This document shows positions 1 through 45,092 of a stretch of 45,092 nt of DNA, piece by piece. The stretch lies in the NCBI GenBank assembly GCA_028712885.1, contig JAQTPK010000020.1, positions 1 to 45,092 on the forward strand. The letters are read 5' to 3'. Position numbers and translations under genes: made by a program. This stretch comes from Syntrophales bacterium (GTDB lineage: Bacteria; Desulfobacterota; Syntrophia; Syntrophales; UBA4778). Below the pieces are notes generated by a model. It saw only the letters and a list, made by a program, of their open reading frames with translations, did not search any database and was not told the DNA's origin. The stretch's first letter is position 1. Each line of letters begins with the position of its first letter.

Positions 1-154
1 TGTATCCTCCCCGTACGGGAGTGTAATAAACCTCGTTGGCGTAGTAATAAGGCACGCTTCCCACACGAATTGTTGCGTAATAAGGCGGCAGGAAAGGAAC
101 GACGAGGCCGATGGGGGGCGCCACGATACACTCAAAGGATAGCGCCTGATTCAC
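1..154 (-). CDS. DUF6515-like periplasmic protein, fragment running off the window edge
   Basis: On the minus strand the frame reading toward position 1 encodes a Tyr/Pro/Gly-rich stretch containing VAPPIG, LPPYYATIRVG and VPYYYANEVYYTP followed by RGGY. This pattern of a hydrophobic APPIG..LPP strand, a VGxxPYYY turn and VYYxP..GGY is what I know from DUF6515-type small secreted proteins. The frame stays open from position 229 to the edge but has no ATG; the coordinate used here starts at a GTG (152-154) that lacks a visible ribosome binding site. The residues upstream of APPIG look unlike the family, and no signal peptide is seen. It may therefore be the 3' part of a frameshifted or truncated gene. 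The family call is from memory of the motif; the function is unknown. Confidence 0.45.
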   Translation of the reverse strand, partial: MNQALSFECIVAPPIGLVVPFLPPYYATIRVGSVPYYYANEVYYTPVRGGY

Positions 155-514
155 GGTTTTTGGCGCAAAATGTATAAATAGTATCCATTTGATCGTATAC
201 ACCTGATAATAAAATATCCGTATCTGCGCTTATAAACGTTCCTGCCCGAGACAGGATCTCAGGAAAAAGAATTTAAAATTTCCGACCCCGAAGGAAAAAC
301 CAGACGCACTAAATCCAGATATGCTGAGATCTGTGGAGAAGGGTTATGGGTTACGGGTAATGGGCGTTCGTAAGCGCATTGGCGTTGGGGAGGCGGGGAA
401 AGCGGGACGGGCGGAAAAAGCGGGAAACTTCTTTGGGTCTGATTTATTCTGTTGCCGGTTTTTTTCTCACTCTCGCAACTTCGCATCTTCGCATCTTCGT
501 CTTTTAACGGTCCC
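155..514. repeat. Intergenic spacer with low-complexity repeat words
   Basis: I see no gene here. The spacer downstream of the terminal glycan gene contains three kinds of short degenerate repeats that recur elsewhere in the window. They are a GGGTTATGGGTTACGGGTAA-type block (about 343-364), an AGGCGGGGAAAGCGGGA-type purine block (about 391-425), and a CGCAACTTCGCATCTTCG block (about 474-500) that reappears twice between 23270 and 23420. No convincing rho-independent terminator was found for the operon ending at 515. Confidence 0.55.
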
Positions 515-1693
515 TCAGCTTCTGTCATTATCCCGGTGCCTGCCTGAATATTCGAGGATCGTCACCACAATGGTGATGAGAAGGGCCTGCCCAACGAGAA
601 GAATGCCGTCGATGAGGCGTGCGTGCCTCAGGGCGATTGCGCTGATGCCGAGAGTTGTGCAGAGAAAATAAATGAAGAAAACGGCTTTTTTCCGGCTGCC
701 GAGGAGATCGTACATCCGGTGGTGGATGTGGTCTTTTCCCACGTAATCGATCCACTGTCTTACCGATTTGACCCTGCCCGTCACTATCCGGTAAACCGTG
801 ATATGGGCCATATCGTAGATCAGCACCCAGAAGATCAGGACCGGCGCGGAAAATGAGACAATGGGATTGTCCGCCCAGTCCCCGAGTACCGCAAGGGTCG
901 CGAGGGTAAAGCCGAGAAACGTGCTGCCGGTATCGCCGAGGAAAACGGCTGCAGGCCTCCCCGGCCTCAGGTTGAAGGGAAGGAAACCCAGGCAGCTTCC
1001 CATAACCGCGATTGCGATCCAGCCCATGGCCGGCTGCATTGTCTGAAACGCAACTATTCCGATGAAGAAAGAGATGATGGCGCCGACTCCCGCCGCCAGG
1101 CCGTCCATGCCGTCGATGAAATTCATGGAATTGGTGATTCCGACGATCCACATGAGAGTGAAAACGATATTCAGCGCGTATCCCCACCATTCCAGGGGAG
1201 GGAAGAGGGCCAGGACGATTCCGTGGAGTATCAGAAAAAGGACGACCAGGATCTGTATCAGTAGTTTCAAGGTCGCCGATATCTCGCGGCGGTCGTCCTC
1301 CAGGCTGACCAGGGCGATGACGATGCTGCTACCCATCACCAGCACCATGCTGTTGGTGAGGACCATGTTGGCGACCAGGGAAGAGATGAACGCGATCACG
1401 ACGGCAAGGCCCCCGAGGAGAGGGGTGCTCTTCTTGTGAATTTTTCTGTCCCCCGGAGAATCGAGTATGTCGAACCGGCGGGCGATGCGGATCATGATCG
1501 GAGTAAGAATAAACGAAAGGGATGCCGCGAAGAACAGGATGTATAACCATCTGCGTCCCGATTCGAACCAGAAGTCGCGGACGGGAGGAAGGAGGAGCGA
1601 GCAGAAGACCAGAATTGCGGCGATCCATGCCGCGCGCGACGGAGTCGGACTGCTGCCTGCCGTATCTTCTTTTCTAATCAGATCCGGCTGCAT
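515..1693 (-). CDS. WecA/MraY-like undecaprenyl-phosphate sugar-1-phosphate transferase
   Basis: This 392-residue polytopic protein of the polyprenyl-phosphate N-acetylhexosamine-1-phosphate transferase family would load the first sugar phosphate onto undecaprenyl phosphate at the inner membrane. Visible family motifs, in order, are DSPGDRKIHKKSTPLLGG, the acidic EDDRR pair, NSMNFIDGMDGLAAG, FLGDTGSTFLGF and the cytoplasmic DHIHHRMYDLG histidine motif. About ten hydrophobic segments separate them. The ATG start overlaps the end of the upstream aminotransferase by 16 bases, which implies translational coupling. The motif set favours WecA/TagO-like transferases over MraY, but the donor sugar cannot be read from sequence. 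It is unusual that this presumed initiating enzyme is the last gene of the locus. Confidence 0.88.
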   Translation of the reverse strand: MQPDLIRKEDTAGSSPTPSRAAWIAAILVFCSLLLPPVRDFWFESGRRWLYILFFAASLSFILTPIMIRIARRFDILDSPGDRKIHKKSTPLLGGLAVVIAFISSLVANMVLTNSMVLVMGSSIVIALVSLEDDRREISATLKLLIQILVVLFLILHGIVLALFPPLEWWGYALNIVFTLMWIVGITNSMNFIDGMDGLAAGVGAIISFFIGIVAFQTMQPAMGWIAIAVMGSCLGFLPFNLRPGRPAAVFLGDTGSTFLGFTLATLAVLGDWADNPIVSFSAPVLIFWVLIYDMAHITVYRIVTGRVKSVRQWIDYVGKDHIHHRMYDLLGSRKKAVFFIYFLCTTLGISAIALRHARLIDGILLVGQALLITIVVTILEYSGRHRDNDRS

Positions 1694-2718
1694 GCTTCCT
1701 TCATTGCTTCCGTGACGGTACGGATTTCGTTTTCGTTCAGTCCGGGATAAATAGGCACGGAAACGGATTTTCTCCAGGCTGCCTCCGTGTTAGGGTATCC
1801 GAATAATCCGAGGTATCCGTGCAGAGGTTTGAAAACGGGTTTCCGGCAGCCTACTCCCATCTCCTGCATTGCCTTCAGGAAAGTTTCCGGAGGCCGGGGG
1901 AGGACGTACCGGTAATAGATGTGATCGCGGTCGGGGCGCGTCTGCGGGACGGCTACCCCCAGCTTGCCGAGCGTTTCGTTGTACCTGCCGGCGATTTCCC
2001 TTCTCCTTTCGATGAAAGCGGGTAGCTTTCGCAGTTGGCTCCTTCCCAGGGCGGCTTGAAAATCCGTCATCTTGTAGTTGAACCGGATCCGGTAATTCGC
2101 CTTGCCGTCGTATTCGCGGAGGTCCCGGATGCTTTCCATGAGGCCGCCGTCATTGGAAACGGCCATTCCGCCTTCACCCGTTGCGATCACCTTTGTGGCA
2201 TAGAACGAAAAAATAGAAATCAATCCGCGGCTGCCGGTGAAGCGTCCTTTGTAGAGGCTGCCCACGGATTGCGCGCAGTCCTCGATAACGGGAACTCCGA
2301 GAGAAATGACTTCGTCTAAATCCGCTGCGGTTCCGAAAAGATGGGGAACGATAATTGCTTTTGTCTTTTTCCCGATCCTCCGCGCCGTATCAACCGCGTC
2401 CAGATTGTAAGTGAGAGGGTCTATATCCGCCGGGACGGCTTTTGCTCCCGTATAATGGACGGCGTTGAGGAGGGCGGAGCAGACAAAGCTGGGGACGACT
2501 ACCTCGTCTCCCGGGCCGGTTCCGAGCGCCGCGAGGGCGAGGTGCAGCGCTGCGGTGCCCGAGCTTACGGCTGCTCCGTGCCGGACACCGATAAAACTGC
2601 AGAGGTCCCTTTCAAACAGCGCGACCTGCTCGCCCTGGGCGAGACATCCCGACGCGAGGGCCTTGTCAACTTCTTCGCGGTCCTGCGGGTCTATGAAGGG
2701 TCTTGAATGCGGTATCAC
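1678..2718 (-). CDS. DegT/DnrJ/EryC1/StrS-family sugar aminotransferase
   Basis: This 346-residue PLP-dependent aminotransferase acts on nucleotide-linked keto-sugars. The N-terminal MIPHSRP and the GxAAVSSGTAALHLAL cofactor-binding stretch are typical. The aspartate that contacts the PLP pyridine lies in VIEDCAQSVGS, and the Schiff-base lysine is in SFYATKVIATGEGGM. The start is a GTG at 2716-2718, chosen because it begins directly at the conserved N-terminal motif. The gene is at normal family length and seems intact. It sits beside a PIG-L deacetylase and a WbqC protein, which suggests that an amino sugar is made and modified for the glycan. The exact product is unknown. Confidence 0.9.
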   Translation of the reverse strand: MIPHSRPFIDPQDREEVDKALASGCLAQGEQVALFERDLCSFIGVRHGAAVSSGTAALHLALAALGTGPGDEVVVPSFVCSALLNAVHYTGAKAVPADIDPLTYNLDAVDTARRIGKKTKAIIVPHLFGTAADLDEVISLGVPVIEDCAQSVGSLYKGRFTGSRGLISIFSFYATKVIATGEGGMAVSNDGGLMESIRDLREYDGKANYRIRFNYKMTDFQAALGRSQLRKLPAFIERRREIAGRYNETLGKLGVAVPQTRPDRDHIYYRYVLPRPPETFLKAMQEMGVGCRKPVFKPLHGYLGLFGYPNTEAAWRKSVSVPIYPGLNENEIRTVTEAMKEACSRI

Positions 2719-2805
2719 AGAATACGTGTCTCTCTTCCCTCAAGGTAAAAGACCTGCGTCGCAATCAGGAAATGAGTGGCCCTTAGCCCTTTGCCCTTAA
2801 CCTTT

Positions 2806-3423
2806 CTACAGATTCACAAAAAGCCTCAGCGGCGAGAATGCTTCGGCGTATTGAGTCCGCCCCTGGATTCCACGGAAGATGGCGGTCGATTGCGCCACGT
2901 CCGCTATGGACAGGCCCTCGATATTGGTTTTCATCACCTGGGAATTGTGCGCCATCAGGGCCTGGATTTTGACCGCCATCACGTCCTTGATGTCCACGAA
3001 GACGGTAGGCAGGAAGTTCTGGGTCGTGGGCACTTCGTAAAACATGACGTTCCGGACATACCTGGTCGCGGATACGGTCGCTTTATGGAGCGCGCGGTGG
3101 TCCTGATGGGTATCATCGCCAAAGTTCACGAATATGAAGTCCGGCGCGATCTTCTTCAGGAGGACTTCGGTATCGTGGACGAGCTGGTTCATCTTCGGCG
3201 TCAGCTGCGTATCCTCATATTCGCCCCAGATAACTTCCTTTGCCCCGATGATTTCGGCGGACCGAAGCTGTTCATCGTTCCTTGTTTTCGGATCGCCTCC
3301 TCTTCCCCCCCGGGTCATAATCAGCAGAAAGACCTCGTGGTCGTAACGTGCGTATTTCGTCAGCGTGCCGGCGCAGCCGATTTCAATATCGTCCGGGTGC
3401 GCCCCGATGGCGAGAATCCTCAT
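2806..3423 (-). CDS. PIG-L / LmbE-family zinc deacetylase
   Basis: This 205-residue member of the PIG-L family removes N-acetyl groups from GlcNAc-like substrates with a zinc ion. The N-terminal AHPDDIEIGCAG holds the metal ligands and the catalytic Asp, and HQDHRALH supplies the third ligand. The ATG start overlaps the stop of the WbqC-family gene as ATGA, so the two are translationally coupled. Within the locus it could de-N-acetylate a sugar on a nucleotide or lipid carrier. An 87-base gap containing TTAGCCCTTTGCCCTTAACC repeat words separates it from the aminotransferase downstream. Family assignment is firm; the substrate is inferred only from context. Confidence 0.9.
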   Translation of the reverse strand: MRILAIGAHPDDIEIGCAGTLTKYARYDHEVFLLIMTRGGRGGDPKTRNDEQLRSAEIIGAKEVIWGEYEDTQLTPKMNQLVHDTEVLLKKIAPDFIFVNFGDDTHQDHRALHKATVSATRYVRNVMFYEVPTTQNFLPTVFVDIKDVMAVKIQALMAHNSQVMKTNIEGLSIADVAQSTAIFRGIQGRTQYAEAFSPLRLFVNL

Positions 3424-4103
3424 GCGCTTCTCCTCAGGATGGAAAGACTGTCCTCTCCATGGTTCATGACGAGATCGATGACCGACATGAACGGCTCGAA
3501 ATCGCCGAAAAGTTGTGAATAGACCGGATGCTCGTATTTCTGGAAGATCACCCGGACCCCCGCATCTTTGTACAGATCGAGATTCATGTAATCCTTGCCG
3601 CCGCTCCCCGCGAGATAAGTGTCCCCGCCGAGTTTAGATGTTACGGCGATGAGTCTCTGATCCGGGTCCTCCGGAAAATCGCCCAGCTCGGAAGCGACGT
3701 ACATCGGGGTGGAGATGCCGAGAATTGACGCCAGTTCCCTGACTACGTGAATATTCAGTCCGGAGATGAACTTCCACTCGGAAGAAAAAACGGATTCGAA
3801 AAACGGCTCCATTTTTTTCCAATACGGAGCTTTCCGGTAATTTGAGGTGATGGATTGCCTCTGCCTGTGCTGCCATTTCTCCCGGTTATTGACTTCCACT
3901 TCGATTATTCTCTGCGGGAATTTATAAAGGACCGGGACCGTCAGCCACTGCCAGCCGTCTGCCGTCTTTATCCTGTTGCGGTTCTGCCATTCGTTTTTCT
4001 TGAACTGCACGGTATCGAGCAGTACGAACGCGTCCGCACGGTCGATTTTGTCGAAATAACCCAGCCAGGGAAGATATTGAGGCTGGTGGATGGAGACGAT
4101 CAT
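3420..4103 (-). CDS. WbqC-family protein
   Basis: This 227-residue protein opens with MIVSIHQPQYLPWLGYFDKI, followed by DAFVLLDTVQFKKNEWQNRN, the hallmark start of the WbqC family found in O-antigen and capsule clusters. The family is often annotated as an acyl- or amide-forming glycan modification enzyme, but its reaction is poorly established to my knowledge. The ATG at 4101-4103 is chosen over a TTG two codons upstream because the family starts exactly at MIVSIHQP. The 3' end overlaps the PIG-L deacetylase by four bases. The deacetylase partner supports a role in processing an amino sugar, which is inference. Confidence 0.85.
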   Translation of the reverse strand: MIVSIHQPQYLPWLGYFDKIDRADAFVLLDTVQFKKNEWQNRNRIKTADGWQWLTVPVLYKFPQRIIEVEVNNREKWQHRQRQSITSNYRKAPYWKKMEPFFESVFSSEWKFISGLNIHVVRELASILGISTPMYVASELGDFPEDPDQRLIAVTSKLGGDTYLAGSGGKDYMNLDLYKDAGVRVIFQKYEHPVYSQLFGDFEPFMSVIDLVMNHGEDSLSILRRSA

Positions 4104-4486
4104 ATTCAAAGGCTCAAGGCTAAGGGCAAGGGGTAAAGGTTCAAGTGATCAGTTGATGACCTCGAAAAAACTTCCAACCCTCATTTCAAGACGTACTACG
4201 GGTCGGGGTCAGGAAATCAAGAAGATCTCATAAACACTGGATTCCGTGTCGAGCACGGAATGACAGAAATTGCGCTTTAATCAGAATTGACGTCCTGTAA
4301 GTATCTTTTCACACTTGAAAAGTCATTCCGGCCGGCGAGCCGGAATTCAGGTTTTTTCCCTGGTCCCCGCTTCCGCGGGGAGACTTCTGCCGAATCACGC
4401 CTGCCCGGGGCAGTTTTCTTCAAAAATCCTGTAATAAGAGTATGTTGCTAAATCAGAAGAGGGTAGCTTTGTCAAGTCAAATACGG
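4104..4486. repeat. Repeat-filled spacer between WbqC and PHP-like genes
   Basis: There is no gene in this 383-base gap, but there is a cluster of hairpins. ATTCCGTG (4241-4248) pairs with CACGGAAT (4254-4261). TTCCGGC pairs with GCCGGAA around 4325-4345. CCCCGC pairs with GCGGGG around 4365-4380. CTGCC pairs with GGCAG, followed by TTTTC, around 4401-4418. The left end (about 4104-4142) carries CTAAGGGCAAGGGGTAAAGG words like those at 2778-2811 and 19995-20030. It may split the locus into two transcription units, but I see no clear promoter. Confidence 0.6.
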
Positions 4487-5896
4487 CTACTCCGGACGTA
4501 AGAAAATCGGATTGGAAACGATATTGCCGAATCCCTGCATATCCATGCGGTAATAAACCATTTCTCCTGGACGCGTTTCGGTATCTTCATAATCCAGCGC
4601 CAGAGGCAGGGTCCCCTGCAGGGTCCTGACCACGCGTCCGGAACGGATCAGCCGCACCGTGGCTTTTTCCTCCGCTCGGCCCGTACCCGAGACGGCGACC
4701 CTGACGCGCGGGATTCCCCTAATTTTCACGTCGTCTCCGGAAAAGGCCATGTTTCCGTCAGGGGAGGCTGCGGAAAATTCGTCAAGGCGGGGAAGCTTCG
4801 GATGGCGCCCCTGCACGGCATAAAATTTTCCGTGTTTCAGGGCGGAAAGAATCTCTTTTTTATTCTTCTCCCGGACAAGAAAGACGGTCTGATAATCCCC
4901 GAGATTCCCGTTCTCGCCATCACGATGGTAATCGGAGGTGGCGATGCCCCAGGGAGGAGTATCCCGGAATCCCTTGCAGAATTCCATCAGGGCGATGTCC
5001 CAGACGCCGCCGGGGTCGGTAACGGTGATGCGGTCGCCGTAAATAGAGGCGAAACCGGTATATCTTTTCGAGTCTATCAAGGCATCGGGGTAGGGCTGCG
5101 TGCTTACGCGCACAGGCCCCATCTGCCTGACACCCGACCGGGTTTCCGGGTAATTCCAGAACGTCATTCCGCCGCGCCGGCCTACATAATCGATCAGGCG
5201 CTGATACGGCTCGATACCCTTTTTGCCCCCATAAGGATCAAAAAAATATTTTTCCGAGAGAACTCCGTTAACGATAAATGTCCCGCACACGGCCATGACG
5301 GCGAAGCCGGCGATGCGGTAAGCGCCGCGCCAGCGCAGCAGCGGGATGGAAACGGCCAGGGCGCCGCCGAACAGGATTATTTCGAGGACATTTATTCTCC
5401 TGCGGGGGAAATTATGGATGACCGGCAGTCCCCGGTAATCCTCGGGTTTTTCCAGTCCGATCGTCAGAATTCTTTTTTCGGGGTCGTGCGCCGTCAATCC
5501 GTTCCAGATATTTCCCGTCCAGTAATAAAAGGGCGCGCTTTCCGTTCCCGGGATGACGATCATGTCGGGATATTTTTCCGCGGCGGCTTTAACCGCGTTG
5601 AGAAATCTGTCCGGCCCCTGTTTGAGGATGGAGTTCTGCTCCACTCTTTTTTTCAACAGCCCGCGCAGGGGAGGGATCCCGTACTCCATCACCATCAGGT
5701 CGTGGTCGTTGATGAAGAGAGCGCCGATCCGTTTCTCCCTTGCCTTCAGAACCAGCTCCTCCACCGAATAAGCTCCGTCGCTGAAAGTGGTCCGGGTATC
5801 CATGACGGCAGGCACCTGGATGTATTCGGCTGAAGCCGCTTCGAAAAAAAAGAAAAAAGCTGCTAAACCTAATGCCAATAATCTGATTACGGACAC
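4487..5896 (-). CDS. Membrane protein with a degenerate PHP-type phosphoesterase domain
   Basis: This 469-residue protein begins with a hydrophobic signal-like segment (residues 3-23, ending ASA). A PHP-like fold follows: TRTTFSDGAYSVEELVLKA (about 34-52), FINDHD (61-66), PGTES, and later WGIATSDYHRDGENG (about 325). In active PHP enzymes the first motif is HxHT; here it reads DTRTTFSDG, so both histidines are missing while the DHD and DYH metal positions remain. Two extra membrane helices (about 168-188 and 195-213) interrupt the domain, and the C-terminus looks like a beta-rich module. The GTG start overlaps the upstream glycosyltransferase stop by one base (TAGTG), so coupling is likely. 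Function is unknown; a surface or periplasmic hydrolase or binding protein is possible. Confidence 0.6.
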   Translation of the reverse strand: MSVIRLLALGLAAFFFFFEAASAEYIQVPAVMDTRTTFSDGAYSVEELVLKAREKRIGALFINDHDLMVMEYGIPPLRGLLKKRVEQNSILKQGPDRFLNAVKAAAEKYPDMIVIPGTESAPFYYWTGNIWNGLTAHDPEKRILTIGLEKPEDYRGLPVIHNFPRRRINVLEIILFGGALAVSIPLLRWRGAYRIAGFAVMAVCGTFIVNGVLSEKYFFDPYGGKKGIEPYQRLIDYVGRRGGMTFWNYPETRSGVRQMGPVRVSTQPYPDALIDSKRYTGFASIYGDRITVTDPGGVWDIALMEFCKGFRDTPPWGIATSDYHRDGENGNLGDYQTVFLVREKNKKEILSALKHGKFYAVQGRHPKLPRLDEFSAASPDGNMAFSGDDVKIRGIPRVRVAVSGTGRAEEKATVRLIRSGRVVRTLQGTLPLALDYEDTETRPGEMVYYRMDMQGFGNIVSNPIFLRPE

Positions 5897-7089
5897 TATG
5901 CGATCCCCTTCGCGATCAGAAGATCCCTGTAGAGACGGTCTACCTTCTCAATCATAGAATCGGTGCCGAAAGAAGAAGCTTTAGTTTTCCCGCGCTGACC
6001 CATGCAGTTTCTTTTTTCAGGATCGCCGAGCATATCAAGAATGGAGGTTGCGAGGGCGCGGGGATCGGCGGCGGGAACGAGTACCCCGTTCAGGCCTTCT
6101 TCGACCAGGTCGGGAATCCCCCCGATGCGGCTGGCGACAACCGGCAGTCCCATGGACATTGCCTCCACAACAGCCTTGCCCATTCCTTCATTGAGAGACG
6201 GGAAAGCAAACACGTCGAATGCGGCGAGAACCGCCGCGACATCGGGCCGCCACCCCGGAAAGATCACATTATTTTCGATGCCGAGGGCGAGGGCGAGTTC
6301 TTTCAAATCATCCTCAAGTTCGCCCGAACCGAGGATGACGAACCTGGTTTCCGGCTTCTCCTTCAGCACCAGGTTTGCCGCTTCGAGCAGGTATCGATGA
6401 CCTTTAATTCGGGTGAGCCGTCCCACGGCGCCGACCACCGGGCATGAAGGCGGGATCCCCAGGTCCTTTCTTGCCGAAACGGAATCGATCCGGCCGGGCG
6501 TGAAGGGCGCGAGGCCGACACCGCTGTGGATGGTAATGAATTTCTCTTCGGGGCCGACTCGGAAGCGAAGGTGATCTTTTCTTTCGCCGTCCGTCAGCAT
6601 TATTATCCGGTCCGTCAAACGGGCGGCCAGCCTCTCCAGGATAACGAAAAATTTTGTCTCCGGACCGGCGAAATAGCCGTGGAACACGTGGCCGTGGGGT
6701 GTATGGACCACGATCGGGACGCGGGCCAGCGCCGCGGCGAATCTCCCAAGGACCCCGGCCTTGGAAGTATGCGTATGGACGATCTGGGGGCGGATGCGCT
6801 GGAAAAGCGATGTCATCCGCAAAAGGGAGCGCACGTCCTGAACAGGGCTTATGCTCCTTACCAGGTCGGGATCGGTGAGAATGGAAACGCCGGCCGCTTC
6901 CAGGGCTGAAAGGCTTTTGCCCGCCGCCTCCCGCTCCAGCAGGGTCATATTCGACTCGTGGGAAGGGCCTTTGATGACGCTGACATCATAATTCATGCCG
7001 CGGAGGCCTCCGGCCGTGAGCAGGGTGTTTTCGGCCGAACCTCCCTTATCGATGCGCGTTATAACGTGAACGACCCTGATTCCTTCCAA
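5896..7089 (-). CDS. Glycosyltransferase family 4 (GT-B)
   Basis: This 397-residue retaining GT-B glycosyltransferase has an N-terminal acceptor half with the VVHVITRIDKGGSAENT glycine loop and THTSKAGVLGR, followed by VVHTPHGHVFHGYF. The donor half has VVGAVGRLTRIKGHRYLLEA and the nucleotide-sugar motif FPSLNEGMGKAVVEAMSMGL, whose first Glu is the usual catalytic-site E of the EX7E motif. The start appears to be TTG (7087-7089), supported by a GGAGG sequence nine bases upstream that lies across the end of the amidotransferase gene. It is transcribed tightly between asnB-like and PHP-like genes. Its substrate sugar is not readable. Confidence 0.88.
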   Translation of the reverse strand: MEGIRVVHVITRIDKGGSAENTLLTAGGLRGMNYDVSVIKGPSHESNMTLLEREAAGKSLSALEAAGVSILTDPDLVRSISPVQDVRSLLRMTSLFQRIRPQIVHTHTSKAGVLGRFAAALARVPIVVHTPHGHVFHGYFAGPETKFFVILERLAARLTDRIIMLTDGERKDHLRFRVGPEEKFITIHSGVGLAPFTPGRIDSVSARKDLGIPPSCPVVGAVGRLTRIKGHRYLLEAANLVLKEKPETRFVILGSGELEDDLKELALALGIENNVIFPGWRPDVAAVLAAFDVFAFPSLNEGMGKAVVEAMSMGLPVVASRIGGIPDLVEEGLNGVLVPAADPRALATSILDMLGDPEKRNCMGQRGKTKASSFGTDSMIEKVDRLYRDLLIAKGIA

Positions 7090-7094
7090 TCCCC

Positions 7095-9017
7095 TCAGCC
7101 TCCGTTCCCGAAAAAGCGCGCATGCCAGGATTGGAACACAATCAGGTTCCAGATCTGCCAGGAGCTTTCGTCCCGTCCCGAAAAAAAGCGGTCTCTTAAA
7201 CGTTGTACCGCATCCGGATCGAGAATCCCCCCCCGGCGGATGCGGCTGGGCGATAAATAATCATCAGCTAAAAATTTAAGCTCCCCCTTCAGCCATTTTC
7301 CCGCGGGGATTTCAAACCCCCACTTGGGGCGGCGGTGGAGGGAAGGGGGGAGAATGTTCTTGAAAGCCTCGATGAATATATGCTTCCCTCGGCCGTTCCG
7401 GATTTTCCAGCGCTCGTCCAGGGAAAACGCCAGCTCGCAAAACCGGTGGTCCAGGATGGGCACCCGGACTTCGAGAGAGCTGAGCATGCTCATGGCGTCC
7501 ACCTTATGCAGCATGTCGCCGGGGAGGGATTCCTTGAGGTCGGCGTACAGCATCCGGTTGACGGCCCCGTTCCGGTATTCACCCAGCCTTGCCGCCAGTA
7601 TTTCCTTGCCGAGATCGCGGTTGATTACAGCCGGCGGCCTGAAAAGGTCCTCTCTCAATTCCAGCGGGAATATCTCGTTCCAGTAGTAGAATCGCTCCTC
7701 GAAGGAGTCCTTCGCCCCCCGGACAAACTTTTTCGCCCTCCGGGAGTATTCGAGCAGGCGGCTGTACCGCGATTCGGGCAGCAGAGACACGGCCGGTTCT
7801 ATAAGCAGCCGGCGGAGCGGCAGGGGGATAAGTTTATAGCGCTGATACCAGTGCTCTCCCGAGTACATGCGGTAGCCGGCAAAGAGCTCGTCTCCCCCAT
7901 CCCCCGAGAGAACTGCTTTTACCTCGCGCGCCGTCTCCCGGGAGACGATGTATGTCGGAACCGCCGAGGAATCGGCGAACGGTTCGTCGAACGACTCAAT
8001 CACCCGGGGGACCGCATCCAGTACATCGCGGCTTTCCAGCTTGAATTCACGGTGCTCCGTACCGTACATCGCGGCGACGTCGCGGGCGTACGCGGTCTCA
8101 TCAAAGAGAGGCATATCCGCAAATCCGATAGTGAAGGTCTTTACCGGAATACTCGACTTCCTGGCCATCAGCGCCGCGATGATGCTCGAGTCGATCCCGC
8201 CGCTGAGGAACGCGCCGAGAGGCACGTCGGAGATCATATGCGATGCGACAGCGCCTTCCAGGGTGTTAAAGAGAGCTTTTTTGGCTTCTTCGAAGTCTCC
8301 TCTGAAGGCGTCGGAACCGTCCTTCGTTAAATTCCAGTACGGCTTTTCTGTTATCTCTCCATTCCTGAAAACAAGGAAATGCCCCGGCTTCAGTTTGTTT
8401 ATTCCTTTGAAGATTGTGTGCGGGGCGGGAATATAGTTAAACGTCAGGTAAAGTTCAAGGGAGTTCCAGTCTATTACGCGCTTGATTTCGGCGTCCTGGA
8501 GAATACTCTTGATTTCCGAAGCGAACAGGAAAGAATTGCCGAATCGGCCGTAAACGAGGGGCTTGATGCCGATCCGGTCCCGGCAGAGGACGAGGGATTG
8601 CGAGCGCGCGTCCCAGACGGCGAAGGCAAACATTCCTTCCAGCCTGCGGAATCCGTCAACTCCCTCATCCTCGTATAAATGGACGATCGTCTCGGAGTCG
8701 GTTCTTGAGCGAAAGCGGTGTCCTTTTCCTTCCAGTTCGTTCCGGAGAGACGGGTAATTGTAAATCTCGCCGTTAAATACGATCCAGACGGTGCCGTCTT
8801 CGTTCGAAATCGGCTGGCGTCCCGCCTCCGACAAATCTATTATGCTGAGCCTGCGATGCCCGAGGCCTATACTGACCTTATTCCGGGAATCGGCGTTCTG
8901 CAAAAAAAATCCTTCATCATCCGGTCCGCGGTAAAAGAACGCGGAGGTCATGCGCCGGAGGAGTTCCTGCTCGATCGGCCGCCCTGTCAAATCCAGTTTT
9001 CCGCAGATGCCGCACAT
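7095..9017 (-). CDS. asnB: Glutamine-hydrolysing asparagine synthase-type amidotransferase
   Basis: This 640-residue full-length class II glutamine amidotransferase starts MCGICGK, with Cys2 as the glutaminase nucleophile, followed by GLGHRRLSIIDLS and NGEIYNY of the Ntn-hydrolase domain. The synthetase half has the ATP pyrophosphatase P-loop FLSGGIDSSIIAAL near residue 270 and SGDGGDELFAGY. Ammonia released from glutamine would be passed to an adenylated carboxylate. In polysaccharide loci, close relatives (for example the XrtA-associated amidotransferases) are thought to amidate uronic acids or other glycan carboxylates rather than make free asparagine; that role is inferred here. It has a three-base gap to the upstream GT4 and a five-base gap to the downstream one. 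Confidence 0.9.
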   Translation of the reverse strand: MCGICGKLDLTGRPIEQELLRRMTSAFFYRGPDDEGFFLQNADSRNKVSIGLGHRRLSIIDLSEAGRQPISNEDGTVWIVFNGEIYNYPSLRNELEGKGHRFRSRTDSETIVHLYEDEGVDGFRRLEGMFAFAVWDARSQSLVLCRDRIGIKPLVYGRFGNSFLFASEIKSILQDAEIKRVIDWNSLELYLTFNYIPAPHTIFKGINKLKPGHFLVFRNGEITEKPYWNLTKDGSDAFRGDFEEAKKALFNTLEGAVASHMISDVPLGAFLSGGIDSSIIAALMARKSSIPVKTFTIGFADMPLFDETAYARDVAAMYGTEHREFKLESRDVLDAVPRVIESFDEPFADSSAVPTYIVSRETAREVKAVLSGDGGDELFAGYRMYSGEHWYQRYKLIPLPLRRLLIEPAVSLLPESRYSRLLEYSRRAKKFVRGAKDSFEERFYYWNEIFPLELREDLFRPPAVINRDLGKEILAARLGEYRNGAVNRMLYADLKESLPGDMLHKVDAMSMLSSLEVRVPILDHRFCELAFSLDERWKIRNGRGKHIFIEAFKNILPPSLHRRPKWGFEIPAGKWLKGELKFLADDYLSPSRIRRGGILDPDAVQRLRDRFFSGRDESSWQIWNLIVFQSWHARFFGNGG

Positions 9018-9020
9018 GGT

Positions 9021-10244
9021 TCAATCCTGCAGAAGGGATTCAAAGCTGTCGACATTTTTCTCCCACGAATACTTGGTTTCCGCAAACTCCCTGCATCTAA
9101 TGCCGATCCGGTCTCTCCAGCCGGGTTCCTTCCTTATTTTCAGGCACTTTTCTATTATAAGCTCGGCAATCGATTCCGGTCGGGTATCCCTAAACAGCCA
9201 GCCCGGCTCGAGTGCTTCCAGAATCTCGAGAGTCCCGCCGACAGGAGTTCCTAGGACAGGCGTTCCCGACGCCAGTGCTTCAACCGTTACCAGTCCGAAG
9301 CCCTCAAGTTCGCGGGTGGGTAAAATGAACAGGTCTGCCATACTGTAATAATCGGAAAGAGATTCTTCGGGGATAAATCCCACAAAACTGATATGGCCCT
9401 CTAGTCCGAGCATTTCCGTGAGGTTCATGAGATCGTTTTTTAACGGACCTTTGCCAGCCAGGACAAGATAGGCTTCGGGCACCTTATGAGCCACAGCCTT
9501 CATCGCAGTAACAAGGTTCTCGAGACCCATTCTGGACACTAAGTTACGTACAGTGAGTAATACAATTCTATTCTGCGGGATTTTCAGATCTGTACGAATA
9601 TTCCTCCTGTTTTCTGCAGGGTGGAATTTATCCAAGTCCGCTCCGCCGGGAATAATGCGTATTTTGTCTCCATTCACGCCGTATGCATTGATTAGCTTGT
9701 CATGAGTAAAGCGGCTCAGCACTACGATCAGATCTGATTCGTTCAGCGACCTGCTTTCCATATAACGGCGCAGGCTAAGGTTAAGCAGATAAAATAATTT
9801 ACCCGTGAGGCGTTGCGGTTCAGTATTTCTGGTCTTAAATTCTTCAAAAGAAAGGGAGTGGCAGGTGTAAATTTTTTTCACATTGCGGGCCGCGGGTGAG
9901 CGCAGAACAGCATATGAAGTGAACGGCTGATGAGAATTTATGAAATCGAAATTCCACGTTTTCTGCAGATCCTCGTAGCATGCCCGGGCGTTCTTCAGGG
10001 TCGCAGCAAAATAAGAAAGAGGACTTTGCAGATCAACGGCATATCTCCATTCGGGAACGAGCGAGATCGTTTCCCGGTCGGATGCATGAGATGGCAGTCT
10101 CCGCGTCAGGACGTGAACGGAATGCCCGCGTCTTGCCAGGCGTGTTGATTGTTCGAACAGCACCCGCTCGGCTCCGCCGACAACGCTGGCAATCGATACG
10201 TCGGCTGCGAACAGGATATTCATTTTTCGGAAATTACTCGGCAT
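9021..10244 (-). CDS. Glycosyltransferase family 4
   Basis: This GT-B glycosyltransferase is 407 residues from the first ATG, or 400 from an internal ATG at 10223 that begins MNILFAADVSIASVVGGAER directly at the first beta strand. Neither start has a good ribosome binding site, so the N-terminus is uncertain. The N-terminal glycine-rich loop SVVGGAERVLFEQ and the donor-site motif PTRELEGFGLVTVEALASGT are diagnostic of the family. The region upstream of its end is noticeably more A+T-rich than the first part of the locus. It likely adds one sugar to the lipid-linked repeat unit on the cytoplasmic face. Confidence 0.88.
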   Translation of the reverse strand: MPSNFRKMNILFAADVSIASVVGGAERVLFEQSTRLARRGHSVHVLTRRLPSHASDRETISLVPEWRYAVDLQSPLSYFAATLKNARACYEDLQKTWNFDFINSHQPFTSYAVLRSPAARNVKKIYTCHSLSFEEFKTRNTEPQRLTGKLFYLLNLSLRRYMESRSLNESDLIVVLSRFTHDKLINAYGVNGDKIRIIPGGADLDKFHPAENRRNIRTDLKIPQNRIVLLTVRNLVSRMGLENLVTAMKAVAHKVPEAYLVLAGKGPLKNDLMNLTEMLGLEGHISFVGFIPEESLSDYYSMADLFILPTRELEGFGLVTVEALASGTPVLGTPVGGTLEILEALEPGWLFRDTRPESIAELIIEKCLKIRKEPGWRDRIGIRCREFAETKYSWEKNVDSFESLLQD

Positions 10245-10315
10245 ATGACGGAAGTAATATTATCTGCAAAATATTTAATCTAAAATTGACGCACATGAGA
10301 AAGCCCGCGCGATCT

Positions 10316-11908
10316 TCATTTCAAGTAAAAGTATGTATTCCAATTCTCTTTTTTGAAATAAGCCCCAACCGGTTTTGATAAATTGAAATAAATTACTGTC
10401 CCTGCAACTTCCATTGTTTCATTGGAGATGCCCTGGTTATCCAGAAAGGAAAGAAATTCCTTCTCTAACCTGTTTTCATTACTCCTGAAAACAAAAGCTG
10501 AATCGAGCGAATCTTTGACATGTTCTGTGAAATGAGGTTTTCTATCGCTGAACGGTTCGTTAAAGGGCAATAGCACTGGAGAACCGATCAGGTTGCCTTT
10601 TCCTAAAAACATGATTGGATAACCTGTCCAATATGATGAGTAGAAATATTTTATTCCATTTCTTTCCATAGCGGAAATAACTGGGATGGGATCAAAACGG
10701 GGCGAATTGAATTCCTTAATCCACCCTGTAACCTGAAAGGCGCTCAATATAATCAAAATAAGAAAAGAGGCCTTCTTCAACTTAAGAGTGTTTCCGATAA
10801 GGCTTAGAAAGACAACAGGAAGTACGAAAAAAAGAGGTACTATGTGGCGGACGGAATGCAAGCTAGCTGCCAAGATGAGAATTAAGAAAAAAATAATATA
10901 GAATGCAAACTGCCTGTGTAATTGATATGTGGTGTATTTTTTAGTGGTTTGTCTAAAGCAGGAGGCGATATATCCTGAGCATATGATAATAAGGATCAGT
11001 CCTGCTGTTATTTGGATCGTGGAACCGCATATGTCGGGTGTTATAAGCTGTCCAAATATTAAGGGCGCGTTTGAAGTCCAGTTTATGAGATACTTGCTTT
11101 TCTGGAGACAAATATTGCTTATAACATCCATTGGGAGTGCGACAATATCATCTCTTCCGATTAATAATGCATTGCCTGCGGCACGGGTAAATGTTCCTCC
11201 GCCATATAAGATATTATGAAAAATCAACGGAGATATGCCTATAAATCCACCCAATCCGAATTGAAAAAATGTTCTTGAACGATTATCTCCAAGGCATAAG
11301 GTCGGTACAGCAAAAGCAAGTATTGCGGGAATAATATAAAACTGAATATATAAGAAGAAACCGCAGATAAGACCTAAAAAGAAAAAAGCAGTACCATTAT
11401 GTATTCCGATAGATTGATCCCTGATTTTCCAACTTAACAGTATAACCAAAGCTGTGCCCAGGAACGACTCTCCATAGCCGCCGTATGCTGCCATGGTAGT
11501 ATTAAAAACAATATAGGGTGAAAAAAGCAGGAACAGAACACCAACAGATGCTCTTTGACAATCGAAGAGTCGCACGTAAATAAAATAAAACAGAAAAAAG
11601 GCGGGAAAAATGATGAGCATCATCGCAATACGGAGCTGTAAAAATCCGGCATCGAAAAGCTTGAAAATAATTGCTGCAATATAAGCAACAGGAGCACCGG
11701 CATAATGTGCTTCCCAGCAGAATATGGGAAATTCTTCCAGAACAGCGATTTTCTGAGCCATCATGCCGAAAACAGCCTGATCGGCATCACCAAGCTGTCC
11801 GGCCGGCGAAAAAAGGAAAAAAATACGCGTCAGGAAAAACAGCGCCGCTAAAAGTATGAGGTGGTAAACCGTGGAATGCGAGGGCCTGAAATTCAATCTA
11901 TTCTGCAT
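10316..11908 (-). CDS. Polytopic GT-C-like membrane glycosyltransferase
   Basis: This 530-residue protein has about ten to eleven membrane helices. After the first helix there is a periplasmic loop with PAGQLGDADQAVFGMMAQ, resembling the acidic loop of GT39/PMT-type enzymes that use polyprenyl-phosphate sugars, and a soluble C-terminal tail of about 120 residues. The ATG at 11906-11908 is preferred over a TTG five codons upstream. The gene is much richer in A and T than its neighbours by eye, with many AAT, ATA and AAA codons, which suggests acquisition from another genome. A Wzy-like polymerase or another glycan-handling membrane protein is an alternative; the sugar-transfer role is inferred from the loop and context. 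Confidence 0.6.
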   Translation of the reverse strand: MQNRLNFRPSHSTVYHLILLAALFFLTRIFFLFSPAGQLGDADQAVFGMMAQKIAVLEEFPIFCWEAHYAGAPVAYIAAIIFKLFDAGFLQLRIAMMLIIFPAFFLFYFIYVRLFDCQRASVGVLFLLFSPYIVFNTTMAAYGGYGESFLGTALVILLSWKIRDQSIGIHNGTAFFFLGLICGFFLYIQFYIIPAILAFAVPTLCLGDNRSRTFFQFGLGGFIGISPLIFHNILYGGGTFTRAAGNALLIGRDDIVALPMDVISNICLQKSKYLINWTSNAPLIFGQLITPDICGSTIQITAGLILIIICSGYIASCFRQTTKKYTTYQLHRQFAFYIIFFLILILAASLHSVRHIVPLFFVLPVVFLSLIGNTLKLKKASFLILIILSAFQVTGWIKEFNSPRFDPIPVISAMERNGIKYFYSSYWTGYPIMFLGKGNLIGSPVLLPFNEPFSDRKPHFTEHVKDSLDSAFVFRSNENRLEKEFLSFLDNQGISNETMEVAGTVIYFNLSKPVGAYFKKENWNTYFYLK

Positions 11909-11932
11909 AATACAGCACCACAATAATCATCC

Positions 11933-13048
11933 TCACGGTTTCGGAATGGACTGATCTATTACAGAGGCAATTCTTTTCGCGAATAATTCTATTGAGAATT
12001 GTCTCACTCGAGATAATCCTTTCATTGACATTGATTGTCTTAATTCATCATCTGCTATAATCAGTATTATTTTATCGATAAAATCATTCAGCCTGGAAGG
12101 ATCAAAGAGACATCCTGCTTCACCCAGAACTTCAGGTATAGCTCCACCATTAGATGCGAACACTGGTGTCCCACAGGCCATAGCCTCGGCGACCGGCAGA
12201 CAGAATCCTTCATATAGCGAGGGAGTGACAAAAACATCGGCAGCGTTATAAAGAACCGGCAACTCCTCATCCGGAACATTCGGAAGAGTAATGATCCGAT
12301 CGTTATGAACTATACCGTTGCACCTCAATTGTTCTTCATCTGCACCCGCAAGAACTAGTTGAATATTTTTCTTGGCTTCTTCGGGAAGCGAAAGATATCC
12401 ATTCAGAAGAAAGGGAATATTTTTATGGGGTTTTGAGTTGCCTACATAGAGAATAAATCTGCCCTTGATTTCCGGAAACAGGATTTTCCTGCGGGCGGCC
12501 ACATCCAGCGGGGGCAATGTCCGAAACCGGTTCAGATCTACTCCGTTATAAACGACCCTGATCTTTTCGGGTGGAGTATGAAAAACACGCAAGATATCCT
12601 TCTTCGTATTTTCCGATACGGTGAGAACAGTCTTCGCTTTTTTGCAGAACAGTCGGCCTGCAAGGCGGTAATACGCATTCAGAACAAAGCCGTTCCGCCT
12701 TCTATAGACGGGGAGTGTGAAAAAATGGACATCGTGTATTGTGTTAATTGCAGGGCAGGGGGCCAAAACAGGTAACTTATAGTAGGGAGAGAAAAAGAGA
12801 TCGGCTCCGATGGTGTTCAAGTATCCCGGCAGGCTTACCTGATCCCATACAGTGACGGATGATTCAGGGATTACATGGTATCTTATGCTGCCTCCGGCGA
12901 ATTCAAGATTCGCAGCTCGGTTTAGAAGAAGAATATATTCTGTTTCCCGGTCCAGCTTGTTCAGAGATTTTAAAAAATTATGGAGAAAGCGGCCGATTCC
13001 TGTCATGCCACCCTGGAGTTCGCGGCCATCGATAACTATTTTAGCCAT
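11933..13048 (-). CDS. Glycosyltransferase family 4 (mannosyltransferase-like)
   Basis: This 371-residue GT-B enzyme begins MAKIVIDGRELQGGMTGIGR, the start typical of bacterial MtfB/WbaZ-like GT4 proteins. It continues with NTIHDVHFFTLP, LTVSENTKKDILRVF, VVYNGVDLNRF, FILYVGNSKPHKNI and the nucleotide-sugar motif TPSLYEGFCLPVAEAMACGT. All catalytic-site features appear intact. The gap to the downstream membrane protein is short. Like that gene it is moderately A+T-rich, so both may have arrived together. Mannose transfer is only suggested by resemblance. Confidence 0.88.
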   Translation of the reverse strand: MAKIVIDGRELQGGMTGIGRFLHNFLKSLNKLDRETEYILLLNRAANLEFAGGSIRYHVIPESSVTVWDQVSLPGYLNTIGADLFFSPYYKLPVLAPCPAINTIHDVHFFTLPVYRRRNGFVLNAYYRLAGRLFCKKAKTVLTVSENTKKDILRVFHTPPEKIRVVYNGVDLNRFRTLPPLDVAARRKILFPEIKGRFILYVGNSKPHKNIPFLLNGYLSLPEEAKKNIQLVLAGADEEQLRCNGIVHNDRIITLPNVPDEELPVLYNAADVFVTPSLYEGFCLPVAEAMACGTPVFASNGGAIPEVLGEAGCLFDPSRLNDFIDKIILIIADDELRQSMSMKGLSRVRQFSIELFAKRIASVIDQSIPKP

Positions 13049-13110
13049 GATATATATACCCGATCTGATACGACTTAAGTATCTTTAGACCTCTTTAGTC
13101 CGATTTCTAT

Positions 13111-14223
13111 TCAATAATCCCTGCCTTGATCATCTGAAACCCGCCGGAAAATCCGGACCATTTTCTCGACATGCGACTCAATCCCGAAGAAATTCGCGGC
13201 CTGTTCGGCTTCCCTGGATATCAGGTTCCACAAGGCTTTATTACGGATGAGATCCATAAGGGCCCTGGCGACTGCATCCGGATCGTTTTCAGGGACCAAG
13301 ATGCCGTTCCGCATGTGTGTTACGATTTCCGGAACGCCCCCCGATCGAGTGGCGATAACGGGAAGTCCGCTCGCCATAGCTTCCACGACTACCCGGCCGA
13401 ACGGTTCACGGTTGGACGGCAGGACCATTACAGCTGCCGCCCTGTACCATGGCCTTACATCTTCGACGTGGCCAATCCAGTGGATCCGTTCGGTGAAAGG
13501 CGAGAGCGCCGTTCTTTTCTGAAGTTCATCCCACCAGTCCGGGTCGGAAGGATCCTTCCCTCCCACGCAGATCAGGTGAGCATCCTTTTCCATTCCGGCT
13601 GTTCTTTCAAATGCTTCCAGGAGGACATCATGTCTTTTCCATCGTGAGACCCGGGAGACCATCAGAATGGATATCCAGCCGGCATTGATCATCTCGGGTC
13701 CTGCAATCCCTTCCTCTCTCAACCATTTTAGATCCAGACCGTTATGAACGATATCTATCTTGTCACGGAGCCGGCGGGAAAAGCGAAGCGACGTTGCCCG
13801 GCTGTTTACGACGATATGGCGGCACAGGCGAGTGATAATGGCATCCAGATATGGATCGGAGTCGATAACTCTGCAGTGCCAGACAGCCGGAATGGAACAC
13901 AGGTGCCCGACCAGCCCGCCATAAAATGCGGCCCTTGATCCGTTCGCATAGATCAGATCGATATTCCGGTTCCGGCAAATCTTTACAAACTTTAAAGTGC
14001 TCTGGATTACTCCTGCCGAGCTTAGGGGATTCAGGGGAGCTAAAGGTACAATCTCCGTGGCAATCCCGGCGGCAGAAGTTTTTTTTGCGAGTTCGCCCTC
14101 GCACGGCACCGCGGCGATAGCCCGGTAATCCTCCGGCAAACGGGAAATCAGCCCCAGGAACGAATGCTCGCCACCCCCCAGGAAAGAGGCATGGTTTGAT
14201 ATAGCGAGTATACGCTTAGTCAT
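13111..14223 (-). CDS. Glycosyltransferase family 4
   Basis: This 370-residue GT-B glycosyltransferase starts at the ATG at 14221-14223, giving MTKRILAISNHASFLGGGEH. It is preferred over an ATG nine codons upstream because a GGGGGA ribosome binding site lies seven bases before it and the protein then begins at the first beta strand. The start overlaps the end of the upstream GT2 gene by eight bases. Motifs seen are FLGGGEHSFLG, DIVHNGLDLKWL, ILMVSRVSRWKRHDVLLEAF and the donor-site LPSNREPFGRVVVEAMASGL. Substrate specificity is unknown. Confidence 0.87.
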   Translation of the reverse strand: MTKRILAISNHASFLGGGEHSFLGLISRLPEDYRAIAAVPCEGELAKKTSAAGIATEIVPLAPLNPLSSAGVIQSTLKFVKICRNRNIDLIYANGSRAAFYGGLVGHLCSIPAVWHCRVIDSDPYLDAIITRLCRHIVVNSRATSLRFSRRLRDKIDIVHNGLDLKWLREEGIAGPEMINAGWISILMVSRVSRWKRHDVLLEAFERTAGMEKDAHLICVGGKDPSDPDWWDELQKRTALSPFTERIHWIGHVEDVRPWYRAAAVMVLPSNREPFGRVVVEAMASGLPVIATRSGGVPEIVTHMRNGILVPENDPDAVARALMDLIRNKALWNLISREAEQAANFFGIESHVEKMVRIFRRVSDDQGRDY

Positions 14224-15193
14224 GGAAAATCCCCCTGAGACGCCCTGCATCCATTGCTGCGTCCATTATGAATTTGACCAACGGCAGAAGCAGGAGCGAA
14301 CGCAACGGGGCATTACTTTTTTTCCAAACGGAGTGGTTTCGTAGATATTGCACCAGAGAATACAGTAAAAAGAACGCCGGGATCGTAATCAGCCATCTCA
14401 TCGAAAGAGCCAGGCACAAGGATGAAAATAAGCCGAACTTGACTGTAAGTGATCCTCTCAGCACAGAGAACCAGTTCGCTTCTGCATACTCGCCCGTATG
14501 GACGACCCCAATTTCAGCCCGACCCCGTCGCAAAAACCATCGCCAGATTTCCCGAAGACTCCCCCTTGCCCTGTGTTCGACCACGGCGTCCGGCGCGAAG
14601 ACGCATTTCCCGTCGCTGCAGGCCTTCTTGGCCAGAAGATAATCTTCCCCTCCCGTTTTGAGACGATGATCGAACCCGCCGACCGCCTCTATGACCGACC
14701 GGCGGTACGCGCAGTTCAGTGTGGAGATCTCGATTGTGCTTCTTTGTTCTCCGCGCGCCTTAATGATTCTTCCTATACCGCCGCCCGGGAAACCCAAAAT
14801 TGACTCCACCCAGCCGATTGCGTTTGTATCTCCGGGAACAGTAACCCCCCCTTGGACACCCATAACGGACGCATCTTCAAAAGGCCTCAGGAGATTATCC
14901 AGCCACCCGTCATTTATGCGGCAATCGTCGTCAACAAACACAATGATGCCGCCGGTGGATCCGGCCACGCTTAGATTTCTCGCATACGGAAATCCAAAAT
15001 TTTTAACGGGATGAGGAATATAGGTAACACCCTCGATCGGATATGGATTATCAGTTTCTTCAACTACGACGATTTCAAACTCATGCCTTGTCCTCATCGA
15101 TTTCAAATCATCTGTAATACGTTTCAGGTCCTGCCTGCGATCTCGTGAGCAGATGAGGATCGATATTCCCGGTTGATACGCACCAGAGCTCAT
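14216..15193 (-). CDS. Glycosyltransferase family 2 with C-terminal membrane anchor
   Basis: This 325-residue inverting GT-A enzyme has the N-terminal ISILICSRDRRQDL strand and loop, then NFGFPYARNLSVAGSTG and the metal-binding VDDDCRI (DxD equivalent). GGEDYLLAKKACSDG supplies the ED catalytic-base motif. After residue about 225 come one or two hydrophobic segments that would anchor it to the inner membrane. The gene is full length and reads directly into the following GT4 with an eight-base overlap. It likely adds one residue to the repeat unit. Confidence 0.88.
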   Translation of the reverse strand: MSSGAYQPGISILICSRDRRQDLKRITDDLKSMRTRHEFEIVVVEETDNPYPIEGVTYIPHPVKNFGFPYARNLSVAGSTGGIIVFVDDDCRINDGWLDNLLRPFEDASVMGVQGGVTVPGDTNAIGWVESILGFPGGGIGRIIKARGEQRSTIEISTLNCAYRRSVIEAVGGFDHRLKTGGEDYLLAKKACSDGKCVFAPDAVVEHRARGSLREIWRWFLRRGRAEIGVVHTGEYAEANWFSVLRGSLTVKFGLFSSLCLALSMRWLITIPAFFLLYSLVQYLRNHSVWKKSNAPLRSLLLLPLVKFIMDAAMDAGRLRGIFHD

Positions 15194-15223
15194 AATGGCA
15201 ATAACCTTGGTAATGCGAGGACC

Positions 15224-16360
15224 TCATTCATTTTCGTTGCGGTCCTGTTCAAAAAGCGTGTCGCGCAATAATGCAGCACGGCGCGACCATGTATGGCCTG
15301 CGGCAAAGGCGCGTACGGCATCCGCTCGGGCGCGATCACATGCGTTCAATGCCATGAAGGCGGCTTCGGCGTATTCCTCGGGAGACGACCCTATGTGGAG
15401 CCATTGCCGCATTTCCATGGCGCGGGGATGCGGCGTGCTGGCGATCGGCCGGCCGGCCGCCAAATATTCGTATAGTTTCGTCGGATCACCTGCAGAGGTA
15501 GCCGAGGGACGATAAAGGAGCAGGCAGAGGTCGGCGTGCGCGAGGTACGACGGAAGCTCTTCGTAAGGCCGGCGCCCCAGAAGAAAGACGTTGGACGGGA
15601 GTTTCGTCGGAACGGACTGATCGTTTCCTCCGCCGATCATGCAGAACGATACCTGGGGGAGGCGTCCGGCGGCTGCGACAAGCGCGGGCCAGTCGATCCA
15701 TGCCGGATTGTAACTGCCTATGTGAACAGCCCTGGGTTCGGGAATGCGGGCGTATTCGGCCGGCTTCGCTATGCTCTCCGGTTCACGAAGACGGGCCAGA
15801 AACTCGTCGCTGACCGCGTTGGGAAGATGGAAAACAGCCTCCACCCTGCGGGCAGCCTCTTTCTCCAGCTCGCGGCTGACGGCGATAACGCCGTCCACTT
15901 TGTTCAGAATGTCCATGCGATAGACAGGCATTTTCATATCAGTAGAGAAACTCTTTTGATACAGATCCCAGCGCTCCGTCCAATCGAACCAGCAGGGGTA
16001 ACCCGCCCGGCGGGCAATGCATGCGATATACTCATCCTCCGGGTCCGACAGCACCACAACCGTATTTCCGTCCTGCCGAAAACAGGAGCTGACCATCGAC
16101 CATCGGGAGCGCTGATTGAGGTAGCGGATCGGCCGCAGTCTCTGCCCGGGCAGACGGCGGACGGGTGTGAGTACATTCATCGCGGCGTCGGGATGATGCC
16201 AGGCCAGGGGGCGATTCTCCAGCCTCCACGCGGCCGGCGGAGCATTGACCAGGACCGTCCGGCAGTCCTCCAGGCCGGCAAACGCCAGCGGCAGAAGCAC
16301 CTTTCTTGCCTTGCGGTCATCCCACCAGGAATTTTTGCAGAAATAGACAAGCGTTCGCAT
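15224..16360 (-). CDS. GT-B glycosyltransferase, TuaH/WcaL-like
   Basis: This 378-residue protein has the C-terminal half of a GT-B enzyme: AVHIGSYNPAWIDWPALVAAA, FCMIGGGN, VFLLGRRPYEELPSYLAHAD and then GDPTKLYEYLAAGRPIAST. The last motif, with DPTKxYEYLAxGxP, is characteristic of TuaH-like transferases in teichuronic acid and capsule loci. The N-terminal half (MRTLVYFCKNSWWDDRKARK) is less conserved. The ATG at 16358-16360 is preferred over a GTG three codons upstream, and neither has a strong ribosome binding site. The gene is 19-30 bases from each neighbour. Confidence 0.8.
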   Translation of the reverse strand: MRTLVYFCKNSWWDDRKARKVLLPLAFAGLEDCRTVLVNAPPAAWRLENRPLAWHHPDAAMNVLTPVRRLPGQRLRPIRYLNQRSRWSMVSSCFRQDGNTVVVLSDPEDEYIACIARRAGYPCWFDWTERWDLYQKSFSTDMKMPVYRMDILNKVDGVIAVSRELEKEAARRVEAVFHLPNAVSDEFLARLREPESIAKPAEYARIPEPRAVHIGSYNPAWIDWPALVAAAGRLPQVSFCMIGGGNDQSVPTKLPSNVFLLGRRPYEELPSYLAHADLCLLLYRPSATSAGDPTKLYEYLAAGRPIASTPHPRAMEMRQWLHIGSSPEEYAEAAFMALNACDRARADAVRAFAAGHTWSRRAALLRDTLFEQDRNENE

Positions 16361-16388
16361 CGGTTTCACTGTTTGTCAGGCGAATCAA

Positions 16389-17033
16389 TTATCGAGATGC
16401 GCTATTCGCTTCAGTTTTTCTCAGCACAAAAAAACGGTGATAAGGAAATTCAAATACTTTGTATGTCTTGACGATGATCAGACCGGAACGGCTGATTTCG
16501 AATTCTATTCTCCCCCGTGGACAGCCTTTCTTTCCTATTTCCCAGTAGTGCTCTCCGTCAAATTCATGCCTGACAGGCCGGTGAAAAGGGTGGGGGACCA
16601 GCCTTCTGATCGGCTTGATTTTCGGCAAATCGATATGGATTCTATAGACGGTGGTGACGTCGGGCAATGATAAGATGACGCTTCCTTGGGCGATTCTGCG
16701 GATCTCTTTCAGTGTTTCGGGGAATTTCTCGAAGGGCAAATGCTCAAGGACTTCACAGCACGAGACAAGGTCGAAGGATTCACTCCGAAATGGAATAGCT
16801 GATACGGATCCGACTGTATCGGGTCGCAGGTCATGAGCCATGTCCAGCGTAATAAGGTTTATCTTCTTATCTCTCAGGTATTTCGACACAAAACCGTTGC
16901 CGATTCCTATTTCCAGCATTTTCTTCGGCTTCAGCGAAATGATTTCATCGATCTGATGCCAATAGCTGCAAAATCGCTCTTTGGTATCGTAATTGCGATC
17001 GAAGCAGGAAGAGGACAACGGAGGAGGTTTCAT
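16389..17033 (-). CDS. Class I SAM-dependent methyltransferase
   Basis: This 214-residue Rossmann-fold methyltransferase has motif I MLEIGIGNGFVSKYL with the AdoMet-binding glycines and motif II LITLDMAHDLRPD. The SFDLVSCCEVLEHLPFEKFPETLKEI stretch is typical of Methyltransf_11/23-type enzymes. The start overlaps the flippase stop as ATGA. In this locus it probably methylates a sugar hydroxyl of the glycan or caps the chain, but the substrate cannot be read. The protein ends in basic segments with no extra domain. Confidence 0.85.
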   Translation of the reverse strand: MKPPPLSSSCFDRNYDTKERFCSYWHQIDEIISLKPKKMLEIGIGNGFVSKYLRDKKINLITLDMAHDLRPDTVGSVSAIPFRSESFDLVSCCEVLEHLPFEKFPETLKEIRRIAQGSVILSLPDVTTVYRIHIDLPKIKPIRRLVPHPFHRPVRHEFDGEHYWEIGKKGCPRGRIEFEISRSGLIIVKTYKVFEFPYHRFFVLRKTEANSASR

Positions 17034-18511
17034 AAAGATGCCAGCTTCTCTTTAATAAGCGTGATCATTCCGTATCCGAGAAAGCGGTCCAGCACAAAAG
17101 ACGCGAATATATAACTCAGGATACCGATGCCAACAAGAAAAAAGAATTCCGGGATACCGCAAGGTTGCAGGGCTGTCTGAAGAATGAGGACGAGGGCTGC
17201 CATGATGCATGAATACGCAAGTGGAATTGCCACCCTTTTGCACAAAGCGGAAATCCTGCATCCGGTCGCGGAAATGACCGTGGCGCAGAAGCCGAGAGAT
17301 GATACGGAGATGCTCAAAAGGACGGATATGGAAACGCCTAAAATACCCAAATGCACCGCGAGCGGGTAAATGGAAATAACCAGCAGAATGAGCCTGACCA
17401 GCTGCCATTTCGTGTCGATGCCTGGTCTCCCGATCGCATTGAAAACCGGCCCGGTAGTTGCCGCGACCGACCTTGCCAGGCCCGCCAGAACCAGAACCCG
17501 CATTGCGGGGACCATCGGCATCCATTTTTCCCCCATGAAAAGACGCGTGAACTCGGGAGCAAGGAGGAAGATTCCAGCGGCGAGGGGGATGGAAATGCAT
17601 GCCGTGACCTGAAGGACATCGAGATAGGCCGCTCTCAATTTCGGAATATCGTCCTGAAGTTTAGCATAGGCCGGAAATGTTACCTGGGTGAGCATATGTG
17701 TTACCTGGGTGGCGGGAAGGTTCGATATGTAATAGGCCATCTGATAAAGTCCGAGTGCTGCGGCTCCCAGCCATTTTCCGACAAACAGATCATCTCCCTG
17801 AGTGACCAAAAAGACCAGGATACTCGACCCGGTCATCCATTTGCCGAAACCTACTATCTCTTGCAGTTTGTTTTTATCCAGAGAAATGCGCGGCCGGTAG
17901 GGATGTACAACGTAAGACAACAGAAGCCCGAAAAGATTGGCGGCCAACCCTCCCCAGACCAGGGCCCAGACATTTTTCAGAATAATCGCGAGGGTGATTG
18001 TAACAATCAAGTCAGCGAATGCAGTCCCGAACTCGTAAGTGAATTGTTTTTTGAATTCCAATTCTTTCTGAAAAAACAGAATGCCGATATTTCTGAAACC
18101 CGAAAGTATCGTGGTTGCGGCGATGACCCGGATTATGAGGGCTGAATCGGGTGAATTAAAAAACCGGGATATCAGGGGGGCGGAAAAAAAAAGGATCAGA
18201 AAAAGGATTACGCCTCTTGCCGCCGAAAGGGTCCAGGAGGTATCGAGGTGGCCTCTTGTGACGTCTTTCTTCTGGATCAAGAAGGTCTGAAATCCCGTCT
18301 GAGAGAAATTATCGACTACGGATATGGCGAGCATGGCAATCCCGAGGAGGCCGAAATCATCCGGGGACAGGAGCCTCGCCAGGACAATTGTCCTGAGAAA
18401 CCCCAGACATCGATTTACGAGCTGGAGACTGAACAGCAACGCCCCCCCACGGAGCACCTTTGCCAAGATTGATTCGGTCGGGGGAGTCTGAATCTGTTGG
18501 ATCATAGACAT
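17030..18511 (-). CDS. Wzx-type oligosaccharide flippase (MOP superfamily)
   Basis: This 493-residue protein has about fourteen hydrophobic segments and the family's first-helix region GGALLFSLQLVNRCLGFLRT followed by IVLARLLSPDDFGLLGIAML. That marks the Polysacc_synt / WzxC-TuaB branch of the MOP flippases. It would move undecaprenyl-diphosphate-linked repeat units from the cytoplasmic to the periplasmic face. A TM-dense body and a GxWMTGSSILVFLVTQGDDLFVG central stretch fit the family. It is 59 bases downstream of the ligase/polymerase-like gene and overlaps the methyltransferase by four bases. Confidence 0.88.
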   Translation of the reverse strand: MSMIQQIQTPPTESILAKVLRGGALLFSLQLVNRCLGFLRTIVLARLLSPDDFGLLGIAMLAISVVDNFSQTGFQTFLIQKKDVTRGHLDTSWTLSAARGVILFLILFFSAPLISRFFNSPDSALIIRVIAATTILSGFRNIGILFFQKELEFKKQFTYEFGTAFADLIVTITLAIILKNVWALVWGGLAANLFGLLLSYVVHPYRPRISLDKNKLQEIVGFGKWMTGSSILVFLVTQGDDLFVGKWLGAAALGLYQMAYYISNLPATQVTHMLTQVTFPAYAKLQDDIPKLRAAYLDVLQVTACISIPLAAGIFLLAPEFTRLFMGEKWMPMVPAMRVLVLAGLARSVAATTGPVFNAIGRPGIDTKWQLVRLILLVISIYPLAVHLGILGVSISVLLSISVSSLGFCATVISATGCRISALCKRVAIPLAYSCIMAALVLILQTALQPCGIPEFFFLVGIGILSYIFASFVLDRFLGYGMITLIKEKLASL

Positions 18512-18570
18512 GCGTCGTCAGCCGAAAAATAACATATAGGTCGGGTGATTTTCTCGAGTTTAACCGCGCC

Positions 18571-19989
18571 TCAGTGCTGTCCGGAAACAGCCCGCGCTTT
18601 CAATCCTTCATGTTCTTCCTTCCGTTCCCTTTTTTCCAAGGCCGGTATCATGACGATCATCGCGGTCAAAAACCAGAACGGCTCCATAATCCGAACGATG
18701 ATAAACGTATTTGCGCCTAAAGCATGAGTGAGCAAACCCGCAAATCCTCCAAGGAAACCGAGTGTCAGACCGCTGTACAGTGGATCTGAAGCTTCACGGT
18801 AGGCCCGCACGGCTACTCGAAAAATCGAGCCGATCAGAAACAGAAAAGCAATCAACCCGACCAGCCCTGTTTCCGCCAGTACGCGCGCGTACTGGGCGTC
18901 GAGGAAGCGGTATCCGGTTACGCCGAAGCCGATGACCGGGTGCCGCTTGAAATCGTTTGTCAGAACGATTTTCCATGACTGGAGTCTTTCAGATGTGGAG
19001 GTATCTATCCGGACACCTCCGACCATCATTTGACCCGATTCCGGCCTCTGCTTGAATGTATAAAGGACCCGGTCTTTTACTGTTTCCGGCACGATGAAGG
19101 GTGCCGCGATGAGAATTGCCAGAATGCATCCGGATATAAGAAGCTTCCGTTTGCTGAAGGCGAAAAGTACTATGAACATGGGGACCATGGCGAGCCAGGA
19201 GGCCCTGGAGAGAGTTGCCGCCAATGCAACCAGAATGAAAAGCAGGAGAATCCAGAAGAATGTCTTCGCCATCCACTTTCCATATCCGGCGAGTCGGAGA
19301 CCGAGCAATACTGAAAGCATCAGAACAAGATAGCCGCCGAGGGTATTCGGCTCCCCCTCCGGGCCCTCAAAAGGGGCGGAAACGCGCACTCCGCTTGGGA
19401 TCTGTGATATCGCGACGATGCAAACAATGAAACATACAATGAGCATGATATTGGTAAAGCGTTCGATCTGCTCTCTACTCTTGAGGTAATTGACCGCCAT
19501 GAAATAGACAATGAAGTATTCGAAGTACTTGATGACGAAGAAGAACCCTGCGCCTCCCTTGACCCTGCCCATCATGAAGCCGAAAAGGGTGGAAACTACG
19601 CAGGCAAGGAAGTAATAGAAAATAGGTCCGTTAAGAGGCGTTTTCAGGAACAGCCCGAGGTCTTTCCGGACCGCCGTCTTCAGAAACCAGCCCACTCCCA
19701 TGATGACCAGGAGGAAATCGTCAAGCCGCAGGGTGATTCCCCGGCCCCGGACGGATTCGCCGCCGACCCCCCCCACCATGAACTGCGGACTGAGAAGCAT
19801 GGAAAATAACAGGAGGTAAAGGGCGAGCTCGCCGCTGATGAAACTCACGACGGCGATGATTATTCCAAGTACGATGGCACCTGCGACGACATAGGAGAAT
19901 TTGGCTATAACAAATCCGGCCGCCAGAGTCAGGACAACGGCGAGGGCGATGAGGGGGATCGACTTGGGATCGTTTTCGGATTGCAGCAT
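18571..19989 (-). CDS. O-antigen ligase / Wzy polymerase-like membrane protein
   Basis: This 472-residue protein has about twelve membrane helices and the large periplasmic loop of the Wzy_C (O-antigen ligase) family. That loop contains ATLSRASWLA just before it and HPVIGFGVTGYRFLDAQYARVLAETG, with the conserved G and ALAETG-type end. It would polymerise or attach the glycan in the periplasm. The ATG at 19987-19989 is preferred over a TTG four codons upstream; neither has a ribosome binding site, because the region just upstream is a CCTTTGCCTTTAGCCATTTG repeat block. It sits between the kinase fusion and the flippase. Whether it is a polymerase or a ligase is not decided by sequence. Confidence 0.82.
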   Translation of the reverse strand: MLQSENDPKSIPLIALAVVLTLAAGFVIAKFSYVVAGAIVLGIIIAVVSFISGELALYLLLFSMLLSPQFMVGGVGGESVRGRGITLRLDDFLLVIMGVGWFLKTAVRKDLGLFLKTPLNGPIFYYFLACVVSTLFGFMMGRVKGGAGFFFVIKYFEYFIVYFMAVNYLKSREQIERFTNIMLIVCFIVCIVAISQIPSGVRVSAPFEGPEGEPNTLGGYLVLMLSVLLGLRLAGYGKWMAKTFFWILLLFILVALAATLSRASWLAMVPMFIVLFAFSKRKLLISGCILAILIAAPFIVPETVKDRVLYTFKQRPESGQMMVGGVRIDTSTSERLQSWKIVLTNDFKRHPVIGFGVTGYRFLDAQYARVLAETGLVGLIAFLFLIGSIFRVAVRAYREASDPLYSGLTLGFLGGFAGLLTHALGANTFIIVRIMEPFWFLTAMIVMIPALEKRERKEEHEGLKARAVSGQH

Positions 19990-20044
19990 GCTGATGGGCA
20001 AATGGCTAAAGGCAAAGGGCGAAAGTCTTTAGACCTGTTTTTCG

Positions 20045-23000
20045 TTATTCCTGACCAACCTGATCCCGATATGTTTTCTCGGGAATGGAGGACACTTTCT
20101 GGACGAAGCAGTCAGGATATAGTTTGCCCATGCCTGATTGTTTAATGTACTGCTGCGCCTCTTTCCTGGTAGAAAAATTTCCGACGTATATCCTATGCCA
20201 GACTCCCCGGCCGTCGATATTGACGCTTGCCCGGAACGGTTTCAGGCCTTTCCGCCCGAGCTCCGTTACGAGTTGTCTGGTTTCCCCCTCGTCCTGGTAT
20301 GCTTTAACCTGAATTGTATAATTGTGTCCGGGCAACGTTGTGTTTGCCGCCTGATCACTTCCTTCGGCCGCAGCAGCTTTCTGCTCCGGCTTCGGGACCT
20401 CTTTTTGTCCAGGAGGTTGTGCTGCCTCCGAAGGGTTCTTCTCCGGAATTGCGGAAGCCGCCGCGCCCGGGGGCGCAGCAGGGGTTGAAGCTTGAATTTC
20501 CGGTTTGGACGGTGTAACGGGCGCCTGCGCATCCGGACTCGACTGCGGCTGTTTCACTTCCGGCCCGGCAGGGTCCGTTTCTGGAAGCTGTTCCTGGATA
20601 GGCTTCTTGACAGAGCTGCCCTTATCGACGACCTTCCCGGACGATCTCCAGAAAAGGAGCTTTTTCGGAGTGATGTATCCGGACTGATAGAGAATGCCGG
20701 ATACCAGGAACAGGGCGGCGAGAATTGACAATGCTATTTTGAGCGCCTTGTTGCTTTGGCCTTCCTGCTGCATTTCAAAAGATTCCCGGGTTTCCTGCTG
20801 CTCCTTCCGGTCCTCTCCTTCGCTTTTCTCTTTTTTTCTCAGAAGCGAAAACAGGGAATTCCTTACCGCTTCGGCCGCGGCTATTGCCCTGTCTTTCAGC
20901 GATCTGGGCCTCTTTTCGTCTTCACTATAGTAATAGTAATCGCTGTCGAAGGAGGAGAAGTCACTGCTGATCTCCGCCCGGATTCCGTTCAGGATGATAC
21001 CGAGAATGTTTGCTTTCACATTGTCGAGCTGCGCCTTGGCCCGCTTGAGGGCGTTTCTCGAGATCCTCCCGACGCGGTACACCAGGACGATCCCGTCGAC
21101 CTTAGAGCTCAGGATAGCCGCATCCGTAGCCGCAAGCACCGGGGGGAGATCGATCAGAACGACGTCGTATTCCGCCCGCGCCCACTCGACGAAGTCGTTG
21201 AGGGTTTTGGAATTAATCAGCTCGGAGGGATTGAGAGGAATCGTGCCGCTTGGGATAATGTTCAGATTGTCTATCCCGGGTGTTTCGAGGATATCGTCGA
21301 CATTGAGCCTGCCCATCATAATGTCTTCGATCGTCCGGACCGCTTTCTTGAACTCGTAATTTCCGAGCAGGACGTCGGTAAGACCGGGCGTCTGGTCTAT
21401 GCCGAACAGGCCGGAAATAACGGGCCTGCGGAGGTCCGCTTCCACGAGGAGGACTTTTACTCCCGCCTGCGCCGTCGTGATTGCGAGGTTCACGACGGTC
21501 GTTGTTTTTCCCTCCCTCGGAGTGGCGCTGGTGAAGACAATGGTCTTGATATCGCCTTCGCGGCAGGCGAAATTGAGATTAGTGCGGAGCGAGCGGTAGC
21601 TTTCCGCCAGAGTCGAATGAGGCGCAAAATGCGATACGAGTCTGGAGACGCGCTCGCTCATGTCGTCTTTCATCCGGCCGGCGAATTCGTCGCCGAGCGA
21701 TTCCCTGATCTCCTTTGAGCTCACGTGGGGAACGACCCCAAGCACGGGTATCCCGAGAAATTTCTCGACCTCCTCGATTGTGCCGATCGAGGTGTCGAAC
21801 GTCTCGACGATGAAGGCGAACACAACCCCCAGGATCAGTCCCAGCAGAATTCCAACAAAAGCAGTTTCCATGGTCTTCGGCGGGTTGATCGGGATCAGCG
21901 GTTCGAGGGCCGGCCTGACAACCTGCACGTCTTCGATCTTCTCCGCTTCCTTGATCAGTGATTCCTGGTGCTTCTGTTCGAGGAGCGTGTAAACCTCGGT
22001 ATTGAGCTTTACGTTCCTTTCCAGCCGGGCGAGTTCCAGCCCCTTTTCCGGCAGTGCCTGGATCTGATTATCGAGATCTTCTGTCTTATCCCGAAGGTCC
22101 CTTATGGCCTTGTCAAGGTTTTTTTCCTGAGAGGTAAGCTGTCCTTTCATTGTTAAAATGGTCTCACGGATCTTCTTTTTGAGATCCCGGACCACGGGAT
22201 ATTCATCTGTGTATGTCAGCAGGAGCGTGTCCCGCTCCAGCATCATTTGCACCAGTTTGTCATTCAGGGCCTTGTAAAGGGAAGACGCCTCGTCCAGGTA
22301 AAAGCTGTTGCTCGAAGTAAGGGGTCTGACCTCCGCCTGGTCCAGGGCTCTCTGAACGAGCTGAACCTTAATCTTGTCCGCCTGCACCTTTTCATATACT
22401 GTCTTGGTCTGTGTGTGCTGTCCGAGAAGGCTGGATACCTGAGCGTCGAGAGAGATAAGCTTGTTCTTTGCCCGGAATTCCCGCACCAGCTCCTCGGAAT
22501 CCCTGAGCTTCTCCTTAATGACCTTGAGCTGCCCTTCAATGAACCTTTTCGCCTCGAATGTTCTGCGGTTTATTTCGAGGACGCGCTCGTCCTTGTAAAC
22601 AAGAGAGATAGTATTGGCAATTTTCTGGGCGAACTTGGGCTCTTCGGATGTAAAAGAGATATTGATGAGATTGCTCGACCCTTCCTGCTCGGCGTCGGTT
22701 CTCTTTTTCAGATCGAGGATGATCTGCTGGTAACGGGGGTTGCCGCGTATTTCCTCGGAAGTGAGATTCGGCGGGATCAGGTTCAGGCGCTTGGCCGCAA
22801 GCTCGACGACATGGAGGCTCTTCAGGACCGCTACCTGGGTCTGGATATCTTCTCCCGTCTGCCCCCAGCCGAATCCCGGCATCATCATGCCGTACAGTCC
22901 GGACATCTGGCTGGATCGGTCTATCTTGATGCTGGCCGTTGCCTTGTACAGCGGAACCGGCGAGCTGATGATGGCGAAGAAAAAGCTGAACAGCCCGAGG

Positions 23001-23083
23001 GAAACCATCGTGAACGCTATCAGGATCTTTCTTTTCCTGAGAATGCGCCAGTAGTCCCTCAGGTTGAAATCATACTGGATCAT
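20045..23083 (-). CDS. Wzz/BY-kinase fusion with an extra membrane helix and C-terminal SPOR domain
   Basis: This 1012-residue chain-length regulator and tyrosine autokinase resembles Wzc. Residues 1-435 form a Wzz domain between two membrane helices (about 20-40 and 415-435) with a long periplasmic coiled-coil region. The cytoplasmic BY-kinase has Walker A SATPREGKTTT (about 519-529), Walker A' VLLVEADLRRP (about 547-557) and Walker B VVLIDLPP (about 633-640). A tyrosine cluster SDYYYYSEDE lies at about 714-723, where Wzc proteins normally end. Here roughly 290 more residues follow: a third helix (about 780-802), a Pro/Ala/Lys-rich linker and a SPOR domain (YTIQVKAY..., about 922-995). Predicted topology puts SPOR in the periplasm, so export could be tied to denuded peptidoglycan. 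It lies 43 bases before the ligase-like gene. Confidence 0.92.
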   Translation of the reverse strand: MIQYDFNLRDYWRILRKRKILIAFTMVSLGLFSFFFAIISSPVPLYKATASIKIDRSSQMSGLYGMMMPGFGWGQTGEDIQTQVAVLKSLHVVELAAKRLNLIPPNLTSEEIRGNPRYQQIILDLKKRTDAEQEGSSNLINISFTSEEPKFAQKIANTISLVYKDERVLEINRRTFEAKRFIEGQLKVIKEKLRDSEELVREFRAKNKLISLDAQVSSLLGQHTQTKTVYEKVQADKIKVQLVQRALDQAEVRPLTSSNSFYLDEASSLYKALNDKLVQMMLERDTLLLTYTDEYPVVRDLKKKIRETILTMKGQLTSQEKNLDKAIRDLRDKTEDLDNQIQALPEKGLELARLERNVKLNTEVYTLLEQKHQESLIKEAEKIEDVQVVRPALEPLIPINPPKTMETAFVGILLGLILGVVFAFIVETFDTSIGTIEEVEKFLGIPVLGVVPHVSSKEIRESLGDEFAGRMKDDMSERVSRLVSHFAPHSTLAESYRSLRTNLNFACREGDIKTIVFTSATPREGKTTTVVNLAITTAQAGVKVLLVEADLRRPVISGLFGIDQTPGLTDVLLGNYEFKKAVRTIEDIMMGRLNVDDILETPGIDNLNIIPSGTIPLNPSELINSKTLNDFVEWARAEYDVVLIDLPPVLAATDAAILSSKVDGIVLVYRVGRISRNALKRAKAQLDNVKANILGIILNGIRAEISSDFSSFDSDYYYYSEDEKRPRSLKDRAIAAAEAVRNSLFSLLRKKEKSEGEDRKEQQETRESFEMQQEGQSNKALKIALSILAALFLVSGILYQSGYITPKKLLFWRSSGKVVDKGSSVKKPIQEQLPETDPAGPEVKQPQSSPDAQAPVTPSKPEIQASTPAAPPGAAASAIPEKNPSEAAQPPGQKEVPKPEQKAAAAEGSDQAANTTLPGHNYTIQVKAYQDEGETRQLVTELGRKGLKPFRASVNIDGRGVWHRIYVGNFSTRKEAQQYIKQSGMGKLYPDCFVQKVSSIPEKTYRDQVGQE

Positions 23084-23419
23084 AATCTTCTATCTGCCGG
23101 CTTCGGGCTTCCGGCTTCCGGCATTGGGCATTGGGCGTCAGGCATTGGACATCCGACCTCGGGTGACGGGGTCGTCAAAACCGTCATGCCGGACTCGATC
23201 CGGCATCCGGAACTCACTTAAAAATTGGATTCCCCCGCATAAAGTAACTTCCCAGCCTTCAGTCTCCTATCCACGCAACTTCGCAACCTCGCATCTTCGT
23301 CTTTTCTCACCCTCTCACCTTGTATCCTCAGGGCGGGAAAAGCGGGAGGTCATGGTTCGACTGGCTCACCATGACAAGTCTCCTATCCTCGGAACTTCGC
23401 AACCTCGCATCTTCGTTTT
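23084..23419. repeat. Repeat-rich 336-base spacer between kinase and export genes
   Basis: I see no gene. From right to left the spacer contains two CGCAACCTCGCATCTTCG blocks (about 23280-23300 and 23398-23415), a CAGGGCGGGAAAAGCGGGAGG block (23331-23350), a TCATGGTTCGACTGGCTCAC word and a GCCGGA-ctcga-TCCGGC hairpin (about 23187-23205). GGCTTCCGGCATTGGGCATT words lie next to the kinase start. Similar words occur in other spacers of this window. Such a long spacer inside an otherwise tight operon may hold a promoter, but none is convincing. Confidence 0.6.
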
Positions 23420-24637
23420 CTACTGCAGGCTCCTGATCCTCAGATGGGAATTAGGATCGAAGTAGTAGTCGCGATATCTGCCGGGATAGAACAGGTAATC
23501 CAGCAGCGGAACGGTGTTCGTGATGAACTCGTTGATGTCGCCGATTGTCCTTCTCGGGACATAGACAACGTCGCCGTTCTTGAGGGCGACGTTCTGGGAC
23601 ATATCGCCTCTCTTGAGGAGTTCGTCCATATCAGCGGAAATGATGAGCGGTTTGCCTCCGCGCTCCACGTATTCCCTGATGATCTTGATATCGGATTTGA
23701 TCGCGATCTGCGTCATGCCGCCCGAAATGGAAACGGCAGCAAGCAGATCGGATGCATCCTTGAGACGGTAAATGCCCTGGGTCCTCACCTCTCCGAAGAC
23801 GTAAATCCTTTCGCCGAATGTCGGGAGCTCCGGCACTGTGACGATATCGCCGTTATCCACAATAACGTTCTGGCTTACGTCGCCCCTGAACATCGCATCG
23901 TAAAGGTTCAGCGTGTATTTTCGTCCTCTTCTGACGAGCTCCACTTTCCGGAGGTCGGCGTTGCCCGATTCCGGTATGCTCATTGCACCCACGCTTGTTG
24001 CTACCACGTTGGAAGCGCTCATTCCGGTCACGCCCGCACCCCGTCCCATTGTGGGGCCACCAGCGATAACGATAAGATCGAGGACTGAGACTTTACCCTT
24101 CAGCGGGTATTTGCCCGGTCCCGATACCCCCTGCTGGAGGATATTGATCTGTCCGAACAGCAGGGCGCTTTTGCTTTTGTACTCCTTCACGATTACTTCG
24201 AGACGAGGCTGGCGGATATACCGCTTCAGCTCCGATATGAGGATCTCACGGACTTCGTTCGCCGTGAAGCCGATTACCGTGAGGTTATCAACGAAAGAGT
24301 AAGATATTTTACCGTCCGGGCGGACGATCGCATCGTAAGTATTGACCTTGGGCCCTTCCCAGAAGTTGATGGTCAGGATGTCCCCCGGCCCGATAATATA
24401 TTCCGGAATGCCGCGCTTCTCCGTAAAGACGCTGTTCTCCTGCACCGTGCTCATGGCGCGAATCTCTTCAAGCATCTGTCTTCGCTCCGCTTCGGAGACC
24501 TGCGTGGCGAGTACGGTATCTTTATATTTGGCGACAGGAATGCCCCTGGCCTCGAATGTGCAGGAGGCGCACATAATCAAAGCCAGAAGGCCGCATAATA
24601 TAAGAGCTTTTTTTCCAGTCATGCCCCGATTTCCCAT
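23420..24637 (-). CDS. Wza-like polysaccharide export protein with SLBB domains
   Basis: This 405-residue outer-membrane polysaccharide exporter carries an N-terminal hydrophobic leader ending CASC, which resembles but does not match a standard lipobox (position -3 is Cys). The Poly_export domain follows (YIIGPGDILTINFWEGPKV..., about 81-175), and then two SLBB domains (GPGKYPLKGKVSVLDLIVIAGG and YVFGEVRTQGIYRLKDASDL). The C-terminus ends LDYLFYPGRYRDYYFDP without an obvious amphipathic Wza pore helix. Two starts are possible, 24637 or 24622, and a small hairpin (24641-24656) sits just before the first. With the kinase fusion it forms the export gate; the partner spans the periplasm. Confidence 0.9.
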   Translation of the reverse strand: MGNRGMTGKKALILCGLLALIMCASCTFEARGIPVAKYKDTVLATQVSEAERRQMLEEIRAMSTVQENSVFTEKRGIPEYIIGPGDILTINFWEGPKVNTYDAIVRPDGKISYSFVDNLTVIGFTANEVREILISELKRYIRQPRLEVIVKEYKSKSALLFGQINILQQGVSGPGKYPLKGKVSVLDLIVIAGGPTMGRGAGVTGMSASNVVATSVGAMSIPESGNADLRKVELVRRGRKYTLNLYDAMFRGDVSQNVIVDNGDIVTVPELPTFGERIYVFGEVRTQGIYRLKDASDLLAAVSISGGMTQIAIKSDIKIIREYVERGGKPLIISADMDELLKRGDMSQNVALKNGDVVYVPRRTIGDINEFITNTVPLLDYLFYPGRYRDYYFDPNSHLRIRSLQ

Positions 24638-24640
24638 GCA

Positions 24641-24656
24641 GAGCGATTTTCCGCTC
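24641..24656 (-). promoter_or_regulatory. Hairpin immediately upstream of the export gene start
   Basis: GAGCG and CGCTC, separated by GAAAAT, form a small stem-loop that ends three bases before the ATG of the export protein. No Shine-Dalgarno sequence is seen between it and the start codon. It may control translation initiation or indicate that the downstream ATG at 24622 is the true start. The base pairing is seen directly; the role is a guess. Confidence 0.35.
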
Positions 24657-24734
24657 TTTAACCAGATAAGTATCTTTTAATCAAGGTTTTTTCTTGCTGA
24701 CCCGGGAATCCGATCAGTATCCGTGATCGGTATC

Positions 24735-24788
24735 CGCAAACTTCAGTTTGCGCCTGTTTACGGCTCCTCGCGCAGGCTGAAGCCTGCG
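24735..24788. repeat. Pair of palindromes, CGCAAACTTCAGTTTGCG and CGCAGGCTGAAGCCTGCG
   Basis: Two perfect short palindromes, at 24735-24752 and 24771-24788, have the same architecture: eight-base arms around a two-base TC or GA centre. The arms differ at two base pairs, with both sides changed to keep pairing. A third, GCAGACTTCAGTCTGC, lies at 29776-29791. The second palindrome ends one base from the nucleotidyltransferase stop codon, so it could act as a transcript-end hairpin. Confidence 0.7.
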
Positions 24789-24789
24789 A

Positions 24790-25986
24790 CTACCGGTGCT
24801 TGACCTCCCGTCCGGGGCGGCGCAGGGCGCCGCGGAACACGAACGGGAGGTGCCCTGCTACCTCAATAATCCTCCGCAGGTAAAGGCTGCATCGGAACGG
24901 CAGCCTGCCCTGATAATGCTTCTGCTTCAAAACGGACCGGGGCGGTACGAGCGTCCTGAGAAGGAAGAGAAGCTTGTTCCTCATTCCCCGGTTCCGGTCA
25001 AGATATAACAGAAAACTGCTTCCCCGGATTCGTTTCCCCGCGAGTTGGAGCTTGAGGAACAGGCGCTCCCCCGCCCTCAGGCGGCTCGGTTTCAGCATTG
25101 CAATCGGCTTGTCCAGCGCGTGCAGGCCGGTGTGGCTTCTGACTATCTCCAGGGCGAGATAGGCGAAGCGCGATAATCCCGAACGCCGGCACTCATCGGC
25201 AAACCTGCCCCATGAAATCTCCCTTTGAAAAGCCTGTACGGCGTAATGAATGTCGCAGATGAGATTCAGCCGGTCAAAGGAGTGGCCGATCCTCAACGCA
25301 TGTTCGCATAGATAAATGAGGAGGTGTTCCGGACTGAACATGCGCGATGGCACGCCGCCTATCAGAACGGGGCGGGACTCCCTCCATAGAGACTCGATGT
25401 CGATTTCGGAAGCAAACGCGGCGGGTGTGGACGTGTTCACCGGGTGCCAGTGGAGGTGAATCGGGGGGAATTCCGAACCGGCGCGGTATTCGACACTGGC
25501 GAGATAACCGGGGGGATTTCTCAGCGCCTCCCCCGGAGGGCTGTCGACGCTGCTGTACCCCATCGACGTGAGCGCCGCATCGGCTTTCATGAAATCCGGC
25601 CTCGGGACGAGGATGTCGATATCGGAAGCCGGCCTCAAGGCAAAATGGGGATAGACTGTTTCCGCCAATGCGATTCCCTTCAGCACGATCCAGGGGATAC
25701 CTTCCGCGTCAAAACTGCGTCCGATCGTCCCGAGGCATTTTACAGCTTCGCTGTTTTTCCGGATTGTCTGGCGGAAAAGGGTCCTGAATTGTTCAAGAAC
25801 CTCCGCGGGCAGGTCTGCTTCCCATCCCCTCTTTACTATCCTGTGATAAAAAAGAGGAGCCACCCCCTCCCGGTGACATTCATCCAGAATCGCCGGCCAA
25901 TTGCGCCCTGTGGAAAATATTTCGCCGATTCCCCTGTTATCGGCATTTTCGAACAGGACCTTGATAATGAAGCCCGTTTCCGCCAT
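24790..25986 (-). CDS. NTP_transf_5-family nucleotidyltransferase
   Basis: This 398-residue protein of the putative nucleotidyltransferase family PF14907-type has WIVLKGIALAETVYPHFALRP followed by ASDIDILVP, with Asp122 and Asp124 as the DxD metal ligands and a family-typical LRPxxDIDILV context. A basic C-terminal region contains several KLQ/RNK segments. Members occur in polysaccharide and RiPP loci, but their substrate is not established to my knowledge. It lies 152 bases upstream of the export gene in the same direction and 90 bases from a divergent HD-GYP gene. The palindromes at 24735-24788 separate it from the export gene. Confidence 0.75.
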   Translation of the reverse strand: MAETGFIIKVLFENADNRGIGEIFSTGRNWPAILDECHREGVAPLFYHRIVKRGWEADLPAEVLEQFRTLFRQTIRKNSEAVKCLGTIGRSFDAEGIPWIVLKGIALAETVYPHFALRPASDIDILVPRPDFMKADAALTSMGYSSVDSPPGEALRNPPGYLASVEYRAGSEFPPIHLHWHPVNTSTPAAFASEIDIESLWRESRPVLIGGVPSRMFSPEHLLIYLCEHALRIGHSFDRLNLICDIHYAVQAFQREISWGRFADECRRSGLSRFAYLALEIVRSHTGLHALDKPIAMLKPSRLRAGERLFLKLQLAGKRIRGSSFLLYLDRNRGMRNKLLFLLRTLVPPRSVLKQKHYQGRLPFRCSLYLRRIIEVAGHLPFVFRGALRRPGREVKHR

Positions 25987-26076
25987 AAAAAGCCTGAATA
26001 CCTAACTGTAGATAATTCTTGATTTCTTTATTTCCTTGTAATACAAGCACAAAAATTACGTCCAGATGGTTGAAGC

Positions 26077-27567
26077 ATGACCAATGCAAAAGGCGGAAAG
26101 ATCCGTTTCTCGGATTTCCTGGGGAGTAATCTCATAAGGAAAAAGTCGGGGCCTGCTGAGGAAAAGGGGCGGGAACAGGAAGAGGCGACTGCGCCCGATC
26201 GCAAAAGCGGCGTGCTGGACAGGACCGATCTCAGAGAAAAAAACCCCCTGCCTGGAAAGTCGGATACTCGCAATCATGCGCTCGTCGGCGACAGTACGGG
26301 CGGCAGCGGGAATGCCGCAAAATCCCGGGATTTCTTCCGCTTCAAGGATCTCATGGAGTTCAGGGGAACGCCGGCGCCCGAGGAAGCTGCTCGCGAAGAA
26401 ATAGCACAGAGCAGTGATGAAAATAAAGAACAAATGCTGAGCCTGTTTCCGGAGGCTTCGTCTTTTCTTTACCCCGGCGCAGGAGATGCGGTTCCGCCCG
26501 GCGGAGCGGGTGTCGATAAGGAGGACGGGGCAGGTCCGGAGCGGGATATCCTGAAGGAAGATGATGAGGAGGAAAAGCGACGTCAGGAGGGGGCGGGAAT
26601 TTCTCTGCGGGAGGAAAAAACGCCGCAGGGGAAAACTGCCGTAACGGAAGAGGGGGCGTCCGAAGAAGCCGTGCAGATTTATTCCGCCGCCGCGCATTTT
26701 CTCCAGCAAGTGAAGGAAAGCGTCGTACGGAACAACGCATTCGCCGTCGAGCCTGCGGTCAACCTTATCGCCCGGATTACAGGCTCTCCTGAATTGATTG
26801 ATAAAATGTACTCCCTGACCATCCCCGTGACTCAGGATGAGGACTATAATATCTCCCACCAGATCAATACGATGGTGTACGCCCTTAAAATGGGTAAAGG
26901 CTTCTCGTACAGCGGCAGAAAACTCGGGGAGCTTGCATTGGCCGCTCTGCTGCACGATGTGGGCATGTTCCAGATACCGGAGAAGGTGACCGGTAAATTC
27001 GGAAAACTTACGGATGAAGATCTGGCGCTCATAAAAAGACACCCGGAGTTTGGAAGAAAAATTTTGAATAATTACGAAGGAGGGCATCCCGTACTGGCCG
27101 AAGCTGCTTATCAGCACCATGAACGGGAAAGCGGGCAGGGCTACCCGAGGGGTTTGAGCGGCCTGCAGATCATGGAATTTTCGAAGATAATCAGCATAGT
27201 CGACAGTTATGAGGCTATGACGCACAACAGGCCCTACCGGAAGGCCCTGATGCAGGCCTTTTCGGCAAAAGAACTGATCAAATCGAAGCACTCCCTGTTT
27301 GCCCCGAATGTGATCAAGGTCTTTCTCAAAGAAATATCGCTCTACCCGCTCGGAAGTTATGTCCGCCTGAACAATCGCGCCATAGGACGCGTGGTCGCAA
27401 CGGATCAGTCCAGACCATTGCGTCCGGAGGTGCTGATAATTTTCGATGCCGAAGGTCACCGGGTGTTTGAGAATATCGTGCTTAAGCTTGACGAAAATCC
27501 CATCTTCTACATCCAGGACAGCATATCGGAAGATGAGCTGCCCAATGTCCCCTCCCAGGAATTTTAA
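26077..27567 (+). CDS. HD-GYP-type protein with a long charged N-terminal region
   Basis: This 496-residue protein has about 190 low-complexity, acidic/basic residues, likely disordered, followed by a C-terminal HD-GYP-like domain. HDVGMFQIP (His293, Asp294) corresponds to HDIGKxxIP but has Met in place of Lys. HPEFGRKIL, HHERESGQGYPRGL (347-360) and IVDSYEAMTHNRPYRKA follow. The GYP is present, but the usual DG in HHExxDGxGYP reads SG. The metal-binding HD pair is kept, so c-di-GMP phosphodiesterase activity is possible but not assured; a degenerate c-di-GMP receptor is an alternative. It is divergent from the nucleotidyltransferase, across 90 bases that contain a poor TTCTTG-17-TAATAC promoter candidate. 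It may tune glycan production. Confidence 0.78.
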   Translation: MTNAKGGKIRFSDFLGSNLIRKKSGPAEEKGREQEEATAPDRKSGVLDRTDLREKNPLPGKSDTRNHALVGDSTGGSGNAAKSRDFFRFKDLMEFRGTPAPEEAAREEIAQSSDENKEQMLSLFPEASSFLYPGAGDAVPPGGAGVDKEDGAGPERDILKEDDEEEKRRQEGAGISLREEKTPQGKTAVTEEGASEEAVQIYSAAAHFLQQVKESVVRNNAFAVEPAVNLIARITGSPELIDKMYSLTIPVTQDEDYNISHQINTMVYALKMGKGFSYSGRKLGELALAALLHDVGMFQIPEKVTGKFGKLTDEDLALIKRHPEFGRKILNNYEGGHPVLAEAAYQHHERESGQGYPRGLSGLQIMEFSKIISIVDSYEAMTHNRPYRKALMQAFSAKELIKSKHSLFAPNVIKVFLKEISLYPLGSYVRLNNRAIGRVVATDQSRPLRPEVLIIFDAEGHRVFENIVLKLDENPIFYIQDSISEDELPNVPSQEF

Positions 27568-27571
27568 TCAA

Positions 27572-27826
27572 AAAGGCTGTTTAAAAGCACCAATCTGCGG
27601 CGCCTGTCCTGAGACCTTCGACAAGATCAGAACAAGCTCCGTCGAAGGATTGCGCTCCGGGCCGCGATGCTCACGTACTATCTGTACGCTGCGCTCGCGG
27701 TCCTCGCGCGCCTTGCATCTCGGCACTTTTAAACAGCCTTTGGATTGGAATTACTCAATCCTCGGGCCGGAGTTTATCCTGAGCGCAGTCGAAGGAGGGG
27801 CCTTGTATCCGGGCAATTTTGGAAAG
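27572..27826. mobile_element. Composite MITE-like element with 16-base inverted ends
   Basis: AAAGGCTGTTTAAAAG (27572-27587) is the exact reverse complement of CTTTTAAACAGCCTTT (27726-27741). Between them lie a second nested palindrome, CCTTCGAC (27615-27622) with GTCGAAGG (27641-27648), and a CGTAC-TATCT-GTACG hairpin (27674-27688). Downstream, up to about 27826, is a CCTGAG...GTCGAAGGAGGGGCC segment shared with a second copy near 33971-34090. No transposase is present. It begins four bases after the HD-GYP stop codon. Confidence 0.7.
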
Positions 27827-27883
27827 CCTTCAGCATTTGTCTTTTAAGAAGAACTGTGAACCGGGAACTGTGAACGGTGGACT

Positions 27884-29689
27884 TTATTGCTGCAGTTTAA
27901 TAATGGTCCTGTAATATCCGCTGGAGGAGAGGAGCGATTCATGATCGCCGGCCGTGACGCATCCGCCCTCGTCGATCAGGAGGATGCGGTCGGAATTCCG
28001 GAAAGTGCTGAGCCTGTGTGCGGCTACGAAGACCGTTATCCCCAGCGTTGCATCTGGAAGCGAAGAAAGAATGGACTGCTCGGATATGCTGTCCATTGAC
28101 GCTGCCGGCTCGTCGAGAAGGAGGATATCCGGGTTCCGCACCAGTGCCCGCGCGAGGCACAGTTTCTGCTTTTGACCTTCAGAAAGGTTTGCTCCCCCCT
28201 CTTCGATGACGGCCTGGTACCCTTGCGCATGGGAGATAATAAAATCATGGATCCCGGCCGATTTTGCGGCCGCAATAACCTGCTCTTCTGTCGCATCGGG
28301 ATTGCCCAGCCGCAGATTTTCCATGAAAGTGCCCCGGAGGAGCTTCGGGACCTGCGAAACGTATCCTATCCGGGACCTTACGGAAGAGGGATTCAGGGAG
28401 GACGCCGGCTCGCCGTCAAAATAGATTTCGCCCCCGTCCGGCCGGTAAAAGCGGAGGAGGAGGCTGATCAGCGTGGTTTTGCCCGCACCGCTCGGGCCGA
28501 CGACGGCTATGCGTTCTCCGCGCCGGACCCGGAAGGAGGCGTTCCGGAGAACGGGATCGGCGCCGTTATAAGAGAACGACACGCCTCGAAATTCGATTTC
28601 TCCCCGAAGAGACTTCACCTCGCGGCCGGTATCGTCCTCAGGCACGGCATCCAGGAAAGCGGAGATCCTGTCGAGGCACGCTCTTGCGCCCTGAATCTCG
28701 AAATTCGCCGAAGCCAGGACCTGGGCCGGGCCGAAAACGTATCCCAGGTAGGCCTGATAAGCAAGCAGCGAGCCGAGAGTCCAGCGGTCCGTTACGATCC
28801 AGTATGCGCCTGCCCCCAGAACTGAGAGACGCGCCAGCCCCGGGATAATCTGCAGAGCGACGCCTGCCAGGGAGGAGATGCTTGTCTGTTCGAGGGCGAC
28901 TTGAACGGAGCGCCTCAATTCCTCCAGTGCGTTTTTCAGCGTCCGCCTTTCGGAAGAAAAGGCCTTGATCAGCGGCATGGAAGCGAGAAATTCCTGAAAC
29001 GTGCTGTTTACGCGCGCATGCTGTTCCATGCCTGCGTGACTCAGGGCGTACGTTCTATGGGAGAAAAGGCGGGCGATAATGAAAATGAGCGGCAGAAGGG
29101 CAAGAACGATAAGGGACAATCTCCACTCGAGGTAAAAGAGAAAGGCGATTCCCCCCGCGAATCTTATTCCATTCTCCAGGAGATAAACGACGGATCCGGA
29201 AAAAAACCAGTTCAACCCCTGTACGTCCGCGGACAGGCGGGACATGAGATAGCCCGTCTGGCTGGAATCGAAGAAAGCCTTTGGAAGTTTAAGCGCATGC
29301 CCGATCAGATTTTCCTGGACATCCAGCACGACGTCCTGTTCGAACCGCGCCAGATAAAAATTCCTGGCCAGACCCGCGAGTATCTCAAGCGCCGCTATTC
29401 CGGCGAGAATAAAAAGAAGCGCGGCCAGAAGCTCAAGATGCCTCGAAAGAATGACGTCATCCACCAGATATTTAAGCAGGATCGGTTTCGGAAACTCCAG
29501 AAGCGATGCGGCCAGGATAAGCCCCATCCCGGCCGCGCCCTTGCGGAGATGGCGCATGAAAAAAGGCTTCAGGCGGGCGATGGACTTTTTGAACGGGGGG
29601 TACTGTTTTTCGCCTGATATCCGGTCGACTTCCGCATGCCGGGAAAAACCGGACCGAAGATAGAATAAGAATTCCTTTATAATGCTCAT
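27884..29689 (-). CDS. MsbA-like ABC exporter, fused membrane and ATPase domains
   Basis: This 601-residue half-transporter would act as a homodimer. About six membrane helices (residues 55-330) follow a short cytoplasmic leader. The nucleotide-binding domain has Walker A GPSGAGKTTLISLL, Q-loop GYVSQVPKL, signature LSEGQKQKLCLARAL, Walker B ILLLDEP and H-loop AAHRLS, all intact. Similarity of layout is to lipid/peptide exporters (MsbA, bacteriocin type without a peptidase). The start is the ATG at 29687-29689. It lies on the same strand as the glycan genes but is separated from them by the convergent HD-GYP gene, so its cargo (lipid-linked glycan, lipid or peptide) is unknown. Confidence 0.87.
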   Translation of the reverse strand: MSIIKEFLFYLRSGFSRHAEVDRISGEKQYPPFKKSIARLKPFFMRHLRKGAAGMGLILAASLLEFPKPILLKYLVDDVILSRHLELLAALLFILAGIAALEILAGLARNFYLARFEQDVVLDVQENLIGHALKLPKAFFDSSQTGYLMSRLSADVQGLNWFFSGSVVYLLENGIRFAGGIAFLFYLEWRLSLIVLALLPLIFIIARLFSHRTYALSHAGMEQHARVNSTFQEFLASMPLIKAFSSERRTLKNALEELRRSVQVALEQTSISSLAGVALQIIPGLARLSVLGAGAYWIVTDRWTLGSLLAYQAYLGYVFGPAQVLASANFEIQGARACLDRISAFLDAVPEDDTGREVKSLRGEIEFRGVSFSYNGADPVLRNASFRVRRGERIAVVGPSGAGKTTLISLLLRFYRPDGGEIYFDGEPASSLNPSSVRSRIGYVSQVPKLLRGTFMENLRLGNPDATEEQVIAAAKSAGIHDFIISHAQGYQAVIEEGGANLSEGQKQKLCLARALVRNPDILLLDEPAASMDSISEQSILSSLPDATLGITVFVAAHRLSTFRNSDRILLIDEGGCVTAGDHESLLSSSGYYRTIIKLQQ

Positions 29690-29879
29690 CTGAATGAGAT
29701 CGGAATCGAAATTGTAAGAGAGAGAATTATTATTGCAGGCTGTTCAAAAATGCCCGGATGCATGCGGGGGTAGCAGCAGACTTCAGTCTGCGCGGTCGAG
29801 AGTGCTGAAAGAGATGATCTCATAAAAAGCCGTTAATGCTCTCTTTCGTCATTCCGTGCTTGACACGCATTTTAACGCA
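29690..29879. repeat. Spacer with partial repeats
   Basis: The spacer contains a half-copy of the GGCTGTTCAAAAATGCCC end (29738-29755), a GCAGACTTCAGTCTGC palindrome (29776-29791) and a GTCATTCCGTGCTTGACACG repeat (about 29849-29868). No gene is seen. Confidence 0.6.
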
Positions 29880-30686
29880 TTAAGGATGCCCCTGCGTTAT
29901 ATCCTTCACCACCTTTTTTATCGTCATCCCTTCTATCAGCCTGATCTTGGAGATAAAACCGATCATCAGGCTCATATCGCATAAGTTATTGATTTTTCTC
30001 GGGATGCCCTCGGAAAAATGATAAATCTCGCTGACGGCGTCGGAAGTAAAAAGTTCTTTATTGCTGCCTGCCTTGCTCAGGCGGCTGGAAATGTATTCGG
30101 TGACCTCATCACGATTAAGGGGATCGAGATGGAACTTGATCGCGATCCTCTGATCCAGTTGTTTGATGTCGTGAATAATCGTCTGCAATTCCGGCTGGCC
30201 GATCAGGATCAGCGTAAGGAGAAAGCGGTCGCTGAGCTGGAAATTCAGGAGGAGCCGAATTTCTTCAAAGGTTTCTTTGGAAATCAGCTGTGCTTCGTCG
30301 ACGATGAGAACTGTCGACTTGTCCATCTTCTCGTTTTCGAGAATTCTCGACTTGATCATGTTCCAGAGATCGACTTTAAGGCCGTTTTCGGGATTGAGGC
30401 CGAACTGGTAGCATATTTCTTTAATAAATTCCACCGGTTCAAGGCTGGGATTGGTAATCAGTCCGAGATCGCAGTCTATTTCGGACAGTTTCTGAATGAG
30501 GACTCGGCTCAGGGTCGTTTTGCCGCATCCGACTTCCCCGGTCAGCATGGCCGCTCCCTTTTTCCGCTGAACCGCATAGAGGAGCCTGACGAGCGCCTCT
30601 TCGTATTCCGCGGAATAATACATGAATTTCGGATCGGGAACGTTCTCGAAGGGGTATTCGTCCAATCCCCAGTATTCTAAATACAT
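29880..30686 (-). CDS. ExeA-like AAA ATPase
   Basis: This 268-residue AAA ATPase is of the type found in general secretion (ExeA) and PEP-CTERM/exosortase-linked EPS loci. It begins YLEYWGLDEYPFENVPDPKF, a hallmark of the family, and has Walker A GEVGCGKTT (about 50-58) and Walker B VLIVDEAQ. An LTLILIGQPEL stretch and a sensor-like GIPRKINNLCDMSL segment follow. It lacks the peptidoglycan-binding C-terminal domain of full ExeA. The ATG start lies inside the end of the phosphatase gene (ten-base overlap), so the two proteins are co-translated. It may couple energy to export or assembly; the precise role is not known. Confidence 0.85.
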   Translation of the reverse strand: MYLEYWGLDEYPFENVPDPKFMYYSAEYEEALVRLLYAVQRKKGAAMLTGEVGCGKTTLSRVLIQKLSEIDCDLGLITNPSLEPVEFIKEICYQFGLNPENGLKVDLWNMIKSRILENEKMDKSTVLIVDEAQLISKETFEEIRLLLNFQLSDRFLLTLILIGQPELQTIIHDIKQLDQRIAIKFHLDPLNRDEVTEYISSRLSKAGSNKELFTSDAVSEIYHFSEGIPRKINNLCDMSLMIGFISKIRLIEGMTIKKVVKDITQGHP

Positions 30687-31132
30687 TTGATCATTCCCTC
30701 GACGGACAGAAATATCTCGGAAAAACAGAGCCTGTAGTGATAACTCGATTGTTTATGGCAGTCTTTGATATCCTGCCCGGAACCGCTGGGATTTCCTGAA
30801 AAGGACTTGAGAAGAAAAAGCTTGCCCGCCGCGTCAGGATATCTGTTCAGGATAGCGGCCTTTTGTGCCGCCTCCATGGTGATTATCATGTCTGCTTCCC
30901 GGACAAGATCGGGGGTGAGCGTACGTGAATGATGCCCGGTGAAAGGCATCCCGTGTTTTTCGAGGAGTTCCGCGGCGGTCTTATCCCCGGGGGCTCCATT
31001 CATTTCGAGCAGACCCGCCGAAGAAACAGAGATATCGTTCCTTCCGGATTTCCTCAACTGCTCCATAAGGATTCGCTCAGCCATGAAACTTCGGGTTATA
31101 TTGGCTGCGCAGACGAAAAGTATCTTTTTCAT
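30677..31132 (-). CDS. Low-molecular-weight protein tyrosine phosphatase (Wzb-like)
   Basis: This 151-residue LMW-PTP has the catalytic P-loop CAANITRS (Cys8 and Arg14 of CX5R). The likely general acid Asp lies in GQDIKDC near residue 120, although the usual DP context is altered. The length is family-typical. Such phosphatases reverse autophosphorylation of Wzc-type kinases; the kinase here is about 7.5 kb away on the same strand, which supports a pairing but does not prove it. The gene overlaps the ExeA-like ATPase by ten bases. The atypical C-terminus (HKQSSYHYRLCFSEIF) is a caution for activity. Confidence 0.85.
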   Translation of the reverse strand: MKKILFVCAANITRSFMAERILMEQLRKSGRNDISVSSAGLLEMNGAPGDKTAAELLEKHGMPFTGHHSRTLTPDLVREADMIITMEAAQKAAILNRYPDAAGKLFLLKSFSGNPSGSGQDIKDCHKQSSYHYRLCFSEIFLSVEGMIKCI

Positions 31133-31210
31133 GGCGAACGGCTTTTTTTACTTGAAGGCCGTTTATATTCAAATCGGCAGAAATATTCAAGACTTTATTA
31201 AACAGGGTTT

Positions 31211-31276
31211 GAGTAAGAAGTAAGAAGTAAGAAGTAAGGGGTAAGGGGTAAGGGGTAAGGGGTAAGGGGTAAAGGG
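31211..31276 (+). repeat. Tandem GGGGTAA heptamer array, preceded by GAAGTAA units
   Basis: About three GAAGTAA units are followed by five runs of GGGG separated by TAA (runs at 31238-41, 31245-48, 31252-55, 31259-62 and 31266-69) and a GGG at 31274-76. The spacing is exactly that needed for a G-quadruplex. It lies between the divergent phosphatase and GspE-like genes. Confidence 0.85.
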
Positions 31277-31528
31277 TATTTAGTATTAGGTATCGGGTAA
31301 TGGTTATAGGCAATCAGGCGGGAAAGGCGGGCAGGGCGGGAAGGCGAAAAGGTGAAGCGCGAAGAGCGGGAAGCGGAGCACTCTCCTTTTGTCATTTCGA
31401 GCGAATGCGAGAAATCTTTCCCTCGTTTTCAGTTCAGGACGTTGCAGAACCAGGAAATATTTTTGCCCGATTCCGTTTCTTTCGCGCTTTTCACGCTATT
31501 CCCGCGGGAATACCTGTCATTGAATAAG

Positions 31529-31557
31529 TTGATAATATTCTTTTTCTTATATATAGG
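31529..31557 (+). promoter_or_regulatory. Candidate sigma-70 promoter for the GAF-GspE gene
   Basis: TTGATA (31529-31534) is followed after 17 bases by TATAGG (31552-31557) in an AT-rich block (TATATATA runs through it). It gives a leader of about 110 bases before the ATG at 31673. The -10 is imperfect, so this is tentative. Confidence 0.3.
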
Positions 31558-31672
31558 TGGAGAAAATTAAAGCAGGAGGGCGCAGACGTCGATAAAACCG
31601 TTCAGGCATGCCTCACTGATGAATTCTAACTTATTTGCCGGAACGAAACAGTTTTATTAAGAGAGCGATCAT

Positions 31673-33961
31673 ATGGCAGTCAAAGAGACACCGACGACAC
31701 AAATTACGGAACTTGCCGAACAGCTTGCGCTGCGAAGCGCTCTGCAGAATATAACCAACCGCATTCATGCCGCACAGAACCTCAGGCAGATTCTCGTCGA
31801 CCTCAAAGAGGGCATTCTGAGCCTTTTCAAGGCCAATTCGATAACCATTTATGTCGCAGATGCGGTGAGAAACGAAATATATTCCATGTTCCTTGCCGGG
31901 ACCAAACTCAATGAAATCCGGCTTCCGATCAACAGCAAGAGCATCGCCGGCTACGTCGCCAGCACCCGAAAATGCGTGAATGTCGCGGATGCTTACAATG
32001 CGGCGGAGCTCCGCTCCATCGACCCCCAGCTCAGGTTCGACGAACGCTGGGACAAGAAAACGGGTTTCCGGACCGCCCAGATCCTTGCCTTGCCGGTAGT
32101 ATACGAGGACAACCTGATGGGAGTTGTCCAGATAATAAACCGCAAAGGCGGAGGGAAGTTTTCCAACGAGGAAAGGACGTTCCTTGAAGAGATTGCCGAC
32201 GTGCTTGGAATCGCTTTCTACAACCAGCAAAAGGCGGCAAGACGGAGGAAGACCCGTTTCGACTACCTGGTCGCCAGGGGATTCATCACGGAAGCCGATC
32301 TGGAGGCTTCCTGGAATGAAGCCCGCAAGGCCGGGGACTCGATGGAAAATTTTCTGATGAAGAAGTTCAAGATCTCGAAGGAGGACGTCGGCAAGTCCCT
32401 CGAGGATTTCTTTCAATGCAAGTTCATCCCGTTCAGCGACAAAATTCCCGTTCCGGAAGACCTCTGCAGAGTGCTCCGGCAGGAATATCTGCGGAAGGAA
32501 CTCTGGGTTCCGCTCGAAAAAACCGGGGATCGGATCAGCGTCCTCGTGGACGATCCGAACAACATCCTGAAAAGGGATATGATCGAGACGCTCCTGAAGA
32601 CGAAGCGCATCGAGTACAACGTTTCTCTGAAAGAGGACATAGTAAAATTCATAAACTACTTCTATCGCATCGATGATGCGCAGGAGTCGATTGCGGAAAT
32701 TCTCGGCCGGCTGGATTTGGGAGACGAGGCGGATGCGGATGAAGAGGAAATCGTATCCGAATCGGACAGCGTCATCATGCAGCTCGTGAATAAAATTATC
32801 AACGACGCCTATCTGAGCCGGGCCTCCGATATTCATATCGAGCCCAATACGAAGAAGAAAACGCTGGATGTGCGCTTCCGGGTGGACGGCGACTGCGTAC
32901 GGTACCAGTCGGTTCCGTACAGCTACCGCGCCGCTACCGTGTCCCGGATAAAAATCATGTCGAACCTGGACATTACCGAGCGGCGACTTCCCCAGGACGG
33001 GAAGATCCGCTTCCGCAGGCCGGGCGCAGAAGAGATCGAGCTTCGCGTCGCGACTGTCCCCACTCAGGGGGGCGTTGAAGACGTCGTCATGAGAATCCTT
33101 GCCAAGGGAGAGACCATGACCCTTGAGCAGATGTCGATGTCGCCGTCAAATTACAGGAACTTCCTTAATACCCTGGAAAAGCCGTACGGCATCGTTCTTG
33201 TCGTCGGTCCGACCGGCTCGGGCAAGACGACGACCCTCCACGCGGCCCTGCATCACATCAATACGCCGGATACGAAGATCTGGACGGCGGAAGACCCGGT
33301 CGAAATAACTCAGGAAGGCCTGCGGCAGGTTCAGGTCAACCCAAAAATCGGCTTTGATTTCAGCCATGCAATGCGCGCTTTTCTGCGGGCCGACCCGGAT
33401 GTCATCATGGTGGGGGAAATGCGTGATTACGAAACCGCGAAGATCGGGGTCGAGGCCTCACTGACCGGGCATCTCGTTTTCAGCACCCTGCATACGAACA
33501 GCGCCCCGGAGACGATCGTGCGCCTGCTGGATATGGGCATAGATCCGTTCAATTTCGCGGATTCGCTGCTCGGCGTCCTCGCCCAGCGCCTCGTTCGCAC
33601 ACTGTGCAGGCGATGCAAGGAGGAGTACAAACCGTCCCGGGAGGAATTCGACGATATTGTCATGAATTACGGCGAGAGCCTGTTCCCGGAGCTGAACGTG
33701 GATTTTGACAAGCTGAAGCTTTATCGGCCAAAAGGATGCCCCGACTGCAACCAGACCGGATTCAGGGGAAGAATGAGCGTTCACGAGCTGCTGATTGCGA
33801 CAGATGTGATCAAGCGCATGGTTGCGCGAAAGGACCCTGTCGAGCAGCTGAGGGCCCAGGCCGTCAAGGAGGGAATGAGAACGCTGCTGCAGGACGGCAT
33901 TTACAAGGTCGTGACCGGGGAGACGGACTTTAAGCAGGTAATTGCCGTCTGTATGCGGTAG
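31673..33961 (+). CDS. GAF-MshEN-GspE type II secretion/type IV pilus-like ATPase
   Basis: This 762-residue ATPase of the GspE/PilB class carries an N-terminal GAF domain (about 25-185, AGYVASTRKCVNVADAYN and TAQILALPVVYEDNLMGVVQ). An MshEN-type region (about 195-325) follows. The ATPase core has ASDIHIEP, Walker A GPTGSGKT (512-519), DPDVIMVGEMRDYETA, and STLHTNSA. A four-cysteine zinc motif is seen (Cys645/648 and Cys689/692). GAF domains bind small ligands and MshEN domains bind c-di-GMP in known cases, so the motor may be doubly regulated. No PilC, PilT, GspF or pilin gene is nearby, so its partner is outside the window or it drives something else, such as glycan export. A weak GAGAG ribosome binding site precedes the ATG. 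Confidence 0.9.
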   Translation: MAVKETPTTQITELAEQLALRSALQNITNRIHAAQNLRQILVDLKEGILSLFKANSITIYVADAVRNEIYSMFLAGTKLNEIRLPINSKSIAGYVASTRKCVNVADAYNAAELRSIDPQLRFDERWDKKTGFRTAQILALPVVYEDNLMGVVQIINRKGGGKFSNEERTFLEEIADVLGIAFYNQQKAARRRKTRFDYLVARGFITEADLEASWNEARKAGDSMENFLMKKFKISKEDVGKSLEDFFQCKFIPFSDKIPVPEDLCRVLRQEYLRKELWVPLEKTGDRISVLVDDPNNILKRDMIETLLKTKRIEYNVSLKEDIVKFINYFYRIDDAQESIAEILGRLDLGDEADADEEEIVSESDSVIMQLVNKIINDAYLSRASDIHIEPNTKKKTLDVRFRVDGDCVRYQSVPYSYRAATVSRIKIMSNLDITERRLPQDGKIRFRRPGAEEIELRVATVPTQGGVEDVVMRILAKGETMTLEQMSMSPSNYRNFLNTLEKPYGIVLVVGPTGSGKTTTLHAALHHINTPDTKIWTAEDPVEITQEGLRQVQVNPKIGFDFSHAMRAFLRADPDVIMVGEMRDYETAKIGVEASLTGHLVFSTLHTNSAPETIVRLLDMGIDPFNFADSLLGVLAQRLVRTLCRRCKEEYKPSREEFDDIVMNYGESLFPELNVDFDKLKLYRPKGCPDCNQTGFRGRMSVHELLIATDVIKRMVARKDPVEQLRAQAVKEGMRTLLQDGIYKVVTGETDFKQVIAVCMR

Positions 33962-33970
33962 AGCGGAGCG

Positions 33971-34108
33971 ACTGTTCGAAAACGCCCATCTGCGGCGCCT
34001 GCCCTGAGCCCTGTCGAAGGGTTCACCATGACAACCGGACCGGAGCCTGTCCTGAGCTTGTCGAAGGAGGGGCCTCGTATCTGGGCATCCCGGATCAAGT
34101 CCGGGACA
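33971..34108. repeat. Second copy of the composite repeat, with a CATCCCGGATCAAG hairpin
   Basis: CTGTTCGAAAACGCCCATCTGCGGC and the following CCTGAGCC... CCTGAGCTTGTCGAAGGAGGGGCC match the composite element at 27572-27826. ATCTGCGGCGCCTG is shared exactly (33988-34001 and 27593-27606), as is GTCGAAGGAGGGGCC (34060-34074 and 27788-27802). The element ends with CATCCCGGA-tcaag-TCCGGGACA (34086-34108). It follows the GspE-like stop codon and carries no gene. Confidence 0.7.
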
Positions 34109-34178
34109 AGATTCTGGACAGCCGCCGGCTCGAAATCGGTTTCTTGTACTTAATTCCCCTTAGGCATTAAGATACTGA

Positions 34179-34217
34179 TTGACACGTATGCATAAAAGAG
34201 GCATATATATGCATACG
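34179..34217 (+). promoter_or_regulatory. vapBC promoter with overlapping operator
   Basis: A consensus TTGACA lies at 34179-34184, with a CATATA/TATATA -10 at 34202-34209. The inverted repeat CGTATGCAT (34185-34193) and ATGCATACG (34209-34217) overlaps the promoter. This layout fits autorepression by a VapB ribbon-helix-helix antitoxin bound with VapC, which is the known pattern for the family; binding is inferred. Confidence 0.65.
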
Positions 34218-34233
34218 AAAATGAGGCGAAGAC

Positions 34234-34425
34234 ATGCGAACGACATTGAATATAGATGACAGATTGATAGATGAGGCGTCCAGAATGACGGGCATAAAAG
34301 AAAAAACAACTCTGGTAAAGCTCGGGCTGGAGGCGCTTATAGAAAGGGAGAGCGGAAAGAGGCTGGCAAGGCTGGGAGGGACGGAAAAGCAGCTAAAACC
34401 GATACGGAGGAGAAGGTCTCTATAA
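34234..34425 (+). CDS. vapB: VapB-type ribbon-helix-helix antitoxin
   Basis: This 63-residue protein begins MRTTLNIDDRLIDEASRMTG, the beta strand and helices of a ribbon-helix-helix DNA-binding domain, followed by a KEKTTLVKLGLEALIERE helix and a basic tail for toxin neutralisation. It is preceded by a promoter with an inverted repeat. It ends one base before the vapC start, and a GGAGGAGAAGG ribosome binding site for vapC lies within its last codons. It should bind and inhibit VapC and repress the operon. Confidence 0.88.
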   Translation: MRTTLNIDDRLIDEASRMTGIKEKTTLVKLGLEALIERESGKRLARLGGTEKQLKPIRRRRSL

Positions 34426-34426
34426 T

Positions 34427-34783
34427 ATGGTCCTGGTGGATACATCCGTATGGGTTTCCCATTTGAGGGAGACGAACGGGAAACTGATAAGTCTTCTCAA
34501 TGACGGCGAGGTTGCATGCCATCCTTTCATCATCGGCGAACTTGCGTGCGGAAATCTCAGGAACAGATCGCTGCTGATTTCTCTTCTGGAAGCTCTGCCC
34601 TCGGCTAAGGAAGTTCAGAATAGAGAGGCGCTTGAATTTATTGAGAGCCGAACCTTGATGGGGAGAGGATTGGGATACATAGATATTAATTTGCTTGCCT
34701 CGGCCATTCTCACCGATTTGCCCTTGTGGACGCTCGACAATAATCTTGCTGAAGCTGCCGCCATCCTTAATTGCAGATTTTAA
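34427..34783 (+). CDS. vapC: VapC PIN-domain ribonuclease toxin
   Basis: This 118-residue PIN domain has all four acidic metal-binding positions: Asp5 (VDTSVWV), Glu38 (IGELACG), Asp86 (GYIDINLLAS) and Asp104 (WTLDNNL). The length and order are normal, so the toxin appears intact. It is a Mg-dependent RNase that cleaves tRNA or rRNA in known members; the target here is unknown. It is translated directly after vapB with a one-base gap. Its end is followed by a CTCAGCTTCTCAGCCTC repeat stretch, then the convergent mutS. Confidence 0.9.
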   Translation: MVLVDTSVWVSHLRETNGKLISLLNDGEVACHPFIIGELACGNLRNRSLLISLLEALPSAKEVQNREALEFIESRTLMGRGLGYIDINLLASAILTDLPLWTLDNNLAEAAAILNCRF

Positions 34784-34836
34784 ATCATATTCGCCTTCCT
34801 GACTCTCAGCTTCTCAGCCTCTCAACTTCTCAGCTT

Positions 34837-37452
34837 CTACTTTTTTAAGCGCGCCTTCCATGCGCCAATGAGGCCGAGGGCGTCGAGCGGCGTGGTGTTT
34901 TCGATGTCGGTTTCGCTCAGCTCGCGCAGGATGATGTCCTCCTCGGTGGCGAAGAGGGTATGTTGTCCGGCGCCGCGGGTCTTATCGTTTTTCTTTCGTC
35001 CGGCAAGACGGGGCATCCCCATGTCGTCGAATTCGCCCTTTTCCAGATTTGACAGGATCTCTTTCGCACGCGTGATAACCTCTTCCGGCACTCCGGCAAG
35101 TTTCGCCACCTGGATTCCGTAGCTCTTGTTAGTACCGCCCTCGACGATTTTGCGCAGGAATATAATCCGGTCTCCCCACTCCTTAACGGCCACATTGTAG
35201 TTGCGCACGCCCTCTTTGGTCAGGGCCATATCCATAAGCTGGTGATAGTGGGTGGCGAAAAGGGTCCTTGCCCGGAGGTGAGGGGAGTCGTGGATGTGTT
35301 CCGCCGCCGCCCAGGCGATGCTCAGGCCGTCGTACGTGCTCGTTCCCCTTCCGACCTCGTCGAGGAGTATAAGGCTGCGGCGAGTCCCCTGCCGCAGGAT
35401 CTGCGCCACTTCGGTCATTTCCACCATGAAGGTGCTCTGTCCCCGCGCAAGATTGTCCGCCGCGCCCACTCTCGTGAAGACCCGGTCGACAATCCCGATC
35501 CGCGCCGATGCGGCGGGCACGAAGCTCCCCATCTGGGCCATGATCGCGATCAGCGCCACCTGCCTGATGTAGGTGGATTTCCCGGCCATGTTCGGCCCCG
35601 TGATGATGAGCAGGCGCGAGCGGTCCCCGTCAAGAAAGGTATCGTTGGGAACGAACCCCTCGGGGAGCGGCATTGTCTCGACTACCGGGTGGCGGCCGTC
35701 GACGATTTCGAGAATTTCTTCCTCATCGACCGCGGGGCAGCAGTAGCCGCGGCGTTCAGCGGCTTCCGCAAGCGCCGTCAGAACGTCGAGATCGGCGAGG
35801 AGCGAAGCTGAAATCTGTATTCTCCGGATCTCACCGGCAACCCGGTCGCGGACCTCCGCGAACAGAGAGTATTCTTTTTCTTTTCTCTTTTCATCGGCGT
35901 GGAGCACGGTTTCTTCGTACTGCTTCAACTCCTCGTTTATATACCGTTCTGCGTTGACCAGCGTCTGCTTGCGGATATAATCCCCGGGGACGAGGTGGGA
36001 GTTGGCCCGCGTCACCTCTATGTAATATCCGAACACGGTATTGAACCCTATTTTGAGGGACTGGATCCCCGTTTTCAGGCGCTCTCTCTGCTCCATGGAA
36101 GCTATCCATCGCTTCCCGTCGCGGCAGACTGAGACAAGACGGTCGAGCTCCGCGTCGAATCCCTCGCGGATCATCCCGCCGTCATGCAGGCCGGGCGGCG
36201 GATCGTCCGCGATCGCCGTCTCGATCAGGCGGACGGTTTCAGGAAGTTCATCGAGGCCCTCGGCAATGCGCTTGAGCAGGGGGGCGCTCATCCCGGAAAT
36301 AGCCGCCTTTATGCCGGGTATGCGTGAAAGAGAAGACTTCAGGGCTACGAGGTCCCGGGCGTTGGCGACTCCCATGGAAACCCGGCTCCCGAGACGTTCG
36401 AGATCGTATACGCCGGAGAGGGCATCCCGGAGGTCTTTCCGGAGCAGGTGGTGAATTTTGATATCCGAAACGGAAGCGAGGCGCTCCCGGATCATACCGG
36501 GGTCAAGCAGGGGGTAATGAAGCCACCAGCGCAGTCTCCTGCCTCCCATGGACGTGACGGTTTCGTCGAGGACGTGGATCAGGGTTCCTTTCCTGCGCTG
36601 GTCCTGTATGGTCGCGAAGAGCTCGAGATTGCGCTTTGCGTTTCCGTCGATTGACATATACCGGCCGGCGTTGTGCCGCTCGATCCGGTTGATATGGCCG
36701 AGTCCGCTCTTCTGCGTTTCCATCACATAGCGGGTTACGGCCCCCGCCGCGGCCAGGACCGCCTGATTGTCGTCCAAGCCGGCCGACTTCAGGGCGTCCC
36801 CGCCGAATTTTCCGATCAGGACCGAACGCGCCTCCCCGGGAGCGAAATATTCGTGAGGCAGGAAATCGATCATGCAATCGTGTTTCCGGGCCAGGAGTTT
36901 CTTGAGAATGATATTGCCCTTCAGCCTTTCGCTTACAAGCAGCTGGCGGAATTCGATGCCGGCCAGTTCGCGCGCCAGGAATTCGCGATCGTCCGAATCC
37001 GCGACGCGGAAATCCCCCGTGGTAACGTCCATAAAGGCCGCGCCGAACCGCTCGTTCTCCACCGATATGCCGGCCAGAAAATTGTTTTCCTTGGAGGGGA
37101 GCTGGTCCCCATCCAGCACAAGTCCCGGGGTAACTATCCGGACGACCTCTCTCCTGACGATTCCCTTTGCCGTCCGGGGGTCCTCGACCTGGTCGCAGAC
37201 GGCGACCTTGAAGCCGTTTTCGATCAGCCTGGCTATGTAGCCGGAAGCGGCGTGGTAGGGAACACCGCAGAGGGGAACGGCGTCCTTGTCCTTATTGCGG
37301 GAGGTGAGGGTGATTTCAAGGACGCGCGAGGCGGTTACCGCGTCTTCGAAAAACATTTCATAAAAATCGCCGATACGGAAAAAAAGAATGCAGTCCTTGT
37401 GCTTCTCTTTAATCTCCAGGTACTGCCGCATCGCGGGGGTCAGGTGTGTCAT
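34837..37452 (-). CDS. mutS: DNA mismatch repair protein MutS
   Basis: This 871-residue MutS carries the mismatch-recognition motif GDFYEMF (Phe30, Glu32) that wedges into the mispair. Connector, lever and clamp domains follow. The ATPase domain has [15 protein letters not shown] (Walker A, near residue 610), [16 protein letters not shown] (Walker B/signature) and HYHQL. The length is normal, and no frameshift is seen. The ATG overlaps the stop of an upstream small membrane protein by four bases. It works in replication-error correction with MutL, which is not in the window. Confidence 0.97.
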
Positions 37453-37856
37453 TCCCAGCGATCTCCCTTTTTCTCGAGATCGATGTACCCGGGGTCCCGT
37501 TTCGGGGGTTCTCTGCCGTCCGTGATGAGGGAATTGAGGACCCAGCTCACGATGCTGATCAGGAGGGACCCGAAAACGGCGGTCCAGAATCCTTCCACGT
37601 AAAATCCTGGGATGAGAAAGGCGGCGAGTTTGAGAAGAAAGGCGTTGATGAGGAAAGTGAATAAGCCGAGGCTAAGGATATTAACGGGCAAAGTCATTAT
37701 GATGAGCACGGGTCGGAAAAACGCATTCAGGATGCCGAGCGCAGCCGCCGCGAAGATGGCGGAAAGAAAATTGCTGACACGGATTCCATCGAGCAGGTAC
37801 GAGGCGATAAGAACCGACGCGGTCATTACCAGCCATTTCAACAAAACGGTTTTCAT
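37449..37856 (-). CDS. Phage-holin-4_2-family small membrane protein
   Basis: This 135-residue protein has four membrane helices (about 5-25, 30-53, 57-78 and 85-108) and a charged tail. The [27 protein letters not shown] start and the [34 protein letters not shown] centre are the hallmark of this conserved family. Despite the name, members are common chromosomal proteins and there is no sign of a prophage here. Its stop and the mutS start overlap as ATGA, so it is translated together with mutS; function is unknown. Upstream is the long inverted repeat at 37947-38101. Confidence 0.82.
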
Positions 37857-37946
37857 CTCATTTTTCTATCCCGCGGACCGTTTTTTTTCAAGAACAAAGG
37901 CGTCGGCAATAAAGCAGGTGAGAATCTGGAAAACTGTGCATGGGAA

Positions 37947-38101
37947 AAATCCCAAATCCCAAGCACCAAATCCCAAGTAAATTTCAATATCGATTCAAAT
38001 TACTCAAACTCCCGACAGCATGGCTATACTATATCGTTTTTGTATTTTGAAATTCTGAATTTAGGACTTGTTTGGGATTTGGTGCCTGGGATTTGGGATT
38101 T
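37947..38101. repeat. Long inverted repeat with 'GGGATTTGG' words
   Basis: AAATCCCAAATCCCAAGCAC (from 37947) pairs with GTGCCTGGGATTTGGGATTT (to 38101), and the arms continue inward through CAAATCCCA / TGGGATTTG. About 30 bases pair with one G-T type difference. The loop is about 95 bases and has a weaker inner pairing (AATTTCAA with TTGAAATT). It lies between two divergent genes and is free of coding sequence. Confidence 0.8.
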
Positions 38102-38126
38102 ATTAAATGCCCGACGCCGAATTATG

Positions 38127-38155
38127 TTGATATGTCTTAAAATATCAGTTAGATA
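38127..38155 (+). promoter_or_regulatory. Sigma-70 promoter for the aconitase/icd operon
   Basis: TTGATA (38127-38132), a 17-base spacer and TAGATA (38150-38155) fit a housekeeping promoter well. Transcription would start near 38162, about 20 bases before the aconitase ATG and its AGGAGG ribosome binding site. Confidence 0.65.
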
Positions 38156-38182
38156 ACCTCTTTCCAGCTTCAGGAGGAAATC

Positions 38183-40108
38183 ATGGGGAAAAGCCTGGCC
38201 CGGAAAATCATGGAGGCCCATCTTGCGGAAGGTTCCTGGAATCCGGGGAGCGAAATAGGGATACGTGTGGACCAGACCCTGACGCAGGATGCCACGGGGA
38301 CCATGACATATCTGCAGTTCGAATCCATGAAATTACCCGGAGTGAAGACGGAGCTGTCGGTGAGCTACGTCGACCACAACACAATCCAGATCGGGTTCGA
38401 GAATTCCGACGATCACGCTTATCTGAGGAGTGTTGCGCGGAAATACGGAATCCATTTTTCCCGCGCCGGCAACGGCATCTGTCACCAGGTTCATCTGGAG
38501 AGGTTCGGAAAACCGGGGAAGGTCCTGCTGGGGTCCGACAGCCACACGGCAACCTGCGGTGCGCTCGGAATGGCGGCAATCGGCGCCGGCGGCCTGGATA
38601 TAGCGCTTGCCATGGCGGGTAGGCCGTTTTATCTCGTCTGTCCGCGCGTGGTGCGGATCGATCTGGAAGGGGAACTTCCTCCCTGGGTCTCGGCCAAGGA
38701 CGTTATCCTGAAAGTCCTGGAAAGATTCAAGACGCAAGGCAATGTAAACTGCGTTTTCGAATACGGCGGACCCGGCCTGAAGAGTCTATCCGTTCCCGAG
38801 CGGGCGACGATCACAAATATGGGAGCCGAATGCGGCGTTACCACCTCGATTTTCCCGAGCGATGAAGCCGCCAGGGACTTTCTCCGGGCGCAGGGGCGCG
38901 AAGCGGACTGGACGGAGCAGAAGCCCGATGCGGACGCGGAGTACGATGATTCATTTTCCATCCGTTTGAACGACCTGGCGCCGCTCGCGGCGAAGCCGCA
39001 CAGTCCGGACAACGTCGCCGAAGTTCGGGAAATTTCCGGGATCCGCGTCAGCCAGGTATGTATCGGCAGCTGCACCAATTCATCCTATAAGGACCTGGCG
39101 ACGGTTGCGGAAATCCTGCGGGGGAAGGTCGCTCATCCGGGCGTCAGCCTGGTGGTCGCCCCCGGATCGAAGCAGGTCCTGGAAAACCTCGCGAGGGACG
39201 GGTATCTTGCCGTACTGTTATCGTCCGGTGCGCGGCTGATGGAAAGCGCCTGCGGCTTCTGCATCGGCAACAGCCAGAGCCCCGGAACGGGAGCCGTTTC
39301 GCTGCGCACGTCGAACCGCAATTTTGCGGGGCGCTCAGGGACAAGAGACGCCCAAGTTTATCTTGTCAGCCCGGAGACGGCAGCGGCGGCGGCGATCACA
39401 GGTATAATCACCGACCCGCGAGACCTCGGCACGGATTACCCGGCTGTTCGCATGCCGGAGAAATTCCATATCGACGACGGGATGATTATCCCCCCGGAGG
39501 CGCAAAGGACCGAAGTTGAAGTCGAGCGGGGTCCCAACATCGCGCCGGCCCCGGCGAATACGGCGTTCCCCGCGGACATTCGGGGCGAGGTCGCCATCAA
39601 AGTCGGCGACAAGATCACAACCGATCATATCATTCCCGCGGGCGCCCGGATGAAGTACCGTTCAAACATTCCGAAGTATTGCGAATTCACTTTCGAGACG
39701 GTGGACGGTGAATTCTGTGCCCGTGCAAGCCGGATCAGGGCCGAAGGGCGGCACGGCCTGATCATTGCAGGACTGTCTTACGGACAGGGCTCGTCCCGGG
39801 AGCATGCAGCGATATGTCCGATGTACCTCGGGATAAAAGCCGTCCTGGCCAGGTCGTTTGAGAGGATCCACGCCGGTAATCTCGTCAATTTCGGGATCCT
39901 GCCTCTCGTATTCAGCAACCCCGGGGATTATGACCGGATCAGGCAGGGCGATATCATCGAAATTCCCGAAATCCGCAAGAAACTGGAGGTCGGCGGCGCA
40001 ATCACGGCAAGGAACCTGACCGGCGGGAATTCTTTCGAAGCGGTGCACTTTCTCACGGACCGGCAGAAGAAAATCGTCCTGGCGGGCGGGGCGCTGAACT
40101 TTAAGTAA
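38183..40108 (+). CDS. Aconitate hydratase
   Basis: This 641-residue aconitase interconverts citrate and isocitrate in the TCA cycle. The [4Fe-4S] cluster cysteines are Cys297 ([10 protein letters not shown]) and the pair Cys357 and Cys360 (SACGFCIGN). Substrate-binding stretches [15 protein letters not shown] and [18 protein letters not shown] are intact, the latter in the C-terminal swivel domain. At 641 residues it is shorter than the typical AcnA (about 890) and matches the compact mitochondria-like class. A strong AGGAGG ribosome binding site lies seven bases before the ATG. It is followed by icd in the same direction with a 32-base gap. Confidence 0.95.
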
Positions 40109-40140
40109 TAAGAGGGTTCAAGGTTTCTGTTGGAGATTGT

Positions 40141-41367
40141 ATGCGGAAGATAAAGGTTAAAACTCCCATTGTGGAGATGGACGGGGACGAAATGACCCGC
40201 ATCATGTGGAAAATGGTCAAGGAGAAGCTCCTTTGCCCTTTTCTTGACATCGATGTCGATTATTACGATCTCCATATCGAAAACCGCGACAGAACAGACG
40301 ATCAGGTAACGGTCGATGCGGGACGCGCTATTATGAAGTACGGCGTGGGAATAAAATGCGCGACGATCACTCCCAATCAGGACAGGGTCGTCGAGTACGG
40401 TCTCAAGCAGATGTGGAAGAGCCCTAACGGCACCATACGAGCCATGCTCGACGGCACGGTTTTCCGCAAGCCGATACTGGTATCGAATATAAAGCCCTTT
40501 GTCGCATGCTGGGAAAAGCCGATCACGATCGGCAGGCATGCTTACGGCGACGTTTACGATAACCGGGAGATCCGGGTGCCCGGGGCAGGCAGGGCCGAAC
40601 TCGTCTTCACCCCGGAGGACGGGGGCGCTCCCCTGAAGATGACGATCAAGGATTTCAAAGGTCCCGGAATCGTACAGGGCCTTCACAATACCGACGATTC
40701 CATCAGGAGCTTCGCCCGGGCATGCTTCCGGCTGGCGCTCGACGAAAAGACAGATCTCTGGTTCAGCACGAAGGATACCATCTCGAAAACCTATGACGCC
40801 CATTTCCGGGACATGTTCGCGCGGGAGTACAATGAGAGCTGGAAGGAAAAATTCGAGGCGGCCGGGATTGAGTATTTCTTTACCCTGATCGATGACGCCG
40901 TTGCCCGGATAATGCGCTCACGGGGAGGCATCCTCTGGGCGCTGAAAAATTACGACGGTGACGTCATGTCCGATATGGTCGCTTCCGCCTGCGGCAGTCT
41001 CGCCATGATGACGTCCGTTCTTGTCTCCCCCCGGGGATGGTACGAATATGAAGCAGCCCACGGGACTGTACAGAAGCACTATTACAGGCACCTGAAGGGG
41101 GAGGAGACTTCCACCAACTCCATGGCGCTGATTTTTGCCTGGTCGGGAGGACTCCGAAAAAGGGGAGAGATCGACGGAACTCCCGAAGTGGCCGCGTTCG
41201 CGGGCAAGCTCGAGAAGGCGGCGATCGGAGTGGTGGAAAGCGGGATCATGACCGGCGATCTGCTGGCGATTGCCGAAGCAGATCCCCGCAACCGCAAGGT
41301 GAATACGGAAGCCTTCATCGACGCCATTGCCGACCGCCTCAAAGAATTAACAACAGGTAATGGGTAA
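40141..41367 (+). CDS. icd: NADP-dependent isocitrate dehydrogenase, eukaryote-like class
   Basis: This 408-residue enzyme oxidatively decarboxylates isocitrate to 2-oxoglutarate with [35 protein letters not shown] and [13 protein letters not shown] are signatures of the homodimeric NADP-IDH class that includes human IDH1; Arg132 falls exactly in the RHAYGD motif. Metal-binding aspartates lie in LIDDAVAR and [11 protein letters not shown]. The last residues, TTGNG, are encoded inside an intergenic-type GGTAATGGGTAATGGG repeat (see separate entry). It is co-transcribed with the aconitase. Confidence 0.95.
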
Positions 41368-41405
41368 TGGGATCAAGTCGGTTTACTTATAACCCATAAC
41401 CCATT
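41359..41405. repeat. Hairpin spanning the icd stop codon
   Basis: AATGGGTAATGGG (41359-41371, containing the icd TAA at 41365-41367) pairs with CCCATAACCCATT (41393-41405) with one mismatch. It belongs to the TAATGGGT repeat words seen at 343-364 and 42692-42722. It could slow or end transcription before rlmN. Confidence 0.75.
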
Positions 41406-41415
41406 TTCTTTAGCA

Positions 41416-42492
41416 ATGATGACCAGCCCGACTATGGATAAAATAAATCTGAAGGATTTGACGCCGTCCGAGCTGGAGTCGTTCATTTCCGGCATGGGCA
41501 AGGAAAAGTACAGAGCCGCGCAGGTGCTGAAATGGCTCTATCAGAAGGGGGTTGCTTCGCCGGAGGAGATGACGAATCTCTCCAGGGAATTCCGGGGCAG
41601 GCTGGGTGAAGTCGCCCGCATAAGCAGGATCGCCATAGCCAAAGTACAGATTTCAGCCGACTCCACGAAAAAGATACTGTTCCGGCTCGAGGACGGATCT
41701 CATATCGAAAGCGTTATTATCCCGGGAAGGAGCCATGCCACCCTGTGCGTCTCGACCCAGGTGGGCTGCAGAATGTGCTGCAGGTTCTGCCTTACCGGCC
41801 GATGCGGATTCCAAAGGGATCTCAGACCTTCAGAAATCACGGATCAGATTACCGTGATCAGGAAGGAGATGCCGGAGGAGGTTATCGGCAATATTGTCAT
41901 GATGGGAATGGGGGAGCCGCTCGATAATTACGACAACGTACTCAAGGCGATCCGCATAATTACTTCGGATCCGGGTCCGGCAATCTCAAAAAGGAGAATA
42001 ACGGTCTCTACCTGCGGCATTCCCGATAAGATAAGGCAGCTGGGAATAGATGCCCGGGTGAATCTCGCAGTCTCTCTCAATGCGGCGGACAACGAGACCA
42101 GAAGCATGCTCATGCCGATCAACAGGCAATTTCCGATCGAGCAGGTAATCCTCGCCTGCCGGGATTACGAGATGCCGCTGCGCCGCCGGATTACATTTGA
42201 GTACATTCTTATAGAAGGGGTGAATGCGTCTGTTGGGGATGCGGGAAAACTTGCCCGCATTCTGCGCGGGCTCCGCTGCAAGGTCAACCTGATCGCCTTT
42301 AACGAACATCCCGGATCGGGGTCCGGGACAGGCCCCGGATCGGGTTTCAAACGTCCGCCTGCCGCCGCAATCGAGGCATTCCGCCGGGAGCTTGTACGGC
42401 ATGGCTACACGGCTGTCCTGCGCGCCGGCAAAGGGGCGGACATACTCGCCGCGTGCGGGCAGCTGAGAGGATCTTTAATAGAGCAGGCCTAA
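41416..42492 (+). CDS. rlmN: Dual-specificity 23S rRNA A2503 / tRNA A37 methyltransferase RlmN
   Basis: This 358-residue radical SAM enzyme places a C2-methyl group on adenine 2503 of 23S rRNA and A37 of tRNAs. The cluster cysteines are Cys118, Cys122 and Cys125 in CRMCCRFCLTG, and the two methyl-carrying or resolving cysteines lie in TLCVSTQVGC and ILAACGQLRG. Most of the protein looks like a standard RlmN. Between AFNEHPG and FKRPP, however, there are about eight extra residues, SGSGTGPGSG (about 301-310), encoded by repeat-like DNA. Two in-frame ATGs (41416 and 41419) could start it; no strong ribosome binding site is seen. Its stop overlaps a convergent small gene by four bases. Confidence 0.95.
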   Translation: MMTSPTMDKINLKDLTPSELESFISGMGKEKYRAAQVLKWLYQKGVASPEEMTNLSREFRGRLGEVARISRIAIAKVQISADSTKKILFRLEDGSHIESVIIPGRSHATLCVSTQVGCRMCCRFCLTGRCGFQRDLRPSEITDQITVIRKEMPEEVIGNIVMMGMGEPLDNYDNVLKAIRIITSDPGPAISKRRITVSTCGIPDKIRQLGIDARVNLAVSLNAADNETRSMLMPINRQFPIEQVILACRDYEMPLRRRITFEYILIEGVNASVGDAGKLARILRGLRCKVNLIAFNEHPGSGSGTGPGSGFKRPPAAAIEAFRRELVRHGYTAVLRAGKGADILAACGQLRGSLIEQA

Positions 42493-42665
42493 TCTTCATT
42501 ATCCTTGGATGAAGCGCCTTTTTCAGCGGCCGATTCGTCCTCGCTTCGCTGATCCATGGATTTTTCTTTTCTGGCCTGAGCTCTGCGTGCCGCCTTTTCC
42601 TCCTGCTTCTGCTTTCTCGCCTTTTCCTTCTGGCGCTTCTCGAATGAATATCTCGTTTTAGCCAT
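42489..42665 (-). CDS. Small, highly charged conserved protein (58 residues)
   Basis: A short gene beginning MAKTRYSFEKRQKEKARKQK is followed by alternating Lys/Arg/Glu and an acidic tail ending SSKDNED. It has an AAGGAG ribosome binding site six bases before the ATG (42663-42665), and its stop codon lies inside the end of rlmN on the other strand. Similar YSFEKRQKE-type small proteins are, to my recollection, widespread in deltaproteobacteria and unnamed. The sequence is probably a long helix or disordered; nucleic-acid or ribosome association is a guess. It is too short to be found by a 60-codon filter. Confidence 0.8.
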   Translation of the reverse strand: MAKTRYSFEKRQKEKARKQKQEEKAARRAQARKEKSMDQRSEDESAAEKGASSKDNED

Positions 42666-42691
42666 TATTTCTCCTTTGCGCCACTTCCATT

Positions 42692-42877
42692 TGTTATGGG
42701 TAATGGGTGATGTGTAATGGGTGCTGAATATAAGACATTAGACTTTGGACATTGGACATCAGGGAAAAACCCCTGCCTTGACGTCTGATGTCTAAGGTCT
42801 AACGTCTCTTATATTTTCTTCCAATAACCTATTACCAATAACCCATTACCTGTTATCCATAACCAATAACCTATAAC
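42692..42877. repeat. Nested palindrome of TAATGGGT and GACATTAGAC words
   Basis: The outer arms are GTTATGGGTAATGGGTGATG (42693-42712) and continuation, pairing with ACCAATAACCCATTACCTGT and its neighbours (about 42833-42860). The inner arms are AATATAAGACATTAGACTTT (from 42727) and a GTCTGATGTCTAAGGTCTAA block (42783-42802) that reaches CTTATATTTT. The inner loop is AAAAACCCC. There is no gene in this stretch. Confidence 0.8.
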
Positions 42878-42882
42878 CTCGG

Positions 42883-42931
42883 AAAAGAAAAGGAGGCATC
42901 CGGAGACTGAATCAGCCCGGAATACCTCCTC
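42883..42931 (-). terminator. Rho-independent terminator of cspA
   Basis: On the minus strand AGGAGGTATTCCGG and CCGGATGCCTCCT form a near-perfect stem with a short loop, followed by TTTTCTTTTCC. It lies about 15 bases past the cspA stop codon and is well placed to end its transcript. Confidence 0.8.
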
Positions 42932-42945
42932 AAGGAACTCGGGGT

Positions 42946-43146
42946 TTACAACGGAACTACATTGTCGGCCGCGGGACCTTTCCTCCCCTGCTGAACATCG
43001 AAGCTGACGCGCTGACCTTCATGCAGGGTTTTGAAGCCGGTCATTTTTATGGCGCTGTGATGAACAAAAATGTCTCCGCCCTCGTCTTTGGCGATGAATC
43101 CGTAACCTTTGCGTTCATCGAACCATTTGACTGTGCCTTCAGGCAT
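42946..43146 (-). CDS. CspA-family cold shock protein
   Basis: This 66-residue OB-fold RNA/DNA-binding protein has the RNP motifs KGYGFI and DIFVHHSAI, and [10 protein letters not shown] with aromatic residues for base stacking. The start MPEGTVKWF at 43146 is supported by a AAGGAGG ribosome binding site eight bases upstream; a longer frame with extra N-terminal residues has none. It acts as an RNA chaperone at low temperature or in growth. A promoter, an attenuator-like hairpin and a terminator are each visible around it. Confidence 0.95.
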
Positions 43147-43198
43147 ACTGCACCCTCCTTTCTGATTTTCATAAAAGTCGGATGCATCTTGAGGACAG

Positions 43199-43230
43199 AA
43201 AAAAACCACCTTTTCATAGGGTGGTTTTTT
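43199..43230 (-). terminator. Terminator-like hairpin in the cspA leader
   Basis: AAAAAACCACC and GGTGGTTTTTT (43200-43210 and 43220-43230) form an 11-base stem with a nine-base loop, followed on the minus strand by a run of about seven T. It lies 53 bases upstream of the cspA ATG, downstream of the candidate promoter at 43274-43302. It could act as an attenuator; the sequence is symmetrical, so it could also work for plus-strand transcripts. Confidence 0.7.
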
Positions 43231-43273
43231 GACTTGCTCATCGAAAATGACAATCCAACTTCATAACCTGTGT

Positions 43274-43302
43274 TTAATACAGGAAAAATTCAGGTTATTC
43301 AA
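43274..43302 (-). promoter_or_regulatory. Candidate cspA promoter
   Basis: On the minus strand TTGAAT (43302-43297), a 17-base spacer and TATTAA (43279-43274) predict a start near 43267 and a leader of about 120 bases. That long leader suits a cold-shock gene and places the hairpin at 43199-43230 inside the transcript. Confidence 0.5.
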
Positions 43303-43381
43303 GATTTTTTTGATTGAAGTCGTTCCAGCCCTCTCGCCATTCCATGATTGATAGAGAATCCGGTTATAATTAAGTTGTTTA

Positions 43382-43410
43382 TTGTCTTTTCCTGTGGAAT
43401 GGAATATGTA
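43382..43410 (+). promoter_or_regulatory. Candidate promoter for the APH-like/P-loop kinase gene
   Basis: TTGTCT (43382-43387), a 17-base spacer and TATGTA (43405-43410) predict transcription from about 43417, ahead of a GGAGGAG ribosome binding site and the ATG at 43455. This also argues against an upstream TTG start at 43422. Confidence 0.45.
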
Positions 43411-43454
43411 AGCGCCGCATATTGCTGAAAAATAAATGGCCGGAGGAGAGCAGG

Positions 43455-45023
43455 ATGCAGAGGAGCCTGATCGAGAATATGATGAAAACCGGGTTTTACC
43501 CGCATGGCCCGCAGAGCGTGGAATTCGTGCAGACGCATATCTCCATGGTCTTTATTGCGGGCGATCTCGTCTTCAAAGTGAAAAAACCGGTCGATTTCGG
43601 GTTCCTGGATTTCACCACCCTTGAGAAGAGAAGGCATTTCTGTGAAGAGGAGGTCCGGCTGAATCGCAGGCTTGCCCCGGATGTCTATCTGGGAGTAGCC
43701 GAAATACGGGAAGGCGAAAGGGGCGCCCTGAACCTGAAAGGGGAGGGGCAAATCGTCGAATACGCCGTGGTTATGAAACGCCTGCCGCAGGAACGAATGC
43801 TTAAGGAGCTCCTGAAGAGAGGAGCGGCGGATATCCGTCTCATGGAGGCCGTCGCCGCGAAACTGGCCGCATTTCACGTCCAGGCGGCAACAGGAGGAGA
43901 AATAGACGAGATCGGGGGAGGAATCGATACCATCCGGTTCAACCACGTGGAAAATTTCGAGCAGACGGAGAAATACGTGGGGCTGATCGGCGCAGGCCGG
44001 TACCGTTTTTTACGCGATTACGTAGATGATTTCCTCAAAAGGAATAAAAAATTGCTGTTCAGGAGAGTGGCCGATCATCACATCAGGGACTGCCATGGAG
44101 ACCTCCATCTCGAGCACATATGCATTCTGGACGAGATCGTCATATTCGACTGCATTGAATTCAATGAACGCTTCCGGTATTCCGATACGGCCTCCGAAGT
44201 CGCTTTCCTGGCGATGGATCTCGATTTCAACGGATACAGCGATTATGCGCAGTCCTTCGTGGAGGCTTACGTCCGGCACTCCTCCGATCGGGAGCTCGTA
44301 AAACTGCTGAACTTCTACGAATGCTACCGCGCCTATGTTCGGGCCAAAGTCACCAGCTTCCGGCTGGATGATGCGGCGCTGGAAGAAGACAAGCGGTCCG
44401 AAGCTGCATCCGTTGCGGGGCGTTACTACGATCTTGCTTACACCTATGCCGCGCGCCTGGAGGAACCGGCGCTTATCCTGGTCTGCGGGCTGATGGGAAC
44501 GGGGAAATCGGTGCTCGCCCGGGGGCTTGCCGGCCGGCTTGGCGCGGAGGTGATCCGCATGGATGTCCTGAGGAAGAAGCTTCTCGGCATATCGCCCGCT
44601 GAGCGGCGGCTCGAGCCCTTTGCCCGGGGGATCTATTCGGAAGAGATTACCGAGAAGACTTACGGACAGGCGCTCCGACAAGCCGAGGAGCTGTTGCAGA
44701 AAGGGAGGTCCGTCATCATCGATGCCTCGTTCAAGAGAAGGGACGCGCGGCGGAAGGCGCTGGAGACGGCGGAAAGGCTGAAGAAGGCCTTTTTTGTCGT
44801 GGAGTGTGTCCTGCCTGAGGACATCCTGCGGCAGAGGCTTGAGCAGCGGGCAGCCGACATCGCGGAGCCGTCCGATGGAAGATGGGAGATATTCCAGGCC
44901 CAGAAGAAAGATTTCGATCCAGTAACCGAAATGGTGCCGGGAATCCATATCAAAGCCGATACCTCCGTTCCTCCGGAAGATACGGCCCTGGAGGTAATCC
45001 GCCGCATCAGATTGGGTGAATAA
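43455..45023 (+). CDS. Bifunctional APH-like kinase and P-loop nucleotide kinase
   Basis: This 522-residue two-domain protein has an N-terminal aminoglycoside-phosphotransferase-like fold (VFKVKKPVDFGFLDF, DCHGDLHLEHI with the catalytic HGDLH, and VIFDCIEFN with the metal Asp). Its C-terminal AAA/P-loop kinase has GLMGTGKSVLARGL, RMDVLRKKL and a VIIDASFKRRDARRKAL lid region. The ATG at 43455 is chosen for its GGAGGAG ribosome binding site. Fusions of this kind are annotated as bifunctional aminoglycoside phosphotransferase/ATP-binding proteins; the true substrate is not known and drug resistance should not be assumed. It is divergent from cspA and runs to near the window edge. Confidence 0.88.
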   Translation: MQRSLIENMMKTGFYPHGPQSVEFVQTHISMVFIAGDLVFKVKKPVDFGFLDFTTLEKRRHFCEEEVRLNRRLAPDVYLGVAEIREGERGALNLKGEGQIVEYAVVMKRLPQERMLKELLKRGAADIRLMEAVAAKLAAFHVQAATGGEIDEIGGGIDTIRFNHVENFEQTEKYVGLIGAGRYRFLRDYVDDFLKRNKKLLFRRVADHHIRDCHGDLHLEHICILDEIVIFDCIEFNERFRYSDTASEVAFLAMDLDFNGYSDYAQSFVEAYVRHSSDRELVKLLNFYECYRAYVRAKVTSFRLDDAALEEDKRSEAASVAGRYYDLAYTYAARLEEPALILVCGLMGTGKSVLARGLAGRLGAEVIRMDVLRKKLLGISPAERRLEPFARGIYSEEITEKTYGQALRQAEELLQKGRSVIIDASFKRRDARRKALETAERLKKAFFVVECVLPEDILRQRLEQRAADIAEPSDGRWEIFQAQKKDFDPVTEMVPGIHIKADTSVPPEDTALEVIRRIRLGE

Positions 45024-45028
45024 TAATT

Positions 45029-45092
45029 CCAAAATGGAACCCAAGTAGTTCCAAATTCGAAATACAAAACCCGAAACGTGGAAAGTCCAGTC
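45029..45092. repeat. Start of an AAATTCGAAATACAAAACCC-type repeat, cut by the window end
   Basis: The last bases contain TTCCAAAATGGAACC and a short AAATTCGAAATACAAAACCC word, resembling the word-like repeats of the other spacers. The stretch is too short to characterise. Confidence 0.35.

Follow-up and report, generated by a model that had tools for sequence, protein, structure and literature searches.

What does a capsule-type tyrosine kinase gain from a tail that runs on past its tyrosine cluster and back through the membrane? Wzc has two transmembrane (TM) helices and a free C-terminus at its tyrosine cluster, whereas the kinase analysed here, from a Syntrophales bacterium, adds a third helix, a linker and a SPOR domain. 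The gene lies in a stretch of 45,092 nucleotides, called the window below, of a draft genome of 2.93 Mb in 97 contigs. Our analysis suggests that coat export is probably tethered to the cell wall in this and related bacteria, and is perhaps positioned by the wall as well.

Architecture of the kinase and its locus

The gene (the query) is encoded on the minus strand as one reading frame that runs unbroken from its ATG to its stop codon, with no internal stops. Its features, in window coordinates, are as follows.

20045..23083, minus strand: PCP-2a/BY-kinase of 1012 aa in a single open frame, extended by a third TM helix and a SPOR domain at the C-terminus
22799..23071, minus strand: Wzz domain (aa 5-95); contains TM1, seen as a hydropathy peak at aa 20-38; Pfam PF02706, E 1.6e-6, and hydropathy
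21806..22033, minus strand: GNVR and TM2 (aa 351-426); PF13807, E 3.1e-12 (aa 351-425); hydropathy peak aa 408-426
21059..21544, minus strand: BY-kinase domain, AAA_31 (aa 514-675); PF13614, E 3.5e-13, and motif positions
20927..20938, minus strand: tyrosine cluster YYYY (aa 716-719), read from the sequence
20684..20755, minus strand: third TM helix, TM3 (aa 777-800); hydropathy peak 2.35 at aa 780-798, AlphaFold2 helix, K/R asymmetry of relatives
20330..20683, minus strand: Pro/Ala-rich linker (aa 801-918), predicted disordered; 17% P, 15% A; pLDDT <50 for aa 807-918
20102..20323, minus strand: SPOR domain (aa 921-994) with Q925, W962 and R964; Pfam E 7.9e-12, AlphaFold2 and RlpA match

An earlier sequence-only reading had placed Wzz, GNVR, kinase and SPOR parts on this single chain, and the Pfam profile search matched all four. 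The order that it gave for the region beyond the kinase (tyrosine cluster, third helix, Pro/Ala linker and SPOR) was also borne out, and we place these parts at Y716-719, 777-800, 801-918 and 921-994. The protein belongs to the PCP-2a/BY-kinase (Wzc) type, with a Wzz and GNVR periplasmic part between two TM helices and with Walker A (REGKTT, 523-528), Walker A' (VLLVEADLRR, 544-553) and Walker B (VVLIDLPP, 641-648) all present. A profile of its relatives matched the Wzc structures at E 3.8e-65. The query is also like Wzc and Etk in its Wzz-GNVR-kinase order, its tyrosine cluster and the presence of Wza-like and Wzb-like genes in the locus. The tyrosine cluster, however, is not a free C-terminus, as 293 further residues follow Y716-719. 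In an AlphaFold2 model built from 26 relatives, aa 777-800 are helical, aa 807-918 are of low confidence, and the SPOR fold is confident at 922-996. The Walker A' motif (window 21425-21454, minus strand) has Glu for the first Asp; at this position the family (n = 83) has DxD in 37 members, ExD in 27 and GxD in 15.

The genes around the query encode the following proteins.

23420..24637, minus strand: Wza-like outer-membrane polysaccharide export protein, next gene upstream (Poly_export and SLBB)
18571..20001, minus strand: Wzy_C/O-antigen ligase-like polymerase, next gene downstream (PF04932, E 5.1e-12; downstream in most relatives)
17030..18511, minus strand: Wzx-type flippase (Polysacc_synt_3, E 7.3e-88)
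30677..31132, minus strand: low-molecular-weight tyrosine phosphatase, Wzb-like (PF01451, E 1.5e-25; the only one found in the genome)
29880..30686, minus strand: ExeA-like AAA ATPase of the XrtA-associated type (TIGR03015, E 1.5e-72; AAA_22; near the kinase in many relatives)
24790..25986, minus strand: nucleotidyltransferase of the NTP_transf_5 family, adjacent to the Wza-like gene on its upstream side (PF14907, E 2.9e-52)

Glycosyltransferases and an ABC exporter are also encoded near the query gene. Judged by its predicted gene products, the locus specifies a Wzx/Wzy-type pathway in full, including counterparts of Wza, Wzb and Wzc. No RNA families were found in the window. The kinase, export protein and ATPase resemble the models of the XrtA/PEP-CTERM exopolysaccharide system, but all three score below the curated cut-offs (TIGR03018, 128 vs 230.65 bits; TIGR03027, 133.1 vs 180; TIGR03015, 244.3 vs 324.5). 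Elsewhere in the genome there are exosortase (PF09721) matches at C95:14486-15076 and C65:101731-101874, as well as separate XrtA-like chain-length and kinase genes on contigs C72 and C27, so that this is apparently not the only polysaccharide system of the genome. Within the polysaccharide cluster, an HD-GYP-type protein is encoded on the opposite strand (window 26077-27567, plus strand), and c-di-GMP control of the cluster is possible. A GAF-MshEN-T2SSE ATPase (window 31673-33961, plus strand) adjoins the cluster; MshEN domains are c-di-GMP binders.

The SPOR domain and the topology of the tail

The SPOR profile match reached 45.8 bits against a curated cut-off of 21 (PF05036, aa 921-994). 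The sequence-only reading had named such a profile match as the test of the domain's identity, which the Pfam E of 7.9e-12 settles; structure prediction of the same region, which it had also proposed, gave a folded domain with a pLDDT of about 93-96 in the core. The predicted model has the beta-alpha-beta-beta-alpha-beta RNP-like fold. Its top structural match is 6ozd, a Burkholderia exported protein (Z 9.1). Known SPOR domains that it matches are those of RlpA (6i09, a structure with glycan; Z 8.7 and rmsd 2.4 over 75), CwlC (Z 7.8), DedD (7.5) and DamX (6.0). Foldseek alone returned nothing below E 0.001 with this model, with known SPOR domains near the top at a probability of 1.00. A single-sequence search of the PDB with the SPOR part gave chance matches only, and a profile search listed repeat-protein artefacts first (designed PPR proteins, with scores summed over repeats) and then CwlC, DedD and FtsN.

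In FtsN, residues Q251, W283 and R285 matter for septal localisation (PMC6895207), and sequence comparison identifies Q925, W962 and R964 of the query as their equivalents. The glycan-contact Gln in strand 1 and the W-x-R in strand 3 are therefore both present. Across 35 SPOR domains of the family, W is kept in 29 and R in 32, Q only in 15. In close pairs for which dN/dS could be measured, the ratio is 0.14-0.21 for SPOR and 0.19-0.49 for the linker, values that indicate purifying selection on the SPOR domain and a looser linker. Two Amidase_3 genes and five other SPOR proteins are encoded in the query genome. Amidase_3 is the enzyme type that produces denuded glycan, and the presence of the two genes counts in favour of the proposed wall anchor.

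With its short cytoplasmic stretch, single TM helix, disordered linker and C-terminal SPOR domain, the tail is laid out like FtsN and DedD; these, however, are separate division proteins, whereas the query tail is fused to an export kinase. The same layout is found in a stand-alone SPOR protein of 261 aa from the query genome (L006), which is 33% identical to the query over aa 871-998. This identity is no higher than that among the SPOR domains of family members, and the neighbours of the L006 gene (ParA-like ATPase, AMP-ligase and 2-hydroxyglutaryl-CoA dehydratase-type genes) give no clue to the origin of the tail. A stand-alone bitopic SPOR protein of the query genome whose SPOR domain resembles that of the query is encoded at L122:5600-6418, minus strand.

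K/R residues are more frequent in the 20 positions on the N-side of TM3 than in the 20 on the C-side in 56 of 64 relatives (means of 5.5 before and 2.6 after, per 20 residues), a charge pattern that fits a chain lying in the cytoplasm before the helix and in the periplasm after it. The flanks of the query itself (KEQQETRESFEMQQEGQSNK on the N-side and YQSGYITPKKLLFWRSSGKV on the C-side) break the positive-inside rule, and its topology is therefore assigned from the family and from the logic of its domains. The periplasmic tail proposed from the sequence thus keeps the backing of three helices, a kinase inside and the family asymmetry, although the query's flanks disagree; a cytoplasmic C-terminus is not supported.

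Variation of the tail among relatives

When genome contigs were scanned with the single query protein, no relative was found, and a scan with an alignment was needed. The genome collection yielded 80 loci, distributed over Desulfobacterota, Latescibacterota, Nitrospirota and Rokubacteria/Methylomirabilota among others; the same architecture, which the sequence-only reading had proposed to look for in other genomes, is present in relatives from several phyla. About 28 of 100 genomes of the source's order have a close relative (44-58% identity). A Wza-like gene lies directly upstream on the same strand in 61 of the 69 relatives with enough flank. Four SPOR-bearing loci (L089, L097, L102 and L121) have no Wza-like gene in the available flank and are possibly orphan copies outside export clusters.

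The core of the relatives is conserved, and the region beyond the tyrosine cluster is variable. Pfam found SPOR on 36 and SH3_3 (SH3b) on five of the tails of 69 distinct relatives, and a recognised domain is absent from about half of the tails. By class, 20 tails have one SPOR domain, 16 have two, five have SH3b, 20 have TM3 without a recognised domain, 16 have no third helix, and six are cut off or undecided. The more distant Wzc-like kinases of the phylum stop 1-65 residues past the kinase domain and have no helix there, so the third helix marks the query's group and one divergent pair.

These counts bear on whether the fusion is real. That a frameshift or misassembly joined two genes, which a draft in so many contigs might invite, is extremely improbable, as tens of independent assemblies from several phyla show this architecture and the Wza-like and Wzy-like genes flank the query gene on the same strand. 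Because relatives from separate assemblies also carry SPOR (36 of 69 tails), the fusion is taken as genuine, and the assembly error that the sequence-only reading had warned of can be discarded.

On a quick maximum likelihood tree of the core, tail states changed at least 26 times, a count that draft assemblies may inflate. Two loci, L085 and L093, are 90.7% identical in DNA to about aa 799, just past TM3; the tails that follow are unrelated, SPOR in the former and two SH3b in the latter (L085:11398-12453, L093:6326-7181), and downstream of the swapped tail 92.7% identity resumes. Since two such similar loci differ in exactly the tail segment, the tail is a swappable module. The second SPOR of L085 ends in another frame, and the gene may therefore be damaged or contain a sequencing error.

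The divergent pair has lost the kinase motifs.

L149:5615-8146 and L150:5238-7640 (same proteins): degenerate Wzc-like proteins L139 and L141; motif loss, TM3 and two SPOR domains kept

In L139 and L141, the Walker A Lys is replaced by Arg, the Walker A' Arg is absent (SDITN or SDLTN), DxPP has become DSTP or DSSP, and the tyrosine cluster is absent. An ExeA-like ATPase gene precedes theirs, and neither a Wza-like nor a Wzy-like gene adjoins. DSTP alone is no mark of decay, since it also occurs in L086 and L089, which keep the Walker A Lys and the tyrosine cluster. That the pair keeps the tail without the kinase motifs favours an anchoring or assembly role independent of the kinase.

Possible roles of the tail

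The explanation that we consider rather probable is that a Wzc-like co-polymerase and autokinase with a DedD/FtsN-like tail acts as a tether between the export machine and the wall, most likely with enrichment at amidase-processed glycan. Physical coupling to the wall is the natural reading, because the SPOR domain is genuine, keeps its glycan residues, lies beyond TM3 and is encoded in an export locus. We infer a topology, an octamer, peptidoglycan binding and a place for the query protein along the following lines. The protein is a Wzc-like co-polymerase and tyrosine autokinase extended by a tail of helix, disordered linker and SPOR domain. Its coiled-coil periplasmic part, together with TM1 and TM2, would assemble with the Wza-like exporter in the usual way, while the kinase and tyrosine cluster would be cytoplasmic; a cytoplasmic leash would follow, after which the chain would re-cross the inner membrane, so that the SPOR domain would reach into the periplasm at the end of a linker about 110 residues long. 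Should the protein form an octamer as Wzc does, about eight SPOR domains would bind peptidoglycan with high avidity, and tethering by so many domains would be the simplest use of the tail. The machine would then be held at the wall, with its highest density most likely at sites of peptide-free glycan production by amidases (the division site or new poles), and coat would be deposited where the envelope undergoes remodelling.

By analogy, SPOR proteins make septal placement of the machine plausible, as does CpsD of Streptococcus pneumoniae, which is found at the septum and directs capsule synthesis there; this placement depends on CpsC (PMC4574921). The CpsC/CpsD pair (PCP-2b and BY-kinase) is like the query in having a BY-kinase and in placing capsule synthesis at the division site; it differs in consisting of two proteins, in being Gram-positive and in having no SPOR or wall-binding tail described (PMC4574921).

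The sequence-only reading had proposed that wall state places or times export, with a signal passing between periplasm and kinase. Physical coupling agrees with the SPOR domain, its residues, TM3 and the locus; the signalling part fares worse, as many close relatives lack the tail or have SH3b for SPOR, and L139 and L141 keep TM3 and two SPOR domains after loss of the kinase motifs and the tyrosine cluster, and tethering or positioning fits better. In a two-way scheme, SPOR bound to denuded glycan would shift TM3 and, with it, the access of the tyrosine tail to the kinase site of the neighbour, and hence autophosphorylation and export. TM3 does follow directly on the tyrosine cluster (a median of 51 residues from the last Tyr in SPOR-bearing members), and a Wzb-like phosphatase is present in the locus. 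The Tyr-rich C-terminus of E. coli Wzc occupies the active site of a neighbour and threads through it during phosphorylation, after which the octamer dissociates (PMC8285477). Because Wzc uses a free, threading C-terminus (PMC8285477), anchoring this end in the membrane must alter the kinase cycle. However, a disordered linker of about 110 residues between TM3 and SPOR would be a poor conductor of force or signal, SPOR has been lost or swapped with SH3b many times on the kinase tree (the changes counted above, at least 26), and the tail persists in the degenerate kinases. A signal from wall to kinase is thus possible but unlikely, and we do not favour it.

A more modest proposal would have the tail keep the complex in register with peptidoglycan, or through a gap in this layer, with no septal or cell-cycle preference; it is a narrower form of the anchor explanation, minus the place. 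SPOR and SH3b are both wall-binding types that recognise different features. Since SH3b, which takes SPOR's place in some relatives, binds other wall features, its presence argues for general wall anchoring over septal denuded glycan. Against this, SPOR is far commoner than SH3b (36 vs 5 tails), and those SPOR domains that have been studied attach to denuded glycan and localise to septa (PMC6895207), which leaves a placeless tether doubtful. It is still less probable, and in our opinion very much so, that the ligand of SPOR is the exported polysaccharide or some periplasmic partner instead of peptidoglycan; the domain sits within an export machine, and a small RNP-like fold could hold another glycan or a protein, but the query retains the residues that contact glycan in RlpA and are important in FtsN, and most relatives have the W-x-R pair (W 29/35, R 32/35). 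Evidence that speaks against the favoured anchor is that about half of the tails have no known domain and 16 proteins have no third helix, so that the anchor is dispensable for the core function; the charges flanking TM3 in the query and the retention of the Gln in only 15 of 35 family SPOR domains also count against it.

Both halves of the protein belong to known families, and their joined form, its spread and the swapping of domains appear undescribed. Our literature search, confined to open-licence papers, found no description of a SPOR-kinase fusion, which leaves its absence unproven. The finding bears on the way in which export of capsule or EPS is coordinated in diderm bacteria with division and with growth of the wall. 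In pneumococcus a BY-kinase coordinates capsule through separate proteins, whereas here the physical link is within one chain. It also poses a structural puzzle, as the Wzc model works with a free Tyr-rich C-terminus that threads through the active site of the neighbour and in the query's family that end is membrane-anchored. More broadly, and as a tentative suggestion to which we give only limited credence, these proteins might form a widespread class of diderm export kinases in which interchangeable wall-reading modules (SPOR or SH3b) on TM3 link the synthesis of surface polysaccharide to peptidoglycan state and, on engaging the wall, set both the site of the machine and the kinase/octamer cycle. 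Because the link is held in one chain and is swapped between types of wall-binding domain, the question can be tested by deletions, domain swaps and microscopy.
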